Shown here: piece by piece, positions 1-61,554 of the stretch
How the letters are laid out: each line of letters opens with the position of its first letter
Position numbering within the stretch: position 1 is the stretch's first letter
Assembly: GCA_905181815.1 (NCBI GenBank)
Contig: CAJIZA010000002.1
Location: 1-61,554 of the forward strand
Length of the DNA stretch: 61,554 nucleotides
Origin: an uncultured Planktomarina sp.
GTDB lineage: Bacteria > Pseudomonadota > Alphaproteobacteria > Rhodobacterales > Rhodobacteraceae
Direction of reading: 5' to 3'
Made by a program: the position numbers and the translations under genes
The notes under the pieces: model-generated
Told to the model about the DNA's origin: nothing
What the model saw: the letters and a program-made list of their open reading frames with translations, nothing else
Database searches by the model: none

Positions 1-138
1 CCAAACAAAATTACCCCCGAATGAATCTACAACGCTAATACTAAAGGCCCGTGGTCCGAGACGCGGGGCCCTATGATCAGGGGGCCCCGGTCCATGGTCC
101 TGCGGCTCGACTGTAGCGATTGGGCACAGTAACCCCTG
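1..138. repeat. 138-bp palindrome-rich repeat, left copy
   Basis: This block matches 7761-7898 in the same orientation at 126 of 138 positions. It contains a GC-rich hairpin (65-88, GGGGCCC pairing with its complement) and the short palindrome CCATGG at 92-97. Most differences between the copies cluster at hairpin loops and palindrome centres: 74-79, 94-95 and 105-110. It starts at the first base of the window, so its true left end is unknown. No protein is apparent in it. It could be a structured RNA, a non-autonomous mobile element or a recombination site; I do not recognise the family. Confidence 0.9.
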
Positions 139-455
139 CAGGTGATCCGTGCTCCTCGGTCCTTGGATCGTGGTACCGCTGGGTGTACCAAAACAAGGCA
201 CTTGCGTTGTGCTTGTGGGTTGCTAACATATTGTTATTGCAATGATTGCACTTGGACCAAGGTCCTTGGTAAGGCATCGAACCCCTCTTCTGGGCACCAC
301 AAATAACATTTAAGTAATTGTATTTATTATATAAAAATTGGCTTGGTGCCTGCAGAACCTAGCCGCAGGACCACTTTGTCATTCCGTGACAAAATGGGGA
401 TCGACCGCGACACCGTCAAGTTTGTCTGACAACACCGTCCACACACGACAGCACC
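139..455. other. non-coding flank with further palindromes
   Basis: No convincing gene is seen. The stretch just after the repeat holds more short inverted repeats: CCAAGG-t-CCTTGG near 256-268, and GGTACC and GTACC motifs near 170-190. The repeat element may therefore be longer here than in the right copy. From about 300 the sequence is A/T-rich. A perfect 7-bp stem (TTTGTCA/TGACAAA, 375-393) lies just beyond the end of the TRAP operon and could stabilise or end its message, although no U-run follows it. Confidence 0.5.
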
Positions 456-1835
456 CTACTTCGTTATGATTTCAGGCCCCATCATCAAGGTCGGCAACCA
501 TGTCGAAATTGCAGGAATATATGTCACCATAATCAAGAAGATGAACATAACGCCCAAGAACGGCAGTGCTGCGCGCACAACGCTCATCATCGGCATTCCA
601 GCAACTCCAGAAGTCACGAACAGGTTCAAGCCAACGGGTGGCGTGATCATACCAATTTCCATGTTCACAACCATGATTATCCCGAGGTGAATTGGATCAA
701 TGCCCAATTCAATCGCAATTGGGAACACCAATGGTGCCACAATGATCAACAGGCCTGAAGGTTCCATGAATTGACCACCAATCAACAAAATCACATTTAC
801 GATGATTAGGAAAACGATTGGACCGAAGCCAGCAGACAACATAGCAGACGCAATCTGTTGCGGGATCTGCTCGTCCGTCAGGACGTGCTTTAGGATTAGC
901 GCGTTGGCGATGATAAACATCAATGTTACGGTCAACTTACCCGCTTGAAGCAAAGCGTCCCGCGTGTCCCGATGGAAGAACACAGAGATCAAGGTCCAAG
1001 GGCGCTGAAACAAGCTGTGATTTTTTGTATCATCTCCTTTGACATGCAAAGGTCCCATATCGCGGTATACAAAACATGAGATTAAGAATGCATAGACAGA
1101 GGCCACCGCGGCCGCTTCTGTTGGTGTAAATACGCCGCCATAGATGCCACCTAAGATGATAACGATAAGAAACAGTCCACCTGAGGCGCTGAGAGCGGAT
1201 GCCCCCACTTCATTCCAACCTTGCCATTCGCCCTTTGGTAGGTTCTTGACCCGCGCCATGATGTAAATGGTAATCATCAACATTAAACCGGCCATGATGC
1301 CCGGAATAACGCCCGCCAGGAACATGCGCCCAACAGACACTTCTGTAGCAGAGGCGTATACCACCATCACGATGCTTGGTGGGATCAGGATACCCAAAGT
1401 ACCTGCATTGGCGATCACGCCAGCAGCAAACTCTTTGGTATATCCGACCTGACGCATACCAGCGATGACGATGGAGCCAATGGCCACTACGGTCGCAGGA
1501 GATGACCCAGAAAGGGCAGCAAACATCATACAGGCAAATACACCCGCTATGGCCAAGCCGCCAGAGAAGTGGCCCACAATCGCGATCGAAAAGCGGATAA
1601 TTCTTTTAGCCACACCGCCCGTCGACATAAAGGTCGAAGCCAGAATGAAAAATGGGATCGCCAGCAATGTATAATGCCCAGCCATCGCTTGGAACAAGGT
1701 CTGCGCAATCGAGGCGAGAGATGCGTTACTAAGCACCAGTAAGAAAATGATTGAGGACATGCCGAGACTGATAGCGATTGGAACCCCAATCAGCATCAGC
1801 CCAATTACCATTGAAAAAAGAAATACAATTTCCAT
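456..1835 (-). CDS. dctM: TRAP transporter large permease (DctM family)
   Basis: This is the large membrane subunit of a tripartite ATP-independent periplasmic (TRAP) transporter, the ion-coupled part that moves the solute through the inner membrane. At 459 residues it is full length for DctM. It consists almost entirely of hydrophobic segments, about a dozen, with the family-typical stretches AALSGSSPATVVAIG and GTLGILIPPSI in the first half and a second GMITPPVGLNLF half-repeat near the C-terminus. It follows dctQ after 3 nt and is the last gene of the dctP-dctQ-dctM operon. The substrate cannot be read from sequence; neighbours suggest an organic acid used by the divergent hydrolase/hydratase operon. 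Confidence 0.93.
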   Translation of the reverse strand: MEIVFLFSMVIGLMLIGVPIAISLGMSSIIFLLVLSNASLASIAQTLFQAMAGHYTLLAIPFFILASTFMSTGGVAKRIIRFSIAIVGHFSGGLAIAGVFACMMFAALSGSSPATVVAIGSIVIAGMRQVGYTKEFAAGVIANAGTLGILIPPSIVMVVYASATEVSVGRMFLAGVIPGIMAGLMLMITIYIMARVKNLPKGEWQGWNEVGASALSASGGLFLIVIILGGIYGGVFTPTEAAAVASVYAFLISCFVYRDMGPLHVKGDDTKNHSLFQRPWTLISVFFHRDTRDALLQAGKLTVTLMFIIANALILKHVLTDEQIPQQIASAMLSAGFGPIVFLIIVNVILLIGGQFMEPSGLLIIVAPLVFPIAIELGIDPIHLGIIMVVNMEIGMITPPVGLNLFVTSGVAGMPMMSVVRAALPFLGVMFIFLIMVTYIPAISTWLPTLMMGPEIITK

Positions 1836-1838
1836 GTC

Positions 1839-2528
1839 TTAGTTCCCAGTATTCATATGTTTGATTTCTTCAATGGCTTCTTCAGCTTCATGGCTAACGA
1901 TCAAACTTTTGGAGTCACCGTTATAAATACGCAGGGTAGCTTGAACCATTCGAAACAGGAAAAGGCCCATGCCAAGTGGCATAATCGCGTAAGGAATGAA
2001 GCGCGGAATTTTTTCATAAGCATCGCCATCATTCATATAAGGTTCGATAAAACGCATCCATTCAGGCAATGGAATATCGATCACCTCATACCAACCACGA
2101 TAAGAGGTCCCGCGCATCTCCTCAAAACCCGTTGGAAACCAACGCCCAGTGGTTTGGGGCAGGTTGGCAAAATTTGCCCAATAGTCCCATGATCCTTTGA
2201 AAACAAGAAACGCATAACCAATACAGACCGATGCGCCCAAAAGTGCAAAAACCTTGCGGCCGCGCGGTCCAAACAGGTTAACGACCACATCGACACCGAG
2301 ATGTGCCGTGACCTTCACGGCATAACTCGCTCCGAATAAAACGAGCCAAGCAAACAAAAAAGTCACCATCTCTAAGCCCCAGATCAGACCGGTGTTGAAG
2401 CCATAACGGAGAACGACATTTGTGAATGTAATCAGCGTCATTATTCCGAGCAGTGAAGCAATGACAGTTTCTTCCAACTCGTTCACAAAACGGCCTAATG
2501 GTGTTTTGGGTTCATAGCTCAGCGCCAT
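1839..2528 (-). CDS. dctQ: TRAP transporter small permease (DctQ family)
   Basis: This is the small membrane subunit that pairs with DctM. It has 229 residues, somewhat long for DctQ, with four predicted membrane helices. A hydrophilic insertion of about 50 residues (around 120-170, with several Trp and acidic residues) separates the last two helices and is typical of the larger DctQ subgroup. The conserved core around TNVVLRYGFN and LFGASYAVK is present. It lies between dctP (97-nt gap) and dctM (3-nt gap), so it is translated with dctM from the same message. Confidence 0.9.
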   Translation of the reverse strand: MALSYEPKTPLGRFVNELEETVIASLLGIMTLITFTNVVLRYGFNTGLIWGLEMVTFLFAWLVLFGASYAVKVTAHLGVDVVVNLFGPRGRKVFALLGASVCIGYAFLVFKGSWDYWANFANLPQTTGRWFPTGFEEMRGTSYRGWYEVIDIPLPEWMRFIEPYMNDGDAYEKIPRFIPYAIMPLGMGLFLFRMVQATLRIYNGDSKSLIVSHEAEEAIEEIKHMNTGN

Positions 2529-2580
2529 GTGTCCAACCCCTCTTTTAAGTTAATCTTAGCCCATGCAGATGCAGACAACA

Positions 2581-2607
2581 GCCTGTCCACTAAACCGGCG
2601 GACAGGC
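2581..2607 (-). promoter_or_regulatory. intercistronic stem-loop between dctP and dctQ
   Basis: A perfect 8-bp inverted repeat (GCCTGTCC/GGACAGGC, 11-nt loop) lies 18 nt after the dctP stop codon. There is no U-run, so it is unlikely to be a full terminator. Its place directly after the binding-protein gene fits a stem that protects the dctP message and lowers expression of the membrane subunits. A similar stem follows aapJ in this window. Confidence 0.55.
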
Positions 2608-2625
2608 AAATTGGATGATGTAGCC

Positions 2626-3627
2626 TTAATGCTTCGTATTAATCGCTTGGGCTGCGTCAATGTTTTCTTGACCCACATCGCCCACAAATTGATCCCAAAC
2701 AGGCATCATGGCTGTGACCCATTCAGCACGCTGATCTGCTGTCAAAGTGCGAACGACACCTCCAGCATCCAAAATTGCTTTCTTGTTACTTGCATTTACA
2801 GCAGTGGACTCTGCGTTCCGTGCCGTGGTCACCTCGTCAAGAATGGTCGCCAACTGGTCACGAACGTCGGCAGGCAAGCCATCCCAGAAATCAGTAGATG
2901 TCACGACTAAATAGTCGATGATGCCATGATCTGTTTCTGTGGTGCCGTCCTGAACTTCGAAGAACTTCTTACCGTAGATGTTAGACCAAGTATTCTCTTG
3001 TCCATCTACAACGCCAGTTTGTAACGCACCATAAACCTCAGAGAACGCCATCGGCTGAGGGGACGCACCCATCGCAGCCATTTGTGCTTTTAGAACGTCA
3101 GAGTTCTGAACACGGAATTTTAATCCATTTGCATCAGATGGAACATTCAATGGAACGTTTGCTGACATTTGCTTCATGCCGTTATGCCAGAATGCTAGGC
3201 CAAGCAGGCCACGCTTTTTCATAGACTGCTTCATCGCTTGACCAGTTTCTGAGTTTTGGAACTCATCAACCGCATTGATGTTTTTAAACATGAACGGCAA
3301 GTCAAAAATGCGAAATTGTTTTGTGAACTGTTCAAACTTGGACAATGACGGTGCCGCCAATTGAACGTCACCTTGCAACAGTGCTTCTAAAACTTGATTG
3401 TCGTTATAAAGCGTGGAGTTCGGGAATACTTCAAGGCAGGCCTTGCCGTTCATCTCATCGTTGACGCGCTGTTCAAGCAATGTAGCCGCTATGCCTTTAG
3501 GATGTTTGTCCGTGTTTGTAACGTGGCTGAACTTGATAACAATCTCTCCAGCATCACAAGCGGCAAGCGCAGAATTTGCGCTGCAAGCCAATGTCAGTAA
3601 TAGTGCAGTGTTTAGCAGAAACTTCAT
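2626..3627 (-). CDS. dctP: TRAP substrate-binding protein (DctP family)
   Basis: This is the periplasmic solute receptor of the TRAP system. It has 333 residues and begins with a Sec signal peptide (hydrophobic core LLLTLACSANSALA, likely cleavage near residue 22-23). The mature protein has the DctP fold signatures: IKFSHVTNTDKHPKG at the N-terminus, LPFMF near residue 110, the ligand-contacting LKFRVQNSD region near 165-175, and GVVDGQENTWSN near 205-220. The Arg of KFRVQ is the residue that usually binds a substrate carboxylate. It is the first gene of the operon, with a good GGAGG ribosome site. The ligand is unknown, probably a carboxylate. Confidence 0.93.
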   Translation of the reverse strand: MKFLLNTALLLTLACSANSALAACDAGEIVIKFSHVTNTDKHPKGIAATLLEQRVNDEMNGKACLEVFPNSTLYNDNQVLEALLQGDVQLAAPSLSKFEQFTKQFRIFDLPFMFKNINAVDEFQNSETGQAMKQSMKKRGLLGLAFWHNGMKQMSANVPLNVPSDANGLKFRVQNSDVLKAQMAAMGASPQPMAFSEVYGALQTGVVDGQENTWSNIYGKKFFEVQDGTTETDHGIIDYLVVTSTDFWDGLPADVRDQLATILDEVTTARNAESTAVNASNKKAILDAGGVVRTLTADQRAEWVTAMMPVWDQFVGDVGQENIDAAQAINTKH

Positions 3628-3808
3628 AGTATCCTCCTTCGATCCGTGATGGCCGCGCTTCTGGATTTTTCCAGCGCGGCTCTTGTCATTAGAGACTAAT
3701 GGAACTTACCGAAAGAATTAGTCGGCATAACTGTTCAGTTTTTACGATTAATTCTTTTAATTTAATCTGAAATAAGGAATTAAGTTTAATCCTCTCGGAG
3801 AATGCACA
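3628..3808. promoter_or_regulatory. divergent regulatory region with inverted repeats
   Basis: This 181-nt region separates two divergent operons. Two A/T-rich inverted repeats are visible: GACTAAT-N16-ATTAGTC (3694-3723) and GATTAA-N10-TTAATC (3746-3767). They are plausible operators for the LysR-type protein at 6727, because such regulators bind interrupted palindromes between divergent units. A strong hairpin (3652-3680, GCCGCGC/GCGCGGC) lies in the dctP leader just before its ribosome site. Promoter boxes are not clear enough to place. The operator assignment is inference. Confidence 0.45.
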
Positions 3809-4714
3809 ATGTTCAAGGAATTCGTGGAAGAGCGCATCGAAGGCGACGGTGCGACTTTGTTCGTCCGCCGCGCTGGGCCCGCTGGTGCGCCGCCACTCGT
3901 CCTTTTACATGGCTATCCACAAACATCTGCTATGTGGCACGGTGTGGCACCGATACTTGCGCGCTCTTATCAAATCATCTGCCCTGACCTGCGTGGATAT
4001 GGCAGGTCAGATAAACCAGTGTCAAACGCATCGCACGAGCCTTATTCAAAACGCGCTATGGCCAATGATATCGTCGCAGTCATGCGGCGCTTGGGGCATG
4101 AGCGATTTCTCGTTGGGGCCCATGATAGGGGTGCGCGGGTGGCACATAGGATGGGGCTAGACCATCCAGATTGCGTTGCAGCCATGACATTGCTCGACAT
4201 CGCGCCGACCCGCGAAATGTACGCCAACACAAGCGTCGAATTTGCCCGCGCTTACTGGCACTGGTTTTTCCTAATTCAGCCACACCCGCTACCTGAGCAA
4301 ATGATTGGTGCGGACGCGCAAGAGTTCTGGAAGCTTAAATGTTTCAATCAGGCGAAGGGCAATAACCCATTTGTTCCTGAAGCTCTGACTGAATATTTGA
4401 GCGCCTTTGCGGATCCACTCACAATTCATGCAAGCTGCGAAGACTACCGTGCTGCTGCCACTATAGACATCGAACATGACAACGCAGACCAGGGCAAAAA
4501 ACTTGATATGCCGATCCTGACGCTTTGGGCAAAACGTGGTGTTATTGCAAAATGCTTCGACGCGCTTGGTCTTTGGCGTCAGCGCGCGATGCAAGTTGAG
4601 GGTGAAGCGCTCGACGCCACCCATTACATGGCCGAAGAAATCCCAGACGATATAGCCACGCGAATGTCCAATTTCTTTGCTCGAAACCCAATCCATGCGG
4701 AGACCACTAAATGA
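3809..4714 (+). CDS. alpha/beta hydrolase, haloacetate (fluoroacetate) dehalogenase-like
   Basis: Haloacetate dehalogenases hydrolyse the carbon-halogen bond of a haloacid through an aspartyl ester. This 301-residue protein has the alpha/beta-hydrolase fold and every residue known to matter in fluoroacetate dehalogenase: nucleophile Asp106 in HDRGAR, carboxylate-binding Arg107 and Arg110, Asp130 (LLDIAPT), halide-pocket His151-Trp152 (YWHWFF) and Tyr213 (CEDYRA), and base His272 (ATHYM). The oxyanion segment is HGYPQTSAMWH. It opens the plus-strand operon and overlaps the next start by 4 nt. Epoxide hydrolases share the fold but have a cap-domain Tyr pair in place of the His-Trp-Tyr halide pocket. 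Substrate specificity is inferred, not shown. Confidence 0.8.
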   Translation: MFKEFVEERIEGDGATLFVRRAGPAGAPPLVLLHGYPQTSAMWHGVAPILARSYQIICPDLRGYGRSDKPVSNASHEPYSKRAMANDIVAVMRRLGHERFLVGAHDRGARVAHRMGLDHPDCVAAMTLLDIAPTREMYANTSVEFARAYWHWFFLIQPHPLPEQMIGADAQEFWKLKCFNQAKGNNPFVPEALTEYLSAFADPLTIHASCEDYRAAATIDIEHDNADQGKKLDMPILTLWAKRGVIAKCFDALGLWRQRAMQVEGEALDATHYMAEEIPDDIATRMSNFFARNPIHAETTK

Positions 4715-6090
4715 GCAGGACACTTTATGACAAATTGGTCGATGCCCACAAGGTTTGCAATCTGCCCGATGGCGATATGTTAATCTATGTCGATTTCCAC
4801 ATCATGAACGAATACACCAGCCCGCAGGCCTTTTCAGGGCTCAGCGCGAAGCGGCTGGATGTTTGGCGATCTGAGGCGCATTTGGCAGTGGTCGACCATG
4901 TGAACGCGACCCGAGACAGTAAACCGCATGATGCGGCATCCAAACTGTTGATCGACAATCTTGAGGCAAACTGCATTAAACATGGCATCGCCCTTTACGG
5001 CCTTGGCGACCCACGACAAGGCATCGAACACGTCGTGGTTCCAGAACAGGGGCTGGTTGTGCCAGGCATGCTGATCGCTTGCGGTGATAGCCATACCACC
5101 ACCTATGGGGCGTACGGCGCACTGGGCTTTGGTATCGGCACCTCGGAAGTGGAACATGTACTGGCAACCCAAACGCTTCGTTATAAACGTATGAAAACCA
5201 TGCGCGTCATTGTTGAAGGAGATACTGCTCCGGGCGTGACCGCAAAGGACATCATCATGAAGGTAGTGCATGTAGTTAGAGCAGGCGGGGGTAATGGGTA
5301 CGCTGTGGAGTTTGCAGGCTCTGCTATTCGGGACCTAGATATGGCCGGACGTATGACAGTTTGCAATATGGCAGTTGAGCTAGGTGCCCGAGCTGCTTTG
5401 ATAGCAGCGGATGAAATTACTGAAGCTGCGTTGAAAGGTCACCCCCATACGGGTCAGTTTGCATTCAAAGGTGAAAACTGGGTCAGCGATCCTGAGGCCG
5501 TATTTGATGAAGAGATTACCATTTCAGGAGCCAATATAGAACCTTTGATCACTTGGGGCACCAGCCCCGATCAATCAGTACCAATCACTGCAAATGTGCC
5601 CTCCAAACTGGATTATGTCTCCCCGAAAGCCAAAGCGGCGCTAGAACGATCATTGAAGTACATGGGTTTGACCGAAGGGCAATCGGCCCAGTCGATCAAA
5701 ATAGACACGGCATTTATCGGTTCTTGTACCAATAGTCGTATAGAAGACCTACGAGAGGCAGCCAAAATACTGCAAGGTCGGCAAGTGGCCGAAGGCGTCA
5801 AAGCAATCGTCGTACCAGGTTCTGCCATGACACGGATCAAAGCAGAAGCGGAAGGCCTTCGTGATGTTTTCGAGGCTGCCGGATTTGAATGGCGGCCTGA
5901 AGCGGGTTGTTCTATGTGTTTGGCGATGAATGACGATATTGCCATGGACGGTGAGCGGGTCGCTTCATCGACTAATCGAAATTTCGAAGGACGTCAGGGA
6001 CGCGGCGCACGCACCCACCTCATGTCGCCGGCAATGGTTGCCGCGGCTGCTGTGTCTGGGCACTTGGCTGACGTGCGCGACTTTAAGTGA
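4711..6090 (+). CDS. LeuC-like aconitase-superfamily hydratase, large subunit
   Basis: This is the large subunit of a 3-isopropylmalate-dehydratase-type [4Fe-4S] hydro-lyase, 459 residues and complete. The cluster ligands are Cys339 (GSCTNSR), Cys400 and Cys403 (AGCSMCLAM); substrate-loop motifs GDSHTTTYGAYG and SSTNRNFEGRQG are intact. It departs from typical leucine-pathway LeuC at some conserved spots (IAADE where IAPDE is usual). It sits in a transport/catabolic operon rather than with leucine genes, coupled by ATGA overlap to the hydrolase and followed by the small subunit. I infer a catabolic paralogue, for example a maleate, citraconate or methylmalate hydratase. The exact substrate is unknown. 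Confidence 0.85.
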   Translation: MSRTLYDKLVDAHKVCNLPDGDMLIYVDFHIMNEYTSPQAFSGLSAKRLDVWRSEAHLAVVDHVNATRDSKPHDAASKLLIDNLEANCIKHGIALYGLGDPRQGIEHVVVPEQGLVVPGMLIACGDSHTTTYGAYGALGFGIGTSEVEHVLATQTLRYKRMKTMRVIVEGDTAPGVTAKDIIMKVVHVVRAGGGNGYAVEFAGSAIRDLDMAGRMTVCNMAVELGARAALIAADEITEAALKGHPHTGQFAFKGENWVSDPEAVFDEEITISGANIEPLITWGTSPDQSVPITANVPSKLDYVSPKAKAALERSLKYMGLTEGQSAQSIKIDTAFIGSCTNSRIEDLREAAKILQGRQVAEGVKAIVVPGSAMTRIKAEAEGLRDVFEAAGFEWRPEAGCSMCLAMNDDIAMDGERVASSTNRNFEGRQGRGARTHLMSPAMVAAAAVSGHLADVRDFK

Positions 6091-6707
6091 AAGACAAACA
6101 GATGATGAAAACTATCAAAGGGATCGCGGCCCCATTACCATTGGCTAATGTCGACACCGATGTAATTATGCCTAAGCGATTTTTGATCACTATTACCCGA
6201 GAAGGGTTAGCAGACGGCACTCTTGCCGACCTGCGCTTTGACAATGTAGGTCAGCTGCGCCCAGAATTCATACTAAACAAAGCACCTTGGACACGGGCCA
6301 CGATTTTAATCGTCGGTGACAATTTTGGATGTGGCTCAAGCCGAGAGCATGCCGTTTGGGGTTTGCGTCAGTTGAAGATTGATGCCTGCATTGGGACAAG
6401 TTTTGCTGGGATATTTTACGACAACGCTCGCAAAAATGGTCTTGCTCTGCCGATTGTTTCCCCCAAGACAAGAGACGCACTTTTGCAATTTTCTAGCAAT
6501 GCCAGAGGCGCCAAAGTATCGATTAATCTTGATAATCGAACGATAACGGCTGGTGAAATTTCAGTGGTTTTCGAAATGGACAACGCTACGCGAACGTCGC
6601 TGATTCGAGGTAGTGACGATACACTAGATACACTGGAACAAGCAGCTGCTATCCACGATTTCGAGGCCACATTGGACGATAGCATGTGGGTAAACGTAAT
6701 CCAATAA
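6087..6707 (+). CDS. LeuD-like aconitase-superfamily hydratase, small subunit
   Basis: This is the swivelling small subunit that completes the LeuC-like enzyme. It has up to 206 residues, normal LeuD length. The N-terminal ANVDTDVIMPKRFL and the active-site loop GDNFGCGSSREHA are conserved, as is SFAGIFYDNARKNGLA. The listed start is a GTG overlapping the LeuC stop; the tandem ATGs at 6102 and 6105 match LeuD N-termini better and may be the real start. It is co-transcribed with the large subunit and followed 19 nt later by the LysR gene. Confidence 0.85.
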   Translation: MKDKQMMKTIKGIAAPLPLANVDTDVIMPKRFLITITREGLADGTLADLRFDNVGQLRPEFILNKAPWTRATILIVGDNFGCGSSREHAVWGLRQLKIDACIGTSFAGIFYDNARKNGLALPIVSPKTRDALLQFSSNARGAKVSINLDNRTITAGEISVVFEMDNATRTSLIRGSDDTLDTLEQAAAIHDFEATLDDSMWVNVIQ

Positions 6708-6726
6708 ATGAACAAAGGGTAACGGA

Positions 6727-7611
6727 TTGGAAATTAGACAACTAGAATGCTTTGTTGCCGTTGCCGAAGAACTTCACTTTCGAAGAGCAGGGGAACGCCT
6801 GGGATTGAGCCAGTCCGCTCTCTCTGAGCGTATATCAGCATTGGAACACGAGGTTGGGGCTCGGCTATTTTTTAGAACGACCCGGCAAGTCAGCCTAACA
6901 CAAGCTGGGTCAGATTTCGTTAATGATGCCAAAAGTATCCTTAACGATATTGAAAGATCTATCTCCAATATCCGCCACACTGCCGAGTCCGACCTACACC
7001 ACATCCGTGTGAGCGGCGTCGATGAGGCAATTTCAATGTTGCTGCCGAGAGCTCTACTTGAATTTCGCCAGACAGATCCAAAAGTCCATGTGCAGGTTCT
7101 CGAAATCTCTTCCTCTGAACAGCATTCCCAAGAATTGATTGCCCACCGTACAGATGTGGCCTTCGTACGGAAGCATCAGGAAGACAAATTTATTACCAGC
7201 ACGCTTTTGCATCGCCAGCCCATTGTGGTAGCCCTTGCCCATACCAACACGCTTTCAAGGTCTGCGTCGCTTTCCACACCTGATATAGCTGACCAACCAA
7301 TCGTAGGTTATCCAAAGCATGCACGACCAATCCTGCATGAGGCCTTGTGGAGCGGTTTTCGACAAATCGGTGTCCAACCAAATATTGTCTGCGAGATCAT
7401 AGATAAATCCACTCTACTGCAGTTCGTAGCACATGGACTTGGGATTGCGTTGGTACCAGCCTGGGTCAAGAATATAGCCCCACCGGGCGTTTCCTTCGTC
7501 CCATTTGAACCATGCGAAAATCTAATCGACCTCTACTTGGCGTTTCGGACGTCGGGAAACTCTGAAACCTTAAAAAGGTTTATCAAAACTGTGATAACAA
7601 CAACCACCTAA
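6727..7611 (+). CDS. LysR-family transcriptional regulator
   Basis: A 294-residue LysR-type regulator. The N-terminal winged helix-turn-helix (residues 1-60, FVAVAEELHFRRAGERLGLSQ then SALSERISALE) is followed by the periplasmic-binding-protein-like effector domain to about residue 290. The start is a TTG preceded by AAAGGG eight bases upstream; the nearby ATG at 6707 leads only to a four-codon stop. Unusually for a LysR gene it is the last gene of the operon it probably controls, 19 nt after the small hydratase subunit. The inverted repeats at 3694-3767 are likely targets. Its A/T-rich codons (ATA, AGA) differ from the housekeeping genes, consistent with transfer. Confidence 0.9.
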   Translation: MEIRQLECFVAVAEELHFRRAGERLGLSQSALSERISALEHEVGARLFFRTTRQVSLTQAGSDFVNDAKSILNDIERSISNIRHTAESDLHHIRVSGVDEAISMLLPRALLEFRQTDPKVHVQVLEISSSEQHSQELIAHRTDVAFVRKHQEDKFITSTLLHRQPIVVALAHTNTLSRSASLSTPDIADQPIVGYPKHARPILHEALWSGFRQIGVQPNIVCEIIDKSTLLQFVAHGLGIALVPAWVKNIAPPGVSFVPFEPCENLIDLYLAFRTSGNSETLKRFIKTVITTTT

Positions 7612-7676
7612 AATTTGTATGTTGGGTGCTGCCCTGCAAATGCGAACACCCATCAGATTGCTGCCACAGCCTAAAT

Positions 7677-7927
7677 CTATGCGCTCAATAATTGACGCCA
7701 CTCAGCGAGAGCAGCGGCGCGGTTTAGCTTGAAGTTGGTGCGTGAGTAGAGATGGCGTTACCAAACAAAATTACCCCCGAATGAATTTACAAGGCTAATA
7801 CTAAAGGCCCGTGGTCCGAGACGCGGGGCCCTAGAATAGGGGGGCCCCGGTCCTAGGTCCTGCGCCTCAGCTGTAGCGATTAGGCACAGTAACCCCTGAT
7901 TAACTCTGTTTTGATCTGATGTTTCAT
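7677..7927 (-). pseudogene. gutted tyrosine-integrase-like gene interrupted by the repeat
   Basis: Two open stubs on the minus strand flank the right repeat copy. The first starts with ATG at 7927, 75 nt from the tRNA 3' end, and reads MKHQIKTELI, like integrase N-termini that begin beside a tRNA attachment site. The second (7677-7757) is 26 residues ending in a stop and reads YSRTNFKLNRAAALAEWRQL. It resembles the C-terminal tail of tyrosine recombinases (Tyr, then an Arg/Ala-rich helix and a Trp). Between them only the 138-bp repeat remains, so about 350 codons are missing. The integrase reading is inference from short stubs and from position. Confidence 0.45.
7761..7898. repeat. 138-bp palindrome-rich repeat, right copy
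   Basis: This is the second copy of the block at 1-138, same orientation, 12 differences. Where the left copy has the palindrome CCATGG, this one has CCTAGG, so two changes kept self-complementarity. The loop of the GC hairpin changed from CCCT-ATGATC-AGGG to CCCTA-GAA-TAGGG, again keeping a stem. Its two edges coincide with the ends of two truncated reading frames (7757 and 7901), which makes it a sharp junction and not a gradual similarity. Confidence 0.9.
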
Positions 7928-8001
7928 TGTGGGTAGCGTTGTGGGTAGAGATTTTATCTTATTATAAATATAAATTAAATCAGCTACTTAATTGGTATAT
8001 G

Positions 8002-8078
8002 TGGCGGACCGAGGAGGATTCGAACCCCCGACCCCCTGATTCGTAGTCAGGTACTCTATCCAGCTGAGCTATCGGTCC
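8002..8078 (-). tRNA. tRNA-Arg (anticodon ACG)
   Basis: This is a 77-nt tRNA with CCA encoded. The minus strand begins GGACCGATAGCTCAGCTGG (acceptor and D arm), has an anticodon stem CCTGA/TCAGG around the loop CTACGAA (anticodon ACG, decoding CGU/CGC/CGA after deamination), a T arm with GGTTCGAATCC, and ends TCGGTCC-G-CCA. All four stems pair. Its 3' end faces the island, the normal side for integrase attachment. Confidence 0.97.
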
Positions 8079-8136
8079 TCTGTTGGGGGAAATAGCGGCA
8101 GGCGGGCGTGGATGCAAGGGTAATATTTCGAAAACT

Positions 8137-8227
8137 TCAGTTGTTTGCTTTTGGCAACTCAGCAATAAATGTAATGCCCTGTGCACCTGATTTTTCTAGG
8201 CTCAAACGATCGCCGTGACCTGAGCCT
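8137..8227 (-). pseudogene. possible histidine-kinase C-terminal remnant
   Basis: Just past the stop codon of the flavoprotein gene, a different minus-strand frame reads GSGHGDRLSLEKSGAQGITF and ends ELPKANN before a stop. This resembles the last segment of histidine-kinase ATPase domains (GxGxG..., then GGTF..ELP). No start codon or upstream kinase sequence exists in this frame. It could be a leftover from a deletion or chance. Confidence is low. Confidence 0.3.
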
Positions 8228-9643
8228 TTAAGGAATAAATCGCTGTACTAGGCTGACCAACCGCTTAATGAACTGGCTTTCAAACAGCTTCGGTGAAAAA
8301 TAGGCGCCAGCAACCCTTTTGTTGATCTCCCCCATGGTGGGATAAGGCAGGACCATGGCGGCAATCGCAGACATTTTTAGATTGTTGGCCAAAGCCATAG
8401 CCCAGATCCCAATCATCTCTCCAGCCCCGGTGCCAACGATAGACGCACCAACAGGCCGGCCTTTGACCACCATAACTTTTATTAAACCCATGGTCTTGCC
8501 GGTGGCAATAGCCCGGTCGCTGCCACCAAAATCAAATCGGGCAACCTCCAAATGCGCGCCATATTTTGCACGCGCCTGCGCTTCGGTCAGTCCCACTTGT
8601 GCCAGCTCGGGATCAGTGTAGGTCGCCCAAGGAATATGATCGCTCTTCGCCTTGGCCGGCAGACCAAAGAGCATCGAACGGATCACAACCCCGGCATGAT
8701 AACCCGCCACATGGGTGAATTGCAGACCACCTGCCACATCACCAATCGCATAGACCCGCCGGTTGCTGGTGCGCATGCCCGCGTCCACCTTTATCCCACC
8801 TCGGTCGCAGGCTATTCCAGCGGCTTCCAGATCGAGCCACTCTGTATTGACCTTGCGGCCCACGGCCATCAAAAGATGCGTGCCGTGAAATTCACCCTGC
8901 GATGTGGACACTGTGATATCACCGTCCGCGTCTGACACGCTTTGTGCCAAAGCTCCCTCGACAATCTCAATGCCTTCATCGCTCAACTTCTGCACGAGGA
9001 TCGCGGCCAATTCGGGATCATCCTTGGCAAAAACCTTTTGCCCTTCGATTACCGTCACCTCAGATCCAAGTCGACGGTGCGCCTGCGCCATCTCCATTCC
9101 AATTGGACCACCGCCAATGATCAAGAGGTGATTGGGCCGCTCGCGCAAATCGAATATTGTATGATTTGTATAATGGGGCACATCGCTCAAGCCAGGGATG
9201 GCTGGCACGAAGGGGCTGGAGCCGGTGGCAATTACAATTCTGCGCGCGGTGATCACCCGATCTCCCGCTTGGACCTCTGTGGGGGATATAAAACGGCCAA
9301 AAGCTTCAATCACGGTTACTCCCAGGCCCTCAAACCGCGCCACGCTATCATGCGGCGCGATCTGGCCAATGACCGAGGCAACAAAATCTTTGGCCTTCCC
9401 ATAACTGATCGTATTCTTCCCCGGCCCAACACCCATGGCGGCATTGCCCCCCTGCCCATGAGCCACAGAGGCAGCAGCCAAAAGAGCTTTAGACGGCACG
9501 CAGCCATAATTGAGGCAATCACCCCCCATTTTATGGCCCTCAAGCAATACGACGCGCGCGCCCATCTGCACCGCACCCGCCGCAACAGATAGGCCGCCCG
9601 CGCCGCCACCAATCACCAAAACATCTGTATCTATCCGCTCCAT
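8228..9643 (-). CDS. mercuric reductase-like FAD/NAD(P) disulfide oxidoreductase
   Basis: This is a class I pyridine-nucleotide-disulfide oxidoreductase, 471 residues. The N-terminal FAD site is VIGGGAGGLS; the redox pair is Cys43/Cys48 in GGDCLNYGCVPSK; the NAD(P) site GGGPIGME is near residue 180; the second FAD motif is YAIGDVAGG. In the C-terminal dimer domain the usual catalytic His-x-Pro of lipoamide dehydrogenase is replaced by YPT, as in MerA relatives, and the MerA C-terminal Cys pair is absent. It is therefore probably neither a true Lpd nor a mercury-reducing enzyme. It follows the TVP38-family gene by 2 nt, a pairing that suggests membrane-associated redox work. Confidence 0.85.
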   Translation of the reverse strand: MERIDTDVLVIGGGAGGLSVAAGAVQMGARVVLLEGHKMGGDCLNYGCVPSKALLAAASVAHGQGGNAAMGVGPGKNTISYGKAKDFVASVIGQIAPHDSVARFEGLGVTVIEAFGRFISPTEVQAGDRVITARRIVIATGSSPFVPAIPGLSDVPHYTNHTIFDLRERPNHLLIIGGGPIGMEMAQAHRRLGSEVTVIEGQKVFAKDDPELAAILVQKLSDEGIEIVEGALAQSVSDADGDITVSTSQGEFHGTHLLMAVGRKVNTEWLDLEAAGIACDRGGIKVDAGMRTSNRRVYAIGDVAGGLQFTHVAGYHAGVVIRSMLFGLPAKAKSDHIPWATYTDPELAQVGLTEAQARAKYGAHLEVARFDFGGSDRAIATGKTMGLIKVMVVKGRPVGASIVGTGAGEMIGIWAMALANNLKMSAIAAMVLPYPTMGEINKRVAGAYFSPKLFESQFIKRLVSLVQRFIP

Positions 9644-9645
9644 GC

Positions 9646-10377
9646 TTAAATCCCTTTATTGCCGCGTAAGACCTTAAGCAAGACCGGCAAGGCCGAGAGC
9701 AAGCAAAGTCCCAAAATTGGCAGAATAATTTGCGGCTCCCACACGACCGCGAGATCTGGTGTCTGCCCGCGCTCAAAGATGTCGCCCAGCCCCGCGCCAA
9801 TAGAGGTGAACACCAAAGCCCCAGGAAAAATTCCAAAAAAGGTAGAAATAACAAAGCGCCGAAGCGGTACATCGAGAAAACTTGGAACCAGATTGGCCAA
9901 AAAGAATGGGACCCCCGGAATCAAACGGATGAGGAATAACATGGACCATTGGTTTTCATCCACACCGTCCTTAATCCTTTTAACCAAACCTTCAGAATTT
10001 TCCAAAGTGGCAGCAAGGTTTGCGCCAAACCCCCAGCGCGCCGCCAAGAAAATTGTACTCGCTCCCAATGTTGCCCCCAACATATTATAAAACACTCCTG
10101 GAAAGGTCGCGAATAAAAATCCACCGGTCAGTGAGAGAACCAATCCCCCCGGCACTGAAAACGCCACAAACAACGTATAGAAAAGAATGAAGAGCAGGAC
10201 CGCTGCCAGGTAATTGGCATCCCGAAATTCAACCAAAATCGCCCGATGCTCTTGCAGACTGTCGAAGCTTAAATACCCTTGCAAAAAATATGACCCAGAT
10301 GCCACAAACATCAGCAACAAGATTGGGGCGCGATAATCCACCATTATACGAAAAACGGATGTGAAGAATGCCTGCAT
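9646..10377 (-). CDS. TVP38/TMEM64 (DedA-like) membrane protein
   Basis: A 243-residue inner-membrane protein with about five or six hydrophobic segments and the SNARE-associated/VTT core, seen as FSVPGGLVLSLTGGFLF, an ARWGFG segment and RLIPGVPFFLANLVPSF. These two re-entrant half-motifs are the mark of the TVP38/DedA superfamily, whose members flip phospholipids or undecaprenyl phosphate. It is transcribed ahead of the MerA-like oxidoreductase with a 2-nt gap, so the two are expressed together. Confidence 0.88.
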   Translation of the reverse strand: MQAFFTSVFRIMVDYRAPILLLMFVASGSYFLQGYLSFDSLQEHRAILVEFRDANYLAAVLLFILFYTLFVAFSVPGGLVLSLTGGFLFATFPGVFYNMLGATLGASTIFLAARWGFGANLAATLENSEGLVKRIKDGVDENQWSMLFLIRLIPGVPFFLANLVPSFLDVPLRRFVISTFFGIFPGALVFTSIGAGLGDIFERGQTPDLAVVWEPQIILPILGLCLLSALPVLLKVLRGNKGI

Positions 10378-10611
10378 TATTAAATTCCCTATATATTCCC
10401 CTAAACATGCCTACCAAAAGAAAATTTTCCTACCCCACCTCACGCTTCATTAATAAAAATCACAAAATTGTTCCGGTGATTATAACCTTTCTTAAAGAAT
10501 TGTGCCGAAAATAACGCATTGTCTGTTTGACTCGCCGTCAATCAGGCTCTACAGGCTGGATCCTGAAATAAATGGGTTAGCAGTTGAGCTGATCCAACCG
10601 GAGACTTCGCG
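10378..10611 (+). promoter_or_regulatory. rpmH leader with possible promoter
   Basis: This 234-nt gap lies between the divergent TVP38 gene and rpmH. A TTGACT (10527-10532) and TACAGG (10550-10555) pair with 17-nt spacing could be the rpmH promoter; the -10 match is weak. The start codon follows GGAGACTTCGCG. I saw no DnaA-box cluster, so there is no support for a replication origin here. Confidence 0.35.
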
Positions 10612-10746
10612 ATGAAACGCACATTCCAACCATCGAACCTTGTTCGCAAACGCCGCCACGGATTCCGTGCACGCATGGCTACAAAAGCTGGTCGCAAAAT
10701 TTTGAATGCGCGCCGCGCCCGTGGCCGGAAATCATTAAGCGCATAA
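10612..10746 (+). CDS. rpmH: 50S ribosomal protein L34
   Basis: A 44-residue L34, complete: it begins [19 protein letters not shown] and ends with the basic [12 protein letters not shown] tail. It is a small late-assembly protein of the 50S subunit. It is the first gene of the conserved rpmH-rnpA-yidD block, with rnpA starting about 12 nt after its stop. Confidence 0.97.
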
Positions 10747-10760
10747 GCGCCCTTTCAGTG

Positions 10761-11150
10761 ATGTCTAAATTTAAAAACATTAAGTCCGGTGATCATGGGT
10801 CGTCGGACTTGTTGGTATTGGAGCGTTTAAAACAACGCAAAGACTTTTTGCGGCTGGCCCATGCTAAACGGGTCCATTCCACAAGCTTCGTACTTCAGGC
10901 CCGTGACCGGGGCGATAAGCAGGTGCTGCGCGTAGGCTTCACCTGTTCCAAAAAAGTCGGCAATGCGGTGGCGCGCAACCGTGCAAAACGCCGGCTACGC
11001 GAAACGGTCCGTCTGATATTACCACGGTTTGGTCAGGTCGGTCATGATTATGTGCTCATTGGCCGAGCCAACATCACCGCCACCACCAAATTCACCGCGC
11101 TGCAAGAAGAGCTCTTATCTGCCTTGCGAAAATTGCAAAACAACCCATGA
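10761..11150 (+). CDS. rnpA: ribonuclease P protein component
   Basis: This is the protein subunit that helps RNase P RNA trim 5' leaders of tRNA precursors. It has about 129 residues and the family RNR motif [10 protein letters not shown] near residue 75, with the substrate-binding [15 protein letters not shown] before it. A GTG at 10758 precedes the ATG used here; either could start. Its last codons overlap the yidD start (ATGA), giving coupled translation. Confidence 0.95.
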
Positions 11151-11386
11151 CGATCTTTGCCCATATCCTCGCCCTCCCCGTGCGATTTTACCGACTGTTT
11201 TTTAGCCCCTGGGTGGGGTTTAATTGCCGGTATCAACCCACCTGCTCGGCCTATGCGCTTGAGGCGCTGGAAAAACACGGCGCGGTCAAAGGCTCTGCAT
11301 TGATCGTGCGGCGCTTAGGCCGATGCCACCCTTTTGGCGGCGATGGCTACGATCCAGTACCAGGCAAACACCCGCCTAAATCGTGA
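11147..11386 (+). CDS. yidD: membrane protein insertion efficiency factor YidD
   Basis: A 79-residue member of the YidD family, an amphipathic inner-membrane-associated protein that assists YidC-dependent insertion. The conserved Cys-containing core is present: [13 protein letters not shown], and [17 protein letters not shown] at the C-terminus. It overlaps rnpA by 4 nt. yidC itself lies 2.2 kb downstream, separated by ttcA and a dead EAL gene. Confidence 0.95.
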
Positions 11387-11659
11387 CCAAAATCCACTCC
11401 ACAGGGGTGTTTCAACCAAATCTCTTGGAGAGAATTTGATTGCCGTGCGACACAATGATCTGGCAAATATGTGAAAAAGAAATAAAATGCAGAAAGTTTT
11501 GAATTGTGCATCTTGGGGTGCGTGTTGTGGCGATCAAGGCGCTGCGTCCTAACGCATCCGGCACCTGGCATCTTTTGCCCTAAGCCCCACCCAAAATTTG
11601 GGACCCAACCCTCATAATTCCATCCCATTTATAAGCCACCGATCCTAGGCCGCGGCTGT
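11387..11659. other. intergenic, no gene recognised
   Basis: This is 273 nt after yidD with no convincing reading frame. A short A/T-rich patch near 11455-11500 is visible, but no clear terminator with a U-run. Confidence 0.5.
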
Positions 11660-11857
11660 CTATTTTACAACATTGAGCGTGGCTTTTGCCCGCTCAGGGG
11701 ACATATCATGACACTTATTTGACGCGACCGCCTCTTGGCTCATATACAAGATCTGATCAAAGACCACGGAACTTTTCGGGTCTTGTGCCAAATCCTTAAA
11801 CTCAAATTTATGCAGCGCTGAACCAAGCGCGCAATGCGCTTGCCCATAAACCCGCAT
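11660..11857 (-). CDS. small hypothetical protein, possibly N-terminally truncated
   Basis: A 65-residue frame, divergent from ttcA. The sequence looks protein-like ([46 protein letters not shown]) with two Cys that could pair, as in small periplasmic proteins. There is no signal peptide, and an in-frame stop lies seven codons before the ATG, so it may be the remainder of a longer secreted protein. I do not recognise a family. No function is proposed. Confidence 0.35.
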
Positions 11858-11978
11858 ATGCGCCGCGACATTGGGTTACCGCCTGAGCACAAACCGCCCG
11901 ATCCATTCAGATTTCTTTCGTAGTCTGGCGGATCCACGAGCAATTGCAACCCATGAACGGCTTGGGCATAAGGAGCGC

Positions 11979-12815
11979 ATGTTAGATGACAATATGGAAA
12001 TTCATCCCCTCTTTGAGGGGGCGCCAAAAACCACTGAGTTTAAAAAGCTCCGCAAGCGCCTGCTGCGCAACACCCGCGAAGCCATCGAACACTATGGGAT
12101 GATTGAGCCAGGCGCGCGCTGGTTGGTCTGCCTATCGGGCGGTAAAGACAGCTACACGCTCCTCGCGGTGCTCTATGAGTTGAAATGGCGCGGCCTGCTA
12201 CCAGTGGATTTGATTGCTTGCAATCTAGATCAAGGTCAGCCGGCCTTTCCAGCAACAGTTTTGCCTGAGTTCCTTGGGCGCATGCAGGTGCCGCATCGTA
12301 TTGAATACCGCGACACCTATTCCGTGGTGATGGACAAAACACCGGCCGGGCGCACCTTTTGCGCGCTGTGCTCCCGGTTGCGGCGCGCCAATCTGTACCG
12401 GATCGCCCGAGAGGAAGGTTGCTCCGCGGTGGTTCTGGGTCACCACCGCGATGATATTTTAGAGACATTTTTTATGAACCTATTTCACGGCGGCCGATTG
12501 GCCACAATGCCGCCCAAACTGGTCAATGAAGATAAAGATCTCTTTTTGTACCGCCCCCTTGCGCATGTCGCTGAGCAAGATTGCGAGGCTTTTGCCAAAG
12601 CGATGAATTACCCGATCATTCCCTGTGATCTCTGCGGCAGCCAAGATGGGCTGCAGCGTCAACAGGTAAAGGCAATTTTGGATGGCTGGGAGGCCAATCA
12701 TCCCGGGCGGCGCAATGTGCTGTTTCGCGCATTAACCAATGCCAGACCCTCTCATCTTCTTGACAGCAAGTTGTTTGATTTCCTTGGCCTGGCTCTCGAG
12801 CCGCGGGACGAATGA
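11979..12815 (+). CDS. ttcA: tRNA 2-thiocytidine(32) synthetase TtcA
   Basis: TtcA adds sulphur to cytidine 32 of some tRNAs using ATP and a [4Fe-4S] cluster. The protein shows the PP-loop SGGKDSYTL, the CxxC pair in [11 protein letters not shown] and the third Cys region IPCDLCGSQ; the core [18 protein letters not shown] is intact. I place the start at the ATG at 11979 (278 residues), which follows AAGGAG. The open frame continues upstream to 11871 without family similarity. It stands alone between yidD and the EAL pseudogene. Confidence 0.93.
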
Positions 12816-12967
12816 AATCCTCCCGCCGATTAAACCAATCCTTACTGTTTGTCCGCTAACTGTCCTGACGACGAGGAGGAAGACCCGTGATTGCTTGGCC
12901 ACAGCGCAGGCAGATCGCACAATCCGATCTAAAGCATCGTCAGCTGGTCACCCGAATTCTATAGTCG

Positions 12968-13438
12968 ATGGACCAATTCGATCTGCAGGCAAACAGGATC
13001 TCAATTGAGGTGCTTGAAAATGTCGTGATCCAAAATGCGGCATCGCCGATGCGCCACTCGATCAAATCTCTGGCCAAGCTCAGATGTCACATTGATCTTG
13101 ATGATTTTGGCACCGCACAAAATCCATTCAACCCCCTCCGCTAACCGAACATCGACCAAATGAAAATTAATCGCTCCGTTGTTTTCAACATTGATGAGGA
13201 CACCAAAAAGCAAAAGATGCTCACAGCTGTCGTTTTATTGGCTCAACGCTTTAATCTTGACACCATAGCCCAGGGGATTGAAACCGATGCGGAGCTGCGC
13301 GTCGTTCAAAAACTTGACTAAGGCCATGCGCAGGTATGCGGAATCGGCAGGCCCATGTCCCTTGAACAATTGCAAAATTGGGCTCTGCAATACCAACAGT
13401 CGCCCCACCCGCATGCATCACCCGCAAAATTGGCATAA
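12968..13438 (+). pseudogene. EAL-domain phosphodiesterase remnant
   Basis: This single frame of 156 codons carries the second half of an EAL (cyclic-di-GMP phosphodiesterase) domain: ISIEVLENV, CHIDLDDFGTAQ, PNIDQMKINRSVV, LDTIAQGIETDAEL and a GIGRPMSLEQLQNW end. Two in-frame TAA stops interrupt it (13142 and 13319). Both are point changes, since the frame is unbroken across them. The N-terminal half with the EAL motif and any sensor or GGDEF domain is gone. It is a fairly recent inactivation on top of an older deletion. Confidence 0.75.
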
Positions 13439-13545
13439 AGGGCGCTAAAAGCCCAGAAATCCCCGAATCTACTTGACCTTTTGCCCTGCCAGCGGTTGAA
13501 CCCCATGTAACCCGATATCGGGCAAATGACGCATGGTGGGCTCAA

Positions 13546-15330
13546 ATGGACGATCAAAATAAAAACCTTCTCTTGGCCACGGGCCTTAGCTTTGCAGTGA
13601 TGCTGGCCTGGTTCGCAATTGCGCCGCCGCAAACTGCGCCACCGCCGGAGCAGGCCCAGACTGACACCGCTCCCGTTGCCGCAACAGCCCCTGGAACTGC
13701 CGATGTGAATACAAATATGGGCTCTGGGAACGCGCAGGCCGTCGCCGACGCCTCCCGGATCACGATCAGCACGCCGCGCCTCGAAGGCTCCCTATCGCTT
13801 CTCGCGGGCCGGATCGATGATTTGCGCCTGAAAGATTATACCGAAACCATAAAAAAAGGGTCCAAAATCGTTACGCTTCTGTCACCGGAAGGTTCCAATA
13901 ACGCCTACTACGGCATAAACGGTTGGGCCGCCGCCTCTGGCGTTGATCCAGCCGACGTGCCGGGACCCACCACGCTCTGGTCCTCCAAATTCACCAAGCT
14001 GACCCCCACATCCCCCGTGACCCTCACATGGAATAATGGCAAAGGCCTGGTCTTTCAGCGCGTGATATCAGTCGATGAAAATTTTATGTTTAGTATCGAG
14101 CAAAGGGTGCAAAACAACGGTGCGGCCGCTGTTGCGCTGGCTCCCTATGGTCAAATCGCCCGCCACGGCGAGCCGCCCAACCTCAAAGGTTTTTTCATTC
14201 TGCACGAAGGCATGGTGCGCATGTCCGACGGCGAATTGAACGAAACCAAATATAACAATATGCCCGAACTCGATATCAACCCCAAAGAACGCGCCCCGGC
14301 AGATGTCGTGCAAGTGGTCGAAGGAGGATGGATCGGATTCACGGATCATTATTGGATGACTACAATTGTACCGCAGGGCGCGTTCAAATCCGTTGCCAAA
14401 TATGACATCAACAACGACGTCTATTTAACCGAGGCGGTACAGCCAACACAGACCATCGAAGCGGGCGCCTCAACCACAGTTACATCGCAGTTCTTCGCAG
14501 GTGCGAAAGAGTGGGAAGTGATCCGCAGCTACCAAAAAGACAAGGGCGTGGATCGCTTCGTCGACAGCATCGACTGGGGTTGGTTCTACTTCTTGACCAA
14601 ACCTATATTCTGGCTGCTCCATACGATGAACAGTTTCATCGGCAATATGGGCTGGTCAATCATCTGCTTAACCCTCGTGATCAAAGCCCTGCTTTTGCCC
14701 CTGGCTTATAAATCTTATGTCTCTATGGCCCGTATGAAAGAGCTGCAGCCAGAGATGGAGAAACTAAAAGAGCGCGCTGGCGACGACCGACAAAAAATGC
14801 AGCAAGGCATGATGGAGCTTTACAAGAAAAATAAGGTCAATCCTGCCGCAGGCTGCCTGCCCATCTTACCGCAAATACCAATTTTCTTTTCGCTGTATAA
14901 AGTGATCTTCGTGACGCTGGAGCTGCGGCACGCCAGCTGGTTCGGTCCATTCCAAGACCTTTCCGCGCCAGATCCAACCTCGTTTATGAATCTGTTTGGC
15001 TTGCTGCCTTGGGGCGCACCAGAGCCTGGATCCATCATGGCCTTGATCTTGATCGGCATCTTGCCACTTCTTTTGGGCATTTCCATGTGGATGCAGCAAA
15101 AACTCAATCCTTCGCCAACAGATCCAACCCAGGCGATGATCTTCGCTTGGATGCCTTGGGTGTTTATGTTTATGCTCGGCGGCTTCGCCTCTGGGCTCGT
15201 GGTCTACTGGATTGCCAACAACACGATCACCTTCATTCAGCAATATTCGATCATGCGTAGCCAAGGGGTCAAACCAGATGTCTTTGGTAATATCACCAGT
15301 ACCTTCAAGCGATCAAAAAAGAAGGGCTGA
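13546..15330 (+). CDS. yidC: membrane protein insertase YidC
   Basis: YidC inserts and folds inner-membrane proteins, alone or with SecYEG. The 594-residue protein has an N-terminal membrane anchor (residues 6-24), a periplasmic beta-sandwich domain (about 60-340) and the conserved five-helix core from about 350 with GWSIICLTLVIKALLLPL, GCLPILPQIPIFFSLYKV and a final MPWVFMFMLGGFASGLVVYW. The Arg/Lys-rich tail RSKKKG suits ribosome contact. The MOSC gene starts immediately after its stop, so they form an operon with engB. Confidence 0.97.
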   Translation: MDDQNKNLLLATGLSFAVMLAWFAIAPPQTAPPPEQAQTDTAPVAATAPGTADVNTNMGSGNAQAVADASRITISTPRLEGSLSLLAGRIDDLRLKDYTETIKKGSKIVTLLSPEGSNNAYYGINGWAAASGVDPADVPGPTTLWSSKFTKLTPTSPVTLTWNNGKGLVFQRVISVDENFMFSIEQRVQNNGAAAVALAPYGQIARHGEPPNLKGFFILHEGMVRMSDGELNETKYNNMPELDINPKERAPADVVQVVEGGWIGFTDHYWMTTIVPQGAFKSVAKYDINNDVYLTEAVQPTQTIEAGASTTVTSQFFAGAKEWEVIRSYQKDKGVDRFVDSIDWGWFYFLTKPIFWLLHTMNSFIGNMGWSIICLTLVIKALLLPLAYKSYVSMARMKELQPEMEKLKERAGDDRQKMQQGMMELYKKNKVNPAAGCLPILPQIPIFFSLYKVIFVTLELRHASWFGPFQDLSAPDPTSFMNLFGLLPWGAPEPGSIMALILIGILPLLLGISMWMQQKLNPSPTDPTQAMIFAWMPWVFMFMLGGFASGLVVYWIANNTITFIQQYSIMRSQGVKPDVFGNITSTFKRSKKKG

Positions 15331-15331
15331 T

Positions 15332-16081
15332 ATGCCGCGCGTTACGGACATATTCCGCCACCCACTGAAATCCCATGGGCGTGAGGCCTTGAAAGAAGTG
15401 ACATTGTCTCAGGGTGCAGCCATGCCATGGGATCGGCGCTGGGCAGTGGCCCATGAAGCATCCAAGGCCGATGGCAGCGGATGGGCATCCTGCGCCAATT
15501 TTTCTCGCGGCTCAAAAGCGCCCCTCCTCATGGCCATCACCGCGCGGCTCAACGAGGCGGATCAAAGCCTCACCCTATCGCATCCGAATCACAAAGACTT
15601 TACCTTTCAACCCGATGATGAGCGGCAGCTTTCAGGGTTTTTAGCTTGGGTCAAAGCCTTGATGCCCGCAGATCGCGCGCAGTCAGCGCGCATTTTGCGC
15701 CTCCCCGAGCGGGGCTTTACAGATACCGACTTTCCGTCCGTCAGCATCAATAGCCATGCCTCCTTGCGCGCTCTTTCTGAGCATATGGGGCAGCCACTGT
15801 CGCCACTCCGCTGGCGCGGCAATCTTTGGATTGACGGGCTTGAACCATGGGTTGAGCACAGCTGGCTCAAGCAAAGGTTTCGCATCGGCAGCGTGGTGTT
15901 TGAAGGCGTGGAGCCAATTGTGCGCTGCTTAGCCACGACCGCCAATCCAGACACGGGCCTGCGCGATGCAGATACGCTTAGATCTCTAAATGCGCTTTGC
16001 GGTCATCAGGACTTTGGCCTGTATGCCCGCGTGATTGAATCGGGCACACTCTCACTCGATGACACGTTGGAGCTGTTATGA
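15332..16081 (+). CDS. MOSC-domain protein
   Basis: MOSC domains occur in molybdenum-cofactor sulfurases and in proteins that deliver sulphur or reduce N-hydroxylated compounds. This 249-residue protein has an N-terminal beta-barrel segment (RVTDIFRHPLKSHGREAL) and a MOSC core ending GVEPIVRCLATTANPDTGLRD, where the Cys in VRCLA is the usual active or ligand Cys. The ATG at 15332, one base after the yidC stop, follows GAAGGG and is preferred to a longer frame inside yidC. It overlaps engB by 4 nt. Confidence 0.85.
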   Translation: MPRVTDIFRHPLKSHGREALKEVTLSQGAAMPWDRRWAVAHEASKADGSGWASCANFSRGSKAPLLMAITARLNEADQSLTLSHPNHKDFTFQPDDERQLSGFLAWVKALMPADRAQSARILRLPERGFTDTDFPSVSINSHASLRALSEHMGQPLSPLRWRGNLWIDGLEPWVEHSWLKQRFRIGSVVFEGVEPIVRCLATTANPDTGLRDADTLRSLNALCGHQDFGLYARVIESGTLSLDDTLELL

Positions 16082-16728
16082 TCCTACCATTCCCAATCGC
16101 GGAACCTGAAAGCGACGCTGCCGCCGAGTTGGGGCGCAAATTGTTTTCCGGTCCGGTGGACTTTCTCAAGGGTGTGGTTGCCATGGATGGCCTGCCCGAT
16201 GCCGATCGCGTCGAGGTCTGCTTCGCCGGGCGTTCAAATGTAGGAAAATCTAGCTTAATCAACGCGCTGACCAACAGAAAAGGTTTGGCCCGCGCCTCCA
16301 ATACCCCCGGGCGCACCCAAGAGATTAATTTCTTCGAATTGGGCGAGACGCGCTATTTGGTCGATCTGCCCGGTTATGGCTATGCCAATGCGCCGCTCGC
16401 AGTGGTCGAAAAATGGCAACGCCTTCTGAAAAACTACCTCTCTGGTCGCCCCAATCTGCGCCGAGCCTTTGTATTGATCGACAGCCGCCACGGCATCAAA
16501 CCGGTGGATGAGGAGATTATGCAGCTCATGAACAGATCTGCCCTGACCTTTCAGGTGGTCATGACCAAGGCCGATAAGATCAAAGACCACGAACAAGATC
16601 GGGTTTTGGAGCAAGTGCGCGGGAAGTTGGCCAAACACCCCGCCGCCTTCCCAGAACTGATTATGACAAGTTCAGAAAAAGGCGATGGCATCGCCACATT
16701 GCGCGCTGTGATCTCCAGCTTAGAGTAG
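16078..16728 (+). CDS. engB: ribosome biogenesis GTPase YsxC/EngB
   Basis: EngB is a small GTPase needed for 50S subunit assembly. This copy has 216 residues. G motifs are complete: G1 AGRSNVGKSSL, G2/switch I TPGRTQEINF, G3 VDLPGYGYA, G4 MTKADK and G5 TSSEKGDG. The ATG overlaps the MOSC stop. It is the third gene of the yidC operon. Confidence 0.95.
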   Translation: MILPFPIAEPESDAAAELGRKLFSGPVDFLKGVVAMDGLPDADRVEVCFAGRSNVGKSSLINALTNRKGLARASNTPGRTQEINFFELGETRYLVDLPGYGYANAPLAVVEKWQRLLKNYLSGRPNLRRAFVLIDSRHGIKPVDEEIMQLMNRSALTFQVVMTKADKIKDHEQDRVLEQVRGKLAKHPAAFPELIMTSSEKGDGIATLRAVISSLE

Positions 16729-16807
16729 CTGCCCCTCTGTAAAACACTCTTGGCAGCACCGCTTGAATTTACTACGCTTCTATTAGCCGCTTCAGAAAGA
16801 TTACCCC

Positions 16808-17674
16808 ATGAAAAGCGAATGGTTAACCACCGCCAGCACTTTGTCAAAAGCCTTGCCGTATCTGCAGCGCTATGACGGCGCAACAGTGGTGATAAAATTT
16901 GGCGGCCATGCCATGGGCAATGATGCAGCCATGGATTCCTTTGCGCGTGATGTTGTTTTGATGCAGCAGGTGGGGGTGAACCCAGTGATCGTGCACGGCG
17001 GCGGGCCAATGATAAACGACATGCTCAAGCGCCTGGATATTCAATCCCACTTCGTTGACGGGAAACGCGTCACGGATGCAGCGACGATGGAAGTTGTTGA
17101 AATGGTCCTTTCAGGGCGCGTTAATAAACGGATCGTACAGGCCATCAACGCGCAGGGCGGACGCGCGGTTGGCCTTTCGGGCAAGGACGCCAGTTTGATG
17201 ACCTGCGATGTTGCGGATCCGAAATTGGGTCTGGTTGGCAAGCCGCGCGACATTGATCCAACCGTTCTGAATACGCTTTTTGAGGCAGATATGATTCCGG
17301 TCATTGCCCCGCTTGGCGCAGGCGATGCGGGGGAGACCTTCAACATAAATGGCGACACAGTTGCCGGCGCCATTGCGGCAGCGCTCAAGGCAGACAGGCT
17401 TTTGCTTTTGACCGACGTGTCAGGCGTGAAAAATGTGGATGGCGACGTGCTGACAGAATTATCGCCAGACAATATCAAAGAGTTGACCACCAATGGTGTG
17501 ATTGCGGGCGGTATGATCCCTAAAACAGAAACCGCGCTGGAAGCGATTTCTGGCGGTGTGCGTGCGGTGGTGATTATCGACGGGCGCGCGCCAAATGCCT
17601 GTCTTCTAGAATTGTTCACGGACCACGGGGCAGGTTCTTTGATCCGATCTCCCGGCGCCTCCAAAAGATCATAG
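16808..17674 (+). CDS. argB: acetylglutamate kinase
   Basis: ArgB phosphorylates N-acetylglutamate, the second step of arginine synthesis. It has 288 residues and the amino-acid-kinase fold: [11 protein letters not shown] (phosphate binding), [11 protein letters not shown], the nucleotide site [13 protein letters not shown], and [18 protein letters not shown]. An N-terminal helix ([18 protein letters not shown]) like that of arginine-inhibited, hexameric kinases is present. It is separated from engB by 79 nt without an obvious promoter. Confidence 0.95.
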
Positions 17675-17688
17675 AGAAGAGCGCGCAG

Positions 17689-18480
17689 ATGTCCCAAGAC
17701 GCCATCCTGCGCCTCGCCATATTTCTAGGCCTCTTCGCCATTTTAGCAGGCATCGAACATTTGGCCCCGCGCCGTCCTCGACCGCAAAAAAACCGGCGCT
17801 GGATCACCAATTGGCTCTTTGTTGTGGTCGACACTCTAACCCTGCGCGCCTTGGCAATATTTCTCCCATTCGCCGCAGTTTTGGCCGCCGCTGATGCCAG
17901 CGCACGAGGGTGGGGCCTACTCAACTTTTTTGCCCTGCCAGGTTGGATCGAGTTGATTGTGGTCATCCTGATGATGGATTTGGCAATATGGGTGCAACAT
18001 TTTCTGAGCCATAAAATCCCATTGCTCTGGCGCATTCACCGCGTACATCACTCTGATATTGAATTTGATGTCACCACTGCGATCCGCTTTCACCCTGTAG
18101 AGATTGCCTTGTCCATGGGGTTTAAGATTGGCTTGGTATATCTGCTTGGCCCCGCGGCCTGGACTGTGGTGGTATTTGAAGTTTTACTCAATGGGTCGGC
18201 CATGTTTAATCACGCCAATATCGCATTGCCGCAGAAACTGGATCGGGTCATTCGCAGTGTTTTGGTCACCCCTGACATGCACCGCATTCACCATTCGGTG
18301 TATCGCTTTGAGCACGATAGCAATTACGGATTTGCCCTATCGTGGTGGGACCGCCTGTTTGGCACTTATACCCAGAGCCCACAAGACGGGCATCAGCAGA
18401 TGAAAATCGGCCTGCAATGGCAAGATCTACGCCCCACGCGCCTGATCTGGTCTCTGGCTCTGCCATTCTTGCGCAAATGA
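17689..18480 (+). CDS. sterol desaturase-family membrane protein (fatty acid hydroxylase superfamily)
   Basis: Members are di-iron membrane oxygenases that hydroxylate or desaturate lipids. This 263-residue protein has four or so membrane segments and the His clusters that bind the metals: HFLSHK, HRVHHSD and HRIHHSV, spaced as in the superfamily. It starts 14 nt after argB and overlaps the next gene by 4 nt. The lipid substrate is unknown. Confidence 0.88.
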   Translation: MSQDAILRLAIFLGLFAILAGIEHLAPRRPRPQKNRRWITNWLFVVVDTLTLRALAIFLPFAAVLAAADASARGWGLLNFFALPGWIELIVVILMMDLAIWVQHFLSHKIPLLWRIHRVHHSDIEFDVTTAIRFHPVEIALSMGFKIGLVYLLGPAAWTVVVFEVLLNGSAMFNHANIALPQKLDRVIRSVLVTPDMHRIHHSVYRFEHDSNYGFALSWWDRLFGTYTQSPQDGHQQMKIGLQWQDLRPTRLIWSLALPFLRK

Positions 18481-19097
18481 CATATGGCGACCTCCTTTGC
18501 AGTATGCAGGCGGAACATCTGACCATCTTCGGAACCCTGCTCGGCGCGCGCGGCACGATCCTATTGCTCGGGCCACATGAGCCGGGGTTTTGGCCTGCGC
18601 TCTGTGACAGTCCCGAATGGCAAGATAGCGCGGCAGATCCCGTGGACCGCTGGTCACGACGTGTAATCACAGGGTTGGCAGACAGGCTTGGAGCGCCGGC
18701 ACATTTTCCTTTTGGCGCCCAGCCGGCTCCGTTTCTCACTTGGGCCATGGCCAATGACCGCGCATGGATAAGCCCCGTCGGCATGCTGGTACAGGCCGAG
18801 GCGGGGCTTATGGTCTCTTATCGCGGCGCTTTGGAATTTGATTGGGAATTCCGAAAACCCGAAGTGCCGACACATCCCTGCACCGGGTGCGCCAAGCCTT
18901 GCACCACCGCCTGCCCAGTTGGCGCGCTGCAAGGCGCCCAATATGATGTTGAGGCTTGCAGGTCTTACGTTAGGTCAGATCCAGAGCAACGCTGCCTCAC
19001 GACCGGCTGTCTGGCCCGACGCGCCTGCCCGGTTGGCCAAACCTATAAACGCGACGCGGCGCAGTCAGCCTATCACATGCGGGAATTTCTGAATTGA
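18477..19097 (+). CDS. QueG-like 4Fe-4S protein
   Basis: A 206-residue soluble protein whose last third carries a ferredoxin-type cluster motif CTGCAKPCTTACPVGAL plus further Cys (ACRSYV, CLTTGCLARRACPVGQ). The layout resembles the Fe-S end of epoxyqueuosine reductase, but the protein is much shorter and lacks the cobalamin-binding part of QueG. The ATG overlapping the upstream stop is used; a longer frame inside the previous gene is rejected. It overlaps the phosphatase gene by 4 nt. The function is unknown; electron transfer is likely. Confidence 0.75.
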   Translation: MTYGDLLCSMQAEHLTIFGTLLGARGTILLLGPHEPGFWPALCDSPEWQDSAADPVDRWSRRVITGLADRLGAPAHFPFGAQPAPFLTWAMANDRAWISPVGMLVQAEAGLMVSYRGALEFDWEFRKPEVPTHPCTGCAKPCTTACPVGALQGAQYDVEACRSYVRSDPEQRCLTTGCLARRACPVGQTYKRDAAQSAYHMREFLN

Positions 19098-19564
19098 AGC
19101 TCATATTAATGCGCCATACCCATGCCGACTGGATCCCCGGGCAAGACGATCACGCCCGCACTCTCAGCGCACGGGGGCAAGATGAAGCGCGCCGACTGGG
19201 CTCTTGGCTCAAAAAATCAGGTCATTTGCCACATCATGCATTGGTTTCAGATTCCAAACGCACATACCAAAGCTTTGCGGCGCTCAAGCTGACCTGCGCG
19301 GTTGATTTAGTGGCCCAACTCTATTTGGCGGAGCCCCCATCTTTGCGCGCGGCCATCAATGCCCAGTGCCACAACGATTGTCTATTGCTGCTGGCTCACA
19401 ATCCCGGAATTGCCGAGCTGGCCAGCATCTTGATCCAAACACCGCCGGCCCATGTTGCCTTCTACACATATCCACCCGGCGCAACGCTTGTGCTAAACTG
19501 GGAGCCCCAAGACGGATCGGCGCAGCTCATTGACTTCACAACGCCCGCAGATCTCGCGCCATAG
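19094..19564 (+). CDS. SixA-type histidine phosphatase
   Basis: A 156-residue histidine-phosphatase-superfamily protein. The catalytic RH is in LILMRHTHADW at the N-terminus and the second His in LLLAHNPGIAEL; the short length matches SixA. SixA acts on phosphohistidine proteins such as the nitrogen phosphotransfer system. The start is a TTG overlapping the upstream stop (TTGA), so translation is probably coupled. It is the last gene of the argB-side gene run. Confidence 0.82.
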   Translation: MKLILMRHTHADWIPGQDDHARTLSARGQDEARRLGSWLKKSGHLPHHALVSDSKRTYQSFAALKLTCAVDLVAQLYLAEPPSLRAAINAQCHNDCLLLLAHNPGIAELASILIQTPPAHVAFYTYPPGATLVLNWEPQDGSAQLIDFTTPADLAP

Positions 19565-19590
19565 AAAAGGGCCCCGAAGGGCCCACTTGA
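19564..19590 (-). terminator. intrinsic terminator of the aap operon
   Basis: A GGGCCC-TTCG-GGGCCC stem-loop (19569-19584) with the stable TTCG loop lies 31 nt beyond the aapP stop and is followed on the minus strand by TTTTC. It also lies at the end of the convergent sixA gene and may serve both directions. Confidence 0.75.
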
Positions 19591-19614
19591 AACTGTCATA
19601 GACTGCAAAGACTG

Positions 19615-20385
19615 TTAGTGGCCCAAAATTTGGCTCAAGAACAATTTTGTCCGATCTGATTGTGGATTGTTGAAGAACTCTTCCGGCTCGTTTTGTTCGA
19701 CGATCTGCCCTGCGTCCATGAAAATGACCCGATTAGCAACCTGGCGTGCAAACCCCATTTCATGGGTCACGCAGAGCATGGTCATACCATCTTCAGCCAG
19801 TTCGATCATCGTGTCCAGCACCTCTTTAATCATCTCAGGATCAAGCGCCGAGGTAGGTTCGTCAAAGAGCATGATCCGAGGCTTCATGCACAAGGAGCGC
19901 GCAATCGCGACCCGTTGTTGCTGACCGCCAGAAAGCTGACCTGGATATTTATCGGCCTGCTCCGGAATTTTAACCTTCTCAAGGAAATGCATCGCCGTTT
20001 CTTCAGCTTCTTTTTTGGGTATTTTTCGCACCCAAATAGGGGCCAAGGTGCAATTTTCCAAGATTGTCAGATGTGGGAATAGGTTGAAGTGTTGAAAGCA
20101 CATGCCGACTTCGGAGCGCACCTTATCGATGTTCTTCACATCAGAGGACAACAGTGTCCCATCAACCGTGATGGATCCCTGTTGATGCTCTTCTAGAGCA
20201 TTAATACAGCGAATAAGGGTGGATTTCCCGGAGCCAGACGGCCCGCAAATCACAATCCGCTCGCCACGCTGCACATCAAGGTTGATGTCGCGCAGCACGT
20301 GGAATGTGCCATACCATTTGTTCATATTCTCGATTGAGATTGCGATCTCATCGGAAACTTTCATTTGGGCTTCAGACATTCTCAA
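19615..20385 (-). CDS. aapP: general amino-acid ABC transporter, ATPase
   Basis: This is the cytoplasmic ATPase of the broad-specificity L-amino-acid transporter AapJQMP. It has 256 residues with Walker [10 protein letters not shown], signature [15 protein letters not shown], Walker [15 protein letters not shown] and switch His in CVTHEMGFA. It is the last gene of the operon, 7 nt after aapM. Confidence 0.94.
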
Positions 20386-20392
20386 AGCTCCC

Positions 20393-21685
20393 TTAGTGAT
20401 GATCGGTTCGAAGCTGACGCTCCAACCATTGTGAATATTGTGAAATGCCGTAGCAGACGACGAAGAACAGCAAAATAGCGAGGAGATACAGCTCCCAATA
20501 GATCCCCGTCCAAGCTGTGGACGAAGAAATCGGACCCCGGATCATACCTACGAGATCAAACATTGAGATAACCGAAACCAAAGTCGTGTCTTTGAACAAA
20601 CCAACCGCCACGTTTACGATGCCCGGAATTGAGATCTTGAGCGCCTGCGGCAGGATGATTAAACGCATCGCCTGCGGGTAATCCAAGCCCAGACTGTCAG
20701 CAGCTTCATACTGCCCGCGCGGCAAGGCCGCGAGGCCACCCCGGATAACCTCTGCGATATAGGCCGCAGAGAAGAGTGTGATCATAATAATCACCCTTAG
20801 GATCAAATCCAGATTGGTGCCCGGTGGGAAGAAATAAGATAGGACGACATTGGCCACAAATAGCAGTGTGATCAGCGGCACGCCGCGAATAAATTCAATA
20901 AACACCACACAAATGCCCTTGATGATGGGCATATTCGACTGTCTTCCCAAGGCCAGGACGACCCCTAGGGGAATGGATAGAGACACGCAGACCGTTCCCA
21001 GGATAAGGTTGAGCATAAAGCCGCCCATATCCCGCGAGGCCACAGGCTCAAGCGCTATAAACTCAGGCAGCGCTGCGGTCACAAAGCTGCCAAGATAAAG
21101 CACCAGCGCCACGGCGACGACACCGGTCAACAGCCCAGTAGCAAAGCCAGTCAGGCGCTCCATTTTCACGAAGGCCAGGTAACCCGCGATGAGTGATAGG
21201 GCGACCACAACAGGGGTTAAAAGTGTTCCACCCCAGATCAACCAAAAAGCTAGGAAGGGGTAAATTGCGGAAAACATCAGCATGTTGCGTGGCAATTTTT
21301 GAAACAAAATCGGGGCGATGCAGACCAAAAGCAACCCAAAGGTCAAAGTCGGGCGCCAGTAGGCTTCGACCGGATATTTAAAGCCAAATAACATTTGGTT
21401 CCAGCGTTCCACCAAAACTGACCAACAAGCGCCACTGGTGCCTTGCAATACTTCCCGGCATTCCCGCAGGCTACTGGTGGTCCAGACTCCGTTCCACATC
21501 CAGGGTGTCGACGCGAGAATAATTTTGGCGACGAAATAGATGGACAGAATGGTTAGGATCGAATTGATCCAATTCGAGAACAGGTTTTCCCGAATCCATT
21601 TGACCACACCAGCCTGTTGAATGGGCGGTGCGGAGGGCGGGATAGGCTCATGACGTACAAAGCCAATGTTCGGTGTATCGCTCAT
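20393..21685 (-). CDS. aapM: general amino-acid ABC transporter, permease AapM
   Basis: This is one of two membrane subunits. It has 430 residues, including the long N-terminal extension (first 200 residues, several extra membrane segments) typical of AapM. The polar-amino-acid permease core follows, with [12 protein letters not shown] and the EAA loop [24 protein letters not shown]. It begins 1 nt after the aapQ stop. Confidence 0.94.
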
Positions 21686-21686
21686 C

Positions 21687-22901
21687 TCAACGCTCCTTCA
21701 ACTTCATAGCATTGTTGTAGACGTTCATAATCGCCGAAATTGACAGGCTGATGACCAAATAGAACAGCATCAAGATCAAAATACATTCAATCGCGCGGCC
21801 CGTTTGATTGAGCGTAATACCTCCCAGCGTGCCGGTAATATCCATATAACCGACGGCAATGGCCAGCGAACTATTTTTGGTGATGTTGAGATATTGTGAG
21901 ATCAGCGGCGGTACGATGACACGCAGCGCTTGCGGCAAAATGATCAGTGACATAATCCGACCCGGACGCATGCCCAAAGCAGCAGCAGCCTCCGTTTGGC
22001 CATAGCTAATGGCTTGGATCCCTGCACGGACATTTTCAGCAATGAACGCTCCGGTATAGATGGCCAAGGCAAACCACAGCGCAATCAAAGACAGGCGCAA
22101 ATGCAAGCCACCCTTAAAGTTAAACCCTTTAAGCTCAGGGTTCTCCAGCCCAATCGGGCTGCCCAAAACAAAATAGACCAGCACAGTTGGGACGAGCAAA
22201 ATGCTAATGGATGGCAAGAACGTTGGAATCAAACGTCCAGTATTGAAAAGCAAGTTTTTAGCATAGCGCCGGAAGACAAAAACACCGATGATTGAGAGAC
22301 CAAAAGTGGTTAATACAACCCAGCCAAGATCTTCCAAAACCAGCCGAGGAATGTAAACCCCACGGTTGGTGAAGGCGACCATGTCAAGCCACATGGAGCT
22401 TGTCGCTGCGTCACCACGAAATTCACGAGGCTGCGGCAAGACATTCGACATGACGAGAAAAATGATCAAAATCCAGATCAAAACAGGCACATTGCGAAAG
22501 GCTTCCACATATATGGCCATGAGTTTTGAGACGACCCAGTTATTTGAGAGGCGCAGCACCCCCGCGATGACACCCAAAATGGTGGCGCTCACACAGGCCA
22601 AGAAGGCCACGATCAGCGTATTCACGGCCCCCACCATAGAGGCGCGGCCATGGCTCATCTGATTGTTATATTCGATGGGCATTTGATTGATGTCATAGCC
22701 AGCTGTCTCGCCAAAGAATCTCCAGCTGATGTTCAGACCCGCGTCAGAAAGGTTCGACAGAAGATTAGAAACTAGATAGCCCATTGCAAAAATAAGTCCG
22801 ATCAGCGCAATCACTTGAAATGTTGTTGATCGGTAGCGGGTATCATTTATCAACATTGACAAGCTGAACTTGCTTGCCCCTGTTTGCGTCGTTGATGACA
22901 T
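21687..22901 (-). CDS. aapQ: general amino-acid ABC transporter, permease AapQ
   Basis: This is the second membrane subunit, 404 residues. Features are a first membrane segment near residue 30, the periplasmic region with WRFFGETAGYDI, EAFRNVPVLIWILI and the EAA loop EAAAALGMRPGRIMSLIILP. It follows aapJ after about 110 nt containing a strong stem-loop and is coupled to aapM. Confidence 0.94.
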   Translation of the reverse strand: MSSTTQTGASKFSLSMLINDTRYRSTTFQVIALIGLIFAMGYLVSNLLSNLSDAGLNISWRFFGETAGYDINQMPIEYNNQMSHGRASMVGAVNTLIVAFLACVSATILGVIAGVLRLSNNWVVSKLMAIYVEAFRNVPVLIWILIIFLVMSNVLPQPREFRGDAATSSMWLDMVAFTNRGVYIPRLVLEDLGWVVLTTFGLSIIGVFVFRRYAKNLLFNTGRLIPTFLPSISILLVPTVLVYFVLGSPIGLENPELKGFNFKGGLHLRLSLIALWFALAIYTGAFIAENVRAGIQAISYGQTEAAAALGMRPGRIMSLIILPQALRVIVPPLISQYLNITKNSSLAIAVGYMDITGTLGGITLNQTGRAIECILILMLFYLVISLSISAIMNVYNNAMKLKER

Positions 22902-22971
22902 GGAGTTTTTCCCTGAGTTTCTGAATCTATTTTAGTTTTTATATTTTCAGACTTGTCGTAGGCTTGGATAT

Positions 22972-22998
22972 GAAAAGGGCGCAGATTTCTCTACGCCC
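22972..22998 (-). promoter_or_regulatory. stem-loop between aapJ and aapQ (partial terminator)
   Basis: A 9-bp stem with a GAAA tetraloop (GGGCGTAGA-GAAA-TCTGCGCCC) starts 15 nt after the aapJ stop and is followed by TTTTC. It looks like a weak intrinsic terminator or message-stabilising stem. Either role would leave the binding protein more abundant than the permeases. Confidence 0.75.
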
Positions 22999-23012
22999 AA
23001 TCCAAAAAATTC

Positions 23013-24029
23013 TTAGCGGAATGGTGGTGAATAGATCAGACCGCCGTCTTTCCACTGTGCGTTCAAACCACGGGACAGGCCGATGTTTGTTGCAGCACCG
23101 ATGTTGCTTTCAAACACTTCACCGTAGTTGCCGCCGGACATGATGGCGCGTTTTGCCCATTCTGCGTCCAGACCCAGCATTTCGCCCAAAGTGCCTTCAG
23201 TGCCCAACAGACGGTTGATTTCTGGGTTGTTTGTGCCAGCAGACATCTCAGCGATGTTGTCAGAAGTCACACCCAGCTCTTCAGCTGTGATTAATGCGTT
23301 CAAAGTCCAGCGCGCGATATCACCCCAATCGTTGTCGCCATGACGTACCAATGGGCCGAGTGGCTCCTTGGAAACCACGTCAGGCAGAACAACATAGTCA
23401 TCTGGATTTGGGAAGTTTGCACGCTGTGCTGCCAAAGCAGAACGGTCAGTTGTGTAAACGTCGCAAGAACCTGCAAGGAACAACTGAGCGGCTTCAGAAC
23501 CAGTTTCGATTGGCACTGGTTCATAAGAGATGCCGTTCGCACGGAAGAAGTCAGCCAAGTTCAGCTCTGTAGTTGTACCAGTTTGGATACAAACTGTCGC
23601 GCCATCTAGCTCAGAGGCTGAAGACACACCCAAAGAAGCTGGAACCATGAAGCCTTGACCGTCGTAGTAATTTACACCAACGAATTCAAACTTCAGGTCA
23701 ACGTCGCGAGACATTGTCCAAGTAGTGTTACGGGCGAGCAGATCGATTTCGCCAGACGCCAAAGCGGTGAAACGCGTTTTGCCGGTTGTTGGAACGAATT
23801 CAACAGCCATGTTGTCGCCCAATACTGCAGCGGCAACAGCGCGGCAGACAGCAACGTCAAAACCCTGCCAAACGCCATTTGCATCAGGCTCAGCGAAACC
23901 TGGAACACCTGTGGTCACACCACAGTTCAATTTGCCACGTGCTTTAACATCATCGAGGGTGCCAGCAGATACCAAACCAGCCGCCAGGCCAGCTACAGTC
24001 AATGCACCAAGAAATACGGTTTTTTTCAT
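23013..24029 (-). CDS. aapJ: general amino-acid ABC transporter, binding protein
   Basis: This is the periplasmic L-amino-acid receptor, 338 residues with a signal peptide (hydrophobic ALTVAGLAAGLVSA, cleavage near residue 22). Bacterial extracellular solute-binding family 3 motifs are present: GKLNCGVTTGVPGFAEPD, GFDVAVCRAVAAAV and RFTALASGEIDLLARNTT. It is the first gene of the operon and has its own leader of about 200 nt (24030-24239), A/T-rich, in which I could not place a promoter with confidence. Confidence 0.95.
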   Translation of the reverse strand: MKKTVFLGALTVAGLAAGLVSAGTLDDVKARGKLNCGVTTGVPGFAEPDANGVWQGFDVAVCRAVAAAVLGDNMAVEFVPTTGKTRFTALASGEIDLLARNTTWTMSRDVDLKFEFVGVNYYDGQGFMVPASLGVSSASELDGATVCIQTGTTTELNLADFFRANGISYEPVPIETGSEAAQLFLAGSCDVYTTDRSALAAQRANFPNPDDYVVLPDVVSKEPLGPLVRHGDNDWGDIARWTLNALITAEELGVTSDNIAEMSAGTNNPEINRLLGTEGTLGEMLGLDAEWAKRAIMSGGNYGEVFESNIGAATNIGLSRGLNAQWKDGGLIYSPPFR

Positions 24030-24239
24030 TTTTACCTCATCCTGTTTTCCGCCCCAAAGGGGCAGCCTAATCCAATTAAATTAATTGGCATGAATGCAAG
24101 AGTTTCCTCCGCAATGGAAAAGACCATGCCAAGTTTTATGTCAGCCGGTCAAGAGATCACCGCAAGAATCGATGCTTTTTGGTTAACATTTCGTTAAAAT
24201 AGGGCTAAATAAACTGTGTACACTTGTATACTGCGCGAC

Positions 24240-24944
24240 TCAGCTCATTTTATGGAATCTATGGGCGTGCAAAAATGCCAAATGCTTTAAATTTGCCGTA
24301 GCGTCAGCTTCATCATCCTGACCCCACTGCTCAATTTGCCACAGTTCGTCGAGTCGCGAGCATATCCAAAGATAGTCAATGGCAAACGCCTCTGCCTGTG
24401 CCGCCAGCCCAATCACCAATGACCCGGACATGCTAACAAGATCATGCAGAGCAGCCAATTGAAACGGCGACTGCGCCATAACCCGCGCAGTTAAGTTGGC
24501 CACCGCATTCGCCGGTTGCGCCACATGCATCACCCCTTCTGCGGTGCGCAGGGGCGCATCCAGTACCTCAGCCGCCCAAGCCAAAAGTGGATCCCAAGCC
24601 TCTTTTTGACGGGCTACTAATTCTTCGGGTGCTGGGGCACGGTAACACAGTAAATCATTTTCGCCATAAGCAGCAATTAACTTCGCCACTTCATGCCGTT
24701 GCGGCGTCACCTTGTCCAAGGCCGCATTTGCCGAGCGCGTGGTGGGCATCGTAAGCGGGTCGATCTTCTCGCTTTGCGCTTCCCACTCAGCCGCTATCGC
24801 CGCTGCCATGGCTTGAGTGGGCACTGCTAAACTTGCCTTGGCTGGCGTTTTGACCAAGCGTTTATCCAACAGGATCACATAGCCTTCCCCACGCAGATCA
24901 ACTGTCACATCACTCCAAAATCGTTTTGCAGCCCAATCGCTCAT
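24240..24944 (-). CDS. ATP12-family F1-ATPase assembly chaperone
   Basis: ATP12 proteins help the F1-ATPase alpha subunit to assemble; the family is shared by mitochondria and alphaproteobacteria. It has 234 residues. The N-terminal RFWSDVTVDL...LLDKRLVKTPAK and the central EWEAQSEKIDPLTMPTTRSANAALD are characteristic; YGENDLLCYRAPAPEELV and a C-terminal helical bundle follow. It overlaps the HAD gene by 4 nt and is the last gene of the crcB-rluC-HAD-ATP12 string. Confidence 0.9.
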   Translation of the reverse strand: MSDWAAKRFWSDVTVDLRGEGYVILLDKRLVKTPAKASLAVPTQAMAAAIAAEWEAQSEKIDPLTMPTTRSANAALDKVTPQRHEVAKLIAAYGENDLLCYRAPAPEELVARQKEAWDPLLAWAAEVLDAPLRTAEGVMHVAQPANAVANLTARVMAQSPFQLAALHDLVSMSGSLVIGLAAQAEAFAIDYLWICSRLDELWQIEQWGQDDEADATANLKHLAFLHAHRFHKMS

Positions 24945-25609
24945 ATCTCACCCCATAGATTTTGAACTTCCGGCACCAGTTGCGCATAATCAGCGACCAT
25001 CCGATCAGCCTGCCCGCGCAAAGCTTGTTCCGCATGATAGCCCCAACAGACACCAATCGTTTTTAGCCCAGCAGCCCTGCCCATTTGCATATCAAACGTA
25101 GTATCACCGATCATCACCCCGCGCGCGGCGCCGCTTTCCGCCATAGCCTGTATAGCCATAGAGGGATGCGGCTTAGATGGGTGATCATCTGCCACTTGCG
25201 TTGTTACAAAACGCCGGGCCAAATTGAGATTCGACAAAACATAGCGCAAACCACGGCGCGATTTGCCGGTGGCGATACCTAAGACAATATCATCCATATC
25301 TTTCAGTCTGTCCAAACACTCCAGGGCCCCCGGGTAGAGCGGTGAGGCAGAAGCCGATTGGCGAAGGCTTGCGAAACTGTTTTTATAGGCCTCAACCAAC
25401 AACCCACGCTCTTGCGAATCTGTTTCAGAACAGAGCTGCGCAAAGGCTTCAGACAATGACAAACCTACGATAGCCAATATCTCAGAGGCGGGCGGCAAGT
25501 CGAGACCACGCGCCTTGAAAGCAAATTCCATGGCTCCCAAAATATGGGTTTGACTGTCGATCAGCGTACCATCCACATCAAATAGAACCAAAGTGCGCTG
25601 TCGGCTCAT
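24941..25609 (-). CDS. HAD-superfamily phosphatase, Gph-like
   Basis: A 222-residue HAD hydrolase of the phosphoglycolate-phosphatase type. Motif I is FDVDGTLIDSQ (nucleophile Asp), motif II GIATGKS and motif III/IV GVMIGDTTFDMQMG; a helical cap lies at about residues 18-85. It overlaps rluC and the ATP12 gene by 4 nt each, so all are translated together. The natural substrate is not certain. Confidence 0.88.
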   Translation of the reverse strand: MSRQRTLVLFDVDGTLIDSQTHILGAMEFAFKARGLDLPPASEILAIVGLSLSEAFAQLCSETDSQERGLLVEAYKNSFASLRQSASASPLYPGALECLDRLKDMDDIVLGIATGKSRRGLRYVLSNLNLARRFVTTQVADDHPSKPHPSMAIQAMAESGAARGVMIGDTTFDMQMGRAAGLKTIGVCWGYHAEQALRGQADRMVADYAQLVPEVQNLWGEI

Positions 25610-26652
25610 TCATCGCCCTCGAATGGATCAAGTTCCACATCGCGCGGATCCCATTGCATCTGATCCCACGTGCGCTGCATATGCTCTGGCAAGGGGGCGA
25701 TAAACGACAACATTGCGCGGGTCACCGGATGCTCCAGCCGCATATGCCTGGCGTGCAGATGCATCTTTTTACTGATATCTCCACCCAATTGCGCACCCCA
25801 CCCATGCCCAAGATTTTCTTGGCTTGAGCCACCATATTTTCCATCCCCAACAATGGGATGCCCCATTTCGGCCATATGCGCCCGCAGCTGATGCGTCCGT
25901 CCAGTTACTGGGACCAATGCCACCCAAGCCGCCCGGCTACCAAGCGGCGATAGAACAGCATAATCAGTAGTGGCGCGCTTCGCTCCGGGAGTTGTTGCGA
26001 CCTCATTGGGATGTAAGCAATGCATTTTCTCACCCTCACCAAAGCTGCCATGGCCACCGGCTTTGACCAACCCATATTTTACGGTGCCCATTTTTGGATG
26101 TGGCACGCCAGCGACAACGGCCCAATAAATCTTGCGTGTCTCACGGTGGCGAAAGGCCTCAGCCAAAGTCGCCGCCATTTGCCGGCTCCGCCCTAGGATC
26201 AAAACCCCAGAGGTGTCCTTGTCCAAACGATGCACAAGCCGCGGGTTTTCGTCATTGCCGAACCGCAGCGCAGGGGTGAGACCGTCCACATGGCGATGCT
26301 GCTTGCTGCCCCCCTGCACCGGCAGGCCCGGCGGTTTGTTCAACGCAATAATATGCTCATCGCGGTACAGCACGCAGGATTGAATCATTTTGGCATCAGC
26401 ATCAGAGATTTTTTTGTCAACAATGGCAGGCGCTGGCGCATCCGGCAAAGGCGGAATGCGTACCATTTGCCCCACTTCGACCCGGGTATTGGACTTCACC
26501 CGTCCCCCATCAACGCGGATGTCGCCCTTGCGACACATCTTTTCGATCTGGCCTTGCTGCACCTGCGGAAAGAGGCGGCGAAACCAACGATCCAAGCGCT
26601 GATCGCCATCTCCCTCATTGACTTCCAAAAGCTGTACTCGGCTCATGCCCAT
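25606..26652 (-). CDS. rluC: RluC/RluD-family 23S rRNA pseudouridine synthase
   Basis: It converts uridines to pseudouridine in rRNA. It has 348 residues with an N-terminal S4 RNA-binding domain (QRLDRWFRRLFPQVQQGQIEK) and the catalytic domain with the invariant Asp in HRLDKDTSGVLILGRS; GRTHQLRAHMAEMGHPIVGD is the second family signature. The start may be two codons downstream (MSRVQ). It overlaps crcB by 10 nt. RluC is more likely than RluD from the S4 architecture, but site specificity is not proven. Confidence 0.9.
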   Translation of the reverse strand: MGMSRVQLLEVNEGDGDQRLDRWFRRLFPQVQQGQIEKMCRKGDIRVDGGRVKSNTRVEVGQMVRIPPLPDAPAPAIVDKKISDADAKMIQSCVLYRDEHIIALNKPPGLPVQGGSKQHRHVDGLTPALRFGNDENPRLVHRLDKDTSGVLILGRSRQMAATLAEAFRHRETRKIYWAVVAGVPHPKMGTVKYGLVKAGGHGSFGEGEKMHCLHPNEVATTPGAKRATTDYAVLSPLGSRAAWVALVPVTGRTHQLRAHMAEMGHPIVGDGKYGGSSQENLGHGWGAQLGGDISKKMHLHARHMRLEHPVTRAMLSFIAPLPEHMQRTWDQMQWDPRDVELDPFEGDE

Positions 26653-27020
26653 ATTCCTCGTGCAATCATCAGGCCCAATATCAGACCTCCTATCGAAAGG
26701 ACCACCGATAGGGTGATGTACCCCAGCGCTTGTCCCATGCTGCCGCGTTCAAACAAACTCACCGCCTCCAAAGAGAAGGCAGAGAAAGTTGTGAACCCAC
26801 CAAGCAGGCCCGTCATGACCAAAGGCGTCAAATATGCCATACCGCGTTGCGCCGCGTAGACCACAAACATCCCTATAGCAAAAGAGCCCAAGATGTTGAC
26901 CGTCATAACCGCCAGTGGAAAGCCCGGGCCCACAAGACGCAAAATACCCACCCCGGCCAAAAACCGAAGCACCGCGCCAATCGCCCCACCAAGGGCCACT
27001 TGTAAAACTGTATTAAGCAT
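26643..27020 (-). CDS. crcB: fluoride channel CrcB (Fluc)
   Basis: A 125-residue, four-helix membrane protein that exports fluoride as an antiparallel dimer. The helix-3 motif GLLGGFTTFSAFSLE carries the Phe box and the Thr/Ser track; the N-terminal GGAIGAVLRFLAG is also typical. Only 31 nt separate it from rarA, so there is no room for a fluoride riboswitch of its own; it is probably expressed constitutively with its neighbours. Confidence 0.95.
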   Translation of the reverse strand: MLNTVLQVALGGAIGAVLRFLAGVGILRLVGPGFPLAVMTVNILGSFAIGMFVVYAAQRGMAYLTPLVMTGLLGGFTTFSAFSLEAVSLFERGSMGQALGYITLSVVLSIGGLILGLMIARGIWA

Positions 27021-27051
27021 ATCGGTGCAATGTGCTCAGGCTGACGGATTG

Positions 27052-28365
27052 TCAACCTTTCCGGCGACTGCGCAGCTTTTCAAAATAAGCATGACGTTTG
27101 CCCAGCTCTCGCTCAAATCCCCGCTCCACCGGCACATAGTACCCCGGGCGCTCCATACCCTCTGGGAAGTAATTTTGACCGGAAAACCCATCTTCCGCAT
27201 CATGATCATATGCATATCCAGCTCCATAGCCTTGATCCTTCATCAAACCAGTCGCGGCATTGAGAATATGTTTGGGTGGCGGCTGCGAGCCGGTTTGCTT
27301 GACCTCTCGCAAGGCGGCCTTATAGGCCACATAGGCTGCATTCGATTTTGGCGCCAGGGCCAGATAAGTCACGGCCTGCGCCAAAGCCAACTCACCCTCA
27401 GGGCTGCCTAATCTTTCGTAAGTTTGCCAAGATTGCAAACAGACGTCTTGCGCTTGTGGATCGGCCAAACCTATGTCTTCCACAGCCATGCGCGTCAGGC
27501 GCCGGGCCAAGTAGCGCGGATCTTCACCACCCTGTACCATCCGTGCAAACCAATAGAGCGCCGCATCCGGGTCAGAACCACGGATGGATTTATGCAAGGC
27601 CGAAATCAAATTGTAATGGCTGTCACCAGATTTGTCGTAGACTGCAGCACGGCGCATCAGACGTGTGGACAGGGTAGCCTGGTCCATGGGGCAATGCAGA
27701 CCCCAAGCCAAAATTTGCTCAATCAGATTGAGTAGGCTGCGCCCATCACCATCGGCCATCTCCAAAAGCGCGCGACGCGCTCCAGCGTCCAGCGGCAAGT
27801 CACTCCCCGCCTCCGTCTCAGCCCGCTGCGCCAAAAGCTTCAACTCATCGTCGGACAGGCGCTCTAACACCAGAACTTGCGCCCTCGACAGAACGGCGGC
27901 ATTTAATTCAAAGGAGGGGTTTTCGGTGGTGGCCCCCACCAGAACCAGCGTACCATCCTCCATCAGTGGCAGGAAACTGTCTTGTTGGGCTTTGTTGAAA
28001 CGATGGATTTCATCGACGAAAAGTAACGTTCCCTGACCGTTGTCTCGCCGGTTTTGCGCCGCTTGAAATACTTTGCGTAACTCCGGGACACCGCTGAAAA
28101 TTGCGCTGATCTGCACAAATTTCAGATGTGTCTCCTCAGCCAATAGCCGGGCTATGGTGGTTTTACCCACGCCCGGTGGCCCCCAAAGGATAATTGAGCC
28201 TAGTGCATTGGCCTTGAGCATCACAGTCAAAGGAGCTTCTGGCCCCAAAATCTGCCTTTGACCAATAACGTCGGCCAAGAGCCTCGGACGCAACCGGTCC
28301 GCCAAAGGGCGCAGCGTATCTGAAGCCGGACGCTCTTCACCCGGCGTGTCGAATAAATCCATCAT
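27052..28365 (-). CDS. rarA: replication-associated recombination ATPase RarA/MgsA
   Basis: RarA is an AAA+ ATPase, related to clamp loaders and WRNIP1, that acts at stalled replication forks. It has 437 residues: an N-terminal clamp-loader segment PLADRLRPRLLADVIGQRQ, Walker A LWGPPGVGKTT, Walker B FVDEIHRFNKAQQD and sensor 1 GATTENPSF. The C-terminal tetramerisation domain has GSDPDAALYWFARMVQGGEDP. Confidence 0.95.
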   Translation of the reverse strand: MMDLFDTPGEERPASDTLRPLADRLRPRLLADVIGQRQILGPEAPLTVMLKANALGSIILWGPPGVGKTTIARLLAEETHLKFVQISAIFSGVPELRKVFQAAQNRRDNGQGTLLFVDEIHRFNKAQQDSFLPLMEDGTLVLVGATTENPSFELNAAVLSRAQVLVLERLSDDELKLLAQRAETEAGSDLPLDAGARRALLEMADGDGRSLLNLIEQILAWGLHCPMDQATLSTRLMRRAAVYDKSGDSHYNLISALHKSIRGSDPDAALYWFARMVQGGEDPRYLARRLTRMAVEDIGLADPQAQDVCLQSWQTYERLGSPEGELALAQAVTYLALAPKSNAAYVAYKAALREVKQTGSQPPPKHILNAATGLMKDQGYGAGYAYDHDAEDGFSGQNYFPEGMERPGYYVPVERGFERELGKRHAYFEKLRSRRKG

Positions 28366-28431
28366 CCCACCACCCTAAGCGAGGGGCAAGCAAAGGGAAA
28401 TATCCAACCGACCTGTCGAGCGGAACATAGA

Positions 28432-28702
28432 TTAAATTAAATCATAAGAGGCAGCTCGTTGAATGGCTTCCGCGGTGGTGCGGGCACGAAGGTGCTGACG
28501 CGCTGTGGTGATCTGCGCCTTCAATGCGCTTTGCGAAATTTGCAAAGCATCCATAGCATCTGTGTAGCAATCAAGCGCAGCGCCTTCACCTGCGTCGGCG
28601 TCAGAGGCCTGGGCGGCATCAACTCCCAACGCAAATCTGTGATGAACACCTCAGCCAGCGCCAAACGCTTCAATTCGACGCATTCACGCTCAAAAGAAAA
28701 TC
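28432..28702 (-). pseudogene. broken LuxR-type regulator, C-terminal part
   Basis: Two adjacent minus-strand frames together give a LuxR helix-turn-helix region. The first reads DLRWELMPPRPLTPTQVKAL then RLIAT, the start of the GerE/LuxR domain. The second, after a small frame-shifting loss near 28560-28580, reads DALQISQSALKAQITTARQH and continues to a normal end (AASYDLI, stop). Recognition helix residues are partly kept. The N-terminal autoinducer-binding domain is missing and no full frame exists, so this is a dead gene, possibly a former quorum-sensing regulator. Confidence 0.65.
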
Positions 28703-28881
28703 ACAAACCATGAACGCGAGCTCCTAAAATAAAACGATCCGCCCCAAGCAACATTTGCCGAAAACATGGCAAACGCGATAAACTATAGTGTTCAAAAATC
28801 ATAAAACTCTGCACCCAAGCTTAATGCCAGCTGCGCACACTGTCACGCGCTGCAAGCTGAAGCAAAAGTATAGAGGAGAAA
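28703..28881. other. intergenic, nothing recognised
   Basis: This A/T-rich gap lies between the broken luxR-type gene and the terminator of the ribosomal cluster. No gene or structured element is evident. Confidence 0.5.
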
Positions 28882-28910
28882 CAAAAAAGACCCCCGCAGG
28901 ACGGAGGTCT
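28882..28910 (-). terminator. terminator after rplQ
   Basis: An 8-bp stem (GACCTCCG/CGGGGGTC, loop TCCTG) followed by TTTTTT on the minus strand, 28 nt past the rplQ stop. It is a textbook intrinsic terminator ending the ribosomal super-cluster. Confidence 0.92.
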
Positions 28911-28937
28911 CAAAATCATGCCTATTGTGAAGCGCGC

Positions 28938-29348
28938 TTACTCGTCAGCGGCTTCCAAGCGGGCTTTGTCGGCCGCGCCTTTTGCATCTACGTCGCGGTC
29001 AACAAACTCAATAATCGCCATGGGCGCCATGTCACCATAACGAAAACCCGCTTTCAAAACCCGCACATAGCCGCCTTGGCGCTCTGCGTAGCGCGGGCCG
29101 AGCACGTCAAACAATTTTGTGACATGCATGTGCTGTTTTAAGCGGCTCATCGCTTGACGGCGTGCATGCTCATCACCGCGTTTGCCCAAAGTGACAAGCT
29201 TCTCGATGATGGATTTCAATTCTTTGGCTTTTGGCAAAGTCGTTTTGATTTGCTCATGTTCGATCAAAGAACCAGCCATATTCGCAAACATCGCTTTGCG
29301 ATGTTCGTGAGTTCTATTCAGGCGGCGGTAACCACGTGCGTGACGCAT
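28938..29348 (-). CDS. rplQ: 50S ribosomal protein L17
   Basis: L17 lines the outside of the exit-tunnel region of the 50S subunit. It has 136 residues: it begins [20 protein letters not shown] and has the core [20 protein letters not shown]. The acidic-basic C-terminal extension is normal in alphaproteobacteria. It is the last gene of the alpha operon, about 115 nt after rpoA. Confidence 0.97.
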
Positions 29349-29463
29349 TTTATTTCTCCGTTTACATTTTTCTTTGTCTGGGGGCTCGTGCGAGTGAACC
29401 CCTCCCTATTGGGGCGGTATTGCCCATTTGTATGGCAGGCGGGGCCCTGCCCCACCTGTCAGT

Positions 29464-30480
29464 TTAGAAGTTATCTTCCAGCTTCTTGGCCAAATCTTCA
29501 ATATTATCAGGTGGCCAATCCTCAACATCCATGCCGAGATGCAGCCCCATACCGGACAGAACCTCTTTGATCTCGTTCAGAGATTTCCGACCAAAGTTTG
29601 GCGTACGCAGCATTTCGGCTTCGGTTTTTTGGATCAAATCGCCAATATAAACGATATTGTCATTTTTCAGGCAGTTTGCAGAGCGCACAGAAAGCTCTAA
29701 CTCGTCTACCTTCTTCAAAAGCAGCGGGTTGAATTCCAAGCCGTCATCTTCCGATGCCGCATTGGCGCTTTCTGGTTCGTCAAAATTCACAAAGATCGAC
29801 AGCTGGTCTTGCAAAATCCGCGCAGCATAGGCCAAAGCGTCATCTGGCGTCAACGAGCCGTCAGTTTCCACTTTTAAAGTCAGCTTGTCATAATCCAAAA
29901 CCTGGCCTTCACGGGTCGGCTGGACATCGTAGCTTACTTTTTTCACGGGTGAATAGATCGCGTCGATTGGAATCAAACCGATCGGTGCATCTTCGGGACG
30001 GTTTTTGTCCGCTGCCACATAACCTTTACCGGTGTTCACAGTCAGTTCCATGAACAGATCCGCACCTTCGTCGAGGTGACACAGGATGTGCTCTTTGTTC
30101 AAAACTTCAATGCCCGCAGATTCAACTATGTTGCCAGCCGTTACGACACCAGGGCCTTTGGCTTGAACAGTCAAACGCTTGGTGCCTTCCACTTCCATGC
30201 GGATGGCAACGCCTTTGAGGTTCAAAACGATGTCCGTCACATCTTCACGAACACCAGCAACGCTGGAGAATTCATGCAATACGTTGTCAATTTGCACGCT
30301 GGCAATCGCAGCGCCCTGCAAAGACGACATCAAAACGCGGCGCAAGGCGTTGCCCAATGTAAGGCCAAAGCCCCGCTCAAGGGGTTCGGCGATCAATGTC
30401 GCTTGACGGCTCGGATCATTGCCCAGCTTCACTTCAAGCTGCATTGGCTTAATCAATTCGGCCCAATTCTTGTGGATCAT
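29464..30480 (-). CDS. rpoA: RNA polymerase alpha subunit
   Basis: This is the assembly platform of RNA polymerase and the target of many activators. It has 338 residues from the ATG at 30480, which follows GGAGGACCGC; an upstream open extension to 30582 is rejected. The N-terminal domain has [22 protein letters not shown]-type dimer residues; the C-terminal domain has [16 protein letters not shown] and [15 protein letters not shown], containing the UP-element-binding Arg and the helix-hairpin-helix. Confidence 0.97.
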
Positions 30481-30587
30481 GCGGTCCTCCATTCTTGTCT
30501 TTGCTCCATGTCCCAAAACCAAAGACGCTCGAGGGAAAAAACGTCCAAAGGGCACGCAAAAATTCGCGCGCCCTTTGGTCAAAATAC

Positions 30588-30977
30588 TTATACGCGGCGG
30601 CGCTTTGGTGGACGGCAGCCATTGTGCGCCATGGGCGTCACGTCACGAATAGATGTGATGTTCAAACCCAATGCCGCCAAAGCGCGCAGAGCGCTCTCAC
30701 GACCTGAGCCTGGGCCTTGGACTTCGACCTCAAGAGTTTTCACGCCATGATCCTGGGCTTTTTTGCCAGCATCTTCAGCTGCCATTTGCGCAGCATAGGG
30801 CGTAGATTTCCGCGAGCCTTTAAAGCCACAGCTGCCCGAAGACGACCATGAAATCGCATTGCCCTGTACGTCAGAGATCAAAATCTTTGTATTATTGAAC
30901 GAGCTGTTCACATGCGCCACACCGGCTGCAATGTTTTTCCGCTCTTTGCGCTTAGGCGCTCTTTTATCTCGTGCCAT
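30588..30977 (-). CDS. rpsK: 30S ribosomal protein S11
   Basis: S11 forms part of the platform near the mRNA exit. It has 129 residues with the family core [15 protein letters not shown], the [17 protein letters not shown] helix and the conserved C-terminus [15 protein letters not shown]. It lies between rpsM (10-nt gap) and rpoA. Confidence 0.97.
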
Positions 30978-30987
30978 TTATCTGCCC

Positions 30988-31356
30988 TTACTTCTTCTTG
31001 CCAGCGATTGCTCTCGCTGGGCCTTTGCGCGTCCGCGCATTGGTGTGTGTCCGCTGACCGCGCACAGGCAAATTACGGCGATGACGCAGGCCGCGGTAGC
31101 AACCTTGGTCCATCAAACGCTTGATGTTCATCTGGGTTTCACGACGCAGGTCACCTTCAACGGTATATGTGGCGTCGATGTGCTCACGAATAGCAAGAAC
31201 TTCCGCATCGCTCAGCTCATTAACGCGACGGGTTTCGTCAACGTTTGTGCTGGCACAGGTTTCTTTGGCAGATGTGAGGCCAATTCCGGTAATATAAGTT
31301 AGGGCAATCGGGACCCGCTTGTGGGTCGGGATGTTTACGCCAGCAATTCGAGCCAA
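30988..31356 (-). CDS. rpsM: 30S ribosomal protein S13
   Basis: S13 is in the 30S head and contacts the P-site tRNA and the 50S subunit. It has 122 residues, with [20 protein letters not shown] at the start, the helix-two-turn-helix region and the basic tail [18 protein letters not shown]. It follows adk after an unusually long structured gap (31357-31534). Confidence 0.97.
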
Positions 31357-31534
31357 GGCATATTCCTTTTCTACTGCGGTTCCGTAACGCCGGAACCTTT
31401 TTTCACAGATACAGGCCCGCAGCTAGAAGCCATCGAGCCTGCGATTGAGGTACTCAGGACCATGCGCATAGCCCTTATGATTCTCTTAATAGAGATAAGG
31501 TGGATTATGAGAATCTGCTTAGAACGTCAAGACC
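31357..31534. promoter_or_regulatory. structured gap between adk and rpsM
   Basis: The 178-nt spacer holds two structures. A 7-bp stem GGTTCCG/CGGAACC (31378-31397) is followed on the plus strand by TTTTTT, so it would end transcription running against the ribosomal genes. Another inverted repeat, GATTCTC/GAGAATC (about 31479-31516), lies next to adk. The minus-strand copy of the first stem lies in the leader of rpsM and could control it. A promoter for rpsM-rpsK-rpoA-rplQ may also lie here, but I could not place one. Confidence 0.5.
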
Positions 31535-32176
31535 TTAACCTAATACTTGAGAAATCTCTGCTGTCACATCCTCAATATCGGCCAAACCATCAACGAAGGT
31601 AAGTTTGTCTTTGGCGTAGTAATAGCCGATCAGCGGTGATGTCTCTTTATAATAGGCCATCAAACGCGTCTTTAAACTCTCTTCATTGTCATCCGCCCTG
31701 CGTTTAAATTCGGTACTGCCACATTTGCCGCAGGCGCCCGATGCTGGGATGGGTCTGGAGATGTCGTTATAGCCTTCCCCGCAGCCTCCACAGGTGGATC
31801 TTGCGGTGATGCGGTTCACCAAGGCCTCATCATCCACCTGCATCTCGATCACGTGATCCAAGCCTGCGCCTTTGGACGCCAGCAGCTCACCCAGAGCATC
31901 GGCCTGCGCCAAAGTGCGCGGGAATCCGTCAAAGATAAAGCCTCCGGCGGCTTCGCTGTCCAGCTGCTCTGCAATCAGGCCGATCACAATGTCGTCTGTG
32001 ACCAATTGGCCGGCATCCATGACAGCGGCAACCTTATTGCCCATATCTGTACCAGATGTCTTAGCAGCGCGCAGCATATCGCCCGTCGACAATTGCATCA
32101 TGTCGCGCTCTTGAACCAAAAGCTTGGCTTGCGTGCCTTTGCCCGCACCGGGTGGACCAATTAAAATAATGTTCAT
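31535..32176 (-). CDS. adk: adenylate kinase
   Basis: Adk interconverts ATP, ADP and AMP. It has 213 residues and is the long form: P-loop [13 protein letters not shown] site DGFPRTLAQ, and a LID domain with four Cys ([10 protein letters not shown] and ACGKCGST), the zinc-binding type, unlike the E. coli enzyme. It overlaps secY by 4 nt, the usual position in alphaproteobacterial spc operons. Confidence 0.97.
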
Positions 32177-33531
32177 CGACGCGTCACTCCGCCCTTTTTG
32201 CCACGACGTTTGCCACGGAGCTGTGATTTCTCAAGCAGACCTTCATATTGATGCGCCAATAAATGAGACTGGACCTGCTGGATGGTGTCCATGCCCACCG
32301 ATACGATGATCAAGATTGAGGTGCCGCCAAAATATGCCGTGATGGCAAATTGGCTGCGCAAAATTTCGGGTACCAAACACACAAGCGCGAGGTATCCAGA
32401 TCCCAGAACCAAAAGCCGAGTCACAACGTAGTCGAGATACTCCGCAGTTTTCGCACCCGGGCGAATACCGGGCACGAACCCATTTTGGTTTTTCAAGTTA
32501 TCGGCCACCTCATCGGTTTTAAAAGCCACTTCCCGCGTATAAAAGTAGGTAAAGAAGACAATCATCGCCGTAAAGAATGCAAGATACGCCGGTTGACCGG
32601 GGCCAAAGTAGGCCAAGATGGTGGACATCACCGGACCGGACTGCCCACCAGAAAAGGTCGCCAGCGTAGTGGGCAGCAACAACAGGGCCGAAGCAAAAAT
32701 CGCTGGGATAACACCGGCTGGGTTGACCTTGATCGGCAAATGGCTTGAACCACCATCATAGGTCTTCATACCAACCTGCCGGCGCGGGTATTGAATATGT
32801 ATCTTACGCAGGCTGCGCTCCATAAACACCACAAACCCAAGTGTGAACATCAGCATTGCGATAACACCCAGCATCGTTCCGGTGCCAATCGCGCCCGAAC
32901 GCCCTTGGGTAAAAAATTGGCCAAAGGCGGCAGGGAGCTCGGCGATGATACCCACGAAAATGATCAAAGAAATACCATTGCCAATGCCACGCGCGGTGAT
33001 TTGCTCGCCCAGCCACATCAAGAACATCGTACCACCAACCAATGTGATCACACATGCGGCAATAAAGAATATGCCCGGATCTGAGGCCAGATCACCAGCC
33101 TGCAAGCTGGCGGCCAGACCATAGGCTTGAAAGGTCGCCAGGATAACCGTGCCGTAGCGGGTGTATTGGTTGATTTTCTTGCGCCCCTGTTCGCCCTCTT
33201 TTTTGAGTTGCTTGAGCGGCTCCCACATGGCGCCCAAAAGCTGCACGATGATGGAGGCTGAAATGTACGGCATGATGCCAAGCGCAAAAATTCCCATGCG
33301 TGCCAAGGCGCCGCCGGTAAACATCGACAAGACCCCGCCAATCCCGGAGGCGGCTTGATCCATAAATTGTTGCAATGCAACAGCGTCGATCCCTGGAACT
33401 GGAATGTAAGTCCCGATGCGATAGACGATCAACAGACCAACGGTAAAAAATATCCGCTGGCGCAATTCGGTCGCCTTGCCCAATGTGCTCCAGCTTAAAT
33501 TCGCGGCCATTTGTTCGGCGGCAGATGCCAT
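32173..33531 (-). CDS. secY: preprotein translocase subunit SecY
   Basis: SecY is the protein-conducting channel of the inner membrane. It has 452 residues with ten membrane helices; the N-terminal [20 protein letters not shown], the plug/TM2 region [15 protein letters not shown] and the cytoplasmic loop [16 protein letters not shown] are conserved. It sits between rplO and adk. The 104-nt gap before it contains a strong hairpin. Confidence 0.97.
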
Positions 33532-33554
33532 TTGAAAACTCCCTAAAACAAGAT

Positions 33555-33583
33555 CGCCGCCATGGGGGTCCCCGATGGCGGCG
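33555..33583 (-). promoter_or_regulatory. stem-loop between rplO and secY
   Basis: A perfect 9-bp stem (CGCCGCCAT/ATGGCGGCG) with a GC-rich 11-nt loop lies midway in the gap between rplO and secY. The following minus-strand bases (ATCTTGTTTTAGG) are only partly U-rich, so partial termination or message processing is more likely than a full stop. Confidence 0.6.
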
Positions 33584-33635
33584 CTTGGAAACTAAAAGTT
33601 ATGTAAGCAGCTTAATGGCTACTCGCAACCGCCGA

Positions 33636-34103
33636 TTACTCAGAAGAGGTGGAAGACGCCACTGTCAAAGACCCACCAGCCGCTTCCACCACAGCTTTCG
33701 CTGCCGCAGATGCACCTGTCACGGTGATTGAGACTTTTGCCGAATAATCGCCCTTCGCCAGAACCCGAACGCCATCCAATTTGCGGCGCACAACACCCGA
33801 TGCGATCAGGCTGTCTTCGGTGATGTCACCGGTCAGCTTGCCTGCATCAATGAATTTTTGAATCAAGCCAAGGTTTACCACGGCATAAGCCTTGCGGTTC
33901 GGCTTGTTAAAGCCCCGCTTTGGCAAACGTTGGTACAAAGGCATTTGACCACCTTCGTAACCTTTGATCGCAACACCTGAACGGGATTTTTGACCTTTAA
34001 TACCCCGACCGGCTGTTTTACCTTTGCCAGAGCCAGGACCACGCGCGATGCGCTTCTTAGATCGCGTTGCGCCGGGATTATCGTGCAGTTCATTAAGTCT
34101 CAA
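33636..34103 (-). CDS. rplO: 50S ribosomal protein L15
   Basis: L15 is an early-binding 50S protein. It has 155 residues from a TTG start at 34103 (translated [18 protein letters not shown]), preceded by AAAGGAG seven bases upstream; a longer frame to 34268 has no L15 similarity. Core motifs [20 protein letters not shown] and [15 protein letters not shown] are intact. It is the first gene after the terminator that follows rpmD and is probably transcribed from the promoter at 34197-34225. Confidence 0.95.
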
Positions 34104-34196
34104 AACGCTTCTCCTTTGCCGGATGTGACCCCTGAAGCGTAAGCGGGCCAACCACGGCTTGATTGATTCTTGGCACATAATTCCGGCCACTTGGTG

Positions 34197-34225
34197 CGTA
34201 TAGTGTCCTGAGCTTAGAGGATCAA
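34197..34225 (-). promoter_or_regulatory. predicted sigma-70-type promoter of rplO-secY-adk
   Basis: On the minus strand TTGATC (34220-34225) and TATACG (34197-34202) are separated by exactly 17 nt, lying 94 nt before the rplO start and just downstream of the rpmD terminator. The -10 hexamer is the same as in the predicted rpsL promoter of this window. Confidence 0.65.
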
Positions 34226-34270
34226 GTGCAAAGGTGAACGCCGAGCCGCTTCTTGTGCCTGCCCACAAAC

Positions 34271-34305
34271 AAAAAAACCCACCAGTTTCCTGGCGGGGTT
34301 TTTAT
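34271..34305 (-). terminator. intrinsic terminator between rpmD and rplO
   Basis: An 8-bp stem with a GAAA loop (CCCCGCCAG-GAAA-CTGGTGGG, 34278-34298) followed by seven U on the minus strand. On the plus strand it is also followed by TTTTT, so it can act in both directions. It splits the spc operon, which is normally continuous here. Confidence 0.88.
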
Positions 34306-34337
34306 TTGGGCGAATGCGCGGAGAACCGCGGCAGTCG

Positions 34338-34526
34338 TTAGCCTTTTTCTTCGATAATCTGAACCATATGCGGGATCTTGTTGATCATGCCGCGCACGGA
34401 TGGAGTATCTTCCAATTCCCGTGTGCGATGCATTTTGTTCAAGCCGAGGCCTATCAGCGTTTGGCGCTGTTTGGCGGGACGCCGGATCGGAGAACCGATT
34501 TGTTTCACAACGATGGTTTTAGCCAT
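34338..34526 (-). CDS. rpmD: 50S ribosomal protein L30
   Basis: L30 is a small 50S protein of 62 residues, starting [20 protein letters not shown] and continuing with the [20 protein letters not shown] core. It starts 11 nt after rpsE and is the last gene before the internal terminator. Confidence 0.96.
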
Positions 34527-34537
34527 TTCTCCGCTCC

Positions 34538-35110
34538 TTAAGCTTCTGCAGGTTCAGCAGCGGCAACCGGCGCATCACCCTTGTTGAGGATGTCTGCGAC
34601 TTTCTTGCCACGACGTTGGGCGACCATACGCGGGCTGCTTTCTTTTTGCAGACCGTTCATTGTCGCGCGGATCATGTTATATGGGTTTTGAGACCCAATA
34701 GACTTCGCAACAACATCTTGCAGGCCCAACATTTCGAATACAGCACGCATTGGACCACCCGCAATCACACCGGTACCCTGCGGTGCTGTGCGCATCACAA
34801 CTTTACCAGCGCCATGACGGCCTTCCATGTCGTGGTGCAGCGTCCGACCTTCGCGCAGTGGCACGCGGATCATTTGGCGCTTGGCTTGTTCTGTGGCTTT
34901 GCGGATCGCCTCAGGCACCTCTTTGGCTTTACCTTTGCCGAAGCCGACACGACCTTTTTGATCGCCAACCACAACCAAGGCCGCGAAGCCGAAGCGTTTA
35001 CCACCTTTTACGGTTTTGGATACGCGGTTAATCGCGACCAGACGATCTGCAAATTCTGGATTTTCTTCGCGATCGCGACGATTGCCCCGTTGGTTATTTC
35101 TTTCAGCCAT
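34538..35110 (-). CDS. rpsE: 30S ribosomal protein S5
   Basis: S5 is important for decoding accuracy. It has 190 residues from the ATG at 35110 (GGAGG upstream); an upstream extension to 35137 is rejected. The double-stranded-RNA-binding domain has [20 protein letters not shown] and [14 protein letters not shown]; the C-terminal domain has [15 protein letters not shown]. The Ala-rich acidic tail is typical for the group. Confidence 0.97.
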
Positions 35111-35214
35111 TTTGGCCTCCTGAACTATGGGCGCCATGCACCCTATTTCTGCGATGTCCGTCGCCCGAGGGACGCGGCATCATCGAGGCGGGCCGATAGC
35201 CCGCCTGCACTGAT

Positions 35215-35574
35215 TTAGAATTTCAACCCGCCTTCACGCGCAGCATCGGCCAGAGCCTTTACCTTGCCATGAAAGAGACGGCCGCCACGGTCGAAGAGAA
35301 CCTCCTCGACACCCGCTTTTTTCGCACGCTCTGCAATGACAGCGCCCAGTTTTGCGGAGGCGTCCACGTTGTTTTTTCCTACAAATCCCAAGTCCTTTTC
35401 CAAGGTGGATGCCGAAGCCAAGGTAATCCCCTGGATATCGTCGATCACCTGAACCGAGATATTTTTCGAAGAGCGGTGAACCGACAACCGGGGTTTACCG
35501 GTGTTGATTTTCCGCAGTTTGTTCCGAACGCGCAGGCGGCGCTTCAGAAACAGAGTTCTTTTGCTGTTTGCCAT
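35215..35574 (-). CDS. rplR: 50S ribosomal protein L18
   Basis: L18 binds 5S rRNA in the central protuberance. It has 119 residues with [20 protein letters not shown] at the N-terminus, the [13 protein letters not shown] strand and the C-terminal [20 protein letters not shown]. It sits 11 nt after rplF; about 100 nt separate it from rpsE. Confidence 0.97.
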
Positions 35575-35585
35575 TTCCTGGGTCC

Positions 35586-36119
35586 TTACTTCTTCTTACC
35601 TTCTTTACGGAAGATATACTCGTCTTTGTATTTGATACCTTTGCCTTTGTAGGGCTCTGGTTTCCGCCATTCGCGAATATTTGCCGCGACTTGGCCTACG
35701 AGTTGCTCATCCGTACCTTCAACTGCAACCTCGGTTGGCTTCGCAGCCGTCACGGTTACACCTGTAGGGATTTCAAAATTCACGTCGTGGCTGTAGCCCA
35801 GAGACAGTTTCAAGACATTGCCTTGCACCTGTGCCCGGTAACCCACACCGCTAATCTCAAGCTCTTTTTTGAAACCGGTTGAAACACCAGTAACCATATT
35901 TGCGATCATTGTGCGGGACATGCCCCACTGCTGACGCGCGCGCTTGGATTTGCCGCGAGGCTCAACCGATACGTTATTTTCTTGTACTGTGATTGTAACA
36001 TCATCAGTAGCGGTAAAGCTGCGGGTCGCTTTTGGACCTTTAACTTCAATGGTCTGGCCGGACACAGATGCCGAAACACCTGAGGGCAGCTCGACCGGTT
36101 TTTTACCAATACGAGACAT
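35586..36119 (-). CDS. rplF: 50S ribosomal protein L6
   Basis: L6 lies near the factor-binding site of the 50S subunit. It has 177 residues with two repeated alpha/beta domains; [15 protein letters not shown] is the start and the C-terminal [20 protein letters not shown] signature is intact. It follows rpsH after 9 nt. Confidence 0.97.
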
Positions 36120-36128
36120 ACCTTACTC

Positions 36129-36521
36129 CTAGAAGACTGTGCAGAGCACTTCGCCACCAACATTGTTGGCGCGTGCACTGGCATCCGACATCACACCCCG
36201 AGAGGTGGAGACAATCGACACTCCCAAGCCCTGACGGACTACAGGAATGTCTTTCACACCCAAATATACCCGACGGCCAGGCTTGGATACGCGCTTTACT
36301 TCGCGGATCACGGGTGCGCCGTCGTAATATTTGAGGCTGACTTCGATCGCCGGGTGGCCATCTTTACCAGTCGTATTTTCATAGCCGCGGATGTAGCCTT
36401 CGTCGGCCAGGACATCCAGTACGCGCGCGCGACCTTTAGAAGCCGGCGTCTCCACTGTGGATTTGCCGCGCAACGACGCGTTACGAATACGAGTCAGCAT
36501 ATCACCGATAGGATCGTTCAT
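36129..36521 (-). CDS. rpsH: 30S ribosomal protein S8
   Basis: S8 binds helix 21 of 16S rRNA and in many bacteria represses the spc operon. It has 130 residues starting [20 protein letters not shown] and ending with the [20 protein letters not shown] signature. It lies 12 nt after rpsN. Confidence 0.97.
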
Positions 36522-36533
36522 GTTTTAAACTCC

Positions 36534-36839
36534 TTACCAGCTTGACTTAACCATACCGGGGATTTGGCCATTCGAGCCAAGTTCCCGCAGCGCGATCCGG
36601 CTGACCTTCAACTTACGATAGTAAGCGTGAGGCCGTCCAGTGAGCTGACAGCGGTTATGAAGTCGTGTTGCAGATGAATTACGTGGCAGTTTGGCCAGCT
36701 TGAGCTGGGCCTTGAAACGCTCTTCCATGGGGCGGGATTCGTCGCGCGCAATACCTTTGAGCTCAGTACGTTTGGCGGCATATTTGTCCACCAGTTTCTG
36801 ACGCTTAACTTCGCGGGCGATCATCGATTTTTTAGCCAT
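36534..36839 (-). CDS. rpsN: 30S ribosomal protein S14 (zinc-free form)
   Basis: S14 is in the 30S head. This is the long form of 101 residues: it begins [20 protein letters not shown] and lacks the CxxC zinc pairs of the short form. The C-terminal [20 protein letters not shown] block is conserved. Confidence 0.97.
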
Positions 36840-36850
36840 ATCGCAGATCC

Positions 36851-37411
36851 TTAACTGTTGAAGGGCATGTTGAAATGCTTCAACAGCGCTTTGGCTTCTG
36901 CATCTGTCTTAGCGTCAGTGCAGATAATGATATCCATGCCCAGCATATCAACAACGGAATCGAAGTCGATTTCTGGAAACACGATGTGCTCTTTAAGGCC
37001 CATGGCATAGTTGCCACGACCATCGAACGAAGAACTTTTCACGCCACGGAAGTCGCGGACACGTGGCAAGGCTATAGTGGTCAGACGATCCATGAATTCA
37101 AACATGCGATCACCGCGGAGCGTGACTTTCGTGCCAAGCGGCATTTCTTCACGTACCCGGAAACCCGCAATAGATTTCTTGGCCTTGGTCACCACAGCTT
37201 TTTGACCTGCAATCAATGTCAGGGCTTCTTGCGCGTGCTTAACCTTTTTGGTGTCTTTAACTGCATCGCCAATACCCATGTTCAGAACGATTTTTTCCAA
37301 ACGCGGGATCATCATGTCGTTTTTATAACCAAACTCTTCCTTCATCGCAGCCTTAATGGTGCTCGCATAAAGAGCTTTCAAACGCGGAGTGTAGTTTGCT
37401 GCATCCAACAT
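36851..37411 (-). CDS. rplE: 50S ribosomal protein L5
   Basis: L5 binds 5S rRNA and contacts the P-site tRNA. It has 186 residues, with the family segments [40 protein letters not shown] and [17 protein letters not shown]. It starts on the last base of rplX, so the two are translationally coupled. Confidence 0.97.
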
Positions 37412-37716
37412 TATACGACCTCCCCAGTTGTTTTTGCGAAACGCACTTTTTTACCATCGTCTTCACGGAAGCCAACACGGGTTGATTTGCCGTTGCTGTC
37501 CAGCAAGGCCAAGTTCGATAATTGGATCGGCATTGCCACCGGTATGCGACCGCCTTGGTCAGACTGAGATTGCTTGGTGTGACGAATGGCCATGTTCACG
37601 CCATCTACAACAGCTTTGCCGGCGGAGGGATTTACAGAGGAAATTTCGCCCTGCTTACCTTTGTCCTTACCAGCCAAAACGACGACCTTGTCGCCTTTTT
37701 TCAATTTAGCAGCCAT
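37411..37716 (-). CDS. rplX: 50S ribosomal protein L24
   Basis: L24 is an assembly-initiator protein near the tunnel exit. It has 101 residues with the KOW motif [19 protein letters not shown] at the N-terminus and [20 protein letters not shown] at the end. It lies 1 nt after rplN. Confidence 0.97.
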
Positions 37717-37717
37717 A

Positions 37718-38086
37718 TCAGAGCACCTCTGGGGCGAGTGAAATGATTTTCATGAAGTTCTTGGCACGCAGCTCACGCACAACAGGGCCAAAGATCCGTG
37801 TTCCCACGGGCTCATTTGCATTATTAAGGATAACGGCTGCGTTGCGATCAAAGCGGATCGCTGTGCCGTCTTCACGGCGAACTTCTTTGGCGGTGCGAAC
37901 AACAACGGCCTTACGGACGTCGCCCTTCTTAACACGGCCACGTGGGATGGCTTCCTTAACCGAGACAACAATAACGTCGCCTACGGATGCGTACTTACGC
38001 TTGGAACCACCCAAAACCTTGATGCACTGAACACGGCGTGCGCCGCTGTTGTCAGCTACATCCAGATTTGTTTGCATCTGGATCAT
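37718..38086 (-). CDS. rplN: 50S ribosomal protein L14
   Basis: L14 forms an intersubunit bridge. It has 122 residues: it begins [20 protein letters not shown] and has [15 protein letters not shown] and the [21 protein letters not shown]-terminal block. It lies about 67 nt after rpsQ. Confidence 0.97.
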
Positions 38087-38153
38087 GTGGTTACTCCCGA
38101 CCTATGGGGTGCGATGCCGCAATATCCCCCAGGGTTTCGATTAAACTGCGATG

Positions 38154-38384
38154 TTATTCTGCAATAACTTCCCAGCGTTTGGTTTTCGATTTAGGCGCAC
38201 ATTCTTGAATACGAACGATATCACCTACATTGAAAGCATTCTTGTCATCGTGAGCCCGGTACTTTTTAGACTTACGGATGGTTTTCTGCAGCAAAGCGTG
38301 CTTGAAGCGGCGTTCGACCGATACAGTCACAGTTTGTTCGTTCTGGTTCGATGTAACGACGCCGGACAGGATACGTTTGGGCAT
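38154..38384 (-). CDS. rpsQ: 30S ribosomal protein S17
   Basis: S17 is a primary 16S-binding protein with an OB fold. It has 76 residues: it starts [20 protein letters not shown] and has the [20 protein letters not shown] segment. It lies 5 nt after rpmC. Confidence 0.97.
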
Positions 38385-38389
38385 ACGGC

Positions 38390-38596
38390 TTACTCCTCGC
38401 CTGCGGCGGCGGCCGCTTTTTGGTTTAAAATAGTATTTACACGGGCCACACCGCGGCGCACTTGACGCATGCGGCTTGTGTTTTCCATTTGCCCTGTCGC
38501 CTGCTGAAACCGCAGGTTAAAAGCTTCTTTTTTCAGTGCAACCAACTCGTCACGGAGCTGATCCGGGGTCTTGTCCCGAAGTTCGTTGGCATTCAT
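38390..38596 (-). CDS. rpmC: 50S ribosomal protein L29
   Basis: L29 is a small helical protein at the tunnel exit, where it docks SRP and trigger factor. It has 68 residues, with the [20 protein letters not shown] and [20 protein letters not shown] cores. Here it is the first recognised gene of its unit. Its usual upstream partner rplP is not present. The start follows GAAAGGAAA and overlaps the stop of a 22-codon frame. Confidence 0.96.
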
Positions 38597-38661
38597 AGCC
38601 GTTTCCTTTCAACATCACTGGAGGGCGCTCGAAGGGTTACCCTGATTCCAGTGGAGGTCAT
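38593..38661 (-). CDS. possible 22-codon leader frame coupled to rpmC
   Basis: A short minus-strand frame starting ATG at 38661 reads [13 protein letters not shown] and ends ERKRL; its TGA overlaps the rpmC ATG (ATGA). It has no clear ribosome site of its own. It also lies across a 7-bp inverted repeat (CACTGGA/TCCAGTG), which would place a stem just before rpmC. It does not resemble the end of L16. It may be a translated leader or chance. Confidence 0.3.
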
Positions 38662-38820
38662 GGTGAAAGGTTGCTTTAATGGGGATTGGCTCATATGGCA
38701 ACCCCGCAGCAGCGCTTTGTTTGCAGCAATCTGATTTGTCATGATTTTGCCGTCCAAACACCGGCACCAGACTGCGCTTTTCCCACTCGCCCTCCGCGTT
38801 GTGTTGCGCTACAAAACCCT

Positions 38821-39441
38821 ATGTCCGATATCAAATCGCTTTTCACAACCCGCCTGTATCACGCTGCGCTCTCTGAGCACGGCCCCACTGTTGACGCCGA
38901 TGAGCTGACTGCCTCCTGCCTGACTATCGCGGAAGATGATGAGGCCGGTCAAGACTGGTGTGACAAGAATGATTTTCCCGGTTACACAAGCTATGCCTCC
39001 CTCACCGATCTGGATTGGCGTTTTCCAATCTTCAAAGATGTAGTGACCGCGTTGGACTTGCATGTCACGGAGTTTTCTAAAGATCTCGACTTTGATTTGG
39101 GCGACAAAACCATCACACTCGACAGCCTTTGGATCAATATTTTGCCCTATGGCGGCATACATACCGCCCATATTCATCCCCATTCGATCATCAGTGGCAC
39201 CACCTATGTGGCGATGCCTGAAGGTACCAGCGCGATCAAATTTGAAGATCCACGCCTGGCCATGATGATGGCGGCCCCTACACGCAAAAAAACTGCGTGC
39301 GCAGAGCTGCGCAGTTTTTTCTATGCCAAGCCAAAGGTTGGGGATGTGTTGTTGTGGGAAAGTTGGCTGCGTCATGAGGTGCCAATGAATATGGCAAAAG
39401 ATGACCGAATTTCAGTTAGTTTTAACTACAGCTGGAGCTAA
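38821..39441 (+). CDS. 2OG-Fe(II) oxygenase, TIGR02466-type
   Basis: A 206-residue predicted 2-oxoglutarate/Fe(II)-dependent oxygenase. The double-stranded beta-helix core shows WINILPYGGIHTAHIHPHSI (metal-side His at 114-121), ISGTTYVAMP, a distal His185 in WLRHEVPMN and Arg196 in DDRISVSFNYSW for the 2OG carboxylate. It starts at the ATG at 38821. It lies on the opposite strand to every ribosomal gene, exactly where rplB-rpsS-rplV-rpsC-rplP should be. The substrate is unknown. Some 2OG oxygenases of other families hydroxylate ribosomal proteins L16 and L2, so a ribosomal role is possible but unsupported. Confidence 0.82.
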   Translation: MSDIKSLFTTRLYHAALSEHGPTVDADELTASCLTIAEDDEAGQDWCDKNDFPGYTSYASLTDLDWRFPIFKDVVTALDLHVTEFSKDLDFDLGDKTITLDSLWINILPYGGIHTAHIHPHSIISGTTYVAMPEGTSAIKFEDPRLAMMMAAPTRKKTACAELRSFFYAKPKVGDVLLWESWLRHEVPMNMAKDDRISVSFNYSWS

Positions 39442-39487
39442 TTCGCGAGTAAGCCTTAGACCATCGTGGTCGATCTGCGATGCGACG

Positions 39488-39526
39488 CATTAAAGAAATG
39501 CGCCCGCACTCAAGATGCGGACGCAT
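39488..39526 (-). terminator. terminator after rplW
   Basis: An 11-bp stem on the minus strand (ATGCGTCCGCA/TGCGGGCGCAT, one G-U pair, 7-nt loop; 39498-39526), 9 nt past the rplW stop, followed by TTCTTTAATG. On the plus strand the same stem has a C-A mismatch, so it is built for the minus strand. It indicates that transcription from the str/S10 side normally stops after rplW. Confidence 0.75.
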
Positions 39527-39534
39527 TGAAAATC

Positions 39535-39831
39535 TTACAACCCAGTCGTTACGTCGATTGTGTTGCCTTCTTCAAGGGTCACATATGCTTTTTTCACATC
39601 ACGGCGTTTGCCAAGCATGCCGCGAAAGCGCTTTGATTTCCCTTTGGTGATCGTTGTGTTCACCGCTTTCACCTTCACGTCAAACAGGCTTTCTACAGCC
39701 TCTTTGATGCTGGGCTTATTGCTGTCGATGGACACTTCAAACACAACCGCGCCGTTTTCAGATGCCGTTGTAGTTTTCTCAGTGATAATCGGCTTGCGGA
39801 TCACATCGTAATGTTCTGGTTTTGCGCTCAT
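39535..39831 (-). CDS. rplW: 50S ribosomal protein L23
   Basis: L23 sits at the exit tunnel and docks trigger factor and SRP. It has 98 residues: [20 protein letters not shown] and the [20 protein letters not shown] block are typical. It overlaps rplD by 4 nt. It is normally followed by rplB, but here a terminator follows. Confidence 0.97.
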
Positions 39832-40445
39832 TTCAAACGGGCCTCCAAAGCTTCCAACCCTGCTTTTGTTATAACAAGAGTGTCACGTTTCAGGATATCA
39901 AACACATTCGCACCCATTGTCGGCAGGATGTCCAGACCTTCAATATTCCGCGCTGCCTGTGCAAAGTTTTCATTTACAGCTGCGCCGTCGATGATCAAAG
40001 CACGTTTCCAACCCAAGTTTGCAACCGCTTTGGCCAACGCACTTGTTTTACCGTCAGAAACAGCTGCATCAATCACAACCAACTCACCCGCTTTTGCCTT
40101 CGCAGACAGAGCGTGCTTCAGACCCAGGGCCCGCACTTTTTTCGGCAAATCATGGCCGTGGCTGCGCGGTGTTGGACCCTTATAAACTCCACCACCGCGG
40201 AAGATCGGAGCAGAACGCGCGCCGTGACGTGCGCCGCCGGTACCTTTCTGACGATAGATCTTCTTGGTGGAGTAGCTGACTTCAGACCGAGTTTTTACTT
40301 TGTGTGTGCCAGCCTGCGCATTGTTACGCTGCCAGCGCACAACACGATGCAGAATGTCGACACGTGGCTCAAGACCAAACAATGCCTCATTCAGATTAAT
40401 CGAACCGGCTTTGCCGCCGTCGAGTTTGATGACATCTAGTTTCAT
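39828..40445 (-). CDS. rplD: 50S ribosomal protein L4
   Basis: L4 reaches into the exit tunnel and in some bacteria regulates the S10 operon. It has 205 residues, with [20 protein letters not shown] and the tunnel loop [19 protein letters not shown] intact. It overlaps rplC and rplW by 4 nt each. Confidence 0.97.
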
Positions 40446-41173
40446 GCTTCACCGCCTTCCGCAGGAGCGTCAGCTACAGGAGCTTCGGCCGGTGCGGCTG
40501 CTGATTTGATTGCCGCTGGAAAAGGAACTCCGTCAGGCAACTTCTTTTTCATCGCATCTTTGATTGTGACCCAGCCACCCTTGGAGCCTGGAACCGCGCC
40601 TTTGACCATAATCAAACCGCGATCAGCGTCTGTACGCACAACTTCCAAGTTCTGAGTGGTGACTTTCGCCGCACCCATGTGACCAGCCATTTTCTTGCCT
40701 TTAAACACTTTACCTGGATCTTGACATTGACCTGTCGAGCCGTGTGAGCGGTGGCTGATGGACACACCGTGGGACGCACGCAAACCACTAAAGTTCCAGC
40801 GCTTCATCGCTCCTTGGAAACCTTTACCGATCGATGTACCAGATACGTCAACCATTTGACCTTCAAGAAAATGTTCGGCCGAAATTTCGGCACCCACTTC
40901 AATCAAGTTTTCGGCAGAAACACGGAATTCGGCAACCTTACGCTTGGGCGCAACATTTGCCTTGGCGAAATGACCGCGCATCGCTTGACTTGTGCGTTTT
41001 GCTTTTGCAGATCCAGTACCCAATTGCACAGCTGTGTAGCCATCCAAATCGGCAGTGCGCTGTGCCACAACTTGCAGACCATCCAAAGCGAGCACTGTCA
41101 CCGGGATTTGCTTACCGTCTTCCATGAACAAACGGGTCATACCCATTTTTTTCGCAATAACTCCAGAGCGCAT
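40442..41173 (-). CDS. rplC: 50S ribosomal protein L3
   Basis: L3 is an early-assembly protein reaching the peptidyl-transferase centre. It has 243 residues from the ATG at 41173 ([20 protein letters not shown]); a TTG two codons upstream is also possible. The central loop [20 protein letters not shown], with the methylatable Gln, is conserved. An Ala/Glu-rich C-terminal tail is present, common in alphaproteobacteria. Confidence 0.96.
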
Positions 41174-41187
41174 AATCAATACCCCCC

Positions 41188-41496
41188 TTAAACTGAGATT
41201 TGCACGTCAACACCAGCAGCCAGGTCGAGCTTCATCAGCGCGTCCACAGTCTGTGGTGTTGGATCAACGATATCCAGCAGGCGTTTGTGCGTGCGGATTT
41301 CAAACTGGTCACGAGATTTTTTGTCAACGTGAGGACCACGCAGAACAGTAAATTTCTCGATTTTGTTCGGCAGTGGGATTGGGCCACGTACCTGTGCACC
41401 TGTCCGTTTGGCTGTATTGACGATTTCGAGCGTGGACGCATCCAACACACGGTGGTCAAAGGCCTTCAGACGAATGCGGATATTTTGACTTTGCAT
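41188..41496 (-). CDS. rpsJ: 30S ribosomal protein S10
   Basis: S10 belongs to the 30S head and also, as NusE, to antitermination complexes. It has 102 residues from the ATG at 41496 ([20 protein letters not shown]); the upstream open extension to 41577 is rejected. [20 protein letters not shown] is intact. Confidence 0.97.
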
Positions 41497-41566
41497 TTCG
41501 TTACCCCTTTCCAGGGCTTGAAGTCTGTTGATAGGAGGACCGGCGCACCAGCCCTCGTCGAACGGT

Positions 41567-41590
41567 GCAGGCCTCACAGATGAGGCCTGC
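41567..41590 (-). promoter_or_regulatory. stem-loop between tuf and rpsJ
   Basis: A perfect 9-bp stem (GCAGGCCTC/GAGGCCTGC, 6-nt loop) lies 11 nt after the tuf stop. No U-run follows, so it probably acts as a message-stability or processing element, not a complete terminator. Confidence 0.6.
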
Positions 41591-41601
41591 GGTAATTAGT
41601 T

Positions 41602-42777
41602 TTACTCGTTAATTTTGGAGACGACGCCGGCGCCAACGGTGCGGCCGCCTTCGCGGATCGCGAAGCGCAGACCAGTTTCCATGGCGATTGGGGCGATCAG
41701 CTCAACGTCGAACTTGAGGTTATCACCTGGCATCACCATTTCAGTACCGGAAGGCAGAACAACTGTGCCGGTCACATCGGTGGTCCGGAAGTAGAACTGT
41801 GGGCGGTAGTTGGCGAAGAATGGCGTATGACGGCCACCTTCTTCTTTGGTCAGAATATAAGCTTCAGCTTCAAACTTCGTGTGAGGCTTCACAGAACCTG
41901 GCTTACACAGGATCTGACCGCGCTCAACGCCATTGCGGTCGATGCCGCGCAGCAGAACACCTACGTTGTCGCCAGCTTCACCGCGGTCGAGCAGTTTGCG
42001 GAACATTTCAACGCCTGTGCAGACGGTTTTCGCTGTGTCACGGATGCCAACGATTTCGATTTCTTCGCCCACATTGATCACACCGCGCTCAATACGACCG
42101 GTCACAACCGTACCACGGCCGGAGATTGAGAACACATCCTCAATTGGCAGCAAGAAAGGCTGGTCAATCGCACGGGCCGGTGTTGGGATATACTCATCCA
42201 CAGCCGCCATCAATTTTGCGATGGACTCAGAGCCGATAGCCGCGTCGCGATCTTCCAAAGCGGCCAAAGCAGAGCCAGGAATCACAGGGATATCATCACC
42301 AGGATATTCGTAGCTGGACAACAGCTCACGGATTTCCATTTCAACCAATTCGAGCAACTCGTCGTCGTCAACTTGGTCAACTTTGTTCATGTAGACAACC
42401 ATGTAAGGAATGCCAACCTGGCGGCCCAGCAAGATGTGCTCACGGGTCTGTGGCATCGGGCCATCGGCCGCGTTCACAACCAAGATCGCGCCATCCATCT
42501 GCGCCGCACCGGTGATCATGTTCTTCACATAGTCAGCGTGGCCAGGGCAATCAACATGCGCGTAGTGGCGTGCATCTGTTTCATACTCAACATGCGCAGT
42601 AGAAATAGTGATGCCACGTGCTTTTTCTTCCGGCGCGCCGTCAATCTCGTCATAGGCTTTGAAATCACCAAATTGCTTGGTGATCGCAGCTGTCAAGGTT
42701 GTCTTGCCATGGTCAACGTGACCAATCGTGCCGATGTTAACGTGGGGTTTCGAGCGTTCAAACTTTTCCTTAGCCAT
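41602..42777 (-). CDS. tuf: elongation factor Tu
   Basis: EF-Tu delivers aminoacyl-tRNA to the ribosome. It has 391 residues: G1 [10 protein letters not shown], switch [15 protein letters not shown]3 [16 protein letters not shown] and the domain 2/3 sequences through [13 protein letters not shown]. It is the str-operon copy; a second tuf elsewhere would be normal for proteobacteria but is not seen here. Confidence 0.98.
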
Positions 42778-42803
42778 GGGTGGCTCCTCTTGTTGTTCGT
42801 GGC

Positions 42804-42857
42804 GGTGGGCACAATGCCCACCCTACGGGTTGGTGTAGGGTGGGCCAGTGGCCCACC
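42804..42857. repeat. three-hairpin palindromic element between fusA and tuf
   Basis: A 54-nt element folds as two outer 8-bp hairpins (GGTGGGCA-CAA-TGCCCACC at 42804-42822 and GGTGGGCC-AGT-GGCCCACC at 42839-42857) around a short CTAC/GTAG stem. Alternatively a central 10-bp hairpin (CCCACCCTAC/GTAGGGTGGG, 42817-42844) forms and excludes the outer two. It resembles REP-like intergenic palindromes. No second copy is in this window. Confidence 0.7.
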
Positions 42858-42861
42858 ACGT

Positions 42862-44979
42862 TTATGCAAATTTTGCTTGAATCTCTTCAGAGATATTCGA
42901 CGGAACAGGTTCGTAGTGACCGAACTGCATGGTAAAATTGGCGCGGCCCGAAGACATGGAACGCAGAGTATTAATGTAACCAAACATATTCGCCAAAGGT
43001 ACAAAGGCATCAATCGCAATCGCGTTGCCGCGATTTTCTTGACCCTGGACTTGACCCCGACGTGATGTCAAATCGCCGATGATGCCACCTGTATACTCTT
43101 CAGGTGTGATAACTTCGACTTTCATCATAGGCTCAAGCAGTTTCGCGCCAGCCAGACGCATGCCTTCGCGCATACACATCCGTGATGCGATCTCAAAGGC
43201 CAGAACTGATGAGTCAACATCGTGATATTTACCCTCAAGCAAAGCCACTTTAAAATCGATCACAGGGAAGCCAGCCAGTGGACCGCTGTCCATAACGGAG
43301 CGGATACCCTTTTCAACACCTGGGATGTATTCTTTTGGAACCGACCCACCAACGACGCGAGATTCGAAAGAATAACCTTCACCTGGCTCAGTCGGCGTGA
43401 TGGTTAGCTTGACCTCACCGTATTGACCAGAGCCACCAGATTGCTTTTTGTGGGTGTACGTGTGGGTAACTTCGTGGCCGATGGTCTCACGATAGGCCAC
43501 CTGAGGCGCACCGATATTGGCTTCGACTTTAAACTCACGGCGCATACGATCCACAAGGATATCCAAGTGCAGCTCGCCCATGCCTTTCATGATGGTCTGA
43601 CCTGATTCAATGTCTGTTTCCACGCGGAAAGATGGATCTTCAGCAGATAGACGCTGCAGCGCGAGGCCCATTTTCTCTTGGTCGCCCTTGGTTTTTGGCT
43701 CAACCGCAATTTCGATCACAGGCTCTGGGAAGGTCATTGTTTCCAAAACCACCGGAGCGTTCACTGCACAGAGTGTATCCCCAGTTGTTGTGTCCTTCAG
43801 ACCACCCAAAGCGATGATGTCGCCAGAAAATGCTTCTGAGATTTCATCTCGGTCATTTGAATGCATGATCATCATACGGCCCACGCGCTCTTTCTTACCC
43901 TTTGTAGAGTTCAAGAAAGAATCGCCTTTTTCCAGCTTGCCAGAATAGATCCGAGTGAAGGTCAAAGAACCAACAAAGGGGTCATTCCAAATTTTGAATG
44001 CCAGCGCAGAGAAGGGCATGTCGTCATCCGCACGGCGAGCGATGTCACGGGTTTCTGTCTCGTCGCCGGGTTTAAATCCCATGTAGTCGACAACATCGAG
44101 AGGGCTGGGTAGATAATCTACAACAGCGTTCAGCAAAGGCTGAACACCTTTGTTTTTAAATGCAGATCCACCAAGCACAGGCACGAATGCCATCGCCAAT
44201 GTTCCCTTACGAATCAGTTTACGCAGCGTCGGAACGTCAGGCTCATTGCCTTCCAAGTATTCCATCATGGCTTCATCATCTTGCTCTACAGACGATTCAA
44301 CCAATTTGGCGCGCCATTTATCAGCTTTTTCTTTCAGCTCAGCACGGATTGGAGCTTTGATCCAAGAGGCACCAAGGTCTTCACCCTGCCATAGCCACTC
44401 TTCCATGGTCACAAGATCAATCAAACCTTCCAGCTCGGTCTCTGCGCCAATTGGGAAAGCGATTGGTACGGCCAACGCTCCAGTTCGGTCTTCGATCATC
44501 TCAACACAGTTGAAGAAATCCGCGCCTATTTTGTCCATTTTGTTGACAAAAACCATCCGTGGGACTTTATACCGGTCCGCTTGACGCCAAACTGTTTCGG
44601 TTTGAGGCTCAACACCAGCGTTCGCATCCAACACGCAAACAGCGCCATCAAGAACCGCCAAAGAACGCTCGACTTCAATTGTGAAGTCAACGTGACCTGG
44701 GGTGTCAATAATGTTCAAGCGGTGCTTGGGGCTGTCTGGGGACACACCGTCTTCTGTACGCTCCCAAAAGGTGGTGGTCGCAGCAGAAGTGATCGTGATA
44801 CCACGCTCTTGCTCCTGCTCCATGTGATCCATGGTTGCAGCGCCATCATGCACTTCACCGATGTTATGCTCTTTACCTGTATAATACAGGATCCGCTCGG
44901 AGCAGGTTGTTTTACCCGCATCGATGTGTGCCATGATACCGAAGTTGCGGTACAACTCTAGTGGATATTCGCGTGCCAT
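42862..44979 (-). CDS. fusA: elongation factor G
   Basis: EF-G drives translocation on the ribosome. It has 705 residues and is complete: G1 [15 protein letters not shown], switch [29 protein letters not shown], domain II, and domain IV/V sequences such as GGVKEYIPG-like [12 protein letters not shown] and [16 protein letters not shown]. It lies 21 nt after rpsG, in the normal rpsL-rpsG-fusA-tuf order. Confidence 0.98.
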
Positions 44980-45000
44980 ATCTGTTCAGCCTCTGTGGGA

Positions 45001-45471
45001 TTACCAGCGATAATGGCTGAACGCTTTGTTTGCGTCGGCCATTTTGTGAGTATCTTCGCGCTTCTTGACGGCGGAACCACGGGATTGCACCGCGTCCAAC
45101 AATTCGCCAGCAAGGCGCTCTTCCATTGTGTTTTCATTGCGCTTGCGGCTGGCTGTGATCAACCAGCGGATTGCAAGAGCTTCGCGCCGCTCAGGACGCA
45201 CTTCAACGGGCACCTGGTAGGTTGCACCACCGACGCGGCGTGAGCGCACTTCAACGGAGGGTTTGATGTTTTCCAAAGCTTCGTGGAACATCTCAACAGG
45301 TGCGCGCTTTACCTTGGCTTCGACACGCTCCAGCGCACCATATACGATGCGTTCCGCAATGGATTTTTTACCATCGAGCATCAAGTTGTTCATGAATTTT
45401 GTCAGCACCAAATCACCATACTTGGCATCGGGCAGGACAGAGCGCTTCTCAGCGGCGTGACGACGTGACAT
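45001..45471 (-). CDS. rpsG: 30S ribosomal protein S7
   Basis: S7 nucleates the 30S head. It has 156 residues: [20 protein letters not shown] at the start, [20 protein letters not shown] centrally, and the [20 protein letters not shown] end. It follows rpsL by 12 nt. Confidence 0.98.
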
Positions 45472-45483
45472 ATCTTGATTCCC

Positions 45484-45855
45484 TTACTTCGGACGCTTCG
45501 CGCCATATTTCGAGCGACGTTGCTTACGATCTTTGACGCCCTGAGTATCCAGAACACCGCGCAGGATGTGATAACGCACACCAGGAAGATCTTTTACCCG
45601 GCCCCCGCGGATTAAAACAACAGAGTGTTCTTGCAGGTTGTGGCTTTCACCTGGGATGTAGCTGATCACCTCAAAACCATTGGTCAAACGGACTTTTGCA
45701 ACTTTCCGCATTGCAGAGTTCGGCTTCTTCGGCGTGGTTGTGTAAACGCGTGTGCAGACACCGCGTTTTTGTGGACATTCTTGCAAGTGCATGGACTTAC
45801 TGCGTTTTACTTTAGGCTGCCGGGGTTTCCGGATTAGCTGTTGGATCGTTGGCAT
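45484..45855 (-). CDS. rpsL: 30S ribosomal protein S12
   Basis: S12 is in the decoding centre. It has 123 residues. The loops that carry streptomycin-resistance changes read wild type: [18 protein letters not shown] (Lys43 region) and [20 protein letters not shown] (Lys88 region). It is the first gene of the str operon, with a long leader back to the predicted promoter at 46113-46141. Confidence 0.98.
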
Positions 45856-46112
45856 TGGCGGTTCTCTTCCCGTCTAGACAAATAAGGTGATGGGAATAGT
45901 CCCCACCGGTTCCAATGTTAAGCGCCAGGTCAGTTACCCATCGCCGGTTTCCGCGTCTGATCGCGGTAATTTTTCGCCAAAGCACAACCAAAACCGCATC
46001 CCTTCCCGTGGTCGGAGGGGGCGGCGGGGGTTCCAGAGGAACAGCAAGCTGTTCTTGACCACTTCAAATTTTGATGTTGCACAATGAGGTATCCCCCACG
46101 GCAGATGAGGCG
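45856..46112. other. rpsL leader, about 250 nt, no gene
   Basis: The sequence between the predicted promoter and rpsL has no convincing reading frame. It has GC-rich patches (GGAGGGGGCGGCGGGGG near 46014-46030) that could form structure. No known leader family is recognised. Confidence 0.45.
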
Positions 46113-46141
46113 CGTATATGCAGAGTCGCTTTTGCTGTCAA
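46113..46141 (-). promoter_or_regulatory. predicted sigma-70 promoter of the str operon
   Basis: On the minus strand TTGACA (46136-46141) and TATACG (46113-46118) are spaced by 17 nt: a perfect -35 and a good -10. They lie about 258 nt before the rpsL start codon. No other promoter of similar quality is seen upstream of rpsL. Confidence 0.75.
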
Positions 46142-46219
46142 CAGGTAGCAAGCGCAAGGTGACAACTTCTCGCGTTCCTTTTGATTGCACGTGTTTGAAA
46201 TGCGAGCGGCTGCAATTTC

Positions 46220-46834
46220 TCATAGAACCACATCAGCCCGAAGTGCCGTCTGCCCCACCAGGCGGGCATTGGGCAAGTCATTGCTTTGAGCACGGATGCG
46301 CGCAGCCTCGGGCGCCAATCCATGATCCAACCAGCGCTGTATCAACCGCGCCTCAAGCTCAGCTTCAGAGCAGGTCAGCTGGACGGACAGATCCCAATAC
46401 TCCGCCATGTCGCGCCAGATCGGTGCGTCCATCAAAAGATAGTTGCCTTCGATGACGATTGTATCACACTCGGGAGAAATATGCCCAGCGCCCGCGATAG
46501 AAAGATCGCGGGCCCGGTCAAAAACCGGATAATATAGCTCATGCGCCGCGCCCAGCACCTGCACCAATCGCAGAAGCCCAATTGCATCAAAACTTGGCGG
46601 ACTGCCCTTACGGTCTAAAATTTTGCGATCGGTCAGAATGCTATTGTCGAGATGAAACCCATCCATCGGCACAAGCTGACTAGCCAGGCCAGCCTGCTGC
46701 AAGGCCTCGACCAGCCCTGCCGCAAGCGTGGACTTCCCGCTGGCCGGAGGTCCCGCAATGGCGATCACCCGCCGCGCTTGGCGTCTGGGGCTGTGCAACA
46801 CCCGCTCAAGCAGGGCGGAGATCTGCGCACTCAT
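46220..46834 (-). CDS. FrcK-type nucleoside/sugar kinase-like protein
   Basis: A 204-residue P-loop kinase of the uridine kinase/phosphoribulokinase type, the kind encoded with fructose ABC operons (FrcK). It has Walker A VIAIAGPPASGKSTLAAGL, the substrate segment VPMDGFHLDNSIL, FDRARDL, and a strand IVIEGNYLLMD carrying the acidic residue. It overlaps the preceding ABC gene by 4 nt, so the operon structure is still visible. Unlike its two upstream neighbours it appears intact, and it may have gained or kept a use apart from transport. Its substrate is unproven. Confidence 0.72.
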   Translation of the reverse strand: MSAQISALLERVLHSPRRQARRVIAIAGPPASGKSTLAAGLVEALQQAGLASQLVPMDGFHLDNSILTDRKILDRKGSPPSFDAIGLLRLVQVLGAAHELYYPVFDRARDLSIAGAGHISPECDTIVIEGNYLLMDAPIWRDMAEYWDLSVQLTCSEAELEARLIQRWLDHGLAPEAARIRAQSNDLPNARLVGQTALRADVVL

Positions 46835-47379
46835 GCCGCTGTAGGCTCATTGAGAACAATCACCTTCGGACCAAAAGCCGCGGCCCGCGCCACCGCTACC
46901 CCCTGGCATTGCCCACCGGAGAGCGTTTTCACCGCTTGATTAATGTTCTGAACTGTCATGAGCCCAAGCTCGGTCAACTTATCACGCGAAAAATCTTGCA
47001 TACGTTTTTGATCCGTCATGCGAAACACCAACCCCAAGACACCGGGCTTCCGCATTTCGTGCCCCAAAAGCATGTTGTTGGCAATCGATAGGACTGGCGA
47101 TAGAGCCAAGTTTTGATAAATTGTTTTAATGCCTTCACTGCAGGCATTATCGGGCGATTTGAAATTCACCGGACGCCCGTCCACCAAGACTTCACCATTA
47201 TCTGGAACAACCGCCTCAGATAGAGCCTTGGTCAAGGTCGATTTGCCCGCGCAAATTTCTCCGGGGTATAAATCGAAATCTGCCCCATCGATGGCGATCA
47301 CCGTACGATAACGATTCACAAGCCTTCGGGCTTGGATAATAGGATGCTTCTCACTCATTTTGTCGCCCTCCGCAGCCAT
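46831..47379 (-). pseudogene. sugar ABC transporter ATPase (FrcA-type), inactivated
   Basis: The 182-residue frame matches sugar-importer ATPases of the FrcA type but cannot work. The P-loop is deleted: DLYPGEICAGKSTLTKALSE lacks the residues that normally read ILAVIGDNG before AGKST. The Walker B Asp is Asn (VIVLNEPTAA), and the protein ends at that point, losing about 70 residues. The signature region is LSGGQCQGVAVARA (altered from LSGGQRQGVAVAR). The frame is still open, so decay is recent or the fragment is a by-product. Confidence 0.75.
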
Positions 47380-47615
47380 CGGTCAAGCCCCACCGCGATC
47401 AAAACCAAATTGCCCGCCACAAGCATTTGCCAATAATCATATACCTCGGCCAAGGACAGGCCAGTATTGAACACACCCACAATCATCGCCCCTAGAGCGG
47501 ATCCTGGGATCGAACCGCACCTGCCAAAAATTGAAGCCGGCAGCATTGGCGCCAATGCCCGCTCCCAGGGTGCTGCCTCCGAAATCATCCGCGCGCAATG
47601 CTTTTTAAAAGCCAT
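47355..47615 (-). pseudogene. sugar ABC permease (FrcC-type) C-terminal fragment
   Basis: An 86-residue frame holding only the end of a ribose/fructose-type permease: GSIPGSALGAMIVGVFNTGL, YDYWQMLVAGNLVLIAVGLD and WLRRATK. About three quarters of the permease and the whole binding-protein gene are absent. Its 3' end overlaps the ATPase start, as in intact frc operons. Confidence 0.75.
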
Positions 47616-47640
47616 TACCAGTATCTAAACCATCAAACCA

Positions 47641-48330
47641 CTACCGATCTAACGCCCGTAAGACAAAGGGCCCCATATCAGCTACCACAGCCGCAACGCC
47701 TTCGGCATTTGGATGCAATCCATCTGCTTGGAAATAATTTTGCAAATCTGGGGTCACCCCTTCCGGCGCCATGAGCGTTTTGAAATAGAAAGGGTAAAAT
47801 TCGACATCATAGCGGGCGGCGAGCTCTTGAAAAGCTTGGTCATACTGCTCCTTATAATCCGCGCCGTAGTTCAGCGGCCCCAAGTGCCCAACCAAAAGCG
47901 TCGTGATACTCTGAGCCTCCAGTTTCTCTAAAATTTGATTCAAATTTTTATTTACCAACCCGGGATCCAAGCCACGCAGCATGTCATTTGAGCCAAGATT
48001 GACAATCACCAAATCCACCGGCTCGACCAAAGTCCAGTCTAGTCGGGCCAATCCCCCCGCTGTGGTGTCGCCAGAGACGCCAGCGTTGATCATGCGCACC
48101 TGAGACCCCTGCCCGGCCAGCCAAGCGTCCAACTGTGGCACAAAGCCACTTTCTGCAGGCAAACCATAGCCCTGGGTCAAGCTGTCTCCGAAAGCCACCA
48201 CTGTCTTACTGGGATTTTCAGCCGGGGCCTCCGATTGGCCCCCCGCCTGAACCATTGTGCAAAAAAGAATTAGCGCCAAGGCGTTGCAAAAGCGATAAAT
48301 AAGGCCATATCGACAGGAAGAAAATATCAT
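47641..48330 (-). CDS. tesA: arylesterase, TesA-type GDSL hydrolase
   Basis: A periplasmic SGNH hydrolase related to E. coli TesA (thioesterase I/protease I). About 229 residues from the ATG at 48330; upstream in-frame ATGs overlap the divergent gene. A signal peptide is present (LIYRFCNALALILFCTMVQA). Catalytic blocks are VVAFGDSLTQGYGL (Ser), NAGVSGDTTAGGL (Gly), LVIVNLGSNDML (Asn) and ADGLHPNAEG (Asp/His). It is divergent from the ABC pair that accompanies tesA in many proteobacteria. Confidence 0.9.
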   Translation of the reverse strand: MIFSSCRYGLIYRFCNALALILFCTMVQAGGQSEAPAENPSKTVVAFGDSLTQGYGLPAESGFVPQLDAWLAGQGSQVRMINAGVSGDTTAGGLARLDWTLVEPVDLVIVNLGSNDMLRGLDPGLVNKNLNQILEKLEAQSITTLLVGHLGPLNYGADYKEQYDQAFQELAARYDVEFYPFYFKTLMAPEGVTPDLQNYFQADGLHPNAEGVAAVVADMGPFVLRALDR

Positions 48331-48342
48331 AGGACGGCTCCC

Positions 48343-49032
48343 GTGGAACATAAATTCGCAATCAATCTTCAGCACGTCCATCTCTCCCTCAAGGGCAACG
48401 CAGGACCAATAGACATTTTACATAGTGTCGACTTGCAAATTACTCAAGGGAGCAGCTGCGCCTTGGTCGGCCCCTCCGGATCCGGCAAGTCCAGCCTGCT
48501 GATGGTTATGGCCGGGCTCGAGCAGGCCACAAGCGGCCGGGTGACCGTGCTAGGAGAGGATATCAGTGCGATGTCAGAGGCTGAACTAGCGCGGTTTCGC
48601 CGTGGGCGGGTTGGTGTCGTGTTCCAATCTTTCCATCTCATCCCGTCGATGACGGCCCTCCAAAACGTCGCAACAGCGCTTGAATTGGCGGGGCAACCCG
48701 ATCCATTCGATCGAGCGCGTGAAAAATTGACCGAGTTGGGCCTGGCTCACCGCTGTGACCATTTCCCCAAACAAATGTCCGGTGGCGAGCAGCAACGAGT
48801 GGCGCTGGCGCGCGCGTTAGCCCCCAATCCCAAACTTGTTTTTGCAGATGAACCCACGGGCAATCTGGATGCGGCCAATGGAGCCAGCATTGTTGATAAC
48901 CTGTTCACCCTCACTCAAGAGCAGGTCGATACGACTTTGATCCTCGTCACCCATGACATTCAATTGGCACAGCGCTGTGATCGGATCATTGATCTGCGCG
49001 ATGGCAAAATCTGTGAGAGCAATGGCGCATGA
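48343..49032 (+). CDS. ybbA: ABC transporter ATPase, YbbA (LolD-like)
   Basis: A 229-residue MacB/LolD-family ATPase: Walker [13 protein letters not shown]-loop VGVVFQSFHLIPSMTALQNV, signature MSGGEQQRVALARAL, Walker B LVFADEPTGNLDAANG and switch LVTHD. The start is a GTG (GTGGAACATAAA), only 12 nt from the divergent tesA start, so both promoters overlap. It overlaps the permease gene by 4 nt. Function in YbbAP systems is not well defined; extraction of lipids or hydrophobic compounds is suspected. Confidence 0.88.
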   Translation: MEHKFAINLQHVHLSLKGNAGPIDILHSVDLQITQGSSCALVGPSGSGKSSLLMVMAGLEQATSGRVTVLGEDISAMSEAELARFRRGRVGVVFQSFHLIPSMTALQNVATALELAGQPDPFDRAREKLTELGLAHRCDHFPKQMSGGEQQRVALARALAPNPKLVFADEPTGNLDAANGASIVDNLFTLTQEQVDTTLILVTHDIQLAQRCDRIIDLRDGKICESNGA

Positions 49033-51551
49033 TTGCCCTTAAAATTGCCCAGCGTGAATTGATCGCCGCCTGGCGCCAGCGCCTGCACGGCTTTCGCATT
49101 CTCATGCTCTGCTTAATTTTTGGCATCGCCTCTATCTCTGCGATTGGCTCGTTGCGCGGCGCAATTGACGCGGGATTAAACAGCAATGGAAGGGTTTTTC
49201 TCGGAGGTGACGCCCAAATTGAGCTCACCTACCGCCAGGCCAATACGCAGGAATTAGCTTGGATGGCCCGTCAAAGCCAGGCGCGGTCGCAGATCATTGA
49301 TTTTCGCTCCATGGCCGTCGCCCCAGACACGAACAAGCGCATTCTAACGCAGGTCAAAGCAGTGGATTCGGCCTACCCTTTGGTGGGGGCCATCACCCTG
49401 TCGGGTAATATGGGTTTATCAGAGGCTTTTGCCGGCCGGGACGGCCTACCGGGCGTGGTTCTCGCCCCTGCGCTTCTGCGGCGCCTAAAAGTCAACTTGG
49501 GTGATCAGGTGCAGTTTGGGCAAAAGCTATTTGTGGTCATGGCAACCCTGCTCAAAGAAACTGATAATTTTGGCAATTTCGCTTTGGGACCCCGCAGCCT
49601 TGTCTTGACCAAAGACCTCGAAGGCTCAGGACTGCTGGCCGCGGGCACCCTCTTTTCTAGCAAATACCGGCTGATTCTTGAGGCTGGGAGTGATTTAGAT
49701 CAGGCCCAACAAAGGTTTGACAGTGATTGGCCCAGCACTGGCGCCAAATGGAAAGATGCCCGCAAAGCCTCACCCGGCGCCGATCGGGTGATCGAACGAA
49801 TGAGCCGTTTTTTGATCCTGATCGGCCTATCGAGCCTGGTCGTCGGCGGCATTGGGGTTAGCGCTGCTGTGCGGGCGTTTATTACCAAAAAAACTGGACA
49901 CATCGCCGTGTTAAAGACCCTTGGCGCCACACCTGGACAAATCTTTTGGATCTACACTCTGCAAATCGCCGTCTATACCGGCCTGTCGGTGGTGCTTGGC
50001 CTTTTACTCGGCGCCCTTGCGCCCTTTGCTGTCCTGCCATTTTTGCCTGAAAATTTGGCAGAGGTGGCCCTGATATCCATATACCCTTCTCCCCTCATTG
50101 AGGCCGCGGTCCATGGCAGCTTGGCCGCGGCGATTTTTTCGATTTGGCCCCTGGCACAGACCGAGCACATTCGCCCAGCCAATCTCTTCCGCGGAGGCGC
50201 GCCTGCTCTTTGGCCCGCGCGGCGCTATCTCGTTGTGCAGGGCGCCTTGTTGGCTGCGGCGATCTTTAGCGCAGTGCAGTTTTCCGGCTCCTGGTCCATG
50301 ACTTTCTGGCTCTTGGGTGGCATTGCAATTTCGCTGCTCATCCTAGCGATGATCTCTGGCGCATTTCAGTTCACACTCAATCGTATCATGCGTGGCTCCA
50401 CATTTCAGGGCCGATTGCCGCTGCGCGCAGCCTTGAGCGCTCTGGCCAGTGGGTCGGAACGAACTGGCTCAGTGGTTATGGGCATCGGTCTTGGACTCAC
50501 AGTTCTGGCTGCGATTGGGCAAATTGACGGCAACCTACGGCGCTCCATCACACAATCCTTACCCGAAAAAGCCCCAAGTTTCTTTTTCCTCGATATTCAA
50601 TCCAGTCAACTGCCAAAATTTAACCAAAGACTGGCGGAAAATCCGGCGGTTAGGCAAGTTGAAACAGCCCCCATGCTGCGCGGTCTTGTCACAAAAATTA
50701 ACGAACAACCCGCGGCCAAAGTTGGCGGGGATCATTGGGTTCTGCGGGGAGACCGCGGGATCAGCTATGCGGATGGTTTGCCCAAAAAAACAAAAATTAT
50801 AGCTGGGCAGTGGTGGGGCGCAGGCTATAGCGGGCCGCCCCAAATCAGCTTTGCCGCCGAAGAAGCTGAAGAAATCGGCATCGGGCTTGGAGATCAATTG
50901 ACCCTCAACGTGCTGGGCCGCGATATCACCGCCACTATCACAAGCCTGCGCGAGGTGGATTTCTCCACTGCCGGCATGGGATTTGTAATTTTGTTGAATG
51001 AAGCGGCTTTGAAAGGCGCGCCGCATTCTCATATTGCAACTGTCTATGCCGAAGCCTCCGCTGAAATCCCAATTTTGGATGAGCTGAACCAAGCCTTTCC
51101 CAATGTCACAGGCATTCAAATTCGAGAAGCTGCAGCTTTGGTCACAGGCGTGGTATCATCCATCGCCTCCGCCGCTTCGATCGGCGCCCTTGCCACACTG
51201 ATCACTGGACTTTTGATCCTGATCGGGACCGCCGCAGCCAGCACAGCCCAGCGGGCCTATGAAAGCTCAATTTTAAAGACACTCGGGGCCACGCGGCGCG
51301 AAATTCTCACCTCTTTCGCCCTACGCTCAGCCATGATCGGCGCGCTTGCCGCCGGCGTAGCCCTTGGCGCGGGGCTTTTGGGCGGCTGGGCCGTCAGCCA
51401 TTTTGTATTTGAAAATCAATTTGCAATCATCTGGATGAATGCTGCATTGGTGATCCTTGGCGGTGTCGGCCTCACCTTGATCACAGGCGTGCTCTTTGCC
51501 CTAGGCCCCCTGTCGCAATCCGCCGCAACTGAGCTCAGGCACCAAGATTGA
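49029..51551 (+). CDS. ybbP: ABC transporter permease, YbbP (FtsX/MacB-type)
   Basis: An 840-residue membrane protein with the duplicated FtsX-like layout: one N-terminal helix (residues 20-42), a large periplasmic domain (about 45-250), FtsX core 1 (about 260-350, HIAVLKTLGATPGQIFWIYT), a central set of helices, a second periplasmic domain (about 500-690) and FtsX core 2 (about 700-830, SSILKTLGATRREIL). Length and duplication match YbbP. It is co-translated with ybbA. Confidence 0.88.
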   Translation: MIALKIAQRELIAAWRQRLHGFRILMLCLIFGIASISAIGSLRGAIDAGLNSNGRVFLGGDAQIELTYRQANTQELAWMARQSQARSQIIDFRSMAVAPDTNKRILTQVKAVDSAYPLVGAITLSGNMGLSEAFAGRDGLPGVVLAPALLRRLKVNLGDQVQFGQKLFVVMATLLKETDNFGNFALGPRSLVLTKDLEGSGLLAAGTLFSSKYRLILEAGSDLDQAQQRFDSDWPSTGAKWKDARKASPGADRVIERMSRFLILIGLSSLVVGGIGVSAAVRAFITKKTGHIAVLKTLGATPGQIFWIYTLQIAVYTGLSVVLGLLLGALAPFAVLPFLPENLAEVALISIYPSPLIEAAVHGSLAAAIFSIWPLAQTEHIRPANLFRGGAPALWPARRYLVVQGALLAAAIFSAVQFSGSWSMTFWLLGGIAISLLILAMISGAFQFTLNRIMRGSTFQGRLPLRAALSALASGSERTGSVVMGIGLGLTVLAAIGQIDGNLRRSITQSLPEKAPSFFFLDIQSSQLPKFNQRLAENPAVRQVETAPMLRGLVTKINEQPAAKVGGDHWVLRGDRGISYADGLPKKTKIIAGQWWGAGYSGPPQISFAAEEAEEIGIGLGDQLTLNVLGRDITATITSLREVDFSTAGMGFVILLNEAALKGAPHSHIATVYAEASAEIPILDELNQAFPNVTGIQIREAAALVTGVVSSIASAASIGALATLITGLLILIGTAAASTAQRAYESSILKTLGATRREILTSFALRSAMIGALAAGVALGAGLLGGWAVSHFVFENQFAIIWMNAALVILGGVGLTLITGVLFALGPLSQSAATELRHQD

Positions 51552-51682
51552 CGCCACCGGGCAAGATAACTACCCACTCTTTCTTTGTCATCGGAGGTTT
51601 TTCACCTGCGCTCTCCAGACAAAACGATTCACCGCATCGCCTCAAACCGCTGTGGTCGCAGGCGGAACCATAATGTGAGAAA

Positions 51683-52369
51683 ATGGGTCATACGCGCATT
51701 AAATATTTGGTGACTATACCAACTTAAAATCGCGCGCCCCTGCTGGCGAAGGCGTTGCGATCTGTCCGAGATGCCCTACGCGACTGTTCAGAAGTGATTG
51801 TCGTCAACGATGGCACAGCTTTTTCGCAGCCCACGCGTGACTTGATTGGCTCATTGGGCGCCGTGGCTGTAAAAACCAAAGGTGGGCTCGACGCGCGCGC
51901 GGAATGGCTTTTGTTTTTGGATGATGATGATCTCATTGCCGTCATATATTGGCAGGCGGTCGCCCGCTATATCGACGCGCATTTTCAATCTACAGATCTA
52001 GCCTATGGATTTTATCGCGCCAGCTCCCAGTCAGATCGCACAGCAATGCAGCGGGTCGCAGCAGCCCAGACAATGTTTCATAGTCAGCTGCAAGAGGGTA
52101 CATCTCTGAGGTCCAAAATGCAGGATTGGGCTTCAGATTTTGGGTACCAAAAGCCCTATTTCAAAAGGTCAGTGGCATTAACTGCAGAGTTGCGCACGAA
52201 TTCGGATACAGATTTTTACCATAAATTTCTGAGCGCTGGCGCGAGCTGCCACAACACACCATCAGATGGCGCAATAATTTTTAAGGCGATCATGGTACAG
52301 CCGCCGCCAGCTCCAACACAAAACGCTACGGGCCAGGGCAACTTACCCATTATTTCAAGCATATTTTGA
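51683..52369 (+). pseudogene. family 2 glycosyltransferase with early stop
   Basis: The frame from ATG 51683 reads RIKYLVTIPT, then a TAA (51725-51727), then NRAPLLAKALRSVRDAL, SEVIVVNDGTAF and EWLLFLDDDDLI: the N-terminal GT-A fold of a family 2 glycosyltransferase. The stop stands where Tyr or Phe of the IPTYNR motif belongs, so one base change (for example TAT to TAA) killed it. The DDDD metal motif is present. The far end looks frame-shifted as well, since a neighbouring frame stays open to about 52502. Restart at the ATG at 51755 would give a product lacking the first strand. Confidence 0.7.
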
Positions 52370-52492
52370 ACACCCAGGCAAAAATTTTGGCCACAAACAA
52401 CAAGACCCAATACGACATATTTTATGGCTTATCACCCAAACGGCCAGGGGGCGCCAATCGGGCGCTTGAATTCTATCCACCGACCTGCGCCT

Positions 52493-53437
52493 ATGGCCCA
52501 TGAACAGATCGTTTCCAACAGGCTGGGACTGCATGATCAAACCCAAGCGCGGGCTGTGACAGCCCAGCGCAGCCAAAAGACCATTGGTCTCACACTCGCC
52601 ATTTTTGGCGCGCTGCTGTTGACGCCCGATACGTTGTTCATGCGCCTGTCGCAGCTCGATGGGTTCAACATGTTGCTCTGGCGCGGCGGCCTCAGCGGCC
52701 TGGCCTATTTTATGATCTGGTTATGGATGCGCGGCCCGCGCGATCTGTCCAATATTTGGACCCGAAATTTTGCCATAATTGTTGCCTGTCAAACCGGTAA
52801 TGCGGCGTTATTCAGCCTCGCCATTGCGGTCGCGCCTGTGACTGTTGTGCTGATAGGCGTGGCCACCGTGCCAATTTTCGCCGCTGTTATGTCGCGCGTC
52901 ATATTGGGTGAAGCCCTCTCAATGCGTACGCTTATCACCGCCACCATGGTCTTTTTGGGCCTATTTGTCTCTGTAATGGGCAGTGATGACGGGCAAATTA
53001 AGCTCGACCTCATCACGCTCATCGGTGCGGGATTAGGGCTGGGCGTCGCCTTCAGCCTGGCGATGAATTTCACAATAATCCGCAAAGACCCAGAAGTACC
53101 CTTTGTTCTGGCCATTGCCATTGGCGCCATTACCGCCGCCGGGTTGGCGGCTTTATTTGCGACCACACTGGCCTGGCCGCCTCTCCCGCAGATGGCTGCT
53201 ATTGCTTTGACCGGTATTTTCATTCTGCCGCTGTCTTTTGTCACCCTCTCTTATGCGGCCCGCTTTGTGCCCTCCTCGACCGTAAGCCTTATCATGTTGT
53301 TGGAGACAATTTTGGGCCCTTTATGGGTTTGGTGGGGTATTGATGAGGCCCCGAGTGCCGCGATGTTAATTGGCGGTGGCATCGTCTTGACCTGTCTAGC
53401 TGTATTCTTGATCTTTGAGGACCACCACGCCGCTTGA
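52493..53437 (+). CDS. DMT-superfamily (EamA) transporter
   Basis: A 314-residue inner-membrane transporter with ten predicted helices in two EamA repeats: LTLAIFGALLLTPDTLFMRL with LLWRGGLSGLAY in the first and GAGLGLGVAFSLAMNF in the second; a final LLETILGPLWVWWGIDEAP is typical. Such proteins export amino acids or other metabolites. I use the ATG at 52493; an upstream in-frame ATG at 52424 lies within the decayed glycosyltransferase tail. Confidence 0.85.
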   Translation: MAHEQIVSNRLGLHDQTQARAVTAQRSQKTIGLTLAIFGALLLTPDTLFMRLSQLDGFNMLLWRGGLSGLAYFMIWLWMRGPRDLSNIWTRNFAIIVACQTGNAALFSLAIAVAPVTVVLIGVATVPIFAAVMSRVILGEALSMRTLITATMVFLGLFVSVMGSDDGQIKLDLITLIGAGLGLGVAFSLAMNFTIIRKDPEVPFVLAIAIGAITAAGLAALFATTLAWPPLPQMAAIALTGIFILPLSFVTLSYAARFVPSSTVSLIMLLETILGPLWVWWGIDEAPSAAMLIGGGIVLTCLAVFLIFEDHHAA

Positions 53438-53538
53438 AGCACTCCCATTACGGCCACCTTTGATAACGAAACCGCTACACAATTAAATGATCGACAACGA
53501 GGATGTGGGGTCTTAGCTTCTCAGCGAGGAGATTTGCC

Positions 53539-55086
53539 ATGACCCATTATGAAACTGCCGCATCAGACCTTCCCCTAAGCACCCTGAGCGTGACAGAGCG
53601 TGTCTTCGAGGGTCTCACTCCACGACTGGAAGATGTGGTTATAATTGATGGGATAGATGGGCGAACATTTACCGCCGGTGGCGTTATCGATCATGTCAAA
53701 CGTCTTGCTGGTGGGTTGCGCGCAGCCGGCCATGTGCCACAAAAACCTGTCGCACTTATGGCGCCGAACTCACCAGAATATTGTATTATTTTTCATGCAG
53801 TCGCTTGGGCAGGCGGCACGATCACAACTTTAAATCCGACCTATACAGCGCATGAAATTCGCCATCAGCTGCGAGATTCTGGTGCGGGCCTGTTGATCTC
53901 CGTCCCCGCAACGCTCGCAGTCGCCAAAGAGGCGCTGGAAGAGCTGCCAGAAGTGCAGCTTTGCGTCATCGGCAGCGCTGAAGGTTGCCAGAGCCTATCT
54001 GAGCTATACGGCCCGGCGCAGGAGCAGCAGTGCCCCGTAGATTTGGAATGCCACAGCGTTGTGCTGCCCTATTCGTCTGGAACCACTGGCCTGCCCAAAG
54101 GGGTGTGCCTGTCGCATCGCAACCTTTCAATGAATATCGATCAAACCGCCCAGGGCGCTGAATTTCAAGCAGGCGAGACCGCCGCCGCCTTCCTACCTTT
54201 CTTTCACATTTATGGTATGACCGTGATGATGAATATGCATCTCGCCTGCGGTGGTGTTTTGGTCACCATGCCACGGTTCGACTTGGAGCTTTTCTTGCGC
54301 ATTTGCCAAGATCACCGCGCCCGGCGCATGTGGATTGTGCCGCCTGTCGCCCTTGCATTGGCCAAACATCCCTTGGTCGATACCTATGATCTCAGCGCAT
54401 TGGAGCAAGTTTTCTCGGGTGCCGCACCCATGGGCAGCGCCCTGTCTGACGCGGTGTCCAGTCGCCTCAATTGCGCCATGCTGCAAGGCTTCGGAATGAC
54501 CGAACTGGCGCCTGTGTCCCATATCACCCCCCTCAGCACCCCACGTTCAGGGGCCTCTGGGCTTGCGATTCCCAACACCCACTGCCGAATTGTCAGCCCC
54601 GAGTCTGGGGCCGACTTGCCACCGGGCGAGGAAGGCGAACTTTGGATCAAAGGCCCACAGGTCATGATTGGCTATCTCAACAATGAAAAAGCCACCAAAG
54701 AAACCCTGACTTCGGATGGCTGGCTGAAAACCGGCGATGTGGCGGTCATTGATGCGGATGGGTACATGTTCATCGTGGATCGTCTCAAAGAGCTGATCAA
54801 ATATAAAGGGTTTCAAGTAGCCCCGGCGGAACTGGAGGCCACTTTGGTCACCCATCCCCAGATTCGAGATGCAGCCGTGATTGGCCTGCCCGATGATGAG
54901 GCGGGCGAAGTACCCGTGGCCTTTGTCGTTTGCCAAGACCCTGCCCCCAGCCCGGAAGAAATTCAATCCTATGTCGGGTCGAAACTGTCCCATTACAAAC
55001 AACTGCACCGTGTCACCTTCGTCGAGGCAATTCCAAAATCGCCCTCCGGCAAGATCCTACGTCGTTTACTGCGTGACAGCCTTTAA
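53539..55086 (+). CDS. AMP-dependent acyl/aryl-CoA ligase (4-coumarate-CoA ligase-like)
   Basis: It activates a carboxylic acid as acyl-AMP and transfers it to CoA. It has 515 residues from the ATG at 53539 (CGAGGAGA upstream). ANL-superfamily motifs are complete: P-loop YSSGTTGLPKGVCLSHRN, MLQGFGMTELAPVSH, GWLKTGDVAVIDADGYMFI, and the C-terminal catalytic Lys in PKSPSGKILRRLLRD. Similarity is to plant-type 4-coumarate-CoA ligases; the acid used is unknown. It stands alone, convergent with the AEC transporter. Confidence 0.88.
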   Translation: MTHYETAASDLPLSTLSVTERVFEGLTPRLEDVVIIDGIDGRTFTAGGVIDHVKRLAGGLRAAGHVPQKPVALMAPNSPEYCIIFHAVAWAGGTITTLNPTYTAHEIRHQLRDSGAGLLISVPATLAVAKEALEELPEVQLCVIGSAEGCQSLSELYGPAQEQQCPVDLECHSVVLPYSSGTTGLPKGVCLSHRNLSMNIDQTAQGAEFQAGETAAAFLPFFHIYGMTVMMNMHLACGGVLVTMPRFDLELFLRICQDHRARRMWIVPPVALALAKHPLVDTYDLSALEQVFSGAAPMGSALSDAVSSRLNCAMLQGFGMTELAPVSHITPLSTPRSGASGLAIPNTHCRIVSPESGADLPPGEEGELWIKGPQVMIGYLNNEKATKETLTSDGWLKTGDVAVIDADGYMFIVDRLKELIKYKGFQVAPAELEATLVTHPQIRDAAVIGLPDDEAGEVPVAFVVCQDPAPSPEEIQSYVGSKLSHYKQLHRVTFVEAIPKSPSGKILRRLLRDSL

Positions 55087-55106
55087 GTTATAAGCGCACC
55101 CCGGTC

Positions 55107-56009
55107 CTAGGCAAGATAAGCAAGCGAGAACAGCGATAAAACAGAGGTCCAGATGATCACCGGCGCGATGGTATCTGTTCGCACTTTGTAAAGCATGGCA
55201 AGAGCGAAGGCCATGGCGCCCGAAGGCCCAGCACCGTTGAGTAGGAGCAGATCATTCCAAAGCTCGGGCCGCGCACCCCAGGCCAGCACAGACACGACGA
55301 TCGCCGGCATGAGCAGCAACTTGATGCCAGCCACAGCGGCCACTTTTTTTGTTGGCCAGAGGCTGTGCCCAGATAGGATCACCCCAAGGGCAAAGAGCGT
55401 CAAAGGCGCCGCGCCCGCACCGGCAAATTTACAGGCCACCAAGAGCGGCTCAGCGGCGATCAACCCTAAGCCATTGCTGCCCAAACCCAAGGCAATCACG
55501 ATCAAAACTGGGTTTTTCACCAAGCGCAGCAGGCTTTGCGCCGCCGATTGCCCACGATTGGCCAGTAAATCCGTAGTGATTATGAAAAATGCAAAGGTCA
55601 CAGTGGCATCCCAAACTACCACTGCCATGATCGGGATATTGCCACCACTGCCATAGATCAGCGCCGAAATTGGCCAGATATAAAGCAAGGAATTGACAAA
55701 AATGGTTGCCATAGCCAGAAGCCAAGCCTCTAGAAACGAACATTTGAATAGGTAAATCGAAAGCAGCAACGTGGCCAGAAAGACAACAACTTGGGCCAGG
55801 GCATAAAGAGCTATGGCGTCAAAATAAAAACTACCAAGATCCACCCCATTGACCAAGGGGAAAATCAAAGCGGGTTGCAAGATCAAAAAGGCAACACGGT
55901 TGAGCGTGCTCGCCTCAGCAGTTGAGACAAAGCGCAGCCGCCCCATGGCAAAACCAAGCACCATGATCGAGAACACTGGCAGAATATTGTGGGTTAGAAT
56001 GGTTAGCAA
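55107..56009 (-). CDS. AEC-family (auxin efflux carrier-type) transporter
   Basis: A 300-residue membrane protein with about ten helices. The N-terminal ILTHNILPVFSIMVLGFAMG and the C-terminal NGAGPSGAMAFALAMLYKV are typical of bacterial AEC carriers, several of which move malonate, malate or other organic acids. The start is a TTG at 56009 preceded by GGGAG six bases upstream; a longer frame to 56075 has no membrane or family character. Confidence 0.85.
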   Translation of the reverse strand: MLTILTHNILPVFSIMVLGFAMGRLRFVSTAEASTLNRVAFLILQPALIFPLVNGVDLGSFYFDAIALYALAQVVVFLATLLLSIYLFKCSFLEAWLLAMATIFVNSLLYIWPISALIYGSGGNIPIMAVVVWDATVTFAFFIITTDLLANRGQSAAQSLLRLVKNPVLIVIALGLGSNGLGLIAAEPLLVACKFAGAGAAPLTLFALGVILSGHSLWPTKKVAAVAGIKLLLMPAIVVSVLAWGARPELWNDLLLLNGAGPSGAMAFALAMLYKVRTDTIAPVIIWTSVLSLFSLAYLA

Positions 56010-56129
56010 TTTGTGCTCCCGACACCGCACTTGCCTGTGCATGACCGGCCTATTACAGGAAGCGCGGCGCATCAATAAGGTAAAATGCGCCTGCCACAGG
56101 GTGCGAACTGTTGTCCCGCAATGTTACGC

Positions 56130-56834
56130 CTAAATATGTACGCCGAACAGATAACCCACGCCAGTGGTCACCGCCATCGCCAGAACACCCCAGCCCATGA
56201 CCCTAACCATCGCAGGCCGCATTGGGGCCCCACCAAACTTCGCGCCCAGCGCACCAAGGCCCGCCAAAGCGCCTACAGTCACCGTCCACACCGTTGGGAC
56301 GATCCAATCCGACGGGGCCATAATCGCCGCCAAAACCGGAATCGCAGCGGCCACGCTGAAGGTCAGGCCAGAGGCAACGGCGGCCTCAAGCGGGTTGGCG
56401 CTATGAATTTCCGACAGCCCCAGCTCATCACGGATATGAGCGCCGAGAGCGTCATGCTCTGATAGCTCTTGCGCCACTTTGCGTGCGGTTTCATCGGTCA
56501 GTCCACGCAAACAGTAAATCTCGACCAGCTCCTCTAGTTCGGCCGCAGGCATATCTCGCAGCGCCACCTCCTCGCGCTTGATATCCGCGCGTTCCGTATC
56601 CGATTGCGAAGACACCGACACATATTCACCCGCCGCCATGGACATTGCGCCCGCCACCAGGCCAGCGACACCAGCCACAAAGATCACCCGCGCATCCGGC
56701 TCTGCTGCCGCCACGCCCGCCACCAAAGAGGATACAGAGACAATCCCGTCATTCGCCCCCAATACAGCTGCGCGCAGCCAACTGTTACGGGTAACGTAAT
56801 GGGGATCATCAGGATGGGCGCTTGGGTGTGACAT
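56130..56834 (-). CDS. VIT1/CCC1-family iron/manganese transporter
   Basis: A 234-residue membrane protein. The first helix carries WLRAAVLGANDGIVSVSSLV and the second MSMAAGEYVSVSSQSDTE, both VIT1/CCC1 signatures; the cytoplasmic Glu-rich metal-binding segment (about 70-135, EEVALRDMPAAELEELVEIY) and three C-terminal helices follow. Relatives export Fe(II) or Mn(II) from the cytoplasm. No Fur-box-like site was recognised in the upstream gap. Confidence 0.88.
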   Translation of the reverse strand: MSHPSAHPDDPHYVTRNSWLRAAVLGANDGIVSVSSLVAGVAAAEPDARVIFVAGVAGLVAGAMSMAAGEYVSVSSQSDTERADIKREEVALRDMPAAELEELVEIYCLRGLTDETARKVAQELSEHDALGAHIRDELGLSEIHSANPLEAAVASGLTFSVAAAIPVLAAIMAPSDWIVPTVWTVTVGALAGLGALGAKFGGAPMRPAMVRVMGWGVLAMAVTTGVGYLFGVHI

Positions 56835-57098
56835 ATGGTCAATCTTTCAAAAATTTGGCATTATTAAAACATGCCGGCCATAACTTCTCAACGTGGGGCA
56901 CAAAGAAAATAGCGCAGATCTTAACGCGCCCGCAGCTGGGTATCGTGCCAGATCGGCCTGGCTGGACCGTCGCAGCAAAGGGCTGGTTTCAGAATTTGAC
57001 AGGCCGGGCAATTTTATCCGTCCGGTCGGCTTCACCCAAATTGCCCCATGCAAGGTCGCAATTTTTATAAAAAGGCGTCGCAAATGTGATGGCAAAAA
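56835..57098. other. intergenic between the VIT transporter and the creatinase locus
   Basis: This gap holds the divergent upstream regions of the two flanking loci. No complete gene was found. Confidence 0.45.
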
Positions 57099-57221
57099 GT
57101 GGGAGAATCGATCACATTTAATACGCATTCGGCGATGGCGTCGCTGGCGGGTGGCATATTCCACTTGCGCAAAATGGATCCTGAACGCCGGGATTTGTTT
57201 TTCAATGAGGTGTCGACATGA
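57099..57221 (+). pseudogene. C-terminal fragment of an unknown gene coupled to creatinase
   Basis: A 40-codon frame reads SITFNTHSAMASLAGGIFHL then RKMDPERRDLFFNEVST; its TGA overlaps the creatinase ATG (ATGA). An in-frame stop lies shortly upstream. The sequence looks protein-like and the overlap shows former translational coupling, so it is probably the end of a gene that once preceded creatinase. I do not recognise the family. Confidence 0.4.
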
Positions 57222-58436
57222 CCCAAATCAAGCGCCCAAATTTTCACCGGTTTCATAATGGATCAAAAGCGGCGCTGCCCTTTTGCGATACGGAATATGA
57301 AACCCGCCTAGCGGGGCTGCGCACCATCCTGAGCGACAAAGGTGTCAACGCGGCTGTTTTTACATCCATGCACAACATAGCTTATTATTCGGGCTTTCTA
57401 TATTGTGCCTTTGGCCGTCCCTACGGGTTGGTTGTCACCGCAACAGACTGCGTCACCATTTCCGCTGGCATCGACGCCGGCCAGCCATGGCGCCGCAGCT
57501 TTGCTGACAACATTACCTATACAGATTGGCAGCGCGATAACTACTGGCGCGCAATTGCTTCTGTGACGGGACAAGGCGTTGTGATCGGCTATGAGGGTGA
57601 TCACTTGTCTCTAAACCAAGCAGCAGCGCTCAACAGCTGTCTGGCCCCAAAAGCCCAAGTCGATCTGGCGCAGGCGACAATGCAACAGCGCATGATGAAA
57701 TCGCGAGGCTGAAATCGCGCTCATACGCGCTGGTGCTGCAACCGCAGATGTGGGTGGCTACGCAATCAAGGACGCAGTCCGTACCGGTGTGCAGGAAATT
57801 GATGTGGCCATGGCTGGCCGTGACGCAATGGAGGCGCATATCGCGCGGGAATTTCCAGATGCGGAGTATAGGGACACTTGGGTCTGGTTCCAATCCGGCC
57901 TAAACACCGACGGCGCGCATAATCCCGTGACAAGCCGTGTCTTGCAGCGTGGTGATATTCTCAGCCTCAATACCTTTCCTATGATTTCAGGCTACTACAC
58001 AGCATTAGAGCGAACAATGTTTGTGGAGACCGTTGATCCAGCATCCCAGTCCTATTGGGACGCCAATGTCGCCGCCCACGAAATGGGAATCAGCTTGCTG
58101 AAACCAGGCGCCAGCTGTGCAGAGATCACGGCCGGTGTGAACGCCTTCTTCGAAGACCGCAATCTGCTGCAATATCGCTCATTCGGCTATGGCCATTCCT
58201 TTGGCGTGTTAAGCCATTACTACGGTCGAGAAGCCGGGCTCGAACTGCGTGAGGACATCGACACGATCCTGCAGCCAGGCATGGTCATCTCCATGGAACC
58301 CATGATCACAATACCGGATGGGCAACCTGGAGCTGGTGGGTATCGTGAACACGATATTTTGATCATCACCGACGATGGCAATGAAAACATCACGCAATAT
58401 CCCTATGGTCCTGCCTTCAATGTGGTCGGAGGATAA
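57218..58436 (+). pseudogene. creatinase (creatine amidinohydrolase), single-base frameshift
   Basis: Creatinase hydrolyses creatine to sarcosine and urea. The two frames 57218-57712 and about 57706-58436 together cover the whole protein, about 406 codons versus 403 in the Pseudomonas enzyme. The N-part has AAVFTSMHNIAYYSGFLYCA and ITYTDWQRDNYWRA. The C-part has FQSGLNTDGAHNPVTSR (catalytic His), YYTALERTMF and VISMEPMITIPDG (catalytic Glu pair) and GYGHSFGVLSHYYGREAG. The total length is 3n+1; removing one base near 57703-57706 (TCGCGAG to TCGGAG) restores MMKSEAEIALIRAG. It is either a true recent frameshift or a sequencing error. Confidence 0.85.
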
Positions 58437-58457
58437 AGCAGTGCTACGCCTTAGCGA

Positions 58458-58654
58458 GATATTCTGACGTCAAATCCTGCCAATAAGGCCTATTTTCAAG
58501 CCAATGGACAACTGTCAGATCAAATCTCGCTCTTTATACCTACCCCCAAGCACTCCTCTGGTTGGTTGCCAAGAGACGCAGAGCCTATCCTTCGCTTTAT
58601 CCAATGCAAAAATTGCACAAAGCAGGTCAAACTTGCAATATCGTCACCCAATAT
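58458..58654 (+). pseudogene. possible DUF1214-like remnant
   Basis: One plus-strand frame without a start reads LTSNPANKAYFQANGQLSDQ, then ISLFIPTPKHSSGWLPRDAE, then ILRFIQ before a stop. The order of an Asn-Pro, a short strand and a Trp-Leu-Pro recalls the end of DUF1214/DUF1254 proteins, but the match is weak. It may be chance. Confidence 0.22.
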
Positions 58655-58747
58655 CTAGTAGGGGCCCAGGCAGCTTCAGCGCAAAAATGATCTAATCGAA
58701 CAGTCTCTGCGTATGAAAGTTGAGAAAAGCTTAAGAGTGTAAAACAC

Positions 58748-59113
58748 ATGCATAAATTGATCACTGTCATCTTTTTGAGCCTCATGGCCACAAGCGCGGC
58801 GGCGCAAGAAACCCTGACCAATAGGTCCGATTTTCTGAATGCAGTTGCCACAAATATCCTCGAGATCAAACTTTTGCGCCTGCAGCTTAAGGTCTTGGAT
58901 AACGGAAAAATCACCGGCAAAGCCTTTGGTCACAACGTCACAGGAGCTTGGGAGTGGACCAATGGATTCTTCTGCCGCAGCATGACTTGGGGAGACCGAG
59001 AGCTGGCGAATAATTGCCAGCAAGTTGCTAGGGACGGAAAATCACTCATCTTCATCAGCGACAAGGGCACCGGCCGCAGCGCCAAATTTTCCCTTCGGCC
59101 CACGACGCAGTAA
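58748..59113 (+). CDS. small secreted protein of unknown function
   Basis: A 121-residue protein with a clear signal peptide (ITVIFLSLMATSAAAQE, cleavage after AAA/AQ near residue 20). The mature part has two Cys (FFCRSMTWGDRELANNCQQV), likely a disulphide, and beta-rich GKITGKAFGHNVTGAWEWTN and ISDKGTGRSAKFSLR. Proteins of this shape are common in roseobacters and often mislabelled as dihydrodipicolinate reductase, which this is not. It has its own gap on both sides. Confidence 0.75.
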   Translation: MHKLITVIFLSLMATSAAAQETLTNRSDFLNAVATNILEIKLLRLQLKVLDNGKITGKAFGHNVTGAWEWTNGFFCRSMTWGDRELANNCQQVARDGKSLIFISDKGTGRSAKFSLRPTTQ

Positions 59114-59581
59114 GCACTTATCAGCAAGGGAAGAGTTCTTTATTTGAAGCACCATAATTGTTTGGAGCACACAAAGGCTCTGGCACGGCAACGAGACCTC
59201 GCAGCCTAGAAAAGCAAATTTAAACAATTATTAACGCCAAAAATTCCCGTGGTACGACAATCTGCGATTAATTTTGGTCCAGAGCGCTACGAGATTAATG
59301 CGGCCGCAGGCCCATCCATCGTCTGTATCGCGACTTTCCGTGTGACAATTCTGTTCAAAGCATTAAAGCACCAAAGGTAAAGACGCCACCCACTATCTAT
59401 GCGTGAGGTTTTCCAGCCTCGTCTTGATTTCACAAATAGCGGCATTTGACACAGTCGGTATACCTCCATATCCTTTTTGCCAGTTTAGCCATTTTTTATC
59501 TAGGTTTCAAAACCAAGACCACCTTCATAGGGTTGGTACATTGTAATGTAGCCCGAACACAGGCATCCGTGGAGATTAGAC
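59114..59581. other. intergenic region upstream of the QuiC-type gene
   Basis: A 468-nt stretch without a convincing gene. It is A/T-rich around 59210-59260 and 59460-59550. The QuiC-type start is preceded by GTGGAGATTAGAC, a reasonable ribosome site. No clear promoter hexamers, operator or terminator could be placed. Confidence 0.5.
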
Positions 59582-61468
59582 ATGAAAACCTCTATTGCGA
59601 CTGTTTCTATCTCGGGCAACTTCGGAGAAAAGCTTGAAGCGATCGCAGCCGCCGGATTCCATGGGCTGGAAATTTTTGAGCAGGACTTCATCGCCCATGA
59701 CGCGAATCCGCGCGAAGTCGGGGAGATGATCCGAGCGATGGGACTTGAAATCACAATTTTTCAACCTTTTCGTGATTTTGAAGGCCTGCCTGACCATCTG
59801 CGCACCAAGGCTTTCGATCGAGCGGAGCACAAGTTCGACCTGATACAAGAATTGGGAACGGATCTCATGTTGATTTGCTCCTCTTGTCACCCAGAGGCGA
59901 TTGGCGGCACCGATCGCGCAGCAGCAGATTTTCATGAGCTCGGAGAACGTGCGAAAAAGAGGGGGCTGCGCGTCGGTTATGAGGCACTGGCCTGGGGCCG
60001 TTATGTCAATGATCACCGGGACGCTTGGGAGATCGTCCGCCGCGCCGACCATGAAAATGTAGGGCTTATTCTGGACAGCTTTCACACTTTGGTACGTAAG
60101 ATCGATCCAGATACAATCCGCCGCATACCTGGCGATAAAATTTTTTTCGTTCACTTTGCAGATGCGCCGGCCATTGAAATGGACATGCTGTATCGGTCGC
60201 GTCACTTTCGCAACATGCCGGGGGAAGGTGACCTTGACATGATTGGCTTCACACGCGCGGTGATGGCCACCGGATATTCAGGTCCAATTTCGCTTGAAAT
60301 ATTTAACGATCAATTCCGAGGCGGCCAACCAAAAACCATTTCAAAAGATGGCTATCGGTCTCTCTTGGCGCTGATGGATGACGTCAATCGAGCGGAGCCA
60401 GCGCTTGCATTGAACGTGCAGGATACGCCTGCGCGAATTCAGGCCAAAGGCCTGTCCTTCATCGAGTTTGCCAGTAAGGCGGAAGAAGGAGAGGCCCTTG
60501 GCGCTTTGCTCTCCAGTATCGGGTTCACACATTCCGCGGATCATTTGACTCTGGATCTCACCCTATGGACACAGGGCGATATCCGCATCTTGGTGAACCG
60601 CGAAACCAAAGGCTACGCCAGCAGCGCATTTACCCTCCATGGAACCAATGTCTGCGATATTGGTATTGCGGTGGAAGATGCCGAGGCGGCCGCCGAGCGC
60701 GCAAGATTCTTGGGTGCTGACCTCTTTCAGCAGGCGATTGATCCCAAACAACTAAAAATCCCAGCGATCCACGGCCAAAGTGGTGGAATTTTGCATTATA
60801 TCGACGATAAGAATGGGCTTTCGGATGTATGGGATGTCGAATTCACCTCTCGAGCCGAGCCCTCACTCGGAGCAGGGCTGACCGGCATCGATCATATTGG
60901 TCATACGATGAGCTATGAGGATATGCTCAGCTGGTCTCTCTTTTACACGACACTCTTTGATATGAAAAAATCTGCAATGGTTGATGTGGTCGATCCCGAC
61001 GGGCTAGTTCGATCACAGGCGCTCGAGGCATTAGATGGCAGCCTACGGATTACCCTAAACGGGGCTGAAACCCATAAGACCATGGCCGGCAGTTTTTTGG
61101 CAGAAAGTTCCAACGCCTCTGTTCAGCATATTGCCTTTGCAACAGAGGATATCTTTGCGTCTGCCCAAACGTTGCAGGCATATGGGTTTGCACCCTTGCC
61201 TATTCCAACCAACTATTACGCCGACCTGGCCGCACGTTTCGACATCGACGCAGGCATGTTAGAGCGCCTGCAGACGCGAAACATTCTTTATGATGAGGAT
61301 GCGCGGGGGAAATTTTTCCAACTCTACTCACGTCCCTTCGCCGACGGCATGTTTTTTGAAATCGTACAACGCACAGGCGGATATGAAGGATATGGTGGCC
61401 CCAACGCCCCATTCCGTATCGCAGCACAAAAGCGCCTGATGCGGCAAAAAGGGATACCTAGGATATAG
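59582..61468 (+). CDS. quiC: 3-dehydroshikimate dehydratase (QuiC-type) with HPPD-like domain
   Basis: QuiC-type enzymes dehydrate 3-dehydroshikimate to protocatechuate in quinate/shikimate degradation. The 628-residue protein is a fusion. Residues 1-270 are a sugar-phosphate isomerase-like TIM barrel (GFHGLEIFEQDFIAHDAN, GYEALAWGRYVNDHRDAW, ENVGLILDSFHTLV, FVHFADAPAIEMD, PISLEIFNDQFRGG). Residues about 285-628 are two vicinal-oxygen-chelate repeats like 4-hydroxyphenylpyruvate dioxygenase (GIDHIGHTMSYEDMLSW, VQHIAFATEDIF, MFFEIVQRTGGYEGYG). The fused form is known in Pseudomonas QuiC. No other aromatic genes are in view. Confidence 0.82.
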   Translation: MKTSIATVSISGNFGEKLEAIAAAGFHGLEIFEQDFIAHDANPREVGEMIRAMGLEITIFQPFRDFEGLPDHLRTKAFDRAEHKFDLIQELGTDLMLICSSCHPEAIGGTDRAAADFHELGERAKKRGLRVGYEALAWGRYVNDHRDAWEIVRRADHENVGLILDSFHTLVRKIDPDTIRRIPGDKIFFVHFADAPAIEMDMLYRSRHFRNMPGEGDLDMIGFTRAVMATGYSGPISLEIFNDQFRGGQPKTISKDGYRSLLALMDDVNRAEPALALNVQDTPARIQAKGLSFIEFASKAEEGEALGALLSSIGFTHSADHLTLDLTLWTQGDIRILVNRETKGYASSAFTLHGTNVCDIGIAVEDAEAAAERARFLGADLFQQAIDPKQLKIPAIHGQSGGILHYIDDKNGLSDVWDVEFTSRAEPSLGAGLTGIDHIGHTMSYEDMLSWSLFYTTLFDMKKSAMVDVVDPDGLVRSQALEALDGSLRITLNGAETHKTMAGSFLAESSNASVQHIAFATEDIFASAQTLQAYGFAPLPIPTNYYADLAARFDIDAGMLERLQTRNILYDEDARGKFFQLYSRPFADGMFFEIVQRTGGYEGYGGPNAPFRIAAQKRLMRQKGIPRI

Positions 61469-61554
61469 GCTGGCGCGCGCAAACTGTTCACTTGGCTAAG
61501 ATGCATCCCAACACATGTTAACCATTGAGCAACATAAGCCACTATCATTTTACC
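61469..61554. other. right edge of the window, no feature
   Basis: These 86 nt after the QuiC-type gene contain no visible gene or terminator before the window ends. Confidence 0.4.

Follow-up and report, generated by a model that had tools for sequence, protein, structure and literature searches.

The S10 cluster is among the most conserved gene orders of bacteria, and why its genes stay together is debated. In its canonical form, the operon reads rpsJ-rplC-rplD-rplW-rplB-rpsS-rplV-rpsC-rplP-rpmC-rpsQ.

Departures from the conserved order have been reported for the larger rpoBC-str-S10-spc-alpha cluster, which has undergone deletions, insertions, inversions and loss of concatenation (PMC8046335); that survey traces Gammaproteobacteria and Bacilli, and the word Alphaproteobacteria is absent from its main text. 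In roseobacters, the spc, suc and sdh operons are interrupted by poorly conserved inserted genes (PMC3305630). In Vibrio cholerae, S10 has been relocated by engineering and the outcome judged by distance to the origin (PMC4395360, PMC10127744).

The locus described here, in an uncultured Planktomarina sp., has the genes of the canonical S10 operon in the same order within each piece. It differs in that the middle five genes lie far away and on the opposite strand, and the remaining parts each have a leader or a terminator. As in the V. cholerae reports, ribosomal genes are found elsewhere on the chromosome; however, those reports concern a laboratory move of the locus, whereas in Planktomarina a part of it has moved naturally. 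The roseobacter inserts show the same tendency, i.e. conserved operons broken in the same bacterial group, but the cases described in the accessible text are insertions rather than removal of a block, and the S10 operon is not mentioned there. A literature search of limited depth returned no published report of this S10 break, which does not establish its absence from print.

The retained genes and the displaced block

The window, i.e. the whole stretch of 61,554 nucleotides that was analysed, is the entire contig C2 of a 2.54 Mb genome assembled in seven contigs, with a completeness of 91.7%. The part of the S10 cluster that stayed has the following features:

41191..41496, minus strand: rpsJ, first gene of the retained S10 part (PF00338)
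40442..41140, minus strand: rplC (TIGR03625, L3_bact; start at 41140 chosen by alignment length)
39828..40445, minus strand: rplD (TIGR03953)
39535..39831, minus strand: rplW, last gene ahead of the missing block (NF004360 / PF00276)
39497..39527, minus strand: terminator-like hairpin 3' of rplW, 13-pair stem and T-rich tail
38821..39441, plus strand: 2OG-Fe(II) oxygenase gene (TIGR02466 / PF13759; best start ATG 38821, stop end 39441)
38608..38657, minus strand: hairpin, conserved and covarying, immediately 5' of rpmC; candidate leader RNA for the unit that rpmC opens (no Rfam family reaches its cut-off)
38390..38596, minus strand: rpmC, opening the next unit (PF00831 / TIGR00012)
38151..38384, minus strand: rpsQ (PF00366)
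37718..38086, minus strand: rplN (PF00238)

After rplN, rplX and rplE follow on the minus strand, and the ribosomal protein genes of the window were confirmed by family scans. The oxygenase gene is the only gene recognised between rplW and rpmC, from which it is separated by 93 and 224 bp, respectively. As the earlier note had claimed, rplB, rpsS, rplV, rpsC and rplP are missing from the window: tblastn with the five proteins of the block found none of them there.

A whole-genome search for L2 led to contig C7, where all five genes lie together and in order, near a tRNA gene:

L002:9598-12250 (locus on C7), plus strand: intact rplB-rpsS-rplV-rpsC-rplP, all open and in canonical order
L002:13236-13312: tRNA-Arg(TCT) near the new site; the same tRNA is present in loci L046, L047 and L057

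The predicted proteins have 280, 92, 126, 239 and 137 residues, respectively, and were confirmed by Pfam as L2, S19, L22, S3 and L16. A Ribosomal_L2_C profile search of the whole genome gave a single match (C7 136969-137346), a second-copy check that covers rplB only. The block is preceded by a TauE/SafE permease gene and followed by a 63-residue gene with no Pfam match, which we called znr from its cysteine pattern, and then by tRNA-Arg(TCT). A 13-pair terminator lies 3' of the moved rplP; no consensus promoter was found upstream of the moved rplB.

The earlier note had left open whether the five genes had moved together or a segment had been dropped by the assembly. A dropped segment or a chimaera might be suspected in a seven-contig draft of this completeness, yet both junctions are internal to contigs and the same junctions occur in independent assemblies. 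The rplW-oxygenase junction is also present in genomes G003, G005 and G011 of the genus, and the new site of the block in G001, G003 and G011. In G011, a single-contig genome of 3,288,122 bp, ~204 kb separate rplW and the adjoining oxygenase gene (2.552 Mb) from the block (2.755 Mb). The window aligns with this genome unbroken across the junction over 18,015 bp (94.7%), and C7 does so across the new site over 4,997 bp (93.7%). An assembly gap is ruled out by the other assemblies and the unbroken alignments, and with the block found on C7 the relocation is supported. We consider an assembly artefact of any kind to have practically no chance of being the explanation.

Distribution of the move in Planktomarina and the resident oxygenase gene

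We compared the junction in 20 genomes of the genus, as the earlier note had proposed. The block is moved in five of them, with both sites seen in G000, G003 and G011, the new site only in G001 and the old site only in G005. Seven genus-mates (G004, G008, G009, G014, G016, G017 and G018) have the old order, rplW-rplB...rplP-oxygenase-rpmC. G012 also keeps this order but carries inserts of 2.8, 5.5 and 4.1 kb, and three partly legible genomes (G007, G013 and G031) fit the old order; these counts leave out G002, G006, G010 and G015. An SMC tree built from 17 rows of the genus places the five moved genomes together with G002 on one branch with support 100/100, and the five moved genomes without G002 have support 86/88. 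Judged from this tree, the moved genomes form one clade.

Two side observations concern the unmoved genomes. The inserts in the G012 cluster (L058 2106-17703) code for an ammonium transporter, a GCV_T-like protein, a GDPD and a PhyH-family protein. In G008 (L053 4529-9500), several ribosomal proteins (rplC, rplW and rplB) match at oddly low identity or as overlapping pieces, in which they differ from their neighbours; sequencing errors are perhaps the cause.

The flank of the new site that holds smc and the one that holds znr and the tRNA gene are separate in the unmoved genomes examined, and znr and tRNA-Arg are near each other in the unmoved G008. Because its two flanks lie apart in unmoved genomes, the empty new site could not be reconstructed; a histidine-kinase search for the flank gave matches that are mainly paralogues. 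The new site lies at a synteny break adjoining tRNA-Arg. Inspection of the junctions for repeats and tRNA fragments revealed no meaningful repeats; the only word of at least 11 bases shared between them is an 11-mer in G011, and G000 has no such word. This tRNA-Arg(TCT) has different downstream genes in each genome, including integrases in G001 and G003, and is an integration hotspot. Its neighbour at the new site in G011 is not an integrase.

The earlier note was mistaken in taking the oxygenase gene for a replacement of the five ribosomal genes. It is already present between rplP and rpmC in all seven genus-mates whose block is unmoved, and this old order rules out replacement. Since the unmoved relatives read rplP-oxygenase-rpmC, the gene was resident before the move and stayed behind; it is a bystander to the move of the block. 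The score of its product against TIGR02466 is 269.8 bits, for an NCBIfam cut-off of 62.5. Among 80 named loci, the best of 562 confirmed candidates, with a family assignment that was not checked locus by locus, 61 have the oxygenase gene flanked by rplP and rpmC. Another ten of these 80 have one of the two ribosomal genes as a neighbour, eight have none of the tested genes, and at one locus the neighbours are rpmC and rpsJ.

Terminators, leader RNAs and operon breaks in the family

The minus-strand terminator that the earlier note placed right after rplW was found (39527-39497, 13-pair stem). The argument built on it, that such a terminator speaks for a real break, does not hold by itself, as a hairpin and T-run are visible by eye at the same place in unmoved sisters (L049, L053, L062 and L063). 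Transcription may therefore have ended there before the move. In unmoved sisters, a hairpin with a T-run is also visible 3' of rplP. Because hairpins and T-runs follow both rplW and rplP in these sisters, the block was probably transcribed on its own even before the move.

An RNA element lies at the start of the block. Immediately ahead of the moved rplB, we detected a match to the L2-Alphaproteobacteria ribosomal protein leader family RF03142 that spans the full model (1-66 of 66) with 72.5 bits for a cut-off of 37.8, and ends at L002:9595, 2 bp before the rplB start at 9598. As in the known leader, the element is full-length and directly precedes the L2 gene; it differs in that it precedes a block detached from the operon. 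The element may bind a ribosomal protein and control expression of the moved genes, as its family assignment suggests. It also precedes rplB in all nine further family loci submitted to Rfam, and in L062. In contrast, it is found before rplB in none of 20 loci of other alphaproteobacterial families. The end motif of RF03142, with one mismatch allowed, is present before rplB in 75 of 85 Rhodobacteraceae loci (five genomes are counted twice, plus one more near-identical pair); the other ten have what appears by eye to be a variant. It was found in none of 34 loci of other families. A self-built model of the L2 leader (R1) had six pairs only and was dropped.

A second conserved hairpin lies in the oxygenase-rpmC spacer. 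A stem search recovered it at 84 of 93 rpmC loci, and a model recovered it at the other nine. In the 60 sequences aligned, out of 77 distinct ones, 12 pairs are predicted, six of them with two-sided changes, and two of those six have broken cells. For the structure as we named it, 91% of cells are paired, vs 34-51% when partners are slid. Pairing in the outer stem is overestimated, since the aligned rows had been picked for having this stem intact; the inner helix is paired in only 73% of cells. The predicted pair 25-55, which lies outside the selection, is CG in 48 sequences, GC in 10 and UA in 2. Two-sided cells number 42, vs 14.4 in shuffles. In contrast, pairs with two-sided changes (5 vs 4.6) and pair types (15 vs 14.3) show no excess, so that two of the five covariation measures are not above shuffles.

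The model matched all 29 rpmC loci outside its own rows, nine of which had been missed by the stem search and several others of which are near-copies of rows. It gave nothing above 11.8 bits at nine loci without rpmC and nothing above 9.3 bits in 20 controls of other families. Rfam 15 returned no match at cut-off, the best weak one scoring 17.9 bits vs 37.5. On this comparative evidence, the hairpin is a candidate new ribosomal protein leader RNA of the Rhodobacteraceae. No published report of it was found in a search of limited depth, and its absence from print is thus not established.

We then considered how common such breaks are in the family, drawing approximately one Rhodobacteraceae genome per genus. 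Both rplW and rplB were obtained for 125 of 149 genomes, and the 24 without one or both genes were left out of the count. The estimated rplW-rplB gap is <150 bp in 39 genomes, 150-600 bp in 32, 600-1500 bp in 24 and 1.5-6 kb in 16. In the remaining 14, the two genes are not collinear; they are found on different contigs in 11 cases, and on the same contig but apart or inverted in three. Two of the 14 (G000 and G011) represent the Planktomarina move, and nine from other genera are separated by contig sequence (G033, G040, G062, G074, G090, G097, G140, G157 and G169), a count of genomes and not of independent events. The other three, G151 (at contig ends), G132 and G150, are counted in neither group. 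The case closest to the window is G169, in which rplW is followed after 4.2 kb by rpmC and the block lies elsewhere together with the oxygenase gene.

The other alphaproteobacterial families examined differ. In all 34 loci read, out of 50 genomes with an L2 match, rplW lies within 34 bp of rplB as measured between aligned ends. Likewise, rplP lies within 56 bp of rpmC in all 20 loci (aligned ends); 20 of the 34 were submitted to Rfam. In the Rhodobacteraceae, gaps and breaks between rplW and rplB recur, and such a break is thus commoner in this family than the earlier note assumed.

Proposed modules, chance and the consequences of the move

We regard it as probable that what has relocated here is a self-contained module, the S10-spc cluster of the Rhodobacteraceae being split into three units of which the middle one moved once. 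The units would be rpsJ-rplC-rplD-rplW, then rplB-rpsS-rplV-rpsC-rplP behind the L2 leader, and rpmC-rpsQ-rplN and following genes behind the second hairpin. Terminators and foreign genes would have separated them ahead of the move. The second unit would then, in the ancestor of a single Planktomarina clade, have moved by ~200 kb into the opposite orientation, taking along its leader and terminator and leaving the oxygenase gene adjoining rplW. It would have been able to do so because the cluster was divided into separately controlled modules, such that nothing vital was cut. In this scheme, the block would have its own promoter, the leaders would regulate their units, as suggested by the family name and by covariation, and this autonomy would make the move tolerable. 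The present order could have come about by two inversions, one nested in the other, or by a duplication after which the old copy was lost.

Alternatively, chance rearrangement alone may have moved the block, the leaders and prior splitting being irrelevant in a family with a high turnover of operons. The new site at a synteny break by tRNA-Arg and the integrases beside that tRNA in G001 and G003 are in keeping with this, as are the insertions described for other roseobacter operons (PMC3305630). Nevertheless, the breaks coincide with two leader positions, with RF03142 opening the moved block and the rpmC hairpin opening the unit that followed it, and rplW and rplB are no more than 34 bp apart in the families that lack the leader before rplB. 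Chance alone is thus an unlikely explanation in our view. As the leaders and the breaks are both traits of the family, the link between them could nonetheless reflect shared ancestry rather than cause. One could likewise imagine that the block was acquired horizontally at its present site and that the native copy was lost afterwards, given a tRNA flanked by integrases in two genomes. However, the moved rplB, rpsS, rplV and rpsC are 96-99% identical to those of G004, G017 and G018, and the moved leader resembles that of the sister species, as does the spacer ahead of it, which by eye is similar to their rplW-rplB spacer. Horizontal gain is therefore very improbable.

Returning to the relocated module, its orientation relative to replication can be read in G011. 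There, dnaA starts near 422 bp. Of the ten samples taken between 60 kb and 1.6 Mb, eight have a positive GC skew, and all 13 from 1.76 Mb on have a negative one. Accordingly, the retained part (minus strand, 2.55 Mb) is co-directional with replication and the block (plus strand, 2.755 Mb) is head-on. C7 is collinear with the block region of G011, with an overall skew of -0.04 that is positive in the last 8.9 kb. To our knowledge, head-on ribosomal operons are rare.

A bolder reading, which we hold only tentatively, is that a rewiring of S10-spc in the Rhodobacteraceae has left three parts, each regulated independently, the second with RF03142 and the third with an uncatalogued leader before rpmC as its own leader RNA, and that the oxygenase acts on the translation machinery. 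The selection holding the cluster together would then be removed, and the modules would therefore be free to drift, to invert and even to face replication head-on. Against the module scheme speaks that pieces other than the five-gene unit have moved in G040 and in Sulfitobacter sp. DFL-14, so that this unit is not the sole mobile one.

A clade with a moved S10 middle beside sisters of the old order constitutes a natural experiment on linkage. It raises the question of whether linkage is kept by shared transcription and feedback, such that leaders of their own free each part. With the rpmC hairpin, there is also a specific candidate for a regulatory RNA, which can be tested in culturable members of the family.

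As for the oxygenase, its predicted structure is of middling quality (pLDDT 67.5), and hence the fold is described from solved relatives, which are called uncharacterised and have a prolyl-hydroxylase-like fold. This description is supported by a Pseudomonas P4H, solved with EF-Tu, that is among the more distant structural matches. Given the long residence of the gene beside rplP and this type of fold, a substrate in the translation machinery is worth testing, no more.

Two further rearrangements of the cluster were observed. In G040 (L145/L146), rplB-rplP is inverted beside the oxygenase gene, 140 kb from rplW. In Sulfitobacter sp. DFL-14 (L113), rpsJ-rplP is inverted relative to rpmC-rplE.
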